DNA of 64,000 bases from an uncultured Prochlorococcus sp. (GTDB lineage Bacteria; Cyanobacteriota; Cyanobacteriia; PCC-6307; Cyanobiaceae). The position numbers and the translations under genes are program-made. Within the stretch, counting starts at the first letter, position 1; every line of letters begins with the position of its first letter. The notes beneath the pieces are model-generated. The model was not told the DNA's origin, searched no databases, and saw only the letters and a list, made by a program, of their open reading frames with translations. Where the stretch lies: positions 1-64,000 of the forward strand of contig CACNQS010000005.1 in assembly GCA_902622625.1 (NCBI GenBank), in the 5' to 3' direction. Below are positions 1-64,000 of this stretch, piece after piece.

Positions 1-110
1 CCTATTAAAACTGAAACCGAAATGAGAAGTCCGTACCATCTAATAGTTATAAATCCTAAATTTAAAAAAGTTTCTCCTGGAGATTGTATAAAAGCTTGAA
101 GTATAAGCAT
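1..110 (-). CDS. lgt: prolipoprotein diacylglyceryl transferase, N-terminal part (runs off window)
   Basis: Reverse complement from 110 translates [37 protein letters not shown], typical of the Lgt N-terminus (SPG...IRWYGL). Not in the ORF track. Confidence 0.85.
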
Positions 111-120
111 TTAGAGAAAG

Positions 121-1047
121 TTAGATACCCTCTGCTGCTTGAACTTTTTCTACTTGTTTTTTCTTTAATACTAAAAGTATTTGTGTTAAGCCTACACCAA
201 TGAAGAATGCAATCAATCCAATAACTCTATAAGGGCTCTGAAGTACAACCTCAGCATCTAATTGCCCAAAGCCACCAACGTTGGGATCATTCGTAAGAGG
301 GTCACCTACATTAATTTTGTCTTGCGCTTTTACGATAAGTTGAGGACCAACAGGCACTGCTTCGGTAGTTATTTCACCATTATCGTTTACTATATTGACT
401 TGATAGCTACCATCTTCAATTGTTTCTATTGAATTTATAGTTCCTGCGGTGGAAGAAGTGAATACTACATTATTGCTCTTGTCTCCAGTTGGATATACCT
501 GACCTCTACCTCTATTGCCTCCAATATGTAACGAGTATTTTCCATAGTGATATTCTTTATTAGTGGATGGGTCAGGGGAAAGTACAGGGAAAACGATTTC
601 TTTATTGGTATCGCCAGGTAAAGGTCCGACAATAATGATATTGTCTTTCTCTTCACTGTAATTAGTGAAATAAACCCCTTCTGTCTCCTCTTTTATTTCT
701 TCGGTCCATCTTTCTTGTGGAGCAAGTTTAAAGCCATCAGGCAGCATTACAACAGCACCAACTTGTAATGGGACTTCCGAACCATCAGCCCCTATCTCTT
801 TTAAATCATTTTTGTAGGGTATTTTGACTACAGCTTTGAAAACACTGTCTGCCCCAACAGATTGTGGAACCTCTGCAATTGTAGGCATCTGAGCTAGATG
901 ACAATTTGCACAGACTATCTTACCTGTGGCTTCTCTTGGGGATTCGTAGTTTTGCTGAGCCCAAAATGGATAAGCAAAACTGATCTTTGGATAAAATACA
1001 ATGCTTGAGATGAAAAGCAGAGTACAGATAAATAAACTTGTTTTTTT
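121..1047 (-). CDS. petA: cytochrome f
   Basis: YPFWAQQ after a signal peptide, CANCH heme motif, C-terminal TM anchor. Start moved from the track's 1092 to the internal Met MKKTSLF, since the longer form overlaps petC. Confidence 0.95.
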
Positions 1048-1079
1048 CATGATTTGATTTTTAAGACCTTTCATTTTTT

Positions 1080-1616
1080 TTATGCCCACCATGGATTTTC
1101 ATTAGTTCTAAAGTCAGTTTCTGACCATTGTTTGACAAGTACAGCATCATCTTCAATATCGACATGAGCTAGAGCTAAAGACAAAGGCGCAGGCCCCCTT
1201 ACTACCTTCCCATTTGTATCGTACTGACTGCCATGACAAGGACATATGAATTTATTAGCACCACTATCCCATGGGACAACGCAACCTAAATGAGTACAAA
1301 TTGCATTTAAACCAAATTCTCCTATTTCCCCACCCTCATTAACTATTAAATAAGTTGGATCTCCTTTTAGACCTTGAACTAGACTTCTGTCTCCTGCTTG
1401 ATGGGTAGCTAACCAACCTGTCTTAGTTATTGGATTCCCTAATTCATCTTTGGCAGAAGTTCCACCTCCACCTCCGCCTGCTCTTAAAGGCATGAAATAA
1501 TTCGCTACAGGGTAAAGTGCTCCTAAAGCTACACCAGTTGCAGTACCAAATGTAAGAAGATTCATAAATTGCCTTCGACCCATTGAAGGGACATCATTGG
1601 AACTTAATTGAGTCAT
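1080..1616 (-). CDS. petC: cytochrome b6f Rieske iron-sulfur subunit
   Basis: [10 protein letters not shown] and CPCHGSQYD cluster motifs, N-terminal TM with Gly-rich hinge. Confidence 0.97.
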
Positions 1617-1739
1617 TCGCTACTTGGTTCTGTTATTTATTAGTTATTATGGAGCAAATTGCTCAATTTCTGTTGCAAATAGATAGGACTTTTAATAATT
1701 TAAAGTAAAAGTTTAGGAAGTCTTAATTAATTGATTTAA

Positions 1740-2057
1740 ATGAACCCATTGCTAGTAGATGAAGTTATACATTATTTGATTCATCGCTGGGGGAAAAAAT
1801 ATGATTTTAGACTCTTTAGAAGAGGAAAATTCGTTTATTTTCAAATGATGTGGGGATTTCTTGGACAGGAATCATTCCCTTTAAGTGAAGATGAATATAA
1901 AAAATCGATAGCTGATAAAATCGAGATTTTAAATAGATGTGGATATTCAGAAGAAGTAAGGGAATGGCTAAAGAAAGTCAATGCTAAGCCAAGGTTAGGT
2001 AGAGCTGTCAGCTTGCAATTAGATCTTAATGAGAAGATGAGAGAGTTTTTGACTTAA
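1740..2057 (+). CDS. conserved cyanobacterial protein, DUF3067-like
   Basis: ORF with MMWGFLGQESFPLSEDEY motif; family recalled, not searched. Confidence 0.7.
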   Translation: MNPLLVDEVIHYLIHRWGKKYDFRLFRRGKFVYFQMMWGFLGQESFPLSEDEYKKSIADKIEILNRCGYSEEVREWLKKVNAKPRLGRAVSLQLDLNEKMREFLT

Positions 2058-2784
2058 GATTTTCTGATAAGTAAGTTAATCCAGTACCCACAAAAAATAA
2101 AAACACAATCGATATAGATAGCAATGACATAGTCAATGGGTCTGTTGAAGGGGTAATCACTGCAGATAATATTGCAGAAGAAATTACAACTATCTTCCAA
2201 TTCGAAATCATTTTTTCTGTTGTGATTATTCCAAGAGAACCAAGAATAAATTGTAATACTGGCAATTGAAAAGCTATTGCAGTGCTAGACATTAATAAGA
2301 GAACAAAATCAAAATATCTTTCTATAGACCAAGTTGGTTCAACAATATCAGCACCGAAACTAATAAAGAAATTTATTGCTGCAGGGACTAATATCCACCA
2401 TGAAAAAATTAATCCTAAAAAAAATAGAAGACCTGAACCAAAAACTGCAGGCAAGATAAGGCTTTTTTCTTGTTTTGTTAAACCAGGAGAAATGAATAAT
2501 ATTATTTGATAAAAAATATAAGGCATAGAAACTATCAATCCGGTGTAACCTGCCACTTTAATAGCGACAAATAAAAACTCTCCTGGAGCAAGTTGTAGTA
2601 AATGAATATCACCAGCTGGAATTTCCAAAAAAGATATTAATGGCTTAATGATGAGAAAACTAAAGAATATTGAAATAAGTATTGAGTAAATTGAGTTTAG
2701 TATCCTTTGACGAAGCTCCTCTAAATGATCACTAAAAGTCATAGAATCTGATGATTTATTTTCGCTTTGACCTGTACCTCTCAT
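2026..2784 (-). CDS. tatC: Sec-independent translocase TatC
   Basis: FSDHLEELRQRI N-terminus, six hydrophobic segments. Confidence 0.95.
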   Translation of the reverse strand: MRGTGQSENKSSDSMTFSDHLEELRQRILNSIYSILISIFFSFLIIKPLISFLEIPAGDIHLLQLAPGEFLFVAIKVAGYTGLIVSMPYIFYQIILFISPGLTKQEKSLILPAVFGSGLLFFLGLIFSWWILVPAAINFFISFGADIVEPTWSIERYFDFVLLLMSSTAIAFQLPVLQFILGSLGIITTEKMISNWKIVVISSAILSAVITPSTDPLTMSLLSISIVFLFFVGTGLTYLSENLKSKTLSSSH

Positions 2785-2864
2785 TATTATTTGATAAAAA
2801 TTGTGTAAGAAAAAGGTTTAAAACTACTATTGTCAAAGTCCAATTTATTTTTCGATAAACTTAA

Positions 2865-3125
2865 TTATTTGCTTAATTTAGGATTTGTTGGATCTGGTAA
2901 TAAGAAAGGAGGGGCATCATTTAAAGATGATTCACCGTAAGTTTCATATTCTCTATATCCACCCATTTTTCCATTCGTTTTCATTAAAGCACTTACGAAG
3001 GCAAGCAGTAAGAAAACAGTAGGAGCTCCAATTATTAATGCAGCACCAAATAGATATCCAACAATAAATTCTGGAAAACTATGATTTCCTAAAAATTCAT
3101 GAGTGCCTAAAAGAAAATCAAACAT
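2865..3125 (-). CDS. conserved small membrane protein, function unknown
   Basis: 86 aa ORF with one or two hydrophobic segments. Confidence 0.6.
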   Translation of the reverse strand: MFDFLLGTHEFLGNHSFPEFIVGYLFGAALIIGAPTVFLLLAFVSALMKTNGKMGGYREYETYGESSLNDAPPFLLPDPTNPKLSK

Positions 3126-3154
3126 TTAGATTTAAAAATTTTTTTCATTATAAA

Positions 3155-4879
3155 CTAAATTACTGTTTTAAGATTTTTTTTAATGTAATCTTCTCCTCTT
3201 GTAGGATTTCCCCAAATAATTTCTCCACTTTTAAAGGAAACGCAACCAGGTCCTCCGTTTTTGATTTTTTGCAAATCTTTTATCTTCACTAAATTAATTG
3301 GAACTTTAATGTTTCTTTTTGCCTTACTAAATAAAGCAGCTAAATCTGCAGCTATTTGAAGATCTTGTTCAGATGCTATTTGAGATGAAGACTTCAAAAC
3401 TACATGACTGCCAGGTGATTCCTGTGCATGAAACCATAAATCGCCTTTTTTTGAGAACTTAAAGCTTATTAAATCATTTTGCCTCATATTTCGCCCTACC
3501 TGAAGCTTCAATCCTGTGGGAGTTTCAACTTGAATTGGTGAAGACTCTATCTCATATGTACTTTTCTGATCTCCTCTTTGCTTCTTGATATTGATATTAA
3601 ACTCGTTACAAATTTCTTCCATAATTTCTTCTAGTAGTTTGATTCTCATAAAAAGTTTTTCATGATTTAAAGAATTTAAATTTTCTAGAAGGGTAGTGAA
3701 TTCGTCTAATCTCTCTATATTTGTTTTGTAAATACTTAATCTTTCTTTAATTAATTCTCTAGATCTCTTAAGTTTTTTTGATTTTTTATATAGTTTTTGT
3801 CCTTTTATAATGTCTTGTTTTTTAATTTCATGTGAAGCGAATATATTATCTGCTTTTTCTTTATATACCTCGTAGTTTTCTGATTTTATTAGAAGATCAT
3901 ATTGAATATTTAAATTTTTTTTCTCAGTGTTGGTCTGTTTAAAAATTATCCCTTCAATTTTCTTTTTCAATAATTCAAGTTTTTTTTGTTTCAGATGATA
4001 ATCATAATAATTCTCTAAGCTTGTGCATAAATCTATTTTATTTTCGCAATTAATTTCTTTATCAAAAAACCAAACGCAATAAAAATCTTTGTTGAATGTA
4101 GAAAAGTTAAAGTTATTGTTTTTAAACCTGTTTATCCAAATCTTCCAATTTTTAAATATCTCCTTTAAGTCTGAGTTGCTAATGAAATCAATATTTTTTT
4201 CCATTATTTCTGAATTAACAGTTGCGCTAACAACTTCTAATTGTTTCGTGAGGATAGGGCTTACGCCTTGATAGGTATTTATTAAACAGTATTTCAAAGA
4301 CTCAGGTACTATTGAAATTGAATCTTTCCACGATTGAAAAGACTCATCTTCTCTAGGTTGTTTTTTGAGATTTACTGGAGGGCCAGAATAAATTGATCCT
4401 GTTGAAATTGTTCTAAAACTAGATTGACTTGATTTAATTTGTTTCCCAACGGCAATTATTTTATGTTTATTATCCAGATAAAAAATATTACTATGCTTTC
4501 CCATTAATTCAAAAATTAAATACTTATTAATTTCATCTCCGGGTTTTTTCGCAAAACTAAATTTTATAACTCTCTCGAAATCATCTTGATCAATCGAAAT
4601 TAAAGCCATATACTTTAATCCGTATCTTATTTGTTTAGAAAGTGTGCTTTCTCTCCCAATCTTTTCTGGCCTATTTATCTTTAGTATTCTTGGAGAGTCC
4701 CCATTCCATGAAACTTCTAACCATGTTTGAGAATCAACTCCTCTGAAACATAATTGAATTGTATTAGGCTCTGGTTGTTGGGCAGTCTCAAACTTTGTAG
4801 GTAAGATGTTCTTTGTCAAATAATGCAAGACAGATCTAATAGATGTAATATCCATAATCTGTGGAACACCTTTTTGCAT
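3155..4879 (-). CDS. NFACT/RqcH-like protein (ribosome quality control)
   Basis: NFACT-N start, central coiled coil, NFACT-R motif GDLWFHAQESPGSHVVLK. Confidence 0.88.
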   Translation of the reverse strand: MQKGVPQIMDITSIRSVLHYLTKNILPTKFETAQQPEPNTIQLCFRGVDSQTWLEVSWNGDSPRILKINRPEKIGRESTLSKQIRYGLKYMALISIDQDDFERVIKFSFAKKPGDEINKYLIFELMGKHSNIFYLDNKHKIIAVGKQIKSSQSSFRTISTGSIYSGPPVNLKKQPREDESFQSWKDSISIVPESLKYCLINTYQGVSPILTKQLEVVSATVNSEIMEKNIDFISNSDLKEIFKNWKIWINRFKNNNFNFSTFNKDFYCVWFFDKEINCENKIDLCTSLENYYDYHLKQKKLELLKKKIEGIIFKQTNTEKKNLNIQYDLLIKSENYEVYKEKADNIFASHEIKKQDIIKGQKLYKKSKKLKRSRELIKERLSIYKTNIERLDEFTTLLENLNSLNHEKLFMRIKLLEEIMEEICNEFNINIKKQRGDQKSTYEIESSPIQVETPTGLKLQVGRNMRQNDLISFKFSKKGDLWFHAQESPGSHVVLKSSSQIASEQDLQIAADLAALFSKAKRNIKVPINLVKIKDLQKIKNGGPGCVSFKSGEIIWGNPTRGEDYIKKNLKTVI

Positions 4880-4928
4880 TATTCCTTTTTAATTCACAAG
4901 ATGTTTATTTTACTGTAAAAAATTTAAT

Positions 4929-5483
4929 ATGAAAAACCAAAAAAAACTCATTATCCTTACTGGACCCAGTGGGGTAGGTAAAGGAACAGTTGTTAAAGAA
5001 ATATTAGGTAAAGAAAAAAATTTTTGGCTTTCAATATCTGCAACTACTAGAGAACCTAGAGAGGGAGAGAAGGACGGAGAAAATTATTATTTCTTAAATC
5101 AAGAAAAGTTTAAAGAAATGATTGAACAAAATCTTTTCCTTGAATGGGCTCAATTCGCTGGAAACTACTATGGAACGCCTTTTTCTTCTGTTAATGAGAA
5201 AATAAAAAAGGGATTTACCGTACTACTTGAAATTGAAGTAGAGGGTGCAAGGCAAATAAAAAATAAGTTTCCTGATTCAATGTCAATATTTTTACTTCCT
5301 CCGGATAAAGAAGAGTTAGAGAGAAGAATAAGAAATAGAGGTACAGAAGAAGAAGAGGCAATAAAAAAAAGACTCTTAAGGGCTAATTATGAGATTTCAG
5401 TATCTAATGAATTTGATTTTGCATTAACAAATAACAATGTTGATGAAACAGCAGAAAAAATAATCAAGTTAATAAAAACTTGA
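4929..5483 (+). CDS. gmk: guanylate kinase
   Basis: LTGPSGVGKGTV P-loop, STTREPREGEKDGENYYF. Confidence 0.97.
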   Translation: MKNQKKLIILTGPSGVGKGTVVKEILGKEKNFWLSISATTREPREGEKDGENYYFLNQEKFKEMIEQNLFLEWAQFAGNYYGTPFSSVNEKIKKGFTVLLEIEVEGARQIKNKFPDSMSIFLLPPDKEELERRIRNRGTEEEEAIKKRLLRANYEISVSNEFDFALTNNNVDETAEKIIKLIKT

Positions 5484-5485
5484 TT
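5462..5485 (+). terminator. intrinsic terminator hairpin overlapping the gmk stop codon
   Basis: AATCAAGTT-AATAAA-AACTTGATT (9-bp perfect stem) followed by ATTTTCTATTT. Confidence 0.6.
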
Positions 5486-5497
5486 ATTTTCTATTTA

Positions 5498-5632
5498 TCA
5501 ACTCATTGGATGGAATAATAAATCTGGGAAAAACCTATTAAATTCAATAATTATTCCAGCTGTAAGGCTTAGCCAAATTGCTGCTACCACTGGAGCAGAT
5601 CTGACAAATTTTGTGTTTAGAATTTTGAACAT
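5498..5632 (-). CDS. psaJ: photosystem I subunit IX
   Basis: Translates [44 protein letters not shown]; directly downstream of psaF. Below the ORF-track length cutoff. Confidence 0.95.
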
Positions 5633-5660
5633 TTGTTTTATGAAAGTTTTTTAAGGATGT

Positions 5661-6224
5661 TTAGCGAGGACCATTAAGTGTAATATTGTTATCTTTCTCT
5701 CTTAAATCTCCATTTCTACCTTGTTTATTAGCAAGAAGAGGCCATTGGGCTCCTTTTACAAGACATTTTCTGGCTAAGTCTAGGTCAATAATGATCTCAA
5801 GATCCGCTGGATTCTTAGTCTTTTTTGATTCAATGAGATATTCTCTCCCTGACCAACCTATTATTCCAGCAATGTAAATGAACAATACTCCGGGAATAAG
5901 TAAATCTCCTTCATGACCTCTATTTAGAAGGGCCCCCCATGGCTCAAGAGGAGGTCCAATTATTAAATGAGGAAGTCCATCATCTCCGCATGATGCTTTT
6001 CCATATCTTTCAAATCTTGCTATGTCTTTTTGAGTAGTTGCAGAATTTGCCCTCTCAATGAATTTAGGATTTTCAGAGCATTTTGTGAGAGCTGAAGCGG
6101 TAAATTCGGTGCTAGCTCTATCTGCGTTTAAGGCAGGCCCATTAGCAGCTAAAGCAATTGGAGTAATTCCGAGGAACAGAAAAACTGAGGTTATGATTGA
6201 AAAAAAGAATTTCATAAGTTGCAA
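5661..6224 (-). CDS. psaF: photosystem I subunit III
   Basis: Signal peptide, ALTKCSENPKFIERA, GLPHLIIGPPLEPWGALLNRGHEGDLLIPGVLFIYIAGIIGWSGREYL. Confidence 0.97.
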   Translation of the reverse strand: MQLMKFFFSIITSVFLFLGITPIALAANGPALNADRASTEFTASALTKCSENPKFIERANSATTQKDIARFERYGKASCGDDGLPHLIIGPPLEPWGALLNRGHEGDLLIPGVLFIYIAGIIGWSGREYLIESKKTKNPADLEIIIDLDLARKCLVKGAQWPLLANKQGRNGDLREKDNNITLNGPR

Positions 6225-6289
6225 TCTTTAATTCCTTATAGTGTATTAAGTAAGAAATTAATATTAAAATAGAACAAGTTGAATCAAAA

Positions 6290-7360
6290 ATGCATAAAGT
6301 TTTAGCTATTGAAACAAGTTGTGATGAGACATCTGTCTCAATAGTTTCTAATATTGGCGATACTTTCAGAATACATTCAAATATAATTGCCTCTCAAATT
6401 GAAGATCATTCAAAATGGGGAGGAGTTGTGCCTGAACTTGCAGCTAGAAAGCATTTGGAATTATTACCTTTTGTTTTAGATCAGGCTCTAGAAGAAGCAA
6501 AAATTAAAATTGAGGAAGTCAATTATATTGCATCAACCGTAGCTCCTGGATTAGTTGGTTGTTTACGAGTTGGCTCTATAACTGCAAGATCACTTTGCAT
6601 GTTACATTCAAAACCATTTTTGGGAATTCATCATTTGGAGGGGCATTTATCTTCAATTCTATTTTCAGAAAACTATCCAAAGAAATCTTTTCTTACATTA
6701 CTTGTTAGCGGCGGGCATACTGAATTGATAAAGGTAGATGATAGTAGGAGGATGCAAAGACTTGGGAAAAGTTTTGATGATGCCGCTGGAGAAGCCTTTG
6801 ATAAAGTTGGCAGACTATTAGGTCTTAGTTATCCAGGAGGACCTGCAATTGAAAAGATTGCTAAAAATGGGGACCCAATGAAATTTAATTTACCAAAATG
6901 TAAGATCTCTGATAAAAAAGGTGGATTTCTTAAATATGATTTCTCTTTTAGTGGTTTAAAAACTGCCGTATTAAGATTAGTTGAGAGAATAAATTTGGCT
7001 GGGAAGACCGTTCCAATTCCAGATATTGCTGCAAGTTTTGAGAGAGTAGTGGCAGAGGTCTTAGTCGAGAGAACAATAAAATGCGCAGAAGATCATAGCT
7101 TAGATAATGTTGTTGTGGTTGGGGGAGTGGCAGCTAACAATACATTAAGAAAAATGATGATTAGTGAAGCTAGTAAAAAATCTATTAAAGTTCATTTAGC
7201 GCCACTTGATCTTTGTACAGATAATGCGGCAATGATTGGAGCGGCGGCGTTGTTCAGAATCAAATTTAAGGATCATTTAAGTTCCCTTAAATTAGGTGTC
7301 GCAGGAAGACTATCAATTGAACAAGCAAATACCCTTTATGAAGAAAACCCTCCTTTCTAA
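6290..7360 (+). CDS. tsaD: tRNA N6-threonylcarbamoyladenosine synthase subunit TsaD
   Basis: LAIETSCDETSVS, SGGHTELI, GKSFDDAAGEAFDKVGR, GGVAANNTLR. Confidence 0.97.
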   Translation: MHKVLAIETSCDETSVSIVSNIGDTFRIHSNIIASQIEDHSKWGGVVPELAARKHLELLPFVLDQALEEAKIKIEEVNYIASTVAPGLVGCLRVGSITARSLCMLHSKPFLGIHHLEGHLSSILFSENYPKKSFLTLLVSGGHTELIKVDDSRRMQRLGKSFDDAAGEAFDKVGRLLGLSYPGGPAIEKIAKNGDPMKFNLPKCKISDKKGGFLKYDFSFSGLKTAVLRLVERINLAGKTVPIPDIAASFERVVAEVLVERTIKCAEDHSLDNVVVVGGVAANNTLRKMMISEASKKSIKVHLAPLDLCTDNAAMIGAAALFRIKFKDHLSSLKLGVAGRLSIEQANTLYEENPPF

Positions 7361-7365
7361 TTTCA

Positions 7366-7542
7366 ATGAACAAACAACCTAAAATCGAGATTAAAGAGAC
7401 AAAAAACTTCGTTGATAAAAAGGAATTGAATTTGTGGAAAAGAGGTTTTACCCCTCAAGCCGAAATATGGAATGGAAGGATGGCAACTGTTGGTATAGGA
7501 ATTATTTTTATAATTATTGCTTTAATAAGCCAGTTTTCTTAA
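7366..7542 (+). CDS. high light inducible protein (CAB/ELIP/HLIP family)
   Basis: 58 aa: MNKQPKIEIKETKNFVDKKELNLWKRGFTPQAEIWNGRMATVGIGIIFIIIALISQFS, with E..NGR.A helix. Missing from ORF track. Confidence 0.92.
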   Translation: MNKQPKIEIKETKNFVDKKELNLWKRGFTPQAEIWNGRMATVGIGIIFIIIALISQFS

Positions 7543-7703
7543 TGGAAACAAAATTAATTTTCTTAAAGTATTTTTGAAAGAATTTTTTAAAATCCTCTTT
7601 TTCAGCCGATGAATTAGATTAAAAAGTATTGTTTTTGTTGGACTAGAGATAAGATTATTGATTTAATCAAAATAATGAATGTTTTTATTATTTATAATTT
7701 TAT

Positions 7704-8909
7704 ATGACGCCTGAAAGGCTTGGATTACTTTGGGGGATAACTGTATTTGCAGGCGCGTGCGCTCGATTATTTTCTTCTTTTACAGGATTCCCAAGTGTTG
7801 TTATTTTATTGCTTTCTGGATTATTAATTGGAAGATCAGGATTGGGACTTGTTGAACCTTTAGATCTCGGGCAAGGGCTTGAAACTATTGTGGGGCTTTT
7901 GGTCTGTTTGGTTCTTTTTGAAGGGGGATTAAATTTAAAACTGCCTGAGGGGAATATAAGAAATACTGTTTTAAAAATTTCATTGGTAAGACTATTTATT
8001 TCATTATCAGCTGGAATTTTCATTGCTCATTGGCTGGCTGGCCTCTCATGGCAAGTCGCAGGAATATATAGTGCCATAGTTCTAGCCACTGGACCAACAG
8101 TTGTCTCTCCATTAGTGGAACAAATAAAATTAGTTTCCCCACTCTCGGAAGTTTTAAAAGCTGAGGGGTTGCTGCTTGAACCAATTGGTGCAGTACTAGC
8201 ATTACTGCTTTTAGAATTGACTTTAGGGGATCTTCGTGGGATTAACGATGTATTTATAGCATTAATGCAAAGATTAGGGGGAGGAGTTTTGATCGGATTA
8301 GTTGCGGGATGGTTACTTTCAGAAATTTTAAAAAAAATAAAAAATGAAGCCTCATTTGGTATAGAGCTTCAAGTTACCCTTGGATTTATTTTCCTTGTGT
8401 ATGGAATTTGCGAATATTTTTTACCAGAATCAGGCTTGCCGGCTTCAGTCGCAGCGGGTTTTATTGTAGGCAAAAGAGAAGTTATAGATAAGGAGAGATT
8501 GGATAATCTAATAGGTGAATTAGCTCAATTAGCAATAACAGTTCTTTTCCCTCTTTTAGCCGCTGACGTTTCTTGGGGTGAATTAAGTCCGCTAGGCTGG
8601 GGAGGGGTTGTTTGCGTTTTTATGTTGATGGTAATTGTTCGCCCTATCTCTATCTGGATAGCAACAATGGGGAGAGACTTGAACTTAAAAGAAAAAATAT
8701 TTTTAGCCTGGTTAGCCCCAAGAGGTATTGTTACTGCAGCTGTAGCTTCTCTTTTTTCTATCAGATTAGAGCAGGCTGGTATCCTTGGGGCTGGCCGTCT
8801 ACAAGGTTTAGTTTTTCTTACTATTTTGATGACAGTAGGAATACAAGGACTTTCAGCTAAACCTTTAGTAAATAGACTTAAATTAGGCCAAAAAAATAAT
8901 TTTGATTGA
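7704..8909 (+). CDS. cation:proton antiporter (CPA1/Na+/H+ exchanger family)
   Basis: Multi-TM ORF with VLFEGGLNL, LATGPTVVSPL, WLAPRGIVTAAVASLF. Confidence 0.88.
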   Translation: MTPERLGLLWGITVFAGACARLFSSFTGFPSVVILLLSGLLIGRSGLGLVEPLDLGQGLETIVGLLVCLVLFEGGLNLKLPEGNIRNTVLKISLVRLFISLSAGIFIAHWLAGLSWQVAGIYSAIVLATGPTVVSPLVEQIKLVSPLSEVLKAEGLLLEPIGAVLALLLLELTLGDLRGINDVFIALMQRLGGGVLIGLVAGWLLSEILKKIKNEASFGIELQVTLGFIFLVYGICEYFLPESGLPASVAAGFIVGKREVIDKERLDNLIGELAQLAITVLFPLLAADVSWGELSPLGWGGVVCVFMLMVIVRPISIWIATMGRDLNLKEKIFLAWLAPRGIVTAAVASLFSIRLEQAGILGAGRLQGLVFLTILMTVGIQGLSAKPLVNRLKLGQKNNFD

Positions 8910-10340
8910 TTAAAGACATCTTTCAATTCGAGTTCTATCAGTTCTACTCTCTGCGAATAGCTCCCAACTTTGAATTAAATCTGGCCCACTGAGAGATCCA
9001 AAAAAGGCTACTCTTAATGATTTCATTAATATCCCTTTTTTAATATTATGCTTTTTTGAGATTTCGTTTATTATTTCTTTGGCTTTCTCTTTACTTAGTT
9101 TTGTAGTATTTTGCTTAATTAAATAATTTAAGATTAGTTTTAAAGATAATTTGCTTTCCTGGTTTTCTAGAAAATCTTGACCTTCTTTTTGAATTGTAGG
9201 TATTAAGAAAAATGGTTTTGATTGATCAATTGAATCTTTTAAAAGAGTCATAGAGTCTCTAATCAAAATTGCTAATTTATTAGCCCATTCTTGAGATGGC
9301 GGCTCCCAACCATTGACATCCCAGTATTTTCTAATGATCTCAATTAACTTTATTGATTCCATACTTTTTATATATTGAGAATTAATCCAGTTGAGTTTTT
9401 CCCAACTAAATTTGGCTCCAGCTTTATTTATTTCTGATAAGTCAAAAATTTCAGATATCTCTTCCAGTGAAAGTATTTCTCTATCGGCAGATTTTGGAGA
9501 CCAACCTAAAAATGCCATATAGTTTGATAAGGCCTCAGGTAAATACCCCATTTCTCTAAATTCGTCGATTGAAGTAACGCAATCTCTCTTAGATAATTTT
9601 TTCCCTTCGCTATTTAATATTAAGGGTGTATGCGAAAAAGTTGGCAAATTAAAATTTAATGCTTTATAAATCAATATTTGTTTTGCAGTGTTCGAGATAT
9701 GGTCTTCACCCCTTACAACGTGAGTAATATTCATGAAATTATCATCAACTACAACTGCAAGATTATACAAAGGATCACCAATCTCATATCCCTTAGCCCT
9801 TCTTGATAAAACTAAATCACCGCCCAAATCCTTCCCTTGCCATTTGATTTCGCCTCTTATCTGATCAACCCATTTAATATCAATTTTTTCATCAATCTTA
9901 AATCTTATTACTGAAGTCCGCCCTTGGGATATGAATGTTTCTATTTCTTCTTTTGAAAGACTTCTGTGTCTATTATCATGCTTTGGTGGTAATCCTTTCT
10001 TTTTTTGTTCTTCTCTTAATTCAGATATTTCATCTTCTGATGTAAAGCACCTATATGCGGCTCCACATTCCAATAGTTTTTTGATATAACTTTTGTGAAT
10101 CGTAATTCGGTCACTTTGCTTTATAGGTTCTTCATCCCATTTAAGTCCAAGCCATTTCAAGCCCTCTAATATATTTTTTGTATATTCAGATTTAGATCGA
10201 AGAAGGTCTGTATCTTCTATTCTGATAAGAAATTTTCCACCTATTTTTTGTGCATACAACCAATTGAATAGTGCTGTTCGCGCTGTCCCAATATGAAATA
10301 AACCCGTTGGACTCGGGGCTAGTCTTAAACGTTTTTCCAA
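8910..10340 (-). CDS. gltX: glutamyl-tRNA synthetase
   Basis: RLAPSPTGLFHIGTARTALFNW (HIGH) and KLSKRD (KMSKS-like). Confidence 0.97.
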   Translation of the reverse strand: MEKRLRLAPSPTGLFHIGTARTALFNWLYAQKIGGKFLIRIEDTDLLRSKSEYTKNILEGLKWLGLKWDEEPIKQSDRITIHKSYIKKLLECGAAYRCFTSEDEISELREEQKKKGLPPKHDNRHRSLSKEEIETFISQGRTSVIRFKIDEKIDIKWVDQIRGEIKWQGKDLGGDLVLSRRAKGYEIGDPLYNLAVVVDDNFMNITHVVRGEDHISNTAKQILIYKALNFNLPTFSHTPLILNSEGKKLSKRDCVTSIDEFREMGYLPEALSNYMAFLGWSPKSADREILSLEEISEIFDLSEINKAGAKFSWEKLNWINSQYIKSMESIKLIEIIRKYWDVNGWEPPSQEWANKLAILIRDSMTLLKDSIDQSKPFFLIPTIQKEGQDFLENQESKLSLKLILNYLIKQNTTKLSKEKAKEIINEISKKHNIKKGILMKSLRVAFFGSLSGPDLIQSWELFAESRTDRTRIERCL

Positions 10341-10357
10341 ATTTTTTTTAGAAAAAA

Positions 10358-10431
10358 CGGGACCGACGGGATTCGAACCCGCAACTTCCGCCGTGACAGG
10401 GCGGTGCTCTAACCAGTTGAACTACGGTCCC
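10358..10431 (-). tRNA. tRNA-Asp (GUC)
   Basis: Reverse complement folds as a cloverleaf: GGGACCG/CGGTCCC acceptor, CCGCC-CTGTCAC-GGCGG anticodon arm, GGTTCGAATCC T-arm. Confidence 0.97.
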
Positions 10432-10580
10432 AGAGTTTTATTCTAAATTTATTTAGAACTTCATTATTAAAATTATCAGATCATAATACTTAATTTATGG
10501 GGTTGTAATAAAAAAAATTTATTAATTTGAGGATTTACAGAAATAATTAGTTTTCTAACTGCCTTAGTGTAAACAACTAT

Positions 10581-10775
10581 TTATTTTTGAGGTCTAAAAC
10601 CAGCGGGTTCTATCAACCTAACTTGATTGCCTCTAGCAGTAAATTCTCTGCCTTGATCACTTTGTACTACAACTCTCCCACCAGACTTAACTCTGATAAC
10701 TCTTGCACGAACCCATCCTAAAGCCGCTGATTCGAGGACTTTAACTACGTCCCCAGGTTGAAGATCTAACTCCAT
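10581..10775 (-). CDS. small conserved protein, possible SH3/KOW-like beta-barrel
   Basis: 64 aa, LQPGDVVKVLESAALGWVRARVIRVKSGGRVVVQSDQGREFTARGNQVRLI. Confidence 0.65.
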   Translation of the reverse strand: MELDLQPGDVVKVLESAALGWVRARVIRVKSGGRVVVQSDQGREFTARGNQVRLIEPAGFRPQK

Positions 10776-10810
10776 ATTATGAAAAAATGATTTACATAAT
10801 GTTGATCAAA

Positions 10811-10883
10811 CGCGTCGTGGAGGACTTGAACCCCCGACATCAGGTTTTGGAGACCTGCGTTCTACCAACTGAACTAACGACGC
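10811..10883 (-). tRNA. tRNA-Trp (CCA)
   Basis: Reverse complement GCGTCGT...CAGGT-CTCCAAA-ACCTG...GGGGGTTCAAGTCCTCC...ACGACGC-G cloverleaf. Confidence 0.97.
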
Positions 10884-10936
10884 ATCTAATTGATTATAAG
10901 CGTCTTTGTGACCAATAAGTTGATTAATTTACAACT

Positions 10937-11407
10937 CTATCGATCAAAGCGTTGTTTTACGCGAGTAGCTTTTCCTACTCTATCTCTCAGATAGAATAAC
11001 TTAGCTCTTCTTACTTTACCTCTACGTTCAACTTTTAGAGAGGCAACCTGTGGACTATGTAGCATAAATACTCTTTCAACACCTATACCCTGAAAAATTC
11101 TTCTAACTGTAATAGTCTGGTTAATTCCTCCATGTCTTTTTGCTATGACAACTCCTTCATAAGGTTGGACTCTTTCTTTATTACCTTCTGTAATTTTCAC
11201 TCCAACTTTAACAGTGTCCCCAACATATATTTCAGGTAATTCTTTTTTTAATTGTTCGCTCTCAAATTCCTTAATAAGATTGGATGCGCTTAAGGTTGGA
11301 GTAGTCTCAGAAACCGTATTTTTTTCTTTTTGTTCAACTGCTACATCAACTGATGCGTCAGCTTTAATACCGGTTTCTAAATCCTTCTCTTGTTTCTCTT
11401 TGGCCAT
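10937..11407 (-). CDS. rplS: 50S ribosomal protein L19
   Basis: [53 protein letters not shown]. Confidence 0.97.
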
Positions 11408-11441
11408 TTTGGTCGTGTTATTATCCTACAAGTTCTATATC

Positions 11442-11750
11442 TTAACCTTTTGACTCGCCTTTAGTAACCTTTTTGGTAAATGAAATTGTTTTTGAAAACA
11501 TTTGGAATCCTGTGACGAGCATCCATAAAACTCCAAGAGAATTCAATATTACGTATATAAGTTCTCCATTATCTCCAAGCCATTCGCCCTCATGGAGAGA
11601 CATTAACCAATGAACTTGATCTCTAGAGTAACCCAGTAAATCTTTTGAAACCCTATAAAGAAGACCAGTAATTGAAGATATAAATAATGGAAGAAAAATC
11701 CAGGGCGCCAAAGCCTTATGAAATTGCCTAGAATTAAATAAAGTTTTCAT
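11442..11750 (-). CDS. PepSY-associated TM-like membrane protein
   Basis: Two TM segments, FHKALAPWIFLPLFISSITGLLYR, HEGEWLG. Confidence 0.6.
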   Translation of the reverse strand: MKTLFNSRQFHKALAPWIFLPLFISSITGLLYRVSKDLLGYSRDQVHWLMSLHEGEWLGDNGELIYVILNSLGVLWMLVTGFQMFSKTISFTKKVTKGESKG

Positions 11751-11845
11751 TTTTGTTTCTTTCCCATTGTTATTGATAGATTTAAGGTAGCCAAGATCAT
11801 AAAGGCTATTTTGAAGATATTTACCTATTACTATTATTTATTCCA

Positions 11846-12685
11846 ATGAGACATTTTGCAGATCTTTTGTTAAATAAAAATAATTCCAAAGCTACTGATC
11901 AAGTTCCTTTTATACAGAGGAGAAGAGGAATCGAAATAAAGTCTTCACGGGAAATAAATTTGATGAAAAAGTCTAGCAGGATTGTAGCAACTGTTTTGAG
12001 GGAAATTAATGACTTAATTAAACCTGGAATGAGTACAAAAGATTTAGATGATTTTGCAGAAAAGAGGATAAAAAGTTTTGGGGCTGTGCCAAGTTTCAAG
12101 GGCTACCATGGATTCCCTTCTAGTATTTGTTCTAGTATTAACAATGAGGTCGTCCACGGTATTCCAAGTAAAAATAAAATAATTAAAAATGGTGACTTGG
12201 TAAAAATTGATACAGGGGCATATTTAGATGGTTTCCATGGAGATAGTTGTATATCAATTTGTGTAGGAGAAGTTAGTCCAAAGGCTCAAAAACTTAGTGA
12301 TATAGCTTATAAAGCATTGTATGGGGGGCTTTCTAAAATCAAGGCAGGGAATACACTTCTGGATGTGGCTGGGGAAATCGAAGATATTGTTGTAAAAAAT
12401 GGCTTTAGTGTCGTAGAAGACTATACAGGTCATGGAGTTGGAAGAAATCTTCATGAAGAACCATCGGTATTTAATTTTCGGACCAAAGAATTGCCCAATA
12501 TCATCCTTCGTGAAGGAATGACATTAGCGGTTGAACCTATTGTTAATGAAGGGACTAAATTTTGCAAAACACTAAATGATAGATGGACCGTAATAACAAA
12601 AGATGGAAAACTATCGGCCCAATGGGAGCATACAATAGTTGTTTTAAAAGATGGTATCGAAATATTGACAGATAGAGATTTCTAA
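11846..12685 (+). CDS. map: methionine aminopeptidase
   Basis: KSSREINLMKKSSRIVA, NEVVHGIPS, KIDTGAYLDGFHGDS, GHGVGRNLHEEP. Confidence 0.96.
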   Translation: MRHFADLLLNKNNSKATDQVPFIQRRRGIEIKSSREINLMKKSSRIVATVLREINDLIKPGMSTKDLDDFAEKRIKSFGAVPSFKGYHGFPSSICSSINNEVVHGIPSKNKIIKNGDLVKIDTGAYLDGFHGDSCISICVGEVSPKAQKLSDIAYKALYGGLSKIKAGNTLLDVAGEIEDIVVKNGFSVVEDYTGHGVGRNLHEEPSVFNFRTKELPNIILREGMTLAVEPIVNEGTKFCKTLNDRWTVITKDGKLSAQWEHTIVVLKDGIEILTDRDF

Positions 12686-12688
12686 ACA

Positions 12689-13408
12689 CTAAGATTTGTA
12701 CTTATATATTATTTTGCAATACAAAAAATTAAAAAATTCTTTCAATGGGAAAAGTATGTAAGTTAAAGGGTTTGGACTAATTATTATTAAATAGTTTTTT
12801 GAATTAGCTAAATCATAAATTTTTTCAGAAACAAATTTTGGACTCATTATTCCAATAGGATTTAGTTCTGATTTAAAAGGCCCTAGGATGATTTTTTTAA
12901 TTATTAATTTTTTCTTTGTATTTTTGTCCAAAAGATTTTTTTTAAAAGAAACTAATTTACCAATAAGGGATTTACTAATCTCATATGAGGGATTTAGGGC
13001 TGGTAATATTTCTGCTTCTGATGTGTTTATCCAAACCTCTTTTTTTCTTGGAGAATCATTAGTTAGAGCAATATCTTCAAATAAATTTAAAAATTTGAAT
13101 TTGCTTAATGCATTAATTTCTATCGAGTTTTCAAAATTGGAATTTTCTCTACTCAAATCATAGATACCATGGTTCAAAATTAATATATCAATCTTTTCTA
13201 ATTGTTTTTTTAATGATGACTCCTTCCCACATTTCCATTTAATCCATTCATTTGGCGATTCAAGATTTGTTTCATAATTAGTTTTTCTATGAGTAAATCC
13301 AACCACTTTATATCCTTTTTTACGAAATAACTTTGTTAACTCTTTCCCTAGCGCACCAGAGGCTCCAGTAATTCCTACAATTTTTTCGTTTTTGCTTGAA
13401 TTTATCAT
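12689..13408 (-). CDS. short-chain dehydrogenase/NAD-epimerase-like protein
   Basis: VGITGASGALGKELTKLF Rossmann motif, NTSEAEILPALNPSYEISKSLIGK. Confidence 0.75.
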   Translation of the reverse strand: MINSSKNEKIVGITGASGALGKELTKLFRKKGYKVVGFTHRKTNYETNLESPNEWIKWKCGKESSLKKQLEKIDILILNHGIYDLSRENSNFENSIEINALSKFKFLNLFEDIALTNDSPRKKEVWINTSEAEILPALNPSYEISKSLIGKLVSFKKNLLDKNTKKKLIIKKIILGPFKSELNPIGIMSPKFVSEKIYDLANSKNYLIIISPNPLTYILFPLKEFFNFLYCKIIYKYKS

Positions 13409-13562
13409 TTTGCTTGATTTTTATGAGATTCCAATGAATTAAGATAAATTTACCAAAAAAAAATTTATTTATTTTTTATTTGATTAAAACTCATAAATAA
13501 ATATTTGTTTAGTTCTGAAAAAAATATTATCTTAAACCTATTGATAAATAATTTTACTAATT

Positions 13563-14672
13563 ATGAGCGATATATTATTAATTGGTTCATGTGAGCCATT
13601 TAGTGGTAAGTCTGCAATGGTTCTTGGGATAGCAAAAAAACTTTTACAGAAGAATAAAAAAGTACGTATTGGAAAACCACTAGCAACATGTATTGAACTT
13701 ACTAACCTTCCTTCAATGTCCTATGAAGGATTAATAGATGATGATGTTAAGTTTATTGGATCTACATTAAATATCGAAGAGGAGAATTTAATTTCCTCAG
13801 TAGGATTATTGGATAATATATCAGCTGAAAAAAGAATCTTTAATAAAGACTTACTCCCAGGAAAAGGTTTTGCTCAGATTGAAGGATTGGTTAATGATAA
13901 TTTTGAAGGTCTGAATATTTTAGAGGCAGCTGGAAGTCTTTATGAAGGTATGGTTTATGGCCTAAGTCTCCCACAACTAGCTAAAGATTTAAATGCGAAA
14001 GTTTTAATTGTGAATTTATGGGAAGATTGTAAAAGTGTGGATGCATTACTTGATGCGAAAAAACAATTAGGTGAAAAATTGGCTGGAGTTGTATTGAACG
14101 GAGTTTTGCCGCAAGAACTCGAAAAAGTTAAAAATGAAATAATACCTTCGCTTAAAGATTTGGATATTGAAGTGTTTGGTGTGATGCCTAAATCACCACT
14201 TCTTCGTAGTGTAACTGTCGGTGAGCTTGTAAGAAGACTAGATGCCCAAATAATTTGTTGCCCTGAAAAAAATCAATTACTTGTTGAAACATTAAGTATT
14301 GGAGCAATGGGGGTTAATTCTGCAATGGAATTTTTCAGGAGAAGACGAAATATGGCTGTAGTTACTGGAGCTGATAGAACTGATATCCAACTTGCTGCTT
14401 TGGAGGCTTCGACTCAATGCCTTATTTTAACTGGTTTAGGAGATCCTTTGTCACAATTGATTCATAGAGCTGAGGAATTGGAGGTTCCAATTTTAAAGGT
14501 GGAATTAGATACTCTTTCTTCCGTGGAAATTATTGAACAAGCCTTTGGTCATGTCAGAATTCATGAATCAATTAAAGCTTCTTATGCTATTCAATTAGTT
14601 CAAGAGCATGTAAATCTAAAAAGAATTCTCGAAAAGATTGATTTTCCCTGCAATTTTTCAGATAAATGCTAA
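13563..14672 (+). CDS. BioD-like N-terminal domain / DRTGG-domain protein
   Basis: LLIGSCEPFSGKSAMVLGIA P-loop and VVTGADRTDIQLAALE DRTGG-like segment. Confidence 0.8.
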   Translation: MSDILLIGSCEPFSGKSAMVLGIAKKLLQKNKKVRIGKPLATCIELTNLPSMSYEGLIDDDVKFIGSTLNIEEENLISSVGLLDNISAEKRIFNKDLLPGKGFAQIEGLVNDNFEGLNILEAAGSLYEGMVYGLSLPQLAKDLNAKVLIVNLWEDCKSVDALLDAKKQLGEKLAGVVLNGVLPQELEKVKNEIIPSLKDLDIEVFGVMPKSPLLRSVTVGELVRRLDAQIICCPEKNQLLVETLSIGAMGVNSAMEFFRRRRNMAVVTGADRTDIQLAALEASTQCLILTGLGDPLSQLIHRAEELEVPILKVELDTLSSVEIIEQAFGHVRIHESIKASYAIQLVQEHVNLKRILEKIDFPCNFSDKC

Positions 14673-14697
14673 TTTCAAATATAGGAACTTTATTATT

Positions 14698-15210
14698 TTG
14701 AGTCGCTCTTTAGATCTACCAGCAACTGAAGGTGTTGATGCCTTAGCTCAAGAACTTGCAAAACTCCAAGATAATGGGAAAAGGAGAATTGCTTTTTTAG
14801 GTAGTAGACACGTACCGGTTGTAGATATCCACTTAATTGAGTTGATAGCAAGATCGTTAGCAGAGGAAGGACATAATATCCTTACGTCTGGATCTCAAGG
14901 TGTCAATGCAGCTGTTATTCGAGCTGTCTTAGATATTAATCCATCATTATTAACTGTTTTATTACCACAAAGTCTTGATAGACAAATACCAGAAATAAAA
15001 GATCAACTTGAGAGGGTTATGCATTTGGTAGAAAAAAGTGAAAATGATGAATTACCTTTGCCACTTGCAAGTAGTCTTTGTAATCAAGAAATTATTACTA
15101 GGTGCGATCAATTAATATGCTTTGCCTTTCACGATAGTGAAACTTTGTTAAATAGTTGTAGATGCGCGGAAGAAATGGGGAAAGTGGTTAGTTTGTTATT
15201 TTTTGATTAA
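14698..15210 (+). CDS. DprA-like / Rossmann-fold DNA-recombination-mediator-type protein
   Basis: RRIAFLGSRHVP...EEGHNILTSGSQGVNAAVIRAVL. TTG at 14698 preferred over the track's 14638 because it avoids overlapping the upstream gene. Confidence 0.7.
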   Translation: MSRSLDLPATEGVDALAQELAKLQDNGKRRIAFLGSRHVPVVDIHLIELIARSLAEEGHNILTSGSQGVNAAVIRAVLDINPSLLTVLLPQSLDRQIPEIKDQLERVMHLVEKSENDELPLPLASSLCNQEIITRCDQLICFAFHDSETLLNSCRCAEEMGKVVSLLFFD

Positions 15211-15276
15211 ATAAATCCATTTCCCCTTATTAAAAGATGATTTATGCTAATAATATTTAGCTATTAATAATTTACT

Positions 15277-15774
15277 ATGGCAGAAAGTTTTTCATTTGAT
15301 GTAGTTTCTGATTTTGATAGACAGGAATTGGTCAATACTTTGGATCAAGTAAAAAGGGAAATTTCTCAGCGTTACGATCTGAAAGGCACAGACACTTCAG
15401 TTGAGTTAGATAAAGAAAATATTTTTATAATCACTAATAGCGAATTAACCTTAAATGCTGTTAATGACATAATTAGACAAAAAGCAATAAAAAGAAAATT
15501 ATCTTTAAAAATATTTGACTTCGGTGAAATTGAAATGGTGAGTGGTAATAGAGTAAAACAGACAATTTTATTAAAACAAGGAATTAAACAAGAAATCGCA
15601 AAAAAAATCAGTAAAAATATTAGAGATCAAATAAAGAAAATTAATGTCAGCATTAATGGAGAAACACTCAGAGTTGCAAGTAAGAGCAAAAATGATCTTC
15701 AATTAGCAATTAAGCTTGTTAGTGAGTTGGAAGAGTCTTTGAACATTCCTCTAAAAGCTAATAACTTTAGATAA
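15277..15774 (+). CDS. yajQ: YajQ family nucleotide-binding protein
   Basis: MAESFSFDVVSDFDRQELVNTLDQVKREISQRYDLKGT. Confidence 0.95.
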   Translation: MAESFSFDVVSDFDRQELVNTLDQVKREISQRYDLKGTDTSVELDKENIFIITNSELTLNAVNDIIRQKAIKRKLSLKIFDFGEIEMVSGNRVKQTILLKQGIKQEIAKKISKNIRDQIKKINVSINGETLRVASKSKNDLQLAIKLVSELEESLNIPLKANNFR

Positions 15775-15801
15775 GATATTTAGTAATAATATTTTTAATG
15801 C

Positions 15802-16011
15802 ATGTCAGATTATTCAGAATATCTCATTAAATCATTGATTAAGAAAGTAAAAGAATATCCTCGCTTTTCAAAAGAAGAAATAGAGAAATTATGTTGGATG
15901 GCGGTACATGAGCATAAGCATGGTGTTTTACCCTCTGAATATGACATAAGAGAAATAGATGAGGACCTTTATTTAGAACTTTTGCAAGAATTAAAATCAA
16001 AAATCTACTAA
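15802..16011 (+). CDS. conserved hypothetical protein
   Basis: 69 aa ORF between well-defined genes, same strand. Confidence 0.6.
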   Translation: MSDYSEYLIKSLIKKVKEYPRFSKEEIEKLCWMAVHEHKHGVLPSEYDIREIDEDLYLELLQELKSKIY

Positions 16012-16121
16012 TAAATATCTATAGTAAAATTTACAATTATTAAAAAAACATTTTAATTAAATGTCTTATTAATGCACTAATAAGACTATTAAAATATGAT
16101 GAACTAAAAAGATAAGATTTA

Positions 16122-16925
16122 ATGTCAACATCCTTTAAAAATGTCACACCAACAGGTCCTGGTGGGACAGCAACTTTATTGATTGTATTGTCTTTTACTG
16201 GCTTTCTTTTGCTCACACAATCTCTATTTGTTGTACCCTCTGGACAAGTTGCAGTTGTTACAACACTAGGGAAAGTAAGTGGCCCCTCTAGGAGAGCTGG
16301 TTTAAACTTCAAACTTCCATTTATTCAGTCTGTATATCCATTTGATATAAAAACTCAGGTTCAACCCGAAAAATTTGAAACTTTAACTAAAGATCTTCAA
16401 GTTATTAGGGCTACAGCTACTGTTAAGTATTCAGTAAAGCCTAACGAAGCAGGAAGGATTTTTGCAACAATTGCAAGCAGAAATAGTGATGTTTATCAGA
16501 AAATTGTTCAGCCATCTTTGCTGAAAGCTCTAAAATCAGTCTTTTCTCAATATGAGCTAGAAACAATTGCTACTGAATTCGCAGTAATTTCTGAGAAAGT
16601 CGGAGATACCGTTTCAAAAGAATTAAATTCATTTGATTATGTAGATGTTAAAAGTTTAGATCTTACAGGATTAGAGATTGCTGAAGAATATAGAGCTGCG
16701 ATTGAACAAAAGCAAATAGCTGGTCAGCAATTACTAAGAGCGAAGACAGAAGTTGAAATTGCAGAACAAGAAGCACTTAGATATGAGACGTTAAATAGAA
16801 GTCTTGACGATCAGGTACTTTTCAAATTATTTCTCGATAAATGGGATGGTAGTACACAAGTTGTTCCTGGCTTGCCAGGTTCTGAAGGAGGGACTCCTCC
16901 AGTAATAGTTGGTGGTAAAAGATAA
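16122..16925 (+). CDS. prohibitin/SPFH-domain membrane protein
   Basis: N-terminal TM, VPSGQVAVVTTLGKV, EYRAAIEQKQIAGQQLLRAKTEVEIAEQEA. Confidence 0.92.
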   Translation: MSTSFKNVTPTGPGGTATLLIVLSFTGFLLLTQSLFVVPSGQVAVVTTLGKVSGPSRRAGLNFKLPFIQSVYPFDIKTQVQPEKFETLTKDLQVIRATATVKYSVKPNEAGRIFATIASRNSDVYQKIVQPSLLKALKSVFSQYELETIATEFAVISEKVGDTVSKELNSFDYVDVKSLDLTGLEIAEEYRAAIEQKQIAGQQLLRAKTEVEIAEQEALRYETLNRSLDDQVLFKLFLDKWDGSTQVVPGLPGSEGGTPPVIVGGKR

Positions 16926-16956
16926 TTATTTATAAATAATCTTTCTAGAGGTTTAA

Positions 16957-16996
16957 TCATTTACTTATTTTTCTTTAAGGAAAAATAAGTAAATGA
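16957..16996 (+). terminator. 17-bp perfect hairpin terminator between convergent SPFH gene and hemL
   Basis: TCATTTACTTATTTTTC-TTTAAG-GAAAAATAAGTAAATGA, then CTATTTTTTTATT on + strand. Confidence 0.85.
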
Positions 16997-18298
16997 CTAT
17001 TTTTTTATTGCATTGAAAGATTCGTCAAAAGCTTCGATAGTTTTATCAATTTCTTCTTCGCTGTGAGCTAGTGATGTAAAACCAGCTTCGAAGGGACTTG
17101 GCGCAAGGTAAATTCCTCGTAAAAGCATTTCTCTATGCAACTTACCAAAAAGTTCAGCATCATTTGTTTTGGCTTCATCAAAGTTCCGAACTGGCCCTTC
17201 GCATAAGAAGAATCCAAACATAGCACTTACACTGCCACCATTGATAGCAATACCGTTATTTTCTGCAGACTGAATGATTCCTTCAATTAATCTAGAAGTT
17301 GTTAAATCAAGTTTTTCGTATGTACCACCTTGTTTGAGCAGTTCAAGAGTTTTTATTCCAGCGGTCATTGCAAGAGGATTGCCGCTTAAAGTTCCTGCTT
17401 GATATACCGGTCCTGAAGGAGCTACCATTGACATTATTTCTTTCTTGCCTCCATAAGCTCCAACAGGTAGTCCTCCACCAATTACTTTCCCAAGGGTGGT
17501 TAAATCAGGAGTAACCCCAAACTTTTCTTGAGCGCCTCCATAACTTATTCTAAATCCAGTCATTACTTCGTCAAAAACTAATAAGGATCCATTCTCAGTG
17601 GTTAATTCCCTTAATCCTTCCAAGAATCCAGGTTCTGGAGTAATAAATCCAGCATTGCCAACGATAGGTTCGAGTATTACCCCCGAAATGGCATCAGGAT
17701 TTTCAGAAAATAATTTTTTTACTGCTTCAAGATCATTGTATGGTGCAGTAAGTGTGTTGGCAGTTGTTGTCCGTGGAACCCCAGGAGAGTCTGGTAAACC
17801 CAGAGTGGCAACACCAGATCCTGCTTTCACTAAAAACATGTCCGCATGACCGTGATAGCAACCGTCAAATTTAATAACTTTATCTCTTCCAGTAAATGCT
17901 CGCATGAGTCTTAAAACAGCCATGCATGCTTCAGTTCCGCTATTAACAAATCTAACCATTTCTACAGATGGGACTGCATCTATTACCATTTCAGCAAGTG
18001 TGTTCTCTAGAACGCATGGAGCACCAAAGCTCGTACCTTTCTCTATTGCTTCTTGTAATGCCGTTGTAACTTCAGGGTGGGCATGTCCACATATAGCCGG
18101 CCCCCAACTTCCTATATAGTCAATATATCTATTTCCATCAATATCCCAAGCAAAAGGACCTTTGACTCTATCAAAAACAATTGGCTGCCCTCCTACGGAC
18201 TTAAAAGCTCTCACTGGAGAGCTTACTCCTCCTGGCATTAGTTGTTGGGCGGCAGAGAAAACTTCTTCTGATTTGGTGTATTTTAATATGTCAGTCAC
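16997..18298 (-). CDS. hemL: glutamate-1-semialdehyde 2,1-aminomutase
   Basis: [75 protein letters not shown]. Confidence 0.98.
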
Positions 18299-18524
18299 AA
18301 TTTAGGTAAATGATGTTTTGAGAAAAATCTTGTCATGTTCTAAGTTAGAAATAAGTAAAAATTTTGTCAATCAGATTGAAATTCTACATTATGATATTTT
18401 TATTGCGATAGTTTGGATTGTAAATTGTTAAATTTAAAGAAATCATCATAAATAACGATCTTATTTTAGATAACTCTTTATTAATAGGCGTTTTCAAGCA
18501 TTAAAAAAATTCAATTTATTTTTT

Positions 18525-19370
18525 TTATATTTCGAAGAAATTATCCTCATCCTCAAAAAAATCTACATTTATTTCGTTTAAGTTAAGATCTATCATTACT
18601 GGGACATGATCACTTGGACGCAAATTGCCTCTAGGTGAGCTGTCTATGACACAACTTTTAAGTTTTGAAGACAGTTCTTTGCTGATGTAGATATGGTCTA
18701 TTCTCCAACCTTTATTTAATTCAAAGGCATTATTACGGTAATCCCACCAACTCCAATGACCAGTATTTTGTTCAAAAATCCTGAACGAATCTAGTAATCT
18801 TTTTTGTAGAACATTATTTAGTGCATTTCTCTCTATCTCAGATGCCATTATTCCTCCTTCATATTTCTTTGGATCATGAATATCCAAGTTGGATGGAGCA
18901 ATATTAAAATCACCCAAAAGACAAATTAATTCTCCTTTTTTTTCTTGCTCATTCAAAAATGAAGCTAAACAATTTAACCAATTAATTTTGTATTGGAACT
19001 TACTAGATTCTAGAGAAGATCCGTTTGGCACATAGACATTAATAATTTTAATACCATTAATATCAGCGGAAATTAATCTTTTTTGATCTAGGAAAATTTC
19101 GATATTTTGATTAAAGTCGTTGCAACCGTAGAATCCTTTTTTAACATTTTTTAGATTTATTTTAGAAATAATAGCGACACCATTGTATGACTTTTGTCCA
19201 TAGACTTCTACGGAGTATCCTAATTTTTCAAAAGGTTCAACAGGGAAACTATCGTCCATCACTTTCGTTTCCTGCAAACATAGAATATCTGGATTGGTTT
19301 GATTAATCCAATCTATTATTTGTGAAAGTCTGGTTCTTATAGAGTTAACATTCCAAGTTGCTATTAACAA
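18525..19370 (-). CDS. xthA: exodeoxyribonuclease III (AP endonuclease)
   Basis: ATWNVNSIRTRL, LCLQETKV, LLGDFNIAP, SDHVPVMIDL. Confidence 0.95.
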   Translation of the reverse strand: MLIATWNVNSIRTRLSQIIDWINQTNPDILCLQETKVMDDSFPVEPFEKLGYSVEVYGQKSYNGVAIISKINLKNVKKGFYGCNDFNQNIEIFLDQKRLISADINGIKIINVYVPNGSSLESSKFQYKINWLNCLASFLNEQEKKGELICLLGDFNIAPSNLDIHDPKKYEGGIMASEIERNALNNVLQKRLLDSFRIFEQNTGHWSWWDYRNNAFELNKGWRIDHIYISKELSSKLKSCVIDSSPRGNLRPSDHVPVMIDLNLNEINVDFFEDEDNFFEI

Positions 19371-19426
19371 ATTTCTACTAAATTATGTAAAATTAAAATA
19401 GCAAAAAATTTTGGCGTTAAAGAATT

Positions 19427-19726
19427 TTGAAATTAAATAAAATGAAAAATTATTTTTGCAAAGGCCTTTATAAATCTATAACTTTTTTTATTTTTTTTAC
19501 TTTATTAAATTCCTTAAAAAGTGACTATCTAAATGCTGAATATTTATTCGAAGAATTAGAAATCGATACTTCAACCAAAACACAAGATGATAGTTCAGCT
19601 CTTCCAACTAATCCTTTTGAACTTGTTGAAATGATTAGAAGGCAAAATAGTATGAATGATGCGACTGACCCTTCTGATGCAATTGATGATGCGTTAAAGT
19701 CTTTTAATAGTTTGGAGGAAAATTAA
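19427..19726 (+). CDS. small putative secreted protein
   Basis: 99 aa ORF with hydrophobic N-terminus. Confidence 0.55.
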   Translation: MKLNKMKNYFCKGLYKSITFFIFFTLLNSLKSDYLNAEYLFEELEIDTSTKTQDDSSALPTNPFELVEMIRRQNSMNDATDPSDAIDDALKSFNSLEEN

Positions 19727-19744
19727 GAAATTTAATACGATAAA

Positions 19745-20365
19745 TTGTTATTTTCAAATTTTCATATGTTAAAAAACCCTATCCCAAAAGTTACTAACCA
19801 ATTACAGCACAGAGCAATCGGTATTATTAATGGTAAATTCACTCCTCTTAGTAGTGAGCAATTAAATAGAGGCTTTTTAATTGATAATAAAGACGAAAAA
19901 ATCGAAACAGTAGTTCTAGGTAAAGCATTATCACTTTTAAAAAAGCATATTGATTTAAAAAAAAGTTATTATTGGATTGTTTATCCAAAGAATAAAAATA
20001 CTCAAAATTTGCATTTACAGGTTGCAGGCATCTGGGATCCCTATCAATTAAATGATTTCCCTAATGATTCTTCAAAAACTAACTTCTCAAAATTATTAGA
20101 AGAATTAGATCTAAAAGATAACTATTTTTCTGTTAGAGGAGAATTAGTTTTTGTCAACACTAAAAAGAAAGAATTTGTTATTAAAATTTGCCCAGCTATA
20201 AAGTCAAAAAATTTAAAAAATAAAAATTTTAAATTAGTCATAAAAGGAGAGCTCTCTCTTGAACTTCTGCATAGCTTTGTAAGTTTAGATATCAACAGAG
20301 ATGGAAATTCTTTGCAATTAATAAATTACGAAGTGATTGAAAAAAATCTTTCTAAATATAATTAG
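19745..20365 (+). CDS. conserved hypothetical protein
   Basis: 206 aa ORF filling the interval between flanking + genes; start may be the internal ATG at 19766. Confidence 0.65.
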   Translation: MLFSNFHMLKNPIPKVTNQLQHRAIGIINGKFTPLSSEQLNRGFLIDNKDEKIETVVLGKALSLLKKHIDLKKSYYWIVYPKNKNTQNLHLQVAGIWDPYQLNDFPNDSSKTNFSKLLEELDLKDNYFSVRGELVFVNTKKKEFVIKICPAIKSKNLKNKNFKLVIKGELSLELLHSFVSLDINRDGNSLQLINYEVIEKNLSKYN

Positions 20366-20417
20366 AATGAAAGGCTAATTTTCATCGTAATTTTACCAGT
20401 TAAGAAATCTTTGATTT

Positions 20418-21650
20418 ATGGATGATGTTTTAATTGAATGTTCTCCTGGTATCTCTGGAGATATGTTGTTAGGAGCATTTTATGATTTAGGGGTGCCTAA
20501 AGAAGTTATTGAACAGCCTCTTATTGATCTTGGATTAAAGGATCTATATCAACTAAACTTTAAAGAATCAAAAAGTTGTTCAATCCGAGGCATCAAGGCA
20601 AAGGTTGAGAGTATTGATTGTAGTCCTATCAAAAGAACTTGGAGAAGTATTAAGGAACTTATTTTAAATGGCCAGTTAGAAGATAAATTAAAAAAAATAA
20701 TTTATGAAGTATTTGAATCTTTAGCAATTGCGGAAGGAAAAGTTCATGGCATTAAATCTGATGATGTTCATTTTCATGAAATTGGAGCTATAGATTCATT
20801 GGTAGATATCATTGGGGTATGTGCTGCATTGAATTACTTAAATCCAAAGAGGGTTTATTGTAATGAACCAATGTTGGGGAAAGGTTTTGTTCAAACTGAA
20901 CATGGAAAATTATCCGTACCACCTCCTGCTGTAATAGAGCTAATAAGACAAAAAAACATTAAGGTTTTATCAAGCTTTGACTCAATAGAGGGCGAATTCT
21001 CAACACCTACTGGTGTTTCTTTACTTATTAATTTAGTCGACTATCATGAAACTCCTTCAAAATATTCTATTAATTCTTATGGAGTAGGCATTGGTAACCT
21101 AAAATGCTCATTCCCCAATTTGGTAAGAGTTTATAAAATTTCTTCATTTGAGAATCCTTCTATTGATGATAATGCACAAATCAGTCCAAAGTGTGAAGAG
21201 ATATCTATTCAAGAAGCATGGATTGATGACCAGACACCCGAAGATATATCTAATTTTGTGGAGAAACTGAGAATTGAGGGAGCTTACGACGTTTCCTATC
21301 AAGCTATCAATATGAAAAAGAATAGAATTGGATTTTCTATTCAAGCAATCTTGCCGGTAGAGAAAAAAGAATATTTTAGGCGATTATGGTTTGATTATTC
21401 CAACACTATTGGGGTTCGTGAAAGGAATCAATCTAGGTGGATATTACTCAGACGTAGAGGAGAATGTTCAACGAATTTTGGAAATATAAAAGTTAAACAA
21501 ACTTTGAAACCAGATGGATCAATAAATATGAAACCAGAAAATGATGAGATTTTGAGATTAAAATTAAAACATAAAATATCAACTTACGAAATAAGAAAAA
21601 TAATAAAAGAGTCAAGTAACAAATTTAAAGCATTTGAAAACTGGAAATGA
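20418..21650 (+). CDS. larC: LarC family protein (DUF111, nickel-pincer cofactor type)
   Basis: ECSPGISGDMLLGAFYDLGVP, VHFHEIGAIDSLVDIIG, EGEFSTPTGVSLL. Confidence 0.9.
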   Translation: MDDVLIECSPGISGDMLLGAFYDLGVPKEVIEQPLIDLGLKDLYQLNFKESKSCSIRGIKAKVESIDCSPIKRTWRSIKELILNGQLEDKLKKIIYEVFESLAIAEGKVHGIKSDDVHFHEIGAIDSLVDIIGVCAALNYLNPKRVYCNEPMLGKGFVQTEHGKLSVPPPAVIELIRQKNIKVLSSFDSIEGEFSTPTGVSLLINLVDYHETPSKYSINSYGVGIGNLKCSFPNLVRVYKISSFENPSIDDNAQISPKCEEISIQEAWIDDQTPEDISNFVEKLRIEGAYDVSYQAINMKKNRIGFSIQAILPVEKKEYFRRLWFDYSNTIGVRERNQSRWILLRRRGECSTNFGNIKVKQTLKPDGSINMKPENDEILRLKLKHKISTYEIRKIIKESSNKFKAFENWK

Positions 21651-22603
21651 GATTTAATATAAGTAATCAACGATTTTTGAAATTCCTTAAAAAAATTAAT
21701 TTTAGTGGTTTAAAGAGTATTTTCTTTATTTCAAGCTTGTCATATTTTTGTATCTACTTTTTTGATAATATTGATCAAATTTCTTTTGAGATCAATTTAG
21801 AAAGCAATGGAATTTATCTATCTTTATCATTTTTATTTTGTGTTTTAAGTATTTATCTGAACGCTTATGCATGGAAATATATTGTTAAATGGTTAGGGAA
21901 AGAATTTAAAAGTAATAATCTAGTTTCTTTTTATGTTTTAACTAATATTCTTAAGTATGTTCCTGGAGGGATGTGGCATTTTGTTGAAAGATTTAATTTT
22001 ATAAAAAAAATAAGTAATCCTCAGATTGCTTTGTATTCGATACTCATAGAACCTTATTTTATGTTGACTGGATCTTTTCTCTTGGCATCAATGGGATTAA
22101 TTTTTTCACCATTTTATTTTTTTTTAATTTTTCCTTTAATATTTTTAAATAGGAAATTTATTTTTTTGATATTTAAAATATTTGTTTCTCTTAAGGGGAA
22201 AGTACTTGAGGTTTTAAGACTTCCAAATTCAAAGGGCAAATTTGAAGAGAGAATAAATATAGTTTCTTTTTTCCCTTCTAGAGCTTTATTGCTTGAAATT
22301 GGGTTTGTTTTATCTAAATTTATTGGGTTTTATATTTGCTTAAATATTTTTTATACAAGTAATACTCTGAACATCATATTTTTATTAGTAATCTTTTCTT
22401 TGTCATGGTCTATAGGCTTGATAGTCCCAGCGGCTCCTGGGGGAGTTGGCGTTTTTGAGGCTTGCCTCCTTTTATTTGTTGGCAAAAGTATTCCAGAAAA
22501 TATAATTCTTATAAGCTTAGTTTATTTTAGGGTTATATCTACCTCGGCAGATTTGTTGTTAAGCTTACCTTTCTTAATAAGAAAAGTGTCAAAAAGAATT
22601 TAG
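21647..22603 (+). CDS. UPF0104 / LPG-synthase-TM-like membrane protein
   Basis: Multi-TM, ILKYVPGGMWHFVER, VPAAPGGVGVFEACLL. Confidence 0.8.
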   Translation: MRFNISNQRFLKFLKKINFSGLKSIFFISSLSYFCIYFFDNIDQISFEINLESNGIYLSLSFLFCVLSIYLNAYAWKYIVKWLGKEFKSNNLVSFYVLTNILKYVPGGMWHFVERFNFIKKISNPQIALYSILIEPYFMLTGSFLLASMGLIFSPFYFFLIFPLIFLNRKFIFLIFKIFVSLKGKVLEVLRLPNSKGKFEERINIVSFFPSRALLLEIGFVLSKFIGFYICLNIFYTSNTLNIIFLLVIFSLSWSIGLIVPAAPGGVGVFEACLLLFVGKSIPENIILISLVYFRVISTSADLLLSLPFLIRKVSKRI

Positions 22604-24138
22604 TTTTTTTTCTCTAAACTTGGTATCAATGTTATTGATGCAATAAGGCCTAAAGTCATGATAAGAATGGCCGGTAATATTGCCTCTACCATTCTTTCAT
22701 CTCCAGCATATTGATATATTCTCACAGATAATGTATCGAAATCGAATGGTCTTAAAATAAAGGTTATGGGTAATTCTTTTATCGTGTCAACAAAAACTAA
22801 AAGTGATCCTACGAATATTGGCCCTTGGAGAAGAGGTAGATGAATTCTTTTGATGATCCCCAGCCAATTCTCTCCTAGTCCAAGTGCTGCTTCATCAAGA
22901 CGAGGAGAAATTCTCTCAAGACTTGAATCAATAGAACCCTTAGAGATAGTTAGAAATCGAACAAGATAACCCCAAATTAGTAAGCAAATAGCAATATAAT
23001 TAAATTTTGAAGAAGAAATGCTTATTAAAGATAAAGCTAAAACAGTGCCTGGGATTGCGTAACCTATCCCCGCAAGATTTGTTATTAGTCCTAGTAATAA
23101 GCCCTTATTTGGGCGTCTGGCTAAGGAAATTATTAAGGAGAATAGCATCGCTATTAATGCAGTTAAAAGTCCTAGACTTATGGTCCTTAATGATAGGCTA
23201 AGTAATTCTATAGATAACCCTTTTTGAATTAGATCTATATTGAGTAGAACCCAAAAACATGGAATCCCAAAAGAGAAAATTGGAGGAAATAAAGAAATGA
23301 ATATTGCTAAAAAAGCTCTAGTTTTGTTTAATTCCCATCCTTGAGAATCTTTAGATGCAGGATTTTCGCTCCACCTTTTTGATTTTCTTCTTGATAACTT
23401 TTCGAAAATAATTAAAGTGAAAATTATTAATAAGGCTACCAATGATAATCCAATAGCACTTTTTGGATTACCTTCAATTATCCAATTTTCAGCTATACCA
23501 GTAGAAATACTAGGTATGTTTAATAATGCAAATGTACCTAACTCATTCATTACTTCCATACACATTAAACTTATTCCTGTTATTAGTGCTGGTAACGCCA
23601 TTGGGAAAGCGATTTTAAAGAAGCTCCTCCAAGGCCCTACTCCTAAGCCTCTACTAGCATTGATTTGATTAACTCCAAATTTATTAAAACTTTCGTTAGC
23701 AAGAATGAATACATATGGATAAGTAGAAATTGAAAGTATTAATACCCCCCACCATAAACCCGTTACTTGATACCCAAAAATACTTCCTAAATCCTGCAAA
23801 ATAGCTGTTATTAGATATGCTGGGGCAGCTAGTGGAACTAGCTGACAAATGCGGAGCACTTTTCTGAACTTAAAATCACAATTTGAAAGTAGCCATCCAT
23901 TCAAAATTCCTAACCCGCCACCAAAAAAACTTGTCAGTATTAGAACTTTTATAGTACCTAATACCTCTTCTCCTCCAGCAATACCTAATGAAAAATTTCC
24001 ACTAATAATGTAATCAATTCCCTCTAGCAGAAAATTGGAAATTGGAATGATTATTAAGAGTGCAACAATAAACGAAGTGAAATAAAGAAAATTTAATTCT
24101 TTTAATGTTTTTTTTAACCCTTTAATGTGTATTTTCAA
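22600..24138 (-). CDS. futB: iron(III)-type ABC transporter permease (two fused permease domains)
   Basis: About 12 TM helices, two EAA-like loops (NASRGLGVGPWRSFFKIAFPMALPAL; EAALGLGENWLGIIKRIHLPLLQGP). Confidence 0.85.
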   Translation of the reverse strand: MKIHIKGLKKTLKELNFLYFTSFIVALLIIIPISNFLLEGIDYIISGNFSLGIAGGEEVLGTIKVLILTSFFGGGLGILNGWLLSNCDFKFRKVLRICQLVPLAAPAYLITAILQDLGSIFGYQVTGLWWGVLILSISTYPYVFILANESFNKFGVNQINASRGLGVGPWRSFFKIAFPMALPALITGISLMCMEVMNELGTFALLNIPSISTGIAENWIIEGNPKSAIGLSLVALLIIFTLIIFEKLSRRKSKRWSENPASKDSQGWELNKTRAFLAIFISLFPPIFSFGIPCFWVLLNIDLIQKGLSIELLSLSLRTISLGLLTALIAMLFSLIISLARRPNKGLLLGLITNLAGIGYAIPGTVLALSLISISSSKFNYIAICLLIWGYLVRFLTISKGSIDSSLERISPRLDEAALGLGENWLGIIKRIHLPLLQGPIFVGSLLVFVDTIKELPITFILRPFDFDTLSVRIYQYAGDERMVEAILPAILIMTLGLIASITLIPSLEKKN

Positions 24139-24164
24139 AAATTAATTAAATCCTGATATGAACT

Positions 24165-25190
24165 CTAATCTGAATTAAATCTACATGATGACAGTTGATT
24201 TTTAATAGTTTGGTGATCTAAGTTTTTCCCAATTAAGACTATCTTGTTAGATTTTTCTTTTGTCCATTCCTCATCATCTAGAGAAAACCGCTTCCCAGAT
24301 AGGTGAAAAATATGTTTTCTTTCACTTTCCTTAAACCATAATATTCCTTTTGCTCTAAATACATTTTGTGAGATTTGATTATCTAAGAAATATTGAAACT
24401 TTCTTAAGGAAAATGGTTTAAATGTCTCATAAGAAACCGAGGTAAATCCTTCAATATTATTGATCAAATCGTGGGAATGAGAAGAGTGATCGTGGGAATG
24501 AGAAGAGTGATCGTGGGAATGAGAAGAGTGATTGTTTGAATTTTGTGCTACATTTTTTTTGTCTTTCTCGAATTCAAAAGTATCTGTCTCAAATAGACCC
24601 ACGCTCATTATTGTATGTAATGCAACTTCACTATTAGTTGATCTCAAAATCCTTGGTTCTTTTTTTATTTTATTAATAAACTCCTCTATTTTCTTTAATT
24701 GTTTTTCATTTACTAAATCAGTTTTATTTAGAAGAAGGATATCTCCGTATAAAATTTGAGAATAGGCGACACTTGTATTATTAATTTCAAAATCAAAATT
24801 TTCTCCATCAATGACTGTGATTATCGAATCTAATCTTACTTTTTCTCTCAGATCACCAGCCGCAAAAGTCATGGCTACGGGTAATGGATCTGCTAATCCA
24901 GTTGTTTCAACAATCAAATAGTCTAATTTTTCAGCTCTTTCTAAAACTTTGGATACGGTATTTAATAATTCGCCATTAATAGAGCAACATATACATCCAT
25001 TATTTAATTCGATCATATCTTCTGAGCCTTCTATTATTAAGTCATTATCTATTCCGATCTCTCCAAATTCGTTGACTAAAACAGCTGTTTTAATCCCAAC
25101 TTGATTTTTTAAAATATGATTCAGAAGTGTAGTTTTGCCAGAACCCAAAAATCCACTAATTATAGTAACTGGCAATAAATTTTTAGACAT
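24165..25190 (-). CDS. COG0523/CobW-family GTPase with His-rich insert
   Basis: TIISGFLGSGKTTLLNHIL, NGCICCSI, LLNKTDLV, HSSHSHD repeats. Confidence 0.93.
   Translation of the reverse strand: MSKNLLPVTIISGFLGSGKTTLLNHILKNQVGIKTAVLVNEFGEIGIDNDLIIEGSEDMIELNNGCICCSINGELLNTVSKVLERAEKLDYLIVETTGLADPLPVAMTFAAGDLREKVRLDSIITVIDGENFDFEINNTSVAYSQILYGDILLLNKTDLVNEKQLKKIEEFINKIKKEPRILRSTNSEVALHTIMSVGLFETDTFEFEKDKKNVAQNSNNHSSHSHDHSSHSHDHSSHSHDLINNIEGFTSVSYETFKPFSLRKFQYFLDNQISQNVFRAKGILWFKESERKHIFHLSGKRFSLDDEEWTKEKSNKIVLIGKNLDHQTIKNQLSSCRFNSD
24468..24530. repeat. three perfect 21-bp tandem repeats inside the CobW gene
   Basis: atcgtgggaatgagaagagtg at 24468, 24489 and 24510. Confidence 0.97.
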
Positions 25191-25218
25191 TTTGACTAGT
25201 TGAAAACAAGTTTATATT

Positions 25219-25509
25219 TTATTGACCGAAAATTTTGTTGATTTCCGAAGCTAATGTTTGATCCAGATTTGTAATACCTCCAAGATCATGTGTATTTAAT
25301 TTAATTATTACTTTTGCATAAACATTCTCCCAGTTCGGATGATGATTATATTTTTCACAGATTAAAGCAACCTTAGTCATGAAAGCAAAGGCTTCAATAA
25401 AATTAGCGAAGTTAAATTCTCTTTGGATTTGTTTAGATTTAATTTCCCAGCCAGGTATTTTGACAGCTAATTCATTCAATTCTTCATCTTGCAAAATGTA
25501 GGGTTCCAT
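25219..25509 (-). CDS. pterin-4a-carbinolamine dehydratase
   Basis: IPGWEIKSKQIQREFNFANFIEAFAFMTKVALICEKYNHHPNWENVYAKVIIKLNTHDLGGIT. Confidence 0.95.
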   Translation of the reverse strand: MEPYILQDEELNELAVKIPGWEIKSKQIQREFNFANFIEAFAFMTKVALICEKYNHHPNWENVYAKVIIKLNTHDLGGITNLDQTLASEINKIFGQ

Positions 25510-25545
25510 TAAATAAGAAATCTGACTTATTACATTATAGGTATC

Positions 25546-26001
25546 TTACTTTTTCTCACCAATTATATGTACATTAATGATTCTTTTCTTTTGATCAAAT
25601 CGATGTTCCCATAAATAAACTGCTTGCCATGTGCCTAGCATAATTTTCCCGTCTTGAAAACTCAAAGATAAACAAGTGTTTGTTAGGGATGTTTTAATAT
25701 GTGCTGGCATATCGTCAGCTCCCTCTTGATAATGTTTATAGGATATTTCTTCTCTATCTTTTGATAAGGTTAAGTAGGAATTATAGGGAACTATCGATTG
25801 CATATACTTTTTTAGATCCCTTAGCACATTTGGATCTGCGTTCTCATTAATAGTTAAACTGCAACTTGTATGAAGTGAAGTTAAATTTAAAATTCCGGAA
25901 TGAAAATTATTTTTTTCAATACACAAATTTAAATCATATGTGATATCAATAAAACCCTCGCCATGGGTTATGAATTTTAATTTTGAAAATATTTGTTCCA
26001 T
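25546..26001 (-). CDS. UPF0047/YjbQ family protein
   Basis: LTSLHTSCSLTINENADPNVLRDL, MPAHIKTSL, GTWQAVYLWEHR. Confidence 0.92.
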   Translation of the reverse strand: MEQIFSKLKFITHGEGFIDITYDLNLCIEKNNFHSGILNLTSLHTSCSLTINENADPNVLRDLKKYMQSIVPYNSYLTLSKDREEISYKHYQEGADDMPAHIKTSLTNTCLSLSFQDGKIMLGTWQAVYLWEHRFDQKKRIINVHIIGEKK

Positions 26002-26110
26002 TTAAGGTAAAACTTAATTAATCAATATCCTATTATGGATAAAGATGTATGTTTTACTCCAGACATTAAAATTTTTATCTTAAAATAAATTTAATTTTCC
26101 ATTTAAATCT

Positions 26111-27616
26111 TTGGCTGAAACTCATTGGAACAAACTGGGTGCTTACCTTAAAGAAACACAAATATTAGGTTCAATCCAAAATACACTTTATTGGGATCAG
26201 AATACTGGAATGCCAAAGAAAGGCGCTTCTTGGAGGTCTGAACAACTTACTTATATTGCAAAAGTATTGCATGAAAGAAATTCTTCTGAGGAATTTTCTA
26301 ATTTAATACAATCTGCTAGAAATGAACTAGCAGATATTGAACGAAATTCCGATAATCAACTTTTCATAAAAGATAAAGAAAGAAATATTAGTTTATTACT
26401 GAAGGAATTTAATAGAGAAAGAAATTTAGATCCCCAATTAGTTGAGTCTCTAGCAAAGGCAAAATCTAAAGGGTATGAAAGTTGGCAAGAGGCTAAGGAA
26501 AAATCAGATTTTAAAATTTTTCTTCCTTTCTTTGAAGAATTAGTCAAATTGCGGATTGAAGAGGCAAAACAAATATCTATTGAATGTTCACCATGGGAGA
26601 CATTAGCCCAACCTTTTGAGCCTGAATTAAATTTGAAATGGTTGAATAAAATTTTTCAACCATTGAAAGAAACCATCCCAGGTTTGATTCGAACAATTAA
26701 CAAGTCCCAAAAAAATCATTGGAATTTAAGTCCAGAATCTCAAAAAAATTTATGTTCTAAATTACTTGACGAGTTTGGAAGAGATAAAGATCTCGTTATT
26801 GTTGGACAATCTCCCCATCCTTTCTCGATTACATTAGGACCTAACGATTTTAGGATCACTACAAGAATTGTTGAAGGCGAACCATTATCAAGTTTTTTAG
26901 CAACTGCGCATGAGTGGGGTCATTCTATTTATGAGCAGGGTTTGCCATCTCAAAGTCATCAATGGTTTGCTTGGCCCTTAGGTCAAGCAACTTCTATGGG
27001 TATTCATGAAAGTCAATCTTTATTTTGGGAAAACAGGATAGTTAAATCCAAATCCTTTTCAAAAAGATTTTTTAAAAAATTTGTTTCGGCTGGATGTTCT
27101 CTTAATAATTATTTAGAACTCTGGAAATCTATTAATCATTTGGAAGCAGGATTAAATAGGGTTGAAGCTGATGAATTGACTTATGGATTACATATATTAA
27201 TAAGAACTGAACTTGAAATAGATTTAATTGAAAGAGGTTTACCCGCTGAAGATGTTCCAAGAGAATGGAATAAAAGATATGGCGAACTCCTAGGAATTAA
27301 ACCATCTAATGATTCAGAAGGTTGTCTTCAAGATGTTCATTGGAGTGAAGGGGCGTTTGGATATTTCCCCTCATATTTGTTAGGACATGTTATAAGTGCG
27401 CAAATTTCAAATCAAATGGAGAGAGACATAGGTTTGATTGACAACTTAATTGAAAATGGTGAATATCAAAAGATCATCTTTTGGTTAAAAAATAATATAC
27501 ATAAATATGGAAGATCAGTTAATTGTATGGAGTTGGTAAGAGCTGTAACTAATGAAGAACTATCGCCAAACTATTTTATTAATCATTTAAGGTCTAAAGT
27601 TAATGATTTTTGCTGA
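26111..27616 (+). CDS. M32 carboxypeptidase (Taq type)
   Basis: HEWGH zinc motif, HESQSLFWENRI, TTG start. Confidence 0.94.
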   Translation: MAETHWNKLGAYLKETQILGSIQNTLYWDQNTGMPKKGASWRSEQLTYIAKVLHERNSSEEFSNLIQSARNELADIERNSDNQLFIKDKERNISLLLKEFNRERNLDPQLVESLAKAKSKGYESWQEAKEKSDFKIFLPFFEELVKLRIEEAKQISIECSPWETLAQPFEPELNLKWLNKIFQPLKETIPGLIRTINKSQKNHWNLSPESQKNLCSKLLDEFGRDKDLVIVGQSPHPFSITLGPNDFRITTRIVEGEPLSSFLATAHEWGHSIYEQGLPSQSHQWFAWPLGQATSMGIHESQSLFWENRIVKSKSFSKRFFKKFVSAGCSLNNYLELWKSINHLEAGLNRVEADELTYGLHILIRTELEIDLIERGLPAEDVPREWNKRYGELLGIKPSNDSEGCLQDVHWSEGAFGYFPSYLLGHVISAQISNQMERDIGLIDNLIENGEYQKIIFWLKNNIHKYGRSVNCMELVRAVTNEELSPNYFINHLRSKVNDFC

Positions 27617-27676
27617 AACATTACTTTTAAAGAATTTGGTTATGTGTAAGGATGTAAGATAAACAAAAATAATTTC

Positions 27677-28267
27677 TTGATGGCAAATCTAAATCAACCC
27701 CCAAGTAGGGTTACACCAAATTTATTACATATACTAAATGCTTTCACTGATAGCTCAAATTCAATAGTTAACGCTATTGTTGAATTGAATTCTAATACTA
27801 TTAACAAATATGAATTAATTACAGAAACGGGTCACCTTAAACTTGATAGGGTAGGTTATTCTTCACTTGCTTATCCCTTTGCCTATGGATGTATACCAAG
27901 GACTTGGGATGAAGATGGAGATCCACTTGATGTGGAAATTGTTGGAGTAACTGAGCCATTGATTCCTGGATCTATTGTCGAAGCTAGGATTGTTGGGGTG
28001 ATGAAATTTGATGACGGGGGAGAGGTGGATGATAAGGTAATAGCAGTTCTGGCAGATGATAAAAGAATGGATCATATTTCAAGTTTTAAAGACCTTGGAG
28101 AGCATTGGCTAAAAGAAACGACATATTATTGGGAACACTACAAAGATCTAAAAAAACCTGGAACATGTACTGTTAACGGTTTTTTTGGGATAGAAGAAGC
28201 TGTTGAAGTAATTAAAGATTGTGAAGATAGATATAAAAAAGAAATAGATCCAAAATTAGTAAATTAA
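27677..28267 (+). CDS. ppa: family I inorganic pyrophosphatase (catalytic residues present)
   Basis: NKYEL, LDRV, DEDGDPLDV, DD...DDK, EHYKDLK. Confidence 0.94.
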   Translation: MMANLNQPPSRVTPNLLHILNAFTDSSNSIVNAIVELNSNTINKYELITETGHLKLDRVGYSSLAYPFAYGCIPRTWDEDGDPLDVEIVGVTEPLIPGSIVEARIVGVMKFDDGGEVDDKVIAVLADDKRMDHISSFKDLGEHWLKETTYYWEHYKDLKKPGTCTVNGFFGIEEAVEVIKDCEDRYKKEIDPKLVN

Positions 28268-28273
28268 CTAATT

Positions 28274-29224
28274 TTATTTTTCTCTAAATTTTTCAAATAT
28301 TTCGCTTAGTATTTCTTCGGCACCTTGTTGCTTTAGTTTTTTAGCTAGTTCTTTGCCTACTTCTTCGGGATCATTAATATTACCAATATATTGATCTTTA
28401 ATAAGTCTTTCTCCATCGAGAGATGCAACCATACCAGTAAGGCAAAGTTGTTCATTTTGAATTTTACTATTCACACCTATTGGCACTTGGCAGCCCCCTT
28501 CAAGCTCTCTTAAAAAAGCTCTCTCTGCCAGACATCTTTGACTAGTAGGTTTATCTTCCAAGACATTTATAATTTCTAAAACCTTTTTATCATCAGATTT
28601 ACATTCAATACCTAGTGCTCCTTGACCAACAGCATGAAGGGAAATCTCATTTGGAATAATCTGATGAATTCTTGATTCAAAACCCAATCTCTTTAACCCA
28701 GCGGCAGCCAGTATTATGCAATCAAATTCACCAGCGTCTAATTTTTCTATTCTCGTAATAACATTTCCCCTGATATCTTTAAATTCAAGATGTGGATACT
28801 TATTTCTTAATTGTGCAAGTCTTCTTAGGGAGCTTGTCCCAACAATTGAACCTGCGGGTAAAGTTTCTAATTCATAACAATCATTTTTTTTGTTGACTAC
28901 TAAAGCATCAGCGGGATCTTCTCTTTTTGTTATGCAACCTAATTTAAGGCCGCTAGGTAAATTCGTTGGTAAATCTTTTAGAGAATGTACTGCTATGTCT
29001 GCCTGGCCAACAAGCATTTGTGCTTCAAGTTCTTTTGTAAATAAGCCTTTATCTCCTATTTTTGCTAAGGCTACATCAAGAATTTTATCTCCTTGAGTTG
29101 CCATGGCTTCTATAGATACCTCTAAATTGGGAATATTTTTTTCTAGTTGATCTTTAACCCATAAAGTTTGAACCATTGCTAGTTTGCTTCTTCTACTAGC
29201 TATTTTCAGCTTAAAATTAGTCAT
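28274..29224 (-). CDS. hemC: porphobilinogen deaminase
   Basis: [44 protein letters not shown]. Confidence 0.97.
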
Positions 29225-29320
29225 TAAATATTATTTTGAGTTTGAATTAAAATAAAGTCGAATCTATTTTAAGCTATTCTTTTGCAAGTTTCTAAAGCTG
29301 AAAATTATACTTAACTTTTT

Positions 29321-30502
29321 TTATTTTATATATTCTTTTAAAACTCCATTTCGATTTGGATGTCTAAGTTTTCTTAGGGCTTTTGCCTCTATTTGTCTAA
29401 TCCTTTCTCTCGTCACATCAAAAATCTGGCCAATTTCTTCAAGAGTTTTCATTCTTCCATCATCAATCCCATATCTCAATCTGAGAACATCTCTTTCTCT
29501 TGGACTTAGAGTGGCTAACACTCCTTCTAAATCCTCTCTTAATAAAGTTTTAGAAACATCTTGCTCTGGATTTTCTATGTCAGCCTCTATAAAGTCTCCG
29601 AGTCTTGAGTCTTCTTCTTTCCCTATTGGAGTTTCTAAAGAAATAGGAAGTTGCGCACTTTTAGCTATAAATCTTAATTTCTCAATTGTCATTTCCATAC
29701 TTTCAGCGATTTCTTCTTCACTAGGTTTCCTGCCAAATTCTTGACTGAGAACTTTTGTGGTTTTTTTAATTCTGGATATTGTCTCGTATAAGTGAACTGG
29801 CAATCTAATAGTTCTACTTTGATCGGCAATTGCTCTTGTAATAGCTTGTCGAATCCACCAAGTTGCGTATGTAGAGAATTTATAACCTTTTTCATGGTCA
29901 AATTTTTCCGCGGCCCTAATTAGACCTAAACTTCCCTCTTGGATTAAATCTTGAAATGATAAACCTCTATTCATATATTTTTTTGCGATGGAAACAACTA
30001 ATCTTAAATTTGATTGAACCATTTTTTCTTTAGCTCTCCTTCCTAAAAGAAGTCTTCTTCTGAATTTAGAAAGAGGCATATCTATTAACTCGGCCCATTC
30101 TCTAACTGATGGGAAATGCCCTTTCTCTGACTCATATTGAGTTGCTAGTTCTTCTAATTGGAGTAAGTCAGCAATTTTTCTTGCAAGTTCAATTTCTTCA
30201 TCCGGTCTTAAAAGTCTAATTCTTCCAATTTCTTGGAGATAAACTCTTATTGAATCTTCAGTATATATACCTTTTGGGCCGAGCTTTATATTCCCGAGCC
30301 CTTTATCTTCTTCTTCAGAATCACTAAATTCATTATTTTTTTCGATACTGCTTTCGTTTAACTCGGAAGATGTCTGTAAATTTTGACTATTTTTAATTCC
30401 ATCTTCTTCAACTACTGTTTCTAAATTTGCATTAATTTTTTTATTGATCTTTTTTTTTGAACTAGGCTTGGAATTCTTTGATTCTGCTGCAACTGGACAC
30501 AT
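29321..30502 (-). CDS. rpoD: principal RNA polymerase sigma factor, sigma-70 family
   Basis: [77 protein letters not shown], region 4.2. Confidence 0.96.
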
Positions 30503-30825
30503 AATTGACTCCTTTCTACGGTGAATTTAACTAGATAAAATTTTATTTAGGGCTAATTTGAACATTTAGTAGTAAAGTTCCCCTTAATGCTTAAAAAACT
30601 TTTTTCAAAAATGAGAAAAAGAAAAGTTTTCTAAATTGTTGAAAAATTTAAATAGTGCTATAGATTACCTAAAGTAAAAAGTCTTGGGATTTCTCAGACA
30701 GGCAGATCATTTTTTGAATTATCAGTCAATGATCAAAGCTTCATGTCTCCCTTAAGAGCAGGATACTTACAATGTGCAAAAAACACTTTGTGGAATGTTC
30801 AACAATCCAATACTAAGAAAAAGTT

Positions 30826-33099
30826 TTGAAGCCGGCAAGTAATCAGTTATTAAATATCTCCTACAAATTAGAAATTTTGCTTGATATGGGCAGTAATGAA
30901 AGCCTCTACTATTTAGATGGAAATAATCTTGGGGCAGAAGTAGGAGATATTGTAAGTGTGAGACTAAGGGGAAGATTATTGAATGGGTTGGTGATCTCCA
31001 AAAAAGATTTTTCGACAATCAATAATGATGAAGCAAATATTACTGGAGCAAAAAGCATAAGATATTTGTTTGTTGAAAGTATTTTGCATAAAAAAATAAT
31101 TGATGACTCTTGGAGAGAATTGATAGAGTCCCTAGCCTCTTTTTATATGGTTAGTAATTTAAAAATGTTTAAAACCGCATTTCCTCCTGGCTGGATTGGT
31201 AAATATAAGAATTTTTCTAAAGGTTTTAAAGATCAAATATGGATTGAAACTAAAAAAGAATTTGATATTAAGAAAAATGGATTAACCAAAAAAGAATTTT
31301 TATTAATCAATACTTTGCCTGAAAGAGGTAATTGGCAAAGTGATTTAATAAAGTCTGGTTTTAATTACACTCTAATTAACTCAATGGTCAGTAAAAATTA
31401 CCTTGTTAAATCTAAAAGAAAAAAAATTATAAATACTAAATTAAATTCCTTTTTAAATGATCATATTGCAACGGAAAAACCTAATCTTACGAATGAGCAA
31501 AAAATTGCATTACGAGAATTTCAAACAATGAAACCAGGAGATGTTTTACTTCTTTGGGGCGAAACAGGTTCAGGTAAAACAGAAGTTTATATGAGAATTG
31601 CTGAAGATCAATTTCTTAAGAAAAAAAGTTGTTTGATACTAACCCCAGAAATCGGACTAATTCCTCAACTTATTGATAGGTTTAGTCGGCGATTTAATAA
31701 TGTCGTTTACGAATATCATAGTAATTGTTCTCCCAATCATAGAACTGTGGTTTGGAAGAAAATCAATAATGCTAATGAACCTTTAATAGTAATAGGAACA
31801 AGGTCCGCAGTTTTTCTCCCAATGAAAAATCTAGGATTAATAATTATGGATGAAGAACATGATGTTTCTTATAAACAAGATAGTCCTATGCCTTGTTATG
31901 ACGCAAGAGAGATTGCTATTGAAATAGTAAAAAGGAATTCTGCAAAATTAATTTTTGGGAGTGCAACCCCATCAATGAAGACTTGGAAACAGTGTATTTT
32001 TGAAAAGAATTTTAAATTGGTAAGAATGATTCAAAGGATATCTAGTAATGAGATACCCGAAATAAGAATTATTGATATGCGTGATGAGTTCAAGAAAGGA
32101 AATATGAAAATTTTTTCCAATGAATTATTACAATTGCTTCCTCAACTACGCTTAAAAAAAGAGCAGGCAATAATTTTGATCCCTAGGAGGGGGCACAGTG
32201 GGTTCTTAAGTTGTAGAAATTGCGGATATTTAATAAATTGCCCTAACTGTGACGTTCCTTTATCAGTGCATCTTGGTTCACAAGGGAAAAAATGGTTAAG
32301 CTGTCATTGGTGTGATCATAAATCGAGATTGATCAATCGTTGCCCAGATTGTAATTCAACTGCCTTTAAACCTTTTGGAATAGGTACACAAAGAGTAATA
32401 GAGTTTTTAAATGAAGAATTTCCTGACTTAAGAGTACTTCGTTTTGATAGAGATACAACCTCAGGCAAAGATGGTCACAGAGATATTCTTTCAAAGTTCT
32501 CTAAAGGCGATGCTGATATTCTTGTGGGAACTCAAATGTTGGCAAAAGGGATTGACATTCCCAACATAACTCTTTCAGTAGTTATTGCAGCGGATGGGTT
32601 GCTTCATCGCCCAGATATTTCGGCAGAAGAAAAATCATTACAGTTGTTTTTGCAATTAGCTGGCAGGGCAGGCAGGGCTCAAAAAAAAGGAAAAGTAATT
32701 TTTCAAACATATAAACCTAACCACCCGGTAATTTCGTATCTTCAGAAAAGAGATTATGAAAGATTCTTAAGTGAAAACTCGAAATTGAGAAAAGATGCTA
32801 ACTTATTTCCATTTTGCACGATTTGCCTTCTTAAGTTATCAGGTGAAAATTATGAATTAACTGAGTCAATTGCAATAAAATTAGCAAAATATCTACTCAA
32901 TTTTTGTGAAAAAAAGAACTGGAGATTAATTGGTCCTGCCCCTAGTTTAATTGCTAAAGTCGGTAAAAAATTTAGATGGCAGATATTAATACATGGTCCT
33001 GAAGGAACAAAGATACCTTTACCTGATAGATCAATATTATGGAAACTTATTCCAAAAAATGTTTTTTTAACAATAGATGTTAATCCAGCGGAGTTGTAA
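30826..33099 (+). CDS. priA: primosomal protein N' (replication restart helicase)
   Basis: LLLWGETGSGKTEVYMR, DEEHDVSYKQD, Zn-binding CRNCGYLINCPNCD and CHWCDHKS motifs. Start uncertain. Confidence 0.95.
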   Translation: MKPASNQLLNISYKLEILLDMGSNESLYYLDGNNLGAEVGDIVSVRLRGRLLNGLVISKKDFSTINNDEANITGAKSIRYLFVESILHKKIIDDSWRELIESLASFYMVSNLKMFKTAFPPGWIGKYKNFSKGFKDQIWIETKKEFDIKKNGLTKKEFLLINTLPERGNWQSDLIKSGFNYTLINSMVSKNYLVKSKRKKIINTKLNSFLNDHIATEKPNLTNEQKIALREFQTMKPGDVLLLWGETGSGKTEVYMRIAEDQFLKKKSCLILTPEIGLIPQLIDRFSRRFNNVVYEYHSNCSPNHRTVVWKKINNANEPLIVIGTRSAVFLPMKNLGLIIMDEEHDVSYKQDSPMPCYDAREIAIEIVKRNSAKLIFGSATPSMKTWKQCIFEKNFKLVRMIQRISSNEIPEIRIIDMRDEFKKGNMKIFSNELLQLLPQLRLKKEQAIILIPRRGHSGFLSCRNCGYLINCPNCDVPLSVHLGSQGKKWLSCHWCDHKSRLINRCPDCNSTAFKPFGIGTQRVIEFLNEEFPDLRVLRFDRDTTSGKDGHRDILSKFSKGDADILVGTQMLAKGIDIPNITLSVVIAADGLLHRPDISAEEKSLQLFLQLAGRAGRAQKKGKVIFQTYKPNHPVISYLQKRDYERFLSENSKLRKDANLFPFCTICLLKLSGENYELTESIAIKLAKYLLNFCEKKNWRLIGPAPSLIAKVGKKFRWQILIHGPEGTKIPLPDRSILWKLIPKNVFLTIDVNPAEL

Positions 33100-34209
33100 T
33101 TACTTTGATGGAAGTTGAGGTAAATCTGAACCTAATTTAAATCTATAGAATCTTAATAAATAAGCCAAAAACATAATTATTAAAATAATAGATATCCCAA
33201 TCAAAAGTTTGTTGAGGCTCCAGAAAGAAAACTCAAGACTATTTATCTGCCCTTGATTTAAATTCCAAATTATTAGATTTTTTGTGATTTCTAAATTTGA
33301 ATTATTTTTATCAGCAAGGATAGTTTTATTAGGGTGAATAATTTTGAAAATGAGTTCTAAATTATCAATACCTTGAATAGAATTTAGATCCAAATCAAAC
33401 CTGTAAAAGTATTTTTTAAAAAAAATGAAGTTTTTTTGAGTAGTATTAATTTCTATATTTGTTGATTCTCCCGCCAATTCACCAGCTATATTTTGGGTGA
33501 TTTTAAGAACTTGCTTCGTATCTTCTGAATTGAGATTTTTATGTTTCAAAGAAAAGGTTGATTCGTCTTGTTCGATTTCAGCGTCAGGAAAAATATCTTT
33601 CATCTTCTCTTCAAATTTTAATTGCCAAGGAAATTTCTTTATGTATTTACTCTCTATCACTAAATTATTGGTTATTGAATCAAGTTCACTAAGATCAAGG
33701 GTATCCTCAATTTTAACGCAGCCACTTAAAAGTGGAATTAATAATAACAGTATAAAAAAAATGATCAGTGAAAAGCCTTTTTGAAAGGGTTTTGTTTCAC
33801 CAGTTGGTGTCTCAGTTACATTAATAAATTTTTTTTTCTTCAATACCTCTCTTTTTTTGCGCAGTGAGTTAAGAGATTTTTTATTGAGTGATGGGTCGCT
33901 TTCAAACTTTAAGTTCCAATTTTCTGGCTTTTTAATTTCAGGAGAGTCTATTACTTCCATCAAATATTTTGCATTTTCTCTCGTCTTATTATCGTAAGAC
34001 TTTAGAAGTTCTTTACAAAACCTTTTAGCCTCCTCCTTTTTATTGATACCACAAAGAGCAGTAATTAAGATTGTTCTTAAATTTACTCCCTCTTTGCTTG
34101 ATAAAGGAAATGATTCGATTATGGGCAAAAGAAATTCAATGCAAAAATGATACTCACCTTTAGCTAAAGCAAGTTCTACTGTTTCTAAAACTTGCTCATA
34201 AGTTTTCAT
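33100..34209 (-). CDS. conserved protein, DUF3153-like with tetratricopeptide-like N-terminus
   Basis: Internal lipobox-like LLLIPLLSGCVKIEDTLDLS and C-terminal TM. Confidence 0.7.
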   Translation of the reverse strand: MKTYEQVLETVELALAKGEYHFCIEFLLPIIESFPLSSKEGVNLRTILITALCGINKKEEAKRFCKELLKSYDNKTRENAKYLMEVIDSPEIKKPENWNLKFESDPSLNKKSLNSLRKKREVLKKKKFINVTETPTGETKPFQKGFSLIIFFILLLLIPLLSGCVKIEDTLDLSELDSITNNLVIESKYIKKFPWQLKFEEKMKDIFPDAEIEQDESTFSLKHKNLNSEDTKQVLKITQNIAGELAGESTNIEINTTQKNFIFFKKYFYRFDLDLNSIQGIDNLELIFKIIHPNKTILADKNNSNLEITKNLIIWNLNQGQINSLEFSFWSLNKLLIGISIILIIMFLAYLLRFYRFKLGSDLPQLPSK

Positions 34210-34212
34210 GGG

Positions 34213-35064
34213 TTAGGCGACTATCATTGTACCTATTCCGGAATTTGTAAAAATCTCAAGAAGTAATGAATGTTCTATTCTCCCATCAATTATATGAGCT
34301 GCTTTGACTCCTTGGGCTAAAGCTCTTATACAGCATTCTGTCTTTGGAATCATACCTTCAGTTACAATTTTTTTATCAATAAAATCTCTTGCCTCTTTGA
34401 GATTAGTTTTTTCAACAAGACTATTTTTGTTATCTTTTTCTTTTAAAATTCCTTGAGTATCAGTAAGAAGAATAAGTTTTTCTGCATTTATTGCAGCGGC
34501 AATTTCTCCAGCAACAAAATCTGCATTGATGTTATGGGAAATACCCTCCAAGGTTGATCCAATGCTAGAAATAATTGGGATATATCCTTTAGAAATAAGA
34601 GGATCTAATATTTCAGGATTGATTTTTGTAACCTCTCCCACTAACCCATGACTCCCATCTCCTAGTTCTCTAGATTGAATTAAGTTGCCATCAAGACCCG
34701 ATATTCCAACAGCTAAGGATCCAGTTTTATTTATGCCTTTTACAATTTGTTTGTTAACTCTTCCCATTAGAACCATCTCGACAATTTCCATTGTTTTTTG
34801 ATCAGTAATTCTTAATCCATTTTCGAATTTAGGAGATATTTCTAATTTCTTTAACCAATTATTAATCTCTGGTCCACCTCCATGAATTACTATAGGACAA
34901 ACCCCAACGGTTGATAAAAGTGCTATGTCTCTAAAAAAAGCATTTTTTAAATTATCGTTCTCCATAACAGAGCCACCATACTTGATAACAATTTTTCTAC
35001 CTGAGAAACTTTGTATATATGGAAGTGCTTCGCTTAATATTGATACTCTTTGAGAATCATTCAT
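34213..35064 (-). CDS. argB: acetylglutamate kinase
   Basis: [48 protein letters not shown]. Confidence 0.97.
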
Positions 35065-35128
35065 TATTAAAATTCATTAAAACTTGATTGAATTGTGAAA
35101 TTAGGTTTTTACAAATATATCCCTATAT

Positions 35129-35659
35129 TCAATAAAAGAGAATAAAATCAAATTCTTTTTTATTATCGTCGATAATAAATTCTGATTCAAGACCTTTGAC
35201 GAAAAACCTGTTTAATCTTTCTTGTTTTTCAATCCATTTTTCTAGAGGGACAGCGTTTAATTCGAAACGCATCCTGAGGCCATTTTTTTCTTCCTTTGTA
35301 ATTTCTTCTATTTCTTTTAATTGAGGGGGATTATCCTCGTCCCACAAATTTAATGATTCTAATGACGATTCAAGATGAGCTTTTATCCCATACCTCCATC
35401 TTGTAACATCTTTAACTAGTGCAGTTAATTCTTTTGGTCTATTAAATTTATTTGTCGCAAAATTTGTCTTGTCAAATAACTCTACAGGAGGTATTTCGGA
35501 CGTCTTTAAGCCTAATCCAATTAGAAAAATAGGTACTCCATAAAAAAAAGTAGGTACACTTAAATTTACTGAGTCTGTAAAATAAGCGGTCATTCCAACA
35601 AAAGCTAATATACCCCCAGCTGTTACGATTAAGTTTCCAGGCGATAAGTATTTCTTCAT
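35129..35659 (-). CDS. conserved membrane protein, DUF2854-like
   Basis: Two TM segments then WRYGIKAHLESSLESL region. Confidence 0.7.
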   Translation of the reverse strand: MKKYLSPGNLIVTAGGILAFVGMTAYFTDSVNLSVPTFFYGVPIFLIGLGLKTSEIPPVELFDKTNFATNKFNRPKELTALVKDVTRWRYGIKAHLESSLESLNLWDEDNPPQLKEIEEITKEEKNGLRMRFELNAVPLEKWIEKQERLNRFFVKGLESEFIIDDNKKEFDFILFY

Positions 35660-35701
35660 TTTGATTTAGTAGAATGAGTTTTAAATGAGCTGACAAGTAT
35701 T

Positions 35702-35884
35702 GTGCAAGATCCTAATACTGCAAATCAAGGAGATTTAATTTTTAAACTTGATCAAGATAGAGCATGGCTCCTAGAAAATCTTGATAAGGATAAATGGCCA
35801 GAAATCAGAAGCGAACTTGCTGCACTTGAGAGAAAAATAAGCAAGTTAATTATAAGCGTTCAAGAAAATAATGTTGATATTTGA
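35702..35884 (+). CDS. conserved hypothetical protein
   Basis: 60 aa: NQGDLIFKLDQDRAWLLENLDKDKWPEIRSELAALERKI. Confidence 0.55.
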   Translation: MQDPNTANQGDLIFKLDQDRAWLLENLDKDKWPEIRSELAALERKISKLIISVQENNVDI

Positions 35885-35885
35885 G

Positions 35886-36311
35886 TTAAAAAGGTATTTC
35901 GTCAACTTCAGGTACTAAAGGTGAACTATCCCAACTAGATTTTTGGGATGTTTCTTTTTTTTCAAGTGACTCATTATTGTCTTTTTGATCAGAATTAAAA
36001 ACGTCAACTGGCGATATTTGATGAATCTTTGAAGCTGTTAGTTCTGGTTGCTTTTCTTTTGTTCCGTCTTTTCTAGTAACAGAATTCATCTTTAGACGTC
36101 CCTCAATAACAATATTTTGCCCTTCCTTTAGTTCATCTACCATTTCTTGGGCAATATTTCCCCATCCTATGATCTTGAGATCTCTGGTTGGATCTTCACT
36201 ACGTAATCCTTTAAAATTAACAATCATTTCTGCAATTGCAGTTTGGTTTTCTTTGGTATACCTCATTTGGGGAGCGCTATTAATTACCGCCTGAATTAAA
36301 CAATGATTCAT
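35886..36311 (-). CDS. ssb: single-strand DNA-binding protein
   Basis: OB-fold region with GQNIVIEGRLKM and acidic tip VDEIPF. Confidence 0.88.
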   Translation of the reverse strand: MNHCLIQAVINSAPQMRYTKENQTAIAEMIVNFKGLRSEDPTRDLKIIGWGNIAQEMVDELKEGQNIVIEGRLKMNSVTRKDGTKEKQPELTASKIHQISPVDVFNSDQKDNNESLEKKETSQKSSWDSSPLVPEVDEIPF

Positions 36312-36339
36312 TACTTACTATTTAATTAAAGACATACTG

Positions 36340-37137
36340 ATGCAGAATCAAGAAAATTGCTATAAAAATGTTTGGATCCTATCAGGAACTTCGGATGGAC
36401 CTGTAATAGCTAATAGGCTTCTTGAGCTTAATTATTCAGTCTTTGCAAGTGTTTTAACTTATAAAGCTGGGCAAGCTTATATTGAAAATCCAAAGTTACA
36501 TATCATTACGGGTAAATTAAATAATAAAGATCAAATAATTAATTTCATAAATAAAAATAAAATCACATGCGTTGTCGATGCTACTCATCCTTTTGCCGTA
36601 ATAATTTCTAGAAATCTCAGTAATGCATGTAAAGAGATTAATATACCTCTCTTACTATTTGAGAGGAAATCTCTAAGAAATAACACTAATAATTTTTTTT
36701 ATATTGATGATTTAAAGGATATAAATAACGTAGATATAGAAAATAAGAATATTCTTTTGGCTATAGGATCAAGATTCCTTAACGACACAGCTAATTATTA
36801 TATGAATAGTAAAGCAAATGTATTTACAAGGGTACTTCCAACTTATGAGAGTATAACTAAAGCTTTTGGATCATGTATTAAAAAATCAAACATAGCGATT
36901 CTTGAACCAAGTAAAAATAATAAAAGCATTTTAGAAAAAAAACTTTGTGATTTTTGGGAGATAGATTATGTTCTATGCAGAGAATCTGGAAGTTATTCTC
37001 AGAAAAACTGGGAGAGTATAGTTTCTGGCAGTAAAATAAAGTTATTTTTGGTTAAAAGGCCGAAAGTTAAAAATGATTATTCTTACTCTTTTGATCAACA
37101 TCACAATTTAATAAATCACATAATTAAAAAATATTGA
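36340..37137 (+). CDS. cobK: precorrin-6x reductase
   Basis: VWILSGTSDGPVIANRLLELN, VVDATHPFAVIISRNL. Confidence 0.88.
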   Translation: MQNQENCYKNVWILSGTSDGPVIANRLLELNYSVFASVLTYKAGQAYIENPKLHIITGKLNNKDQIINFINKNKITCVVDATHPFAVIISRNLSNACKEINIPLLLFERKSLRNNTNNFFYIDDLKDINNVDIENKNILLAIGSRFLNDTANYYMNSKANVFTRVLPTYESITKAFGSCIKKSNIAILEPSKNNKSILEKKLCDFWEIDYVLCRESGSYSQKNWESIVSGSKIKLFLVKRPKVKNDYSYSFDQHHNLINHIIKKY

Positions 37138-37150
37138 TGTTTAATTCATT

Positions 37151-37456
37151 ATGGAAGTATTAGTTATGATCACAACTGAATCAAGTAACGCAAATGCTTT
37201 GCGAATGGCTAAATTACTAATACAAAATAAACTTGCATCTTGTGTTTCGATAAAGCAAATTTTTTCAATTTATAAGTGGGATGATGATATTGAAGAAAAT
37301 AAAGAGTTTGAAATTACAATAAAAAGTAAACTAGAATTTAAAGATTATATAATTGAATTCTTAAATGAAAATTCAACTTATGATGTCCCTCAAATTATTT
37401 ACAAAAAATACCATGCTGAGATGAAATATTATGATTGGTTGAATAATACTATTTGA
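37151..37456 (+). CDS. cutA: CutA divalent-cation tolerance-like protein
   Basis: ITTESSNANALRMAKLLIQNKLASCVSIKQIFSIYKWDDDIEENKEFEITIKS. Confidence 0.92.
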   Translation: MEVLVMITTESSNANALRMAKLLIQNKLASCVSIKQIFSIYKWDDDIEENKEFEITIKSKLEFKDYIIEFLNENSTYDVPQIIYKKYHAEMKYYDWLNNTI

Positions 37457-37462
37457 TTAAAT

Positions 37463-38467
37463 TTATTTTATTAACTCTTTAAGATCAATTTCTGATCTAG
37501 ATCCTAATTGCGTAATTATTTGTCCCGCACAAATTGAAGCCATCTCTCCGCATTTTTTTAGGGAACAATTGTTTATTAATCCATGAATAAATCCTCCCGC
37601 ATAGATATCTCCCGCTCCTGTAGTATCAACAATCTTGCCTCTCGTTATTGACTCAATTATTTCAATATTATTTTTGTTAACTATGAGAGAACCATTGCTT
37701 CCAAGAGTTACTATGACTAATTCACATAAGGAAGATAAGTCTTCTTGGCAACTTGTTAATTTATCATTTTTAAATAGACTTAACACCTCGGATTCATTAC
37801 AAAAAACAATATCTACATATTCATCAATTAATTCCAAGAAACTCTCACGGTGTCTATCTACACAAAATGAATCAGACAATGAAAGGATTATTTTCGTATT
37901 AGATTGTTTTGCAATTTGGGCGGCTTTAATAAAAGCTTTTTTAGCTAATTCGCTGTCCCATAAATACCCCTCTAAATATAAGTATTTACTTTCTTTAATT
38001 ACATTAAAGTCAATATTTTCTGTCTCAAACTCTATAGATGCGCCTAGGTAAGTGCACATAGTTCTTTGTGCATCCGGTGTAATCAAAATAATTGAATGAG
38101 CTGTTGAAGCACCTTCAATAGTTGGTGGTGTATTAAATATAGTTTTACTTTGTTTAATATCTTCAGAAAAGAAATTCCCAAATGTATCATTTTTCACCCT
38201 TCCAATAAATTGAACATAATTACCTAATTCTGCTAAACAAACAACAGTATTTGCTGAGGATCCCCCTGATATTTGTTTGATCACTTTGCAATTTTCTAAC
38301 AATCTCTCAGATTCATTAGAACTAATTAGATTCATTGATCCTTTATCCAGATTATTTATCTCAAGAAACTCATCTTCAATATTTACAATAATGTCTACTA
38401 TTGCGTTGCCAAGACCAATGAGATCAACCGTTTTATTATGTTCAAAATGTCTAAAGGATTCGTTCAT
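37463..38467 (-). CDS. PfkB-family carbohydrate/adenosine kinase
   Basis: GLGNAIVDIIV, SGGSSANTVVCLAELG, DTTGAGDIYAGGF. Confidence 0.93.
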   Translation of the reverse strand: MNESFRHFEHNKTVDLIGLGNAIVDIIVNIEDEFLEINNLDKGSMNLISSNESERLLENCKVIKQISGGSSANTVVCLAELGNYVQFIGRVKNDTFGNFFSEDIKQSKTIFNTPPTIEGASTAHSIILITPDAQRTMCTYLGASIEFETENIDFNVIKESKYLYLEGYLWDSELAKKAFIKAAQIAKQSNTKIILSLSDSFCVDRHRESFLELIDEYVDIVFCNESEVLSLFKNDKLTSCQEDLSSLCELVIVTLGSNGSLIVNKNNIEIIESITRGKIVDTTGAGDIYAGGFIHGLINNCSLKKCGEMASICAGQIITQLGSRSEIDLKELIK

Positions 38468-38482
38468 TAATTTGGTACTAAA

Positions 38483-39866
<1,384 letters not shown>

Positions 39867-39874
39867 GAATTGTA

Positions 39875-40312
39875 TCAACTTTCTCTTAGAACCATTTTTT
39901 CAGCAAGAGAAAATTCTTTGGTTAAACGCTCCTTAAGTTTATCTGGTAGAGGTCTACTTGCAAAGTTTTTGTAATGACCTGCCATAGCATTCAATGCTGT
40001 TTGCATGGTGGTAAATGATTGTGTTTTATTCACCATCCCTCTATTTCTGTATCTGGAAATATAGTCAGTTATTAGTGTAAGAGCCTCACTTCTTACTTCA
40101 TCTTTATTTGGAGAATCTTTTGGAGTATCAACAGCTGTTTGTAATGTTTTAACAACTGAAATTGTATCTTTTGTGTAGTCACCAGTCATAGAGGTTTTTG
40201 CAGCTATAGAAGGGGAACTAAATAGTGTAAAAACAATAATTAAGGATATTGAAAAAGATATGGCTTTGAAGAGATTTTTTAAAAATAATTTTGATGTCCA
40301 TTTCAGTAACAT
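39875..40312 (-). CDS. psb27: photosystem II assembly protein Psb27
   Basis: TGDYTKDTISVVKTLQTAVDTPKDSPNKDEVRSEALTLITDYISRYRNRGMV. Confidence 0.94.
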   Translation of the reverse strand: MLLKWTSKLFLKNLFKAISFSISLIIVFTLFSSPSIAAKTSMTGDYTKDTISVVKTLQTAVDTPKDSPNKDEVRSEALTLITDYISRYRNRGMVNKTQSFTTMQTALNAMAGHYKNFASRPLPDKLKERLTKEFSLAEKMVLRES

Positions 40313-40336
40313 AACCTAGCTCCAAAAAAATAAATC

Positions 40337-42139
40337 TTAAGACTTTTTATTGTACATTATTTCTGATTCGGAAATAAATGTTTCCAACAATTTATCAGTA
40401 CTAATTTTAAACTTATTATTATTTGTTCTCGATAAAAGTTCTACTTCTTTATTAACTGAATCTCTGCCAATAATTATCTGAAAAGGAATACCAATTAATT
40501 CCGCATCTTTAAATTTCACTCCAGCCCTGTAGTTTCTGTCATCAAGGAGAACATCAATTTTATTAATTAAAAAATTATTATAGATTTGCTCAGTAAGTTC
40601 ACTTTGAATAGGATCTTTTAGGTTTGTTGGAATAATAATAACTTCAAAAGGAGAAATCTGGATAGGCCAACAAATCCCCTTTTGATCATGATTCTGTTCG
40701 ATAGCAGCTTGAGCTATTCTTGTCACTCCTATTCCATAACAACCCATCCATAAATTTTTTAATTGACCATCCTTATCAGAGAACTTTGCATTTAATTTTT
40801 CACTATATTTTTGACCTAGTTGGAAAATATGTCCAATTTCTATACCTTTTTTTTCTTTAAGTTCCTCATCATTAGTACTATTTATTTTATCTCCTTTTTT
40901 AGCATTCCTGATATCCCCAATTAGATATTCTTTCGAAGCAAAAGAAAATTCTTGAAAAACTTTATGGAAATTAACTTTATTCCCACCACTTATAAATTTT
41001 GAAAGGTCACTTGCAGAAGGATCAATTATTCTTGTCCATTTTTTATCCCAATTAGAACTAGCTTTAATAGTTTTATTATCTAAATCTGGCCCGATAAAAC
41101 CTAAGGGAAAATCAACTAGATTTTTTTCGATAGTATTTTTGTCTTCAATCTTTTTAAGATTAATAAGATTGAAATTATGAAGTTTATTGATTAAGTTAAA
41201 AAGCTTTACTTCATTAATGTGTTGATCGCCTCTTATGCAAGCAAGAATTGGGACCTCAAATTTACCTTCGAACTGTGCAAGGAATATTACTACTTTAATA
41301 ATCTGACTAGGATCTAAATTATTCTTATCGCAAACTTCTATGATTGTTTTCTGATGAGGTGTTTCCAACCACTCTGCAATATTATCTTTTAGTGGAATAG
41401 GTTGAGAGGGTAGAGAAACAGCTTTTTCAATATTTGCAGCATAAGAACCACTTTGAGTAAACAAAATTGAATCTTCCCCAGCATCAGCGGTGACCATAAA
41501 TTCTTTAGATGATGCACCACCAATTGCTCCACTATCAGCTTCAACCCCTACTGTCTGGAGTCCACAAGATTTAAAAATATTTTCATAGGCATTGCCCACC
41601 TTTTCATAGAAAGAAGCCAGATCGTTTTCTGAAGAATGAAAAGAATAACCATCTTTCATTATAAATTCTCTACTTCTCATCAATCCAAACCTTGGCCTTA
41701 TTTCATCTCTAAATTTTGTTTGAATTTGATAAAAACATTGAGGTAATTGCTTATAGGAGTTGATGGTCTCTGATGCAATACTCGTGATCACTTCTTCGTG
41801 AGTTGGAGCTAAACCAAATTCTTTACCTTGTCTATCTTTGAGATTAAACATTATTCCTTCCCCTGCAGTATATCCTTCCCACCTTTCACTTTTTCTCCAT
41901 AAATCTGCAGGATGAAGTTGGGGTAATAGTAATTTTGTACAGCCAATACTATTAAGTTCTGTCTCAATTATTGCGCATATTTTTTCAATAACTCTAAGCA
42001 TTATTGGCATGTATGCATAAATACCGCTGTTAACTCTGCGAATATAACCAGCTTTTAAAAGTAGTTGATGTGAAATAATCTCAGCTTCAGAAGGTGTGTC
42101 ACGAAGTGTCCCCAGAGGAAATGAGGTTGTCACGCGCAT
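40337..42139 (-). CDS. proS: prolyl-tRNA synthetase
   Basis: LLLKAGYIRRVNSGIYAYMPIMLRV, GLAPTHEEVIT, FRDEIRPRFGLMRSREFIMKDGYSF. Confidence 0.97.
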   Translation of the reverse strand: MRVTTSFPLGTLRDTPSEAEIISHQLLLKAGYIRRVNSGIYAYMPIMLRVIEKICAIIETELNSIGCTKLLLPQLHPADLWRKSERWEGYTAGEGIMFNLKDRQGKEFGLAPTHEEVITSIASETINSYKQLPQCFYQIQTKFRDEIRPRFGLMRSREFIMKDGYSFHSSENDLASFYEKVGNAYENIFKSCGLQTVGVEADSGAIGGASSKEFMVTADAGEDSILFTQSGSYAANIEKAVSLPSQPIPLKDNIAEWLETPHQKTIIEVCDKNNLDPSQIIKVVIFLAQFEGKFEVPILACIRGDQHINEVKLFNLINKLHNFNLINLKKIEDKNTIEKNLVDFPLGFIGPDLDNKTIKASSNWDKKWTRIIDPSASDLSKFISGGNKVNFHKVFQEFSFASKEYLIGDIRNAKKGDKINSTNDEELKEKKGIEIGHIFQLGQKYSEKLNAKFSDKDGQLKNLWMGCYGIGVTRIAQAAIEQNHDQKGICWPIQISPFEVIIIPTNLKDPIQSELTEQIYNNFLINKIDVLLDDRNYRAGVKFKDAELIGIPFQIIIGRDSVNKEVELLSRTNNNKFKISTDKLLETFISESEIMYNKKS

Positions 42140-42313
42140 ACAAAAAAATCCGTAATAATATTTAATTTTATCAATTAAGATGAAAAAATAATTTAAAGTG
42201 TCTTGAGTCCCTCAACGCGGCTAGTCTAAAAATATTGTTTCTGCTAACTTCTTCAGTAATGAAGTTCAAACTCTTTTAAAAGTTCATTATTACTAAACCA
42301 TTTTCTTAAGTTT

Positions 42314-42667
42314 ATGGAAAATTTAGATTCCAATATTTCTAGCGAAGAGGAATTAGTAGGTATTGATGAAGTTCAAAAATTCCTAAATAGATCAAGAGCT
42401 TCTGTATATAGGTATACAAATACAGATTTAAGAAATCTAAACCCGAGCTTTAATCCAAGAAAATTAAATCCCGAATTTAGAACTGATCAAAAAGATCCAT
42501 TAAAGTTTCATCCTAATGAAGTAGCAAGATTTGCTAAAGATATTCTAAGAATTAAGGAGGTCACTGTTGAGGTTTTTAATACACCTTCCTCCGCTGCTCA
42601 AAATATAATGGTGCAAATATTAGAAGAACTAAAGTCTATCAGGTCTTTGCTAGAAAAAAGTAATTAA
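42314..42667 (+). CDS. helix-turn-helix protein (resolvase-like annotation)
   Basis: GIDEVQKFLNRSRASVYRYTNTDL HTH-like segment. Confidence 0.65.
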   Translation: MENLDSNISSEEELVGIDEVQKFLNRSRASVYRYTNTDLRNLNPSFNPRKLNPEFRTDQKDPLKFHPNEVARFAKDILRIKEVTVEVFNTPSSAAQNIMVQILEELKSIRSLLEKSN

Positions 42668-42759
42668 AAAGTTGCTAATCAATGTTTTGATTTATTGACA
42701 TTTTAAATGTAGTATAATCATGTTTAATTATCTCCTTAATCTTTACCAATTAAGAGTTC

Positions 42760-43014
42760 TTGAGTTACACGAAATCAAAGCAGTTTATTCAAAGTGAATC
42801 AAGCGAAGAATCTTCTCATGGTTCTGCTCGAAGTGATTTTGAAAGGGATGATGATGACCCCTTAAGTATAAGGAGTTTATCAATTACATCTTTAGGTATT
42901 ATTTTTGCCTTTTTGACAATTTTTTTACCTTCAATAAGTGTTTTAATTGGAAGACCTCCATCTCAAGGAAACGAGATAATTCATAATCACGATTTTAAAA
43001 AAGATGGACCTTAG
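42760..43014 (+). CDS. small membrane protein, unknown
   Basis: 84 aa with one TM and acidic N-terminus; overlaps the next gene by 11 nt. Confidence 0.6.
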   Translation: MSYTKSKQFIQSESSEESSHGSARSDFERDDDDPLSIRSLSITSLGIIFAFLTIFLPSISVLIGRPPSQGNEIIHNHDFKKDGP

Positions 43015-43552
43015 TTCAATACCTCCATCTCCAATGAAGGGAATAGTAAATATTGTTGTTGAAATACCTGCAGGTAGTAGGAATAAATATGAATATTGCT
43101 CAGATGCAGGAATTATGGCTTTAGACAGAGTATTGCATTCTTCAGTTAGGTACCCTTTTGATTATGGTTTTATCCCAAATACCCTTGCTGATGATGGTGC
43201 TCCTCTTGATGCAATGGTGATAATGGATGAGCCTACTTTTGCGGGCTGTTTAATAAAAGCTAGACCTATTGGAGTTTTGGATATGCATGATTGTGGTGCA
43301 TATGATGGAAAACTTTTATGTGTGCCTATAGCTAATCCTAGGCAGGATAACATAGTGAGTATTAATCAAATAGCTCCTAATCAGCTTGAGGATGTTGCTG
43401 AATTTTTTAGAACAAGTAAAGGACTTGATGGAAGAACAGTTCAAATTGATGGTTGGAGAGATTTTGATGTTGTTGAAAATTTATTGAAAAGTTGTATACC
43501 CCTAAAAAAGAAAAACTATAAAGTACTTAAGAAATCAAAAATAGTAAATTAA
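43004..43552 (+). CDS. family I pyrophosphatase-like protein with substituted catalytic residues
   Basis: EIPAGSRNKYEY, ALDRVL, DDGAPLDAMVI (Asp to Ala), FFRTSKGLDG in place of HYKDLE. Confidence 0.9.
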   Translation: MDLSSIPPSPMKGIVNIVVEIPAGSRNKYEYCSDAGIMALDRVLHSSVRYPFDYGFIPNTLADDGAPLDAMVIMDEPTFAGCLIKARPIGVLDMHDCGAYDGKLLCVPIANPRQDNIVSINQIAPNQLEDVAEFFRTSKGLDGRTVQIDGWRDFDVVENLLKSCIPLKKKNYKVLKKSKIVN

Positions 43553-43553
43553 A

Positions 43554-43910
43554 TTGAAAAAAATAATTTTTTATAGTTATTTAAAATGCTCTACTTGCAG
43601 AAAAGCTGAAAAGTGGCTTAAAAGCAAAGATTTCGAATTCCAATTAATTGATATTGTAAAAGAACCACCACTTGTTAATTATTTAAATCTAGCTTTAAAA
43701 CAATACTCTTATAATACGAAATTGATTTTTAATACAAGAGGTAAAGCTTTTAAAACTCTCAATATTGATATTAATGGTTTATCAAGGGAAGAAATTATTC
43801 AACTTCTTTTAGGTGATGGCAAATTAATAAAAAGACCATTTTTGATTTACGAAGAAAAGAAAGTTATATTAGGTTTTAACGAAATTCAATATGCCAAACA
43901 ATTTATATAA
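43554..43910 (+). CDS. ArsC/Spx-family protein
   Basis: YSYLKCSTCRKAEKWLKSKDFEFQLIDIVKEPP; TTG start. Confidence 0.88.
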   Translation: MKKIIFYSYLKCSTCRKAEKWLKSKDFEFQLIDIVKEPPLVNYLNLALKQYSYNTKLIFNTRGKAFKTLNIDINGLSREEIIQLLLGDGKLIKRPFLIYEEKKVILGFNEIQYAKQFI

Positions 43911-43939
43911 GCTTAAAAAATCAAGACTTTATTAATTTT

Positions 43940-44599
43940 ATGCATGCTTCTGTTAAAAGTTTTTTAAAAGAATGGGGCCTCCTCATCCTACTAACTTTTT
44001 TTGTTTCTTCTTGTAGATCATTTTTAGCAGAACCACGTTATATCCCCTCCGGTTCAATGCTCCCAGAATTACAACTAAACGATAGGTTAATTATTGAAAA
44101 ATTTTCGCTAAGAAACTCTTTACCAAAAAGAGGAGATATTGTTGTTTTTAATTCACCTTACTCCTTTGACAAAAAGTTAATTTCATCAAGATCTAAGCCT
44201 TTACCAAAAATAAGATATTGTTTTTTTATGAGTTTCCCTCCAATGTCGTTTATTCCAGGTTTGAGGGATCAAGCTTGCGATGCATATATTAAAAGAGTGG
44301 TGGCACTTCCGGGAGAAATTGTAAGTGTAAACACTAAGGGTGAATTAATTATAAATAATAAATTAATTCCTGAACCTTATGTCTCTTATAAATGCTCATT
44401 ATCAATGTTTAATCAATGTGGTAAATTTGATAACTTAAAAGTTCCTGAAGATCATTTTTTAGTTTTAGGCGATAATAGGTCAAATAGCTGGGATGGAAGA
44501 TATTGGCCTGGAAGTAAATTTCTTCATAAAAAGGAGATAATTGGTAAAGCATATTTCAGATTTTGGCCTCTTAGTCAAGTTGGCTTTTTCAATAATTAA
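43940..44599 (+). CDS. lepB: signal peptidase I
   Basis: YIPSGSMLPELQLNDRLIIEKF, KRVVALPGE, VLGDNRSNSWDGRYWP. Confidence 0.96.
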   Translation: MHASVKSFLKEWGLLILLTFFVSSCRSFLAEPRYIPSGSMLPELQLNDRLIIEKFSLRNSLPKRGDIVVFNSPYSFDKKLISSRSKPLPKIRYCFFMSFPPMSFIPGLRDQACDAYIKRVVALPGEIVSVNTKGELIINNKLIPEPYVSYKCSLSMFNQCGKFDNLKVPEDHFLVLGDNRSNSWDGRYWPGSKFLHKKEIIGKAYFRFWPLSQVGFFNN

Positions 44600-44651
44600 T
44601 CCCCTTTTTCTGCATCTGACTTGATCAAAATAAATTTAAAAGGGTTTTTAT

Positions 44652-45980
44652 TTAAAGTGCACCTGAAGCAGTTGAATCAATTATTCCTCCTAGGTGGGTT
44701 GTAATGTTTAGAGCGCTAATCACAGGGGGCTTGTTGGGATCATTAAAAAGGTCAACTATAGTTATGCCACCATTCCCTTGTTTTATCATCCAAATATTTG
44801 AATAATTAATGCTAAGGATGTTGCAAATTAGAGTTTTATTGACTGCATCATGAGCGACTAGAAGGCTTAGATCATTATCCTTTTGAGATGAACAGATTTT
44901 GTCAAAAGCTTCTACGGATCTTTCTGATACATCTTTGATAGATTCACCTTCGGGCATTATTACTTCTTCTGGTTTATCATGCCAATTTTTTAGTAAAGCA
45001 GGCCACTTTTCTCTGATTTCTGCTTCCAGTTTACCCTCCCATAATCCGTGACTAATTTCTACAAGTGAATCTATTCTTTCTATTTTTAAATCTTTTCTAT
45101 TTTGAAGGATTATTTGGGCAGTCTCAAAAGGCCTATGCATTGAACTTGAAAATGCCTTATTGAAAGAAATATTTCTCAAATATTCAAAAGTCTTTCTAGC
45201 TTGATCTTTTCCGTTTTCATTTAAAGGGATATCAATTTGGCCTTGAAATCTACCTTCTTTGTTCCAGTTAGTTTCACCATGCCTTATTAGAAATATTCTA
45301 GAATCGCCAATTTGATTTGGAATATTTTTATTCAGATGGGAAGTTTGATTTAAGCATTCAATTTGGGTCTTGTAAGAGTTATCTGTCCTTGAAATATTGA
45401 GTATTGAAAAAGAAGCATTTTCTAATCTTATTTTTCTAAAACCTTGCTTAGGCTTTCCTAATAACAAGAGTATTAAACATCTGAGAATTGCATTATGTCC
45501 TACAACTAAAATATTTACATCATCTTTGTCGAGATAAATTTTTAAAATTTCTTCTACAAAATTTGTTGCTTGCAAAAATAACTCTTGAATTGGTTTATAA
45601 GTTTTATTGTCTTTTCTTTTTAAGATTAGATTTTCTGGATCATTTTTCCATATAGGGTAAATTTCTGGGAATTTCTTTTTTATTTCATCAATTTTCAGAC
45701 CAGACCATTCACTAAGATCCACCTCTAGCAAATTATCATCGAATACAATATTTTGTTCTTTGTTGAAGGTATTTTTAATTGTTTTTGCAGTCTCCGCTGC
45801 TCTCACAAGTGGGGAGGAATAGATTTTATCGAAGTTTATTTTTGATAATGCTTTTCCTGCTTTTTGGGCTTGATCGTATCCTTCATCAGTTAATAGTGAA
45901 TCATCGGTTCTTCCTTGAATTAATCCTTTTGCATTGAAACTGCTTAGTCCATGCCTAACTAAAACTAATCGTATAGCCAT
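44652..45980 (-). CDS. tandem histidine-phosphatase / phosphoglycerate-mutase-like protein
   Basis: Two RHG domains: VLVRHGLSSFN and FLIRHGETNWN, each with downstream His (VGHN, VAHD). Confidence 0.93.
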   Translation of the reverse strand: MAIRLVLVRHGLSSFNAKGLIQGRTDDSLLTDEGYDQAQKAGKALSKINFDKIYSSPLVRAAETAKTIKNTFNKEQNIVFDDNLLEVDLSEWSGLKIDEIKKKFPEIYPIWKNDPENLILKRKDNKTYKPIQELFLQATNFVEEILKIYLDKDDVNILVVGHNAILRCLILLLLGKPKQGFRKIRLENASFSILNISRTDNSYKTQIECLNQTSHLNKNIPNQIGDSRIFLIRHGETNWNKEGRFQGQIDIPLNENGKDQARKTFEYLRNISFNKAFSSSMHRPFETAQIILQNRKDLKIERIDSLVEISHGLWEGKLEAEIREKWPALLKNWHDKPEEVIMPEGESIKDVSERSVEAFDKICSSQKDNDLSLLVAHDAVNKTLICNILSINYSNIWMIKQGNGGITIVDLFNDPNKPPVISALNITTHLGGIIDSTASGAL

Positions 45981-46096
45981 TATATAAATTTGAAAATTAA
46001 GATAATTTAATCATCTCATGGCGTGATTAAAATAGATATATAAATATAAGGAAATTCAATGATAACTAACCATAGTTTTCAACAATATAATAAATT

Positions 46097-47458
46097 ATGA
46101 TCTTTAAAAATATTTCTAAGTCAAAATTAATTTTAGCTTTTATTTCTATAGTCATAACTTTTTTTGTATGGCAACAAGGCTTAAGGGATAGTTTAAATAG
46201 ATCATCTATCTCATTTGATATTAGTCAAAAAGAGCAAGAAATTGTTGAATTATCTGTCCAATCAATACCTGCATATCTTAGAAAATTTTTTATCATTAAT
46301 GATCCTGTTGAACAAATAAATAAATCACTCTCTGAGGTCTCATTTGAAGAGCTAACAGAGAGAAATAAATTAATTCGAATAATTACTTCAGAAACAAATG
46401 ATCCTATAATCTATAAAAATATATCCAAAGATTTTGAAAATAAAAACTTTAAATTTCTGATTGATGAGATAGAAAAAAAATCTAATAATAATTCATATAA
46501 TCCAAATTATGATAAATTTGAGTTTTTTAAAGGTGATAGATTTCTATATCACCTTGTTAGCCGGAAATTTGATTTTGACGATAGTGCATTAATAACAAAA
46601 TCATTTTCAAGCAAAATGTTTTTAAAAATATTAGCCATAAGGCTAATACCACTTTTAACAATAATTATTGGCTCTATTCTGGCTTTAAAAATATTATGGA
46701 CCACTATATCTTTGAAAAAGTTTGGTTGGCAGGAAATTAAATCCTTAGATTTAGAATTAATAGATATGGTCTTATTAATTGCGGGTGGATTTGTTGTTTT
46801 AGGAGAAGTGGTATCACCTTTATTTTCTATCAGTTTGGTTGAACTTTTTTCCAAAAATATCTCTAGTGAATTATCTCAATCTTTAAAAATATTCTTTGGA
46901 TATCTTTTTATGGCTATTCCACCATTAGTTATAGCCTATTATCAAATTAAATCTTTGCAAGGTGAATTTACTTTTAAAAAGGATTATTTACAGTTCAATA
47001 TCTTGCCTATAAAATATGCAATTTTTCAAGGAATTAAAGGTTGGTTAACAATTGTTCCTTTTGTTTTATTGATCTCTCTAATTATGAATAGTCTGATCGA
47101 TAATCAAAATGGTAGTAACCCTTTGCTGGAAATTGTTCTTAATAATAATAATTATTTATCATTTTTTCTATTATTTTTAACAACTACTCTATTAGCTCCT
47201 TTATTTGAGGAGATTATATTTCGTGGTATTTTACTGCCAACTCTATCTAGAGATTTTGGAGTAATTGCGGGCATCATAGTTTCAGCTTTTATCTTTGCAT
47301 TAGCCCATTTAAGTTTGGGAGAAATGCCGCCATTATTTGTTCTAGGGATTGGATTAGCAATCACAAGAATTGCTTCGGGGAGTTTGTTTTCCTCAGTGAT
47401 TATGCATTCTTTATGGAATGGATTGACTTTCTTAAATTTGTTTTTATTGAGGACATAA
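46097..47458 (+). CDS. CPBP-family intramembrane metalloprotease
   Basis: EEIIFRGILLP, AFIFALAHL, HSLWNG motifs, multi-TM. Confidence 0.93.
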   Translation: MIFKNISKSKLILAFISIVITFFVWQQGLRDSLNRSSISFDISQKEQEIVELSVQSIPAYLRKFFIINDPVEQINKSLSEVSFEELTERNKLIRIITSETNDPIIYKNISKDFENKNFKFLIDEIEKKSNNNSYNPNYDKFEFFKGDRFLYHLVSRKFDFDDSALITKSFSSKMFLKILAIRLIPLLTIIIGSILALKILWTTISLKKFGWQEIKSLDLELIDMVLLIAGGFVVLGEVVSPLFSISLVELFSKNISSELSQSLKIFFGYLFMAIPPLVIAYYQIKSLQGEFTFKKDYLQFNILPIKYAIFQGIKGWLTIVPFVLLISLIMNSLIDNQNGSNPLLEIVLNNNNYLSFFLLFLTTTLLAPLFEEIIFRGILLPTLSRDFGVIAGIIVSAFIFALAHLSLGEMPPLFVLGIGLAITRIASGSLFSSVIMHSLWNGLTFLNLFLLRT

Positions 47459-47543
47459 AGAATTTACTTTTTTACTTGCGAATCAAACAAAAAGATGTTT
47501 ATTTAATTTATAACACTTCTTTTATTTAAATAGTAAATCTTAG

Positions 47544-47972
47544 ATGAAACCTTATGGGAATCAACTTAATTTAAAAAAAAAAGTTTTATATGAAAGAAAA
47601 AAAAATTCTGAAAAAATATCCCTAATTCATATCAAATTAATACATCAAATTTTCGACACCATTAATATCTCTCTTTTGGTATTAATTTTCACCTTATTTT
47701 TCTTATCTTTAAATAGTCAAAGAAAATGGTCAAATACATATAAAAACTTATCTAAAACAAGAGCTATTAATAATAATCTCATTGATTATATTTCTAAAAT
47801 TGAGGAATTTTATATTAGTGAACTTGAGTCTATCAATACTTATAGAAAAACTAAACCTGAAGATTTAATCTATCTAGATAAACTTCCAGAAAAAAAAGAA
47901 GGTTTATTTAAGAAAAATTTAAGTAGTTTTATCGCAGGTTTTAGTGAAAGCAAATATCAAAGGGGATATTGA
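47544..47972 (+). CDS. small bitopic membrane protein, candidate FtsL
   Basis: Basic N-terminus, single TM (ISLLVLIFTLFFLSL), helical extracytoplasmic part; stop overlaps ftsI ATG (TGATG). Confidence 0.6.
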   Translation: MKPYGNQLNLKKKVLYERKKNSEKISLIHIKLIHQIFDTINISLLVLIFTLFFLSLNSQRKWSNTYKNLSKTRAINNNLIDYISKIEEFYISELESINTYRKTKPEDLIYLDKLPEKKEGLFKKNLSSFIAGFSESKYQRGY

Positions 47973-49723
47973 TGAAAAAATACAAAAAAATTGTTCGTCT
48001 AATACCCCTTGATCAAAGAAGATTTAAATTTCTCTATATTTCTAGCTTACTATTAATATTTTGTTTGTTTGGCAGGTTAGTTAAATTGCAAGTCTTTAAC
48101 GCTTCTGATTTACAAAGGAAAGCTAGATTAATACAATCTTCTAAAACTTATGCTTTAAAAAAAAGGAGAGCGATTGTTGATAGAAATAATAGACTAATTG
48201 CTTACGATAAACCGCTCTATAAATTATGGGCCCATCCAAAATATTTTAATTTTCCCGGAGATTCAATTAACAGAGTTCGCAGTATTGAAGAAGTTATAGA
48301 AAAAGTATCATCTATCTTGGATATAAATGGTGAAATACTCTTGAGTAAATTTAATAATAAAATGAGTGGCATCAAGCTTTTGGATAAGATTTCCGAAGAA
48401 AAGGCAGAAAAGATTAAGAACCTTCAAATAAGTGGACTTGATTTGTTTAAATATTCGCAGAGATATTATCCACAAGGGGAGCTCTACTCTAATCTTGTAG
48501 GTTTTGTTAATGATGAGAATAAGGCTTCAGCGGGTTTAGAACTTCATTTAGATAATCAAATTAAAGTTTTTAATAAAAGTAATTTAATAAAAAGAGGAGG
48601 AGACGGAACTCCTCTTCCGGATAATTCAGCCCCAGGTGATTTTATTTCTGATTACAAAAGTTTAGGCCTCACTATAGATTCAAAATTACAGAAAGCGTCA
48701 TTCAATGCTTTATCAAAGCAAGTAAGTAAATGGAAAGCGAAGAAGGGATTCGCCATAGTTATGGATGTTAATAATGGCCGGATTCTTTCCTTGGTTGCAT
48801 TCCCGTCATATGACCCAAATAAATTTTGGCAATATAATTCTGAACTCTTTAGAGGTTGGTATTCTCAAGATTTATTTGAGCCTGGTTCAACTTTTAAACC
48901 TATTAATCTTGCCTTGGCTTTAGAAGAAAAAGTAATCCAGAAAGATGGCGTAGTTGAAGATATTGGAGAGATTAATGTTGGAGGATGGACACTTTCTAAT
49001 TGGGATAAAAAAGGTAACGGATACATTGACTATCCAAAAGTATTGCAGGTTTCAAGTAATGTTGGGATGGTAAAAATAATGCAAAATTTAGATCCTAAAA
49101 TTTATTGGGATTGGCTAAAAAATTTAGGTATAAATAAAAATCTAGAGACTGACTTATTTGAATCAACCGCTGGCCAACTAAAGAGAAAAGAATTATTTGT
49201 AAATCAATCAATTGAGCCTGCCGTAACTTCTTTTGGTAAAGGGTTCTCAATCTCGCCACTTAAATTGGTTCAACTTCATGCGGCTCTAGCAAATGGTGGT
49301 TTTGAAGTTACTCCTCATGTAACCTCAACTTTCAAAGAAAGAGTTAATAAAAAACCAAAAAAACAATTTTTTTCACACGAAGTCTCTAAAACTGTTCTTG
49401 AATGGATGGAGAGTGTAGTTGATAAAGGTAGTGGATCTGGAGTGAAAATCGAGGGTTATAGGATAGCGGGGAAAACGGGTACTTCCCAAAAAGCCTTAAA
49501 TGGTTCCTATACGAGCAAAAAAGTTTGTAGTTTTGTGGCGACCTTACCAGTTAATGATCCGAAATATGCTGTCCTAGTAGTAGTTGATGAGCCATCTAAA
49601 TCATTTGCATATGGTTCAACTGTGGCTGTACCAGTTGCGAAAGAAATTATCGAGAGTTTGATAGTAATTGAAAAAATACCTCCCAATATTAAAGATCATG
49701 GAATGATTGTTAAAAAACCCTAA
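47972..49723 (+). CDS. ftsI: peptidoglycan D,D-transpeptidase / penicillin-binding protein
   Basis: N-terminal TM, RRAIVDRNNRLIA, FEPGSTFKP (SxxK), SSNVG (SxN), KTGTSQ. Confidence 0.95.
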   Translation: MKKYKKIVRLIPLDQRRFKFLYISSLLLIFCLFGRLVKLQVFNASDLQRKARLIQSSKTYALKKRRAIVDRNNRLIAYDKPLYKLWAHPKYFNFPGDSINRVRSIEEVIEKVSSILDINGEILLSKFNNKMSGIKLLDKISEEKAEKIKNLQISGLDLFKYSQRYYPQGELYSNLVGFVNDENKASAGLELHLDNQIKVFNKSNLIKRGGDGTPLPDNSAPGDFISDYKSLGLTIDSKLQKASFNALSKQVSKWKAKKGFAIVMDVNNGRILSLVAFPSYDPNKFWQYNSELFRGWYSQDLFEPGSTFKPINLALALEEKVIQKDGVVEDIGEINVGGWTLSNWDKKGNGYIDYPKVLQVSSNVGMVKIMQNLDPKIYWDWLKNLGINKNLETDLFESTAGQLKRKELFVNQSIEPAVTSFGKGFSISPLKLVQLHAALANGGFEVTPHVTSTFKERVNKKPKKQFFSHEVSKTVLEWMESVVDKGSGSGVKIEGYRIAGKTGTSQKALNGSYTSKKVCSFVATLPVNDPKYAVLVVVDEPSKSFAYGSTVAVPVAKEIIESLIVIEKIPPNIKDHGMIVKKP

Positions 49724-49813
49724 AATTTTCCAATTTTATAAATATTTAGTTGATTATCTGATGATTTCATCAGGAATAAAAGCTAGTTTATGTATATATA
49801 TGATTATCTAGAT

Positions 49814-50815
49814 ATGAAATCAATTTTAGAACAATTGTCCTCAATGACCGTTGTTGTTGCTGATACTGGAGATTTAGATTCGATAAAAAAATTTCAACCA
49901 AGGGACGCTACTACCAATCCATCGCTAATACTTGCTGCTGCAAAGAACCCTGATTATGTGAAATTAATTGATAAAGCTTTAGAAAGTTCAGAAAAGGCAT
50001 TGCCCCAAGGATTCTCCAAAATTGAATTAATCAAAGAAACTGTCGACCAAGTTTCAGTATTCTTTGGAAAAGAAATATTGAAAATTATTTCAGGGCGCGT
50101 ATCTACAGAAGTTGATGCAAGACTGAGCTTTGACACCGAAGCTACGGTAGAAAAAGCGAGAAAATTGATCAATCTTTACAAAAATTTTGGAATTGAAAAG
50201 GAAAGAATTTTGATTAAGATTGCTGCAACTTGGGAGGGAATTAAGGCAGCTGAAATTTTGGAAAAAGAGGGTATTAAGTGCAACTTAACTTTACTTTTTA
50301 ACTTCTGCCAAGCAGTAACTTGTGCCAATGCAAAGATAACTCTAATTTCTCCCTTCGTTGGCCGTATATTGGATTGGCATAAAGCAAAAACTGGTAAAAC
50401 CAGTTTTATTGGTGCTGAAGACCCTGGAGTTATTTCGGTTACTCAAATATACAAGTACTTTAAAGAAAAGGGATTCAAGACAGAAGTAATGGGAGCGAGT
50501 TTTAGAAATCTTGATGAAATAAAAGAATTAGCAGGTTGCGATCTTTTAACAATCGCACCAAAATTTCTTGAGGAACTGAAGAAAGAAAAAGGAGAGTTAG
50601 TTAGAAAATTAGATGTAAGTACTCAAATAAATAATTCTATTGACTACGAATTTGAAGAAAAAGATTTTAGATTAAGTATGTTAGATGATCAAATGGCAAG
50701 TGAAAAGCTTAGTGAAGGTATCACTGGATTCAGTAAAGCTATAGAAGAATTAGAAGAACTGCTACTTAAGAGATATTCAGAGATTAAAAATCACAAATTG
50801 ATTTCTGCTAACTAA
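49814..50815 (+). CDS. tal: transaldolase
   Basis: [34 protein letters not shown]. Start at MKSILEQL rather than the track's 49790. Confidence 0.95.
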
Positions 50816-50839
50816 ATCTAAGTTTGTATTGAAAAAGAA

Positions 50840-51973
50840 TTAAGGCCCACTTTTTGTTAAGAGTCTCCTGATAACCCTTTTTGCAATATCTTCATAACTC
50901 ATTTCTCCTGATAATATTTGGGCAATACGTTTAGGTGCTGTTTTTCTTTTGACTCCTAATTGGTATCCAGTTCTGGGAAATCTATAAAATACTTGGGCTA
51001 TTCTCCTCCCCCAAGCCATTGATTTCCCCCAAATGCTGTTAATTTTTTTCGTATAAAGATTTAAATCATCTACTTTTCCTGATAGAAACTGATCTATATA
51101 TTCTGCAGCATAAAAACTGCTAATTAAGGATGGTCTAATTCCTTCAGCTAAGAAAGGGTCACATAGAGATGCTGCATCTCCAACCGCTAAAACTTTGTCA
51201 CCATTAATAGAGCTAAAGCCACTCCATATTCTCAGTTTCTTACTAATTGTTTTATAGGGAAAATCATCAAAACCGAAGCTTCTGATTACTTGTTTATTTA
51301 TAACCTGATTTTCTAGAAGACCATTATTTATAAAAGTACCTAAACCAATATTTAAGCTTTCTCTTAGGGGGAATGCCCATGCAAAACCATATTTTATAAA
51401 TCCAAACTCAAATCTAACTGCATCTTTAGGGATTTCACCTAACCCTTTTAATCTTAATGAGATTGTGTTCGCAAATTTCGGTTTTCTTGGTCCTAAATTG
51501 AAATAACTCGCCCATTTCGATTGGGACCCATCTGCAATTACAAGAAATTCTGAATTATATTTTATTTTGTTACTGCAAGAAATTTCCCATTTATCATTTT
51601 TTTTTATAATTTTTTCTATCAATAATGGTCTTATAATCTGAGCTCCATTACTTAAGGACTCATAGAGTAATAATTGATCAAGTTTCTCTCTTTCAATAAT
51701 CCAAAATGGAGATTCACCAGTCAGATCAGCGGTTACATTATCTGTAGCCTTCCATCTGAATTCAACATTCTTAATCTTTGATGCTATGGCATCTTTTATA
51801 TCTAAAGGAAGAAATCTTTGCATTGAAGATGCCATCCCGCCTGCACATGGTTTGTAATCTGGGGATTTTTCTTTTTCGATAATTAAAACAGAATATCCTT
51901 TCTTTGATAGGTTAAGAGCGGTGGAAGATCCTGATAAACCTCCACCAATGATTACAACGTCAAATCCTATCAA
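50840..51973 (-). CDS. FAD-dependent geranylgeranyl-reductase-family oxidoreductase
   Basis: [57 protein letters not shown]. Confidence 0.9.
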
Positions 51974-52518
51974 ACTTTTAGAATTTCCTTTTCTTTTTCA
52001 GACAATTTAGTTTCTATTAAGGAAATATATTTGTCAGTAATTTTCTGAATTTCAGATTGATTATCTCTCGATTCGTCAATAGAAATAAGGCCATCTTTTT
52101 CGTCTTTTTTTTCTTTGTCAACAGCATCTCTTCTGATATTTCTCAAAGCTACTTTTCCTTCCTCTGCATATTTAGAGGCTAATTTACAAAATTCTTTTCT
52201 TCTTTCTTCTGTTAGAGGAGGAACATTTATTCTTATTACTTTCCCATCATTATTTGGAGTAATACCTAAATCACTCATAGAAATAGATTTCTCTATCGCT
52301 TGCAAACATGAAATATCGAAAGGTTGTATTGAAATTGTTTGCGAATCAAGAGTGCTTATAGTCGCAAGCGATTTGATTGGTGTTTCTGCTCCGTAGTACT
52401 CAACACTTACTCTGTCTAACAAGGAAGCATTAGCTCTGCCTGTCCTAATTGTATTAAAGTTTCTTTGTGTGGCTTCAATACTTTTATTCATATTTTCTTG
52501 AATTTCTTTTTCTTTCAT
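51970..52518 (-). CDS. frr: ribosome recycling factor
   Basis: [43 protein letters not shown]. Confidence 0.97.
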
Positions 52519-52541
52519 AATTAAAAAAATTTAAATAATCT

Positions 52542-53246
52542 CTAACTAATTAAAGAGCCTATTGGCTCACCAGAAACAGCTTTAGAAATGTTCCCTTTTT
52601 TGAATATATCAAAAACCATAATTGGGATATTATTATCTTTGCAAAGTGCAATCGCAGTACTGTCCATTACGGCAATTTCATCACTAAGAACTTGTTGATA
52701 ACTTAGAGAGAAATATTTTTTTGCATCTTTAAATTGATTAGGATCACGATCATATACTCCATCAACTTTAGTAGCCTTCATAACAACTTCAGCGTTTATC
52801 TCCGCTGCTCTCAAAGCTGCAGTAGTATCAGTTGTAAAAAATGGATTTCCGCATCCACCTCCGAAAACTACAACTCTGCCTTTTTCCAAGTGCCTCATAG
52901 CTCTTCTTCTTATGTAGGGTTCGGCAATTTCCTGCATTTCTATTGCTGTTTGAACTCTTGTAGCAACTCCTACTCTTTCTAATCCATCTTGAAGTGAAAT
53001 AGCATTCATTACTGTTGCTAGCATCCCAACATAATCAGCTGTCGCTCTGTCCATTCCATCTGCAGACCCTTTAAGGCCTCTAAAAATATTCCCGCCCCCA
53101 ACAACTATTGCAAGTTCTACATTATTTTCGACTACTTTTGAAACATCTTCTGCAATTGACTGAACTATAGCAGGATCAATACCATAAGGTTTTTCACCCA
53201 TTAGTGCTTCACCACTAAGTTTTAAGAGAACTCTTTTGTAAGTCAT
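52542..53246 (-). CDS. pyrH: uridylate kinase
   Basis: [37 protein letters not shown]. Confidence 0.97.
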
Positions 53247-53373
53247 TCAATAATTGTACTTTTAAGACCTTAGCAAGTAAAAGCACCAAATTTATTTTTT
53301 GTTCAGATATTGCTTGCGTCTTTAAACATTTCTAAACCTGCCTTAAGAAATTTTAAATAATAATTTACCTTAA

Positions 53374-54066
53374 CTAAAATTCAATACACTTTTGTGCTTT
53401 TATTCCTTGTTCTTTAAATGGATGTCTTATTAGTTTCATTTCTGTAACTAAATCAGCGTAATTGATAATTGAATCAGATGCTCCCCTTCCAGTTAAAACA
53501 ATATGATTTTTTCTATTATTTAGGCTTCTTAAAAAAGTGATTATTTCCTCGGGTGCAAGATAACCAAGTTTTGTCGCAATATTAATTTCATCAAGAATGA
53601 TAAGTTTATAAGATTCTTTTTGAATATATTTTTTGGCTAATTGCCAAGCCTCTTGAACTAATTTTTCATCTCTTATTCTGTCTTGTGTTTCCCAAGTAAA
53701 ACCCTCTCCTAATGAATGCCAAGATATGTTTGAAGACAAGTTTTTAAGTGCTTTTTCTTCTCCAGTCGTCCAGCCTCCTTTGATAAATTGAATTATTGCT
53801 ACTTTATAGCCATGCCCTATCGTCCTTAAAGCCATACCTAAAGATGCAGTTGTTTTGCCCTTGCCATTTCCTGTAAAAACAATCAATAATCCTTTTTTTG
53901 TTTTTCTGATTTGTAGTCTTTCGGCTTGAATATCTTTTCTTTTTTGCATTCTTTTTTTATATGAGCTCTCATCGCTTTCCGGTGATAATTTACCTCCCAT
54001 TCCAAGTTTATTTGCTTGGTTATCGAGGTTAAACATTTTCTCAGAAGATGAAGGTTTTTCTTGCAT
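53374..54066 (-). CDS. cobO: cob(I)yrinic acid a,c-diamide adenosyltransferase
   Basis: GLLIVFTGNGKGKTTASLGMALRTIGHGYKVAIIQFIKGGW, LTGRGASDSII. Confidence 0.95.
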   Translation of the reverse strand: MQEKPSSSEKMFNLDNQANKLGMGGKLSPESDESSYKKRMQKRKDIQAERLQIRKTKKGLLIVFTGNGKGKTTASLGMALRTIGHGYKVAIIQFIKGGWTTGEEKALKNLSSNISWHSLGEGFTWETQDRIRDEKLVQEAWQLAKKYIQKESYKLIILDEINIATKLGYLAPEEIITFLRSLNNRKNHIVLTGRGASDSIINYADLVTEMKLIRHPFKEQGIKAQKCIEF

Positions 54067-54100
54067 ATGACCCTTATTTTTATTTAATTATTATAAATCT

Positions 54101-54952
54101 TTAAATATTTTTAATTCTTTTTACTTTTAAAAGTGCATTATTCACTGCCTGTTGTTGATCTCTTTTAGTAATCCAGTGGTGATAAGTTTGAGTATGTAAA
54201 CTAACTGAATGTCCCATCATTCTGGCAGCCACAGTATCAGGTAAATCATAAAAAATTGTTCTAACTGCCCAAGCATGTCTTAAATCATAAGGTTTTATTT
54301 CTAAAGAGTAACGCTTAAACTGATCTGTAATTTTTTTTCCAATATTCTGTAGGGTTGTAATTTTAAGATCTCTATTAATATTTGGTAGAAGTTCTGGATT
54401 CTCACCAAGTTTTGATAATTCGAACTTTTCCACCCATTCAGGATGAAATGGCCAAACTTGATGTTCCCCAGTTTTAGTCGTAGGTAAAACTCTAATAATT
54501 TTGTCCCCAAAATTAGTAAGAGAACTTAAATCACAAAAAAATACTTCATGATTCCTTAATCCATATGTAGCCATCAGACCAAAAACAAATTTCCAAGACT
54601 TGTTTGGTATGGTCTCCCACAGTTCCTCTATTAATTCGTCCTTGGGAAGATCTCTAAATCCTGCTTTGTTCAGACCATATCCCCTAGAGTTTAATTTCCA
54701 ATCTTCTGGTAGTTTAATATCCAAAAACTTAGCCAAAACATTTAGAGAAGTGGCGCATTGTTTCCTACTTCTGGTACCTTCCTTATAACTTTCAAGTGTT
54801 TTTTGAAATATTTTTTCTAAAGCTTCATTCTCATAATCATTGTAAATATTTAGGATTCTTTTCATATATGGTTTGTAAGAACTTCTCCATGTAGTTTTTC
54901 TAGTGCTGGTTCGAAAATCACTTTTATTTTCTTTAAAAAAAAAATTCCTCAA
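54101..54952 (-). CDS. tyrosine recombinase/integrase, core-binding and catalytic part
   Basis: GLRNHEVF, YDLRHAWAVR, MMGHSVSLHTQTYHHW (R...YxxR...GH...Y). TTG start lies inside the 3' end of the upstream ORF. Confidence 0.9.
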   Translation of the reverse strand: MRNFFFKENKSDFRTSTRKTTWRSSYKPYMKRILNIYNDYENEALEKIFQKTLESYKEGTRSRKQCATSLNVLAKFLDIKLPEDWKLNSRGYGLNKAGFRDLPKDELIEELWETIPNKSWKFVFGLMATYGLRNHEVFFCDLSSLTNFGDKIIRVLPTTKTGEHQVWPFHPEWVEKFELSKLGENPELLPNINRDLKITTLQNIGKKITDQFKRYSLEIKPYDLRHAWAVRTIFYDLPDTVAARMMGHSVSLHTQTYHHWITKRDQQQAVNNALLKVKRIKNI

Positions 54953-55271
54953 ATTGATTTAATCTTTTTGGGAATTCAAAACCATCTTTTTTTTCCTTTT
55001 TATAAGGTTTGTCTATCCAATTAATCCAATCAAATTGATTCAATTCCAATTGCAAATTGATTAATTGCAATTTTTTTTTGGCCTCCTCTAATCCAGAAAT
55101 ATCAGCCTTTAAACCAAGAGATATTCTTTGAATTTTAAAGTTACTGTTGTCTTCTTTTGAGGGTAGTGAACCACGAATATTTAATTTCTCTCCTCTTTTC
55201 TCAATTTTAAGCTTGCTGCCTTGAGTAGCAAATTTATCATTGACATTATTAATTTCCTGAATTACGTTCAT
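54933..55271 (-). CDS. arm-type DNA-binding N-terminal part of the integrase (split ORF)
   Basis: KLKIEKRGEKLNIRGSLPSKE...IQRISLGLKADISGLEEAKKKLQLINLQLELNQFDWINW resembles integrase N-terminal domains; ends at a T10 run, out of frame with the downstream integrase ORF. Confidence 0.7.
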   Translation of the reverse strand: MNVIQEINNVNDKFATQGSKLKIEKRGEKLNIRGSLPSKEDNSNFKIQRISLGLKADISGLEEAKKKLQLINLQLELNQFDWINWIDKPYKKEKKDGFEFPKRLNQFEEFFF

Positions 55272-55336
55272 TTACTTATATAATTGACCATATAATGACG
55301 TTTTTAATGTTGATTTTCAATCTCCATAAATTTTAA

Positions 55337-56512
55337 ATGGATAAAATAGGCGTCTTACTAATGAATTTAGGAGGGCCTGAACGCATTAGTGATGTAGGCC
55401 CATTCTTATACAATCTTTTTTCTGATCCAGAAATTATCAGGACACCTTTCCCTGTTTTTCAAAAGCCTTTAGCTTGGTTAATTAGCACGCTTAGGAGTAC
55501 TACTTCACAACAGGCCTACCTTTCTATAGGTGGAGGTTCACCTATCAGAAGGATAACTGAACAACAAGCAAGAGAATTACAATCTAAATTAAGGGACAAG
55601 GGGTTTAATGCTACTACTTATATCGCTATGAGGTATTGGCATCCTTTTACCGAATCAGCAATTGCTGATATGAAAGCAGATGGCATAGATCAAGTTGTTG
55701 TAATACCCCTGTATCCACATTTTTCGATAAGTACTAGTGGTTCGAGCTTTAGGGAATTAAAAAAATTGCGAGATTCTGATGGTGAATTTAAGAAGGTTCC
55801 AATGAGATGTGTAAGGAGTTGGTTTAGTCAATCAGGTTATTTAAAGTCTATGGTCGAATTAATTTCTGAACAAATTTCACTTTGTGAAATACCTTCAAAA
55901 GCCCATATATTTTTCACTGCTCATGGAGTTCCTAAGAGTTACGTAGAGGAAGCTGGAGACCCTTACAAGCAACAAATTGAAGATTGTTCTTTATTAATTA
56001 TAAATGAGCTGGAAAAATATTTAGGGCATAGTAACCCTCATACACTTTCTTATCAAAGTAGAGTTGGTCCCGTTGAATGGTTAAAGCCTTATACAGAAGA
56101 AGTGTTAGCTGATCTTGGAAGATCAAATGTTAATGATCTGATTGTGGTCCCTATAAGTTTCGTTGGAGAGCATATCGAAACATTGCAAGAAATTGATATT
56201 GAATATAAAGAAATTGCTGTAAAGGCTGGTATTAAAAACTTTCGGAGAGTTAGGGCTTTAAATACTCATCCTACTTTTATTGAAGGCCTTAGTGATCTGG
56301 TGATTTCCTGTTTGGAAGGACCTCTTATTAATATAGAGGAGGCTTCACAGTTGCCAGAAAAAGTTAAACTTTATCCCCAAGAGAAGTGGCAATGGGGTTG
56401 GAATAATAGTTCAGAAGTGTGGAACGGAAGGGTTGCAATGATTATTTTTCTTGTGCTTTTTATTGAACTTATTTCAGGCTCAGGACCCTTACATAAATTA
56501 GGCATTTTATAA
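55337..56512 (+). CDS. hemH: ferrochelatase with C-terminal HLIP/CAB-like helix
   Basis: [30 protein letters not shown]-terminal [23 protein letters not shown]. Confidence 0.97.
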
Positions 56513-56648
56513 AGAACAATTGAAATTTATTTGATAATTTTTAATTTTTTTAAAGATTATTTTGAATACATTTCTGACATTACATTTCTAAATAAGGCAA
56601 AAGTATTTAATTAAGTTTAATATTTATATTAAATATTGAATTTCTTTA

Positions 56649-58412
56649 GTGACCCTCACTTCGAGATCCTTTTCAAAGGGTAGTTCAAAACATGAAAATC
56701 CAGTTTGGATAACTGGTGCAGATGCACTAATGGATTCTTTAAAAATTCATGGAGTAAAAGTTATATTTGGATATCCTGGGGGAGCCATACTTCCAATATA
56801 TGACGCTGTGCATAAGGCAGAAAAAGAAGGTTGGTTAAAGCATTATATGGTTAGGCATGAACAAGGTGGTTCACATGCGGCTGATGGATATGCAAGATCT
56901 ACTGGTGAAGTAGGAGTATGTTTTGGAACCTCAGGTCCAGGTGCAACAAATTTGGTAACCGGAATTGCCACTGCGCAAATGGATTCAGTCCCCCTAGTTG
57001 TAGTTACAGGTCAAGTTCCAAGACCTGCTATAGGGACAGACGCTTTTCAAGAAACTGATATTTTTGGTATAACTCTCCCAATAGTGAAACATTCATGGGT
57101 AATAAGAGATCCTTCAGATATCGCGAAAGTAGTTTCTGAAGCTTTTTTTATTGCCGCATCTGGAAGACCTGGCCCTGTTTTAATTGATATACCCAAAGAT
57201 GTAGGTCAAGAGTTCTTTAATTACCAAAGAGTTTTGCCTGGTGAGATTATTCCTAAAGGATTTAAAAGGAATGGAGAAATTAATGATTTCGATATCAATA
57301 AAGCAATTAAATTAATAGAAGATTCTGAAAGACCTCTTCTATACGTAGGAGGTGGGGCAATATCTTCAGGGGCTCATGATGCAATAAAAACGCTGGCAAA
57401 GAATTATCAAATACCAGTTACCACAACCTTAATGGGGAAGGGCGCTTTTGATGAAAAAGATAGTTTATCAGTAGGGATGTTAGGAATGCATGGAACTGCT
57501 TATGCAAATTTCGCTGTTACAGAATGCGATCTTTTAATTGCTGTTGGAGCTAGATTCGATGATAGGGTGACAGGAAAATTAGATACTTTTGCACCTAACG
57601 CAAAGGTAATTCATATAGATATCGACCCAGCGGAAGTTAATAAAAATAAACGTGTAGATGTTGCAATTGTTTCTGATGTTTCAAAAGCTGTTCTCAAAAT
57701 TAATGAACAATCTCTAAAAAACAAATTTACTTGTAAGACAAAAAACTGGTTAGAAAAAATTGATTATTGGAAAAATAAACACCCTTTATATGATCCGCCC
57801 AAGGAAGGAGAAATTTATCCTCAAGAGGTCCTTTTAAAAGTGAGGGAACTTTCACCAGAAGCTTATGTAACTACAGATGTAGGACAACATCAGATGTGGG
57901 CTGCTCAATACCTTAGGAATTCTCCAAGAAAATGGATAAGTAGTGCAGGTTTAGGCACTATGGGTTTTGGATTGCCAGCGGCAATTGGAGTAAAAGCAGC
58001 CTTACCTAATTCGGATGTTATTTGTATTGCAGGAGATGCAAGTGTCTTAATGAATATTCAAGAATTAGGAACTTTATCACAATATGGTCTAAAGGTGAAA
58101 TTGATTATTATCAATAATCGCTGGCAAGGGATGGTAAGACAATGGCAAGAAAGTTTCTACGATGAAAGATATTCCTCATCTGATATGAGTTGTGGTGAAC
58201 CTGATTTTGTAAAACTTGCTGAGTCTTTTGGGGTTAAAGGATACTTAATTTCTGATAGAAAACAATTACAGAATGAATTAAAAAATGGGCTTGATCATGA
58301 CGGTCCTGCCTTGATTAATATTCTTGTAAGAAGAGGTGAAAATTGTTATCCAATGGTTCCTCCTGGTAAAAGTAATGCTCAAATGGTTGGATATGTTAAT
58401 TGTGAAGACTAA
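56649..58412 (+). CDS. ilvB: acetolactate synthase large subunit
   Basis: [55 protein letters not shown], ThDP motif region [11 protein letters not shown] start. Confidence 0.97.
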
Positions 58413-58477
58413 TTTTTTTAATTCGTCATTTTAAAAAATTAACCTTAAGATAATTTAAAAACTTAGATATTGCTGAA

Positions 58478-58828
58478 TTGAAAAAATTATCAAAAATTTT
58501 AATTATAGTCTGCCTGATTGTCCTTAATCCTGTAATAGTTAACTCGGCTGAAATACTTCAGATTAAAAGTTCAAATACTATATTGGTTGGAGATCAAAAT
58601 AGGAATTTAACTATTCGATTATTTTGTGTAGACGTAAATGAAAATGATGAGCTCGAAGCAACTAATTTACTTAAGAGTGAATTCCCTAGGGGAAGTAAAG
58701 TGAAAATAAAACCTTTTGGTTTTAAAGAGAATGTTTTGTTAGCAAAAGTTTTTAATATTAAAAGTAATAAAGAGATGACTGAATTATTAGTCGCTAAAGA
58801 TTTAACATGTGAATATTGTCCAAGTTAA
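58478..58828 (+). CDS. putative secreted SNase-fold-like small protein
   Basis: Signal peptide, then ILQIKSSNTILVGDQNRNLTIRLFCVDV...LLVAKDLTCEYC, reminiscent of staphylococcal-nuclease folds; TTG start. Confidence 0.5.
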   Translation: MKKLSKILIIVCLIVLNPVIVNSAEILQIKSSNTILVGDQNRNLTIRLFCVDVNENDELEATNLLKSEFPRGSKVKIKPFGFKENVLLAKVFNIKSNKEMTELLVAKDLTCEYCPS

Positions 58829-58834
58829 CTATCT

Positions 58835-59617
58835 CTATGAGCAAATAATATTCCATTGCCTCGAGATTGTTTTGTTTTTTCTCCAGGAATTAAATTCATT
58901 TTTAAATTTGTATGTGCATAAATTTGAAATATCTATATTTGTATTAGGAATGTTCTCATTTAAAAGTTGTCTATACGCAGATTTTTTGAGATCAAGTTGA
59001 TTTAAGTTTTGCTCTTTGAAGTAATTTAAATCACTAAAACACAGATCTTTTTCAGTTTCAGTCAAATGCAACGTTATTTTTTTGTTTTCGGCCTTTCTAT
59101 AAAATTCTTTGAGTGTCAATTTATCAACCAGATAATGTTCCTTCGAAATTGCTGGTCCTATGGCAACAAGTAAGTCATCTCTTAATGTCCCAAAATTATC
59201 GAAAATTTTAATTAGATTTTTTATTATTTTTTTTTCTAAACCTTTTCTTCCACAATGTAAGGCTGCTACAATTCTTGTTCTTTTATCGGCAAAAAATATT
59301 GGCATGCAATCAGCCGTGTAAATCCATAAGTTTTGATTACATTTATTTCCAATAAGACCATCTGCGTCAGTCTTACTCCCTTCTTGCGAAAGTGATCCAA
59401 GGACTATCACATTACTGTGAATTTGATTAGAGACACAATTTATATAATTTTCATTAAAATGATCTCCCAATAGTTGAAGAAAGTTCTCATGGCTTGACCT
59501 CGTAAAGTATGCATGTTTGAAGTTATATTGACTAAGGATAGGCGATGAATAATACTCAAATTTTTTGTTTTGAATAAAAATTTCGGATTTTAAAAAATAT
59601 ATTTCTTTATAAGGAAT
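58835..59617 (-). CDS. pgeF: PgeF/YfiH-family (laccase-domain, purine nucleoside phosphorylase-type) protein; ATT start proposed
   Basis: TADCMPIFFADKRTRIVAALHCGRKGLEKKII. In-frame extension upstream of the track start (59470) encodes IPYKEIYFLKSEIFIQNKKFEYYSSPILSQYNFKHAYFTRSSHENFLQ, including the family's N-terminal H-[AG]-[FY]-[FS]-TR-like motif. Confidence 0.8.
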   Translation of the reverse strand: MPYKEIYFLKSEIFIQNKKFEYYSSPILSQYNFKHAYFTRSSHENFLQLLGDHFNENYINCVSNQIHSNVIVLGSLSQEGSKTDADGLIGNKCNQNLWIYTADCMPIFFADKRTRIVAALHCGRKGLEKKIIKNLIKIFDNFGTLRDDLLVAIGPAISKEHYLVDKLTLKEFYRKAENKKITLHLTETEKDLCFSDLNYFKEQNLNQLDLKKSAYRQLLNENIPNTNIDISNLCTYKFKNEFNSWRKNKTISRQWNIICS

Positions 59618-59639
59618 AGTTTCTTCTCCTTAAATGAAT

Positions 59640-60545
59640 TTATGATATTAATTCAATATCTCTCAAGATCCAGAATCCTGCAAATTTTTCGACATATGGC
59701 GTTGACTGTATGGAAATAAATTGATAACCAAAAGAATTTTTTTTATTCTCTAAAAACTTTGCACTTAAAATGTTTGCATCTTTTTCGGGCAAATCTGTTA
59801 CTAGCCATTTATCATCTTCTGATGCTTCAAGTATGAGTTGGTTCTTATTGATGACTAATTTAATAGGTTCTAAACAACTGAACCAAGCGGAAAGTGCTAA
59901 AGATCTATCTTTGCTAAAAAGTCTTAATCCTGGAACTAATTTATTGTCATCTAAATCTTTCTGAATTGGGAAAATATCTCCAAATTCCATAGGCCAATTT
60001 TCCGCTGATTTTAATTCTCCGATTGATATCTCTGAGATAGTTAAAGCATCGCCCCTTACTGCTTCTGGCAAAGGTTGAGGAGGATTTTCCATTTTAGAAG
60101 TAAAAGTAGGGGCTAATACGCCCCTTACATAACCTTTTTCCTTTGGATAAATCTCTTTTTCAAGAAATTCGATTCTATCTAATAAATCGTAAGTTCTCCT
60201 ACTTACAATAGCCTCAATACTTAGAGCCTCCAGAGATTTTTTAATTATCGATTTCATTGACGACCTCCAGAATCGAACTATTGAAGGTTTCTCCCAACCT
60301 TGTTTTTTTGCCTCACTTATTGCTTCATTTAGTGCATTTGTAAGCCATATTGAGTTAACTTCATTGGCAGGGCATTTTTTATTCCACAGAAAAATATCTT
60401 CTGTCTTATGACTTCTCGTAGAGCAAATAATTAACTCCCACCTTTTTTTTCCATTTGATTCAATAATTGGTCTTGAGTAAAAGTCTAATTCCCAATTTGA
60501 AATTTTTAATTTAAGACTTGACTCCATTTTTTTATTGATGTTCAT
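59640..60545 (-). CDS. Tab2/Atab2-like RNA-binding protein (DUF1092)
   Basis: WELDFYSRPIIESNGKKRWELIICS, WPMEFGDIFPI, FAGFWILRDIE. Confidence 0.85.
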   Translation of the reverse strand: MNINKKMESSLKLKISNWELDFYSRPIIESNGKKRWELIICSTRSHKTEDIFLWNKKCPANEVNSIWLTNALNEAISEAKKQGWEKPSIVRFWRSSMKSIIKKSLEALSIEAIVSRRTYDLLDRIEFLEKEIYPKEKGYVRGVLAPTFTSKMENPPQPLPEAVRGDALTISEISIGELKSAENWPMEFGDIFPIQKDLDDNKLVPGLRLFSKDRSLALSAWFSCLEPIKLVINKNQLILEASEDDKWLVTDLPEKDANILSAKFLENKKNSFGYQFISIQSTPYVEKFAGFWILRDIELIS

Positions 60546-61747
60546 TTATCTTGTTCTTTATTATCGAAGAGTGCTTTAGTTTTTAGTGCTCTCTCTGTGG
60601 CTTCTTGCATAACTTTTTGCTTATCAATAATTAATTCTCCCGCAGTGTTTTCTAAGAGTGCTGTATTGAGACCAATGCGCCCTTTTTCGAGGTCAATTTC
60701 AGATATTAAAGCTTTTATAATTTCCCCTTCTCTAAAAACTTCTCTTAAAGAACGAATTGATCCATTTGTTAGTGAGGATTGATGAAGAAGTCCACTAGCT
60801 CCACCCAAATCAATAAAGAAGCCATATGGTTTTACAGCTAAAACTTCTCCTTCAATTAATTGACCTAATTCTAGACTTGAAAGTTTAGAGACTAATGATG
60901 CTTTCTTTTCAGAGAGAACTAATTTTCTGGATTCTGGATTAACCTCAAGAAATGCGACTTTTAGATTTTTGCCAACAAAAGATTGATAATCTTGACCATC
61001 TTCAAGTTGAGATCTAGGGATGAATCCCCTTAATCCATCTACATCACAAGTAAGCCCACCTCTGTTAAATCCATTAATTAAAACGTTAATTAATTCTCCA
61101 TTTTTTGCGGAACTTGATACTTTCTCCCAACTTTGCCTGAGAATTAATGCCCGAGCGCTAACTGTTACCATCCCATCAGCATTTTGTTCTTTGATAACCA
61201 AAACTTCCATTTCTAGGCCTAAAGAAAACTTTTCTTTAAAGTTAGTTATGACACCCAAACCACATTCTTTTTTGGGCATATAACCAGGTGCTTTCCCACC
61301 AATGTCAACATATAATCCATCACTTTCGATTGCTATAACCTTTCCTGAAATTGTTTCTCCAGTAGCACCAATTGGCTCATTTGCATTTAAAGCCTCCAAA
61401 AAAGCACTTTCATCAAAATCGAATTCATCAACTGTTCTTTCTAATTGAAAATCTGCGTTTTGCTCAGAAAAATTAAGGGGTCTATATAAGTCTTGTTGAG
61501 TTAAATCATTTTGAGGGATATCAAAATCTTTGGTCTTTTCCTTACTGTCCTCAATTTTTTTTGCCAAATCATCTTTAATGATTTGAGGTTTGATCGCAAT
61601 ATTTTCTTTTTTAATATCTTCTTGCGAATTGGTTTGCTCTTTATCTATTTTTTTAGTATCTTTCTTGCTTATGTGAAGTACCTGAAGAGGTTTTTTATTG
61701 CCCTTTGGTTGGATATTATCTTGGGCATTTTTATTACTGACTCCCAT
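60542..61747 (-). CDS. S1-domain RNA-binding protein / ribosomal protein S1 paralog
   Basis: Repeated S1 motifs (GKVIAIESDGLYVDIGGKAPGYMPKKE; GEVLAVKPYGFFIDLGGASGLLHQSSL) after a long charged N-terminus. Confidence 0.92.
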   Translation of the reverse strand: MGVSNKNAQDNIQPKGNKKPLQVLHISKKDTKKIDKEQTNSQEDIKKENIAIKPQIIKDDLAKKIEDSKEKTKDFDIPQNDLTQQDLYRPLNFSEQNADFQLERTVDEFDFDESAFLEALNANEPIGATGETISGKVIAIESDGLYVDIGGKAPGYMPKKECGLGVITNFKEKFSLGLEMEVLVIKEQNADGMVTVSARALILRQSWEKVSSSAKNGELINVLINGFNRGGLTCDVDGLRGFIPRSQLEDGQDYQSFVGKNLKVAFLEVNPESRKLVLSEKKASLVSKLSSLELGQLIEGEVLAVKPYGFFIDLGGASGLLHQSSLTNGSIRSLREVFREGEIIKALISEIDLEKGRIGLNTALLENTAGELIIDKQKVMQEATERALKTKALFDNKEQDK

Positions 61748-61813
61748 CGTAGGTAAAATAAGAATAATTAATTATTAACATACTCTAAATGTTAGTACTC
61801 AAAATTAAAATTA

Positions 61814-62608
61814 ATGAACTTTAAACCAATACCTAATAAATTTGAATATTTAAATTGGCAAGAAATTGAGTGTGTTGCAAAAAACAAAAGATCAACAGTG
61901 ATTTGGCCATTCGGCGCTGTTGAGCAACATGGACCGCATTTGCCTCTTGCTACAGACAGTATTTTTGTTGATGAAATTATTAGCGAAGTTTTGAAATTAT
62001 TCTCTACCGATATTCCATTAAAAAAACTTCCCACCCAATATATTGGTTTTTCTCCAGAACATAAGGGTTTTGCCGGGACAATTTCACTTTCTTCAAATTT
62101 AATAACCTCAATGATAAAGGAAGTCGGAGGTCAATTATCTGAAATGGGTTTTAAAAGATTGATATTAATTAATGGACATGGAGGTCAAATTTCACTATTA
62201 AATACAGCTGCAAGAGAGCTAAGAAGTGTCGCACCAGGGATGGCAGTTTTCCCATGTTTCTTATGGAGTGGTGTGGAAGGATTGAGTGAATTATTAACAA
62301 AAACTGAGCTTGAGGATGGGCTTCATGCTTCTTTAGCTGAAACAAGTTTGATGATGGCTTTGAAACCAGAATTAGTAGGTGATGAACGCCCAAATGAAGG
62401 TTATAAATTAGAGATCCCTGAAGGTTGGAGTCTAGAGGGTAATGCGCCTACTGCTTGGCTTACTAACGACTTCAGTAAATCAGGTGTTATTGGAGATAGT
62501 AGAGGAGCAAATGAGTCTTTAGGAAAAAATTTAAAGGAATTATTGATTAATCATTGGTTCAAATTAATTATGAATCTGATGCAATCAGATTGGCCAAACA
62601 ATTCTTAA
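61814..62608 (+). CDS. creatininase family protein
   Basis: VIWPFGAVEQHGPHLPLATD, NGHGGQISLLNTAARELR, DGLHASLAETSLMMAL. Confidence 0.94.
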   Translation: MNFKPIPNKFEYLNWQEIECVAKNKRSTVIWPFGAVEQHGPHLPLATDSIFVDEIISEVLKLFSTDIPLKKLPTQYIGFSPEHKGFAGTISLSSNLITSMIKEVGGQLSEMGFKRLILINGHGGQISLLNTAARELRSVAPGMAVFPCFLWSGVEGLSELLTKTELEDGLHASLAETSLMMALKPELVGDERPNEGYKLEIPEGWSLEGNAPTAWLTNDFSKSGVIGDSRGANESLGKNLKELLINHWFKLIMNLMQSDWPNNS

Positions 62609-62692
62609 ATAAGTTTAAGTAAAAAATGTGACTTAACAATTGAAACTATTTTCATGATATTTAAATAAACTCTCTATAATCATATAATATTT

Positions 62693-63448
62693 ATGCATAA
62701 TGAGCTAAAGATTACTGACATGCAAACTCTAGAATCAAATAAAAAAACTATTGAAGAATCGACAAATCCGATTTCTTTAGATTTACCAGACTTCACTACA
62801 GATTCTTATAAGGATGCATATAGCAGGATAAATGCAATTGTTATAGAGGGAGAGCAAGAGGCTCATGATAATTACATTTCAATAGCAACTTTAATTCCAA
62901 ATGAGTTAGAGGAGTTAACCAAATTGGCGAGAATGGAAATGAAACATAAAAAAGGCTTTACTGCATGTGGAAGAAATTTAGGTGTAGTAGCTGATATGGA
63001 ATTTGCCAAAAAATTCTTTTCTAAATTACATGGTAATTTTCAAGTTGCGCTTGAAAAAGGAAATTTAACAACATGTCTTTTAATACAAGCCATTTTAATT
63101 GAAGCATTTGCAATTTCTGCTTATAACGTCTACATAAGAGTTGCAGATCCTTTTGCAAAAAAAATTACAGAGGGAGTTGTTAAAGATGAATATCTTCATT
63201 TAAATTATGGTCAAGAGTGGCTTAAAGAAAATCTATCTACTTGTAAAGAGGAATTAATGGAAGCTAATAAGGTTAATCTTCCGTTAATCAAAAAGATGTT
63301 AGATGAAGTAGCAGATGACGCATCAGTTTTAGCTATGGACAGAGAAGAGTTAATGGAAGAATTTATGATTGCTTATCAAGATACATTGATGGAAATAGGT
63401 CTAGATAATAGAGAAATTGCAAGAATGGCTATGGCAGCTATCGTCTAA
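62693..63448 (+). CDS. ado: aldehyde deformylating oxygenase
   Basis: NAIVIEGEQEAHDNYISIATLIP, ELTKLARMEMKHKKGFTACGRNL, VVKDEYLHLNYGQEWL. Start may be MQTLESN. Confidence 0.96.
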   Translation: MHNELKITDMQTLESNKKTIEESTNPISLDLPDFTTDSYKDAYSRINAIVIEGEQEAHDNYISIATLIPNELEELTKLARMEMKHKKGFTACGRNLGVVADMEFAKKFFSKLHGNFQVALEKGNLTTCLLIQAILIEAFAISAYNVYIRVADPFAKKITEGVVKDEYLHLNYGQEWLKENLSTCKEELMEANKVNLPLIKKMLDEVADDASVLAMDREELMEEFMIAYQDTLMEIGLDNREIARMAMAAIV

Positions 63449-63556
63449 TTATATTTCTAATTAATTAAGGCTCTTAATAATTAATCAATTCTATTTAAAT
63501 AGTTACCTCTGTGCTATTGTTCATATCATCGTATAGAAACCATTTATAAATTTTAA

Positions 63557-64000
63557 ATGTTTGGGTTAATAGGCCACTCAACCAGTTTTGAAGATGCAAA
63601 AAGAAAAGCTTCGATGCTAGGCTTTGATCATATTGCTGATGGCGACTTGGATGTTTGGTGTACTGCTCCTCCTCAGCTTGTTGAAAATGTAGAAGTTAAG
63701 AGTGCTACTGGAATATCTATTGAGGGTTCTTATATAGATTCGTGCTTCGTCCCTGAAATGCTTTCTAGGTTTAAAACAGCTAGAAGAAAAGTACTAAATG
63801 CTATGGAATTAGCTCAGAAAAAAGGGATTAATATTACCGCTTTAGGAGGATTTACTTCTATTATCTTTGAGAATTTTAATCTTCTACAGCATAAACAAAT
63901 TAGAAATACTTCATTAGAGTGGGAAAGGTTTACTACTGGTAATACTCATACCGCCTGGGTTATTTGTAAGCAACTAGAAATAAATGCTCCTCGCATTGGG
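63557..64000 (+). CDS. aar: long-chain acyl-ACP reductase, N-terminal part (runs off window)
   Basis: [52 protein letters not shown], following ado. Confidence 0.95.

Follow-up and report, generated by a model that had tools for sequence, protein, structure and literature searches.

Why should a tyrosine recombinase gene of Prochlorococcus be divided exactly at a run of ten T's? The question arises from a stretch of 64,000 nucleotides of an uncultured member of the genus, referred to here as the window, in which the two halves of such a recombinase are found as separate open reading frames (ORFs). The arrangement could be an evolved way of expressing or switching the gene, a sign that the gene is decaying, or the trace of one additional base.

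The split and its position

On the minus strand the sequence around the site reads ...CAATTTGAGGAATTTTTTTTTTAAAGAAAAT..., and the N-terminal and catalytic ORFs are out of phase at the T10 run (Table 1). The 283-aa ORF has an apparent TTG start and reads LRNFFFKENKSDF... across the same ten T's. The initial annotation had described a T10 run separating two recombinase ORFs, and both the sequence and the ORF list bear this out; its estimate of about 395 aa for the fused protein gives way to the 389 aa of the intact protein in relatives. The 112-aa and 283-aa ORFs are 96% and 98% identical, respectively, to that single protein, and because both parts are joined in the 389-aa protein of relatives, the observation of a split gene goes beyond chance. 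The window contains just one further run of ten bases, an A10 at 47573-47582, and its length is equal in both complete relatives.

Table 1. Features of the recombinase locus (window positions)
Feature	Position	Strand	Basis or remark
T10 run (plus-strand A10)	54935..54944	-	one T inserted here; relatives have T9
N-terminal ORF, 112 aa, ends ...FEEFFF*	54933..55271	-	ORF list; protein of relatives; model of an intact relative
Catalytic ORF, 283 aa, apparent TTG start	54101..54952	-	ORF list; PF00589 match; catalytic residues
In-frame A9 run (minus strand), the gene's second long homopolymer	55071..55079	-	frameshifted in 0 of 81 loci
cobO, downstream neighbour	53374..54066	-	adjoins the recombinase in all family loci checked
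hemH, divergent neighbour	55337..56512	+	adjoins the recombinase in all family loci checked

Run length and reading frame in relatives

The gene was searched for in 266 genomes of the genus and found in 234, including all 87 near-complete ones. Run length was read with a pattern that allowed any spacing after six T's, and 137 genomes matched. This comparison of homopolymer length across related genomes, which had been proposed as a check on the initial reading, gives T9 in 134 genomes, TTTTTTTTC (T8C, in the same frame) in one and T10 in two; T8, T11 or any other length was seen in none of the 137. The near-complete genomes matched at the run have T9. The two T10 carriers are the window's genome and one other draft, G092 (AG-424-P16), and among the matches listed a short frame of 285 codons is found only in these two. 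Nearly all relatives among those matches have a single open frame of about 389 aa, and not the two separately conserved ORFs that would have pointed away from a broken gene.

In several of the fetched loci the run is broken by a substitution (TTCTTTTTT, TATTTTTTT, TTTTTCTTT, TCTTTTTTT, TTTTTTTTC), and its length and frame are always kept. This means that the frame is conserved and the slippery run is not, so selection maintains the reading frame and three residues, mostly Phe. The nine T's themselves probably reflect a preference for TTT as the Phe codon where the genome is AT-rich.

The identical T9-to-T10 change on contig C12 of G092 arose separately. The two T10 genomes are not sisters, and common descent of both T10 alleles was rejected by the tree, in which their common ancestor spans 56 of the 81 tips.

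A core gene with fixed neighbours

The recombinase is flanked by hemH and cobO in all 30 family loci fetched, with pyrH next wherever the locus extends far enough. Its protein is present in 166 of 167 near-complete Cyanobiaceae genomes, and many complete Prochlorococcus genomes have no other PF00589 gene. Outside the Cyanobiaceae, 101 of 211 sampled Cyanobacteriia have a full-length match with E of about 1e-100 or better, by a hand count of the table.

Mobile elements are expected to show a variable position, a tRNA target or mobile cargo, and none of these was found at this locus: a tRNA is absent nearby, and the neighbours hemH, cobO and pyrH are fixed. The window has just two tRNAs, at 10357 and 10810, in agreement with the earlier remark that no tRNA is adjacent. 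The same annotation had found a stand-alone integrase among housekeeping genes hard to explain. The placement is correct, and the puzzle resolves with the fixed neighbours and near-universal presence of the gene: it belongs to the picocyanobacterial core, is inherited vertically and is not an insertion.

Protein anatomy

The catalytic ORF matches PF00589 with 33.9 bits, against a curated cut-off of 27.1. The residues R239, K266, R331, H354 and Y363 (389-aa numbering) are invariant in 24 family members and are found in the window ORF as well, which upholds the catalytic tyrosine-recombinase motifs initially reported there. These R, K, R, H and Y residues are the likeness to the tyrosine recombinase/phage integrase superfamily (PF00589; lambda Int architecture). 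In the 24 family members, the usual first His of HxxR is replaced by Y328.

The structure of an intact relative was modelled with low overall confidence (mean pLDDT 66, pTM 0.35), and the model was used for domain order only. Residues 3-76 (pLDDT about 89) are predicted to form an N-terminal domain in which a three-stranded sheet lies between two helices in sequence order; a weak linker at 87-97 leads to the core-binding helices and then the catalytic domain. The fragment modelled alone gave a poor model. Such an order, with an N-terminal beta-sheet/helix domain, core-binding helices and a catalytic domain, would resemble the architecture of lambda Int. The T run codes for residues 110-112, which the model places where the first helix beyond the linker ends, so the break parts the N-terminal domain from the catalytic residues, all of which lie in the second piece. 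The 112-aa ORF would thus comprise an arm-type-like DNA-binding domain, the linker and nearly the whole of the first helix for core binding. The arm-type-like N-terminal domain proposed earlier for the upstream ORF, together with a catalytic domain in the downstream one, is supported by the model, the PF00589 match and the catalytic residues.

Foldseek ranks XerA, the Tn1549 integrase and lambda integrase highest, with no E value clearly below 0.001, and the fold likeness of the model to these and to Cre is weak. Unlike phage integrases, the recombinase is not in a mobile element, being fixed between hemH and cobO without a tRNA. Its closest relatives on viral contigs share only about 30% identity with it across their full length.

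Noise, decay and selection

The genes of the window were compared with those of two complete genomes, G012 and G043. About 60 are full length against both, and in the 64 kb the recombinase alone is broken. Among the 51 A/T runs of at least eight bases in the window, T10 is the sole in-gene run that differs in length from both complete relatives. General homopolymer noise in the contig was rejected on these grounds, with one in-gene run altered and one gene split. An apparent second broken gene at 1074 (petA) was also rejected, as a misread ORF start between petC and petA, upstream of petA.

In a survey of nine real genes at up to 81 loci, containing 280 coding 9-base runs, a split was seen in the recombinase alone (2 of 81), and none of the approximately 209 other coding 9-base runs was frameshifted. 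A split in one further ORF of the survey was disregarded, the ORF being spurious. The probability of both T10 cases falling at the same site of the same gene, hand-worked from the survey counts, is about 0.07, and the repeated T10 hints weakly at some tolerance or local slipperiness.

For the catalytic part, dN/dS is 0.051 for this copy against relatives and 0.049 among relatives; for the N-terminal part the values are 0.164 and 0.097, which is somewhat raised. The amino-acid divergence of this copy is mid-field, ranking 40 and 57 of 81 for the two parts. Judged by these comparisons, the recombinase is under strong purifying selection. This copy has no stops or indels besides T10. A hidden intact second copy was considered and rejected, as none was found in the same genome.

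Explanation of the split

The assembly comprises 1.26 Mb in 56 contigs and is 81.6% complete, and the genomes closest to it are labelled as single-cell genomes of Prochlorococcus. From these relatives, the number of contigs and the completeness, it is likely a single-cell draft. We are confident that a single gene for a 389-aa tyrosine recombinase has here been cut by a very recent, private insertion of one T, real or technical, and that neither programmed frameshifting, nor phase variation, nor an evolved division of the gene is involved. The in-frame T9 (FFF codons) would have become T10 by one added T, and its source could be replication slippage in the cell that was sampled, or a fault introduced afterwards by whole-genome amplification (polymerase error), sequencing or assembly. 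A real mutation and an artefact are about equally probable. If the insertion is real, mainly the truncated 112-aa N-terminal piece would be made. Going by the slippage literature, RNA-polymerase slippage on T10 may then yield some full-length enzyme, which would be an incidental rescue and not a designed switch.

One could consider instead that the gene has evolved to be expressed at full length through programmed transcriptional or ribosomal slippage on T10. In bacteria, A/T runs of at least nine are slip-prone, with documented cases of slippage on nine A or T, and in AT-rich endosymbionts slippage at long poly(A) stretches corrects 12-50% of the transcripts of frameshifted genes, restoring the frame (PMC5009743, a review). 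Indel formation and bypass also increase together with repeat length (PMC3812077). However, the relatives with T9, 134 of the 137, are already in frame without any shift, the run can be lost by substitution as long as the frame is kept, and an out-of-frame slippery site is not retained in the matched genomes or the fetched loci. Incidental rescue in this single genome is possible, but an evolved feature is very improbable. A phase-variable recombinase, turned on and off by a change between T9 and T10, would be in keeping with two independent T10 genomes altered at the same site. Such a switch is nonetheless highly unlikely: relatives lack a mixture of lengths, with just 2 off-length runs in 137 and neither T8 nor T11 among them, the matched near-complete genomes have T9, the run is freely interrupted in several relatives, and the recombinase is placed amid housekeeping genes.

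The broken reading frame of this copy is also what an established pseudogene of a decaying integrase would show, but the dN/dS of the catalytic part is unchanged, divergence is unremarkable and further disabling changes were not found in this copy; with the gene present in every near-complete genome of the genus, this explanation is extremely improbable. Of the four options offered by the initial annotation, a recent one-base insertion and a technical error fit the data, and evolved slippage and phase switching do not.

The nearest parallel to the insertion is the homopolymer frameshifts of AT-rich genomes (endosymbionts; single-cell drafts), which share a one-base change in a long A/T run of a conserved gene. 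The recombinase case differs in that it is known from a single draft genome and from its DNA sequence alone. When a draft genome appears to contain a split gene, relatives should be consulted before slippage is invoked. A one-base insertion in a core gene is ordinary; the core recombinase is worth specialist attention.

A possible Xer-like role

What might this recombinase do? By family models it is not XerC/D, and its scores are far below the Xer family cut-offs (XerA 37.7 bits vs 220; XerS 17.4 vs 267; XerD 13.9 vs 329.6). Its best NCBIfam match is a XerA-type model. Like XerC, XerD and XerA it is universal, single copy and vertically inherited, and it is often the sole tyrosine recombinase in Prochlorococcus; a universal single core copy is a Xer trait, found here with conserved synteny in the near-complete Cyanobiaceae. 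Unlike them it has an extra N-terminal domain. XerC/D (NF001399) scores above the cut-off in just 2 of 242 genomes of the class. The complementarity between the recombinase and XerC/D-like genes across the class is only suggestive.

Palindromes were searched for at 660-1040 kb of three complete genomes, and no candidate for a dif-like 28-bp target near the terminus rose above background there. The best-placed dif candidate is a 26-nt near-palindrome, ATTGTATTAATTTGAATATCATTAAT, at 830186-830211 of G033, identical in three Prochlorococcus genomes; it lies inside a coding stretch and falls within the ter interval published for MED4. It was rejected as not significant, since 152 stretches of this length in the region are equally conserved. 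About 180 kb on the terminus side of G033 (about 770-950 kb; length 1,657,990) is inverted relative to G012 and G019, by match strand.

In published work, dif prediction failed for all cyanobacteria tested (PMC3025954), xerC was called rare in cyanobacteria by a survey with an slr0733 query (PMC5101192), and the DNA of Prochlorococcus vesicles peaks at the terminus (PMC10913375). Since XerC/D are rarely met, dif prediction failed and vesicle DNA peaks at the terminus, a Xer-like role of the core recombinase seems a reasonable idea. The fuller proposal is that an unrecognised core cyanobacterial tyrosine recombinase does the Xer job, in dimer resolution or terminus processing, via a lambda-Int-like N-terminal domain; this is possible but doubtful. 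If true, it would supply the Xer function in a phylum where XerC/D are seldom identified and dif has so far eluded detection. The Prochlorococcus genome is among the smallest of free-living phototrophs, and one tyrosine recombinase is kept everywhere in the genus, in a fixed place and under strong selection.
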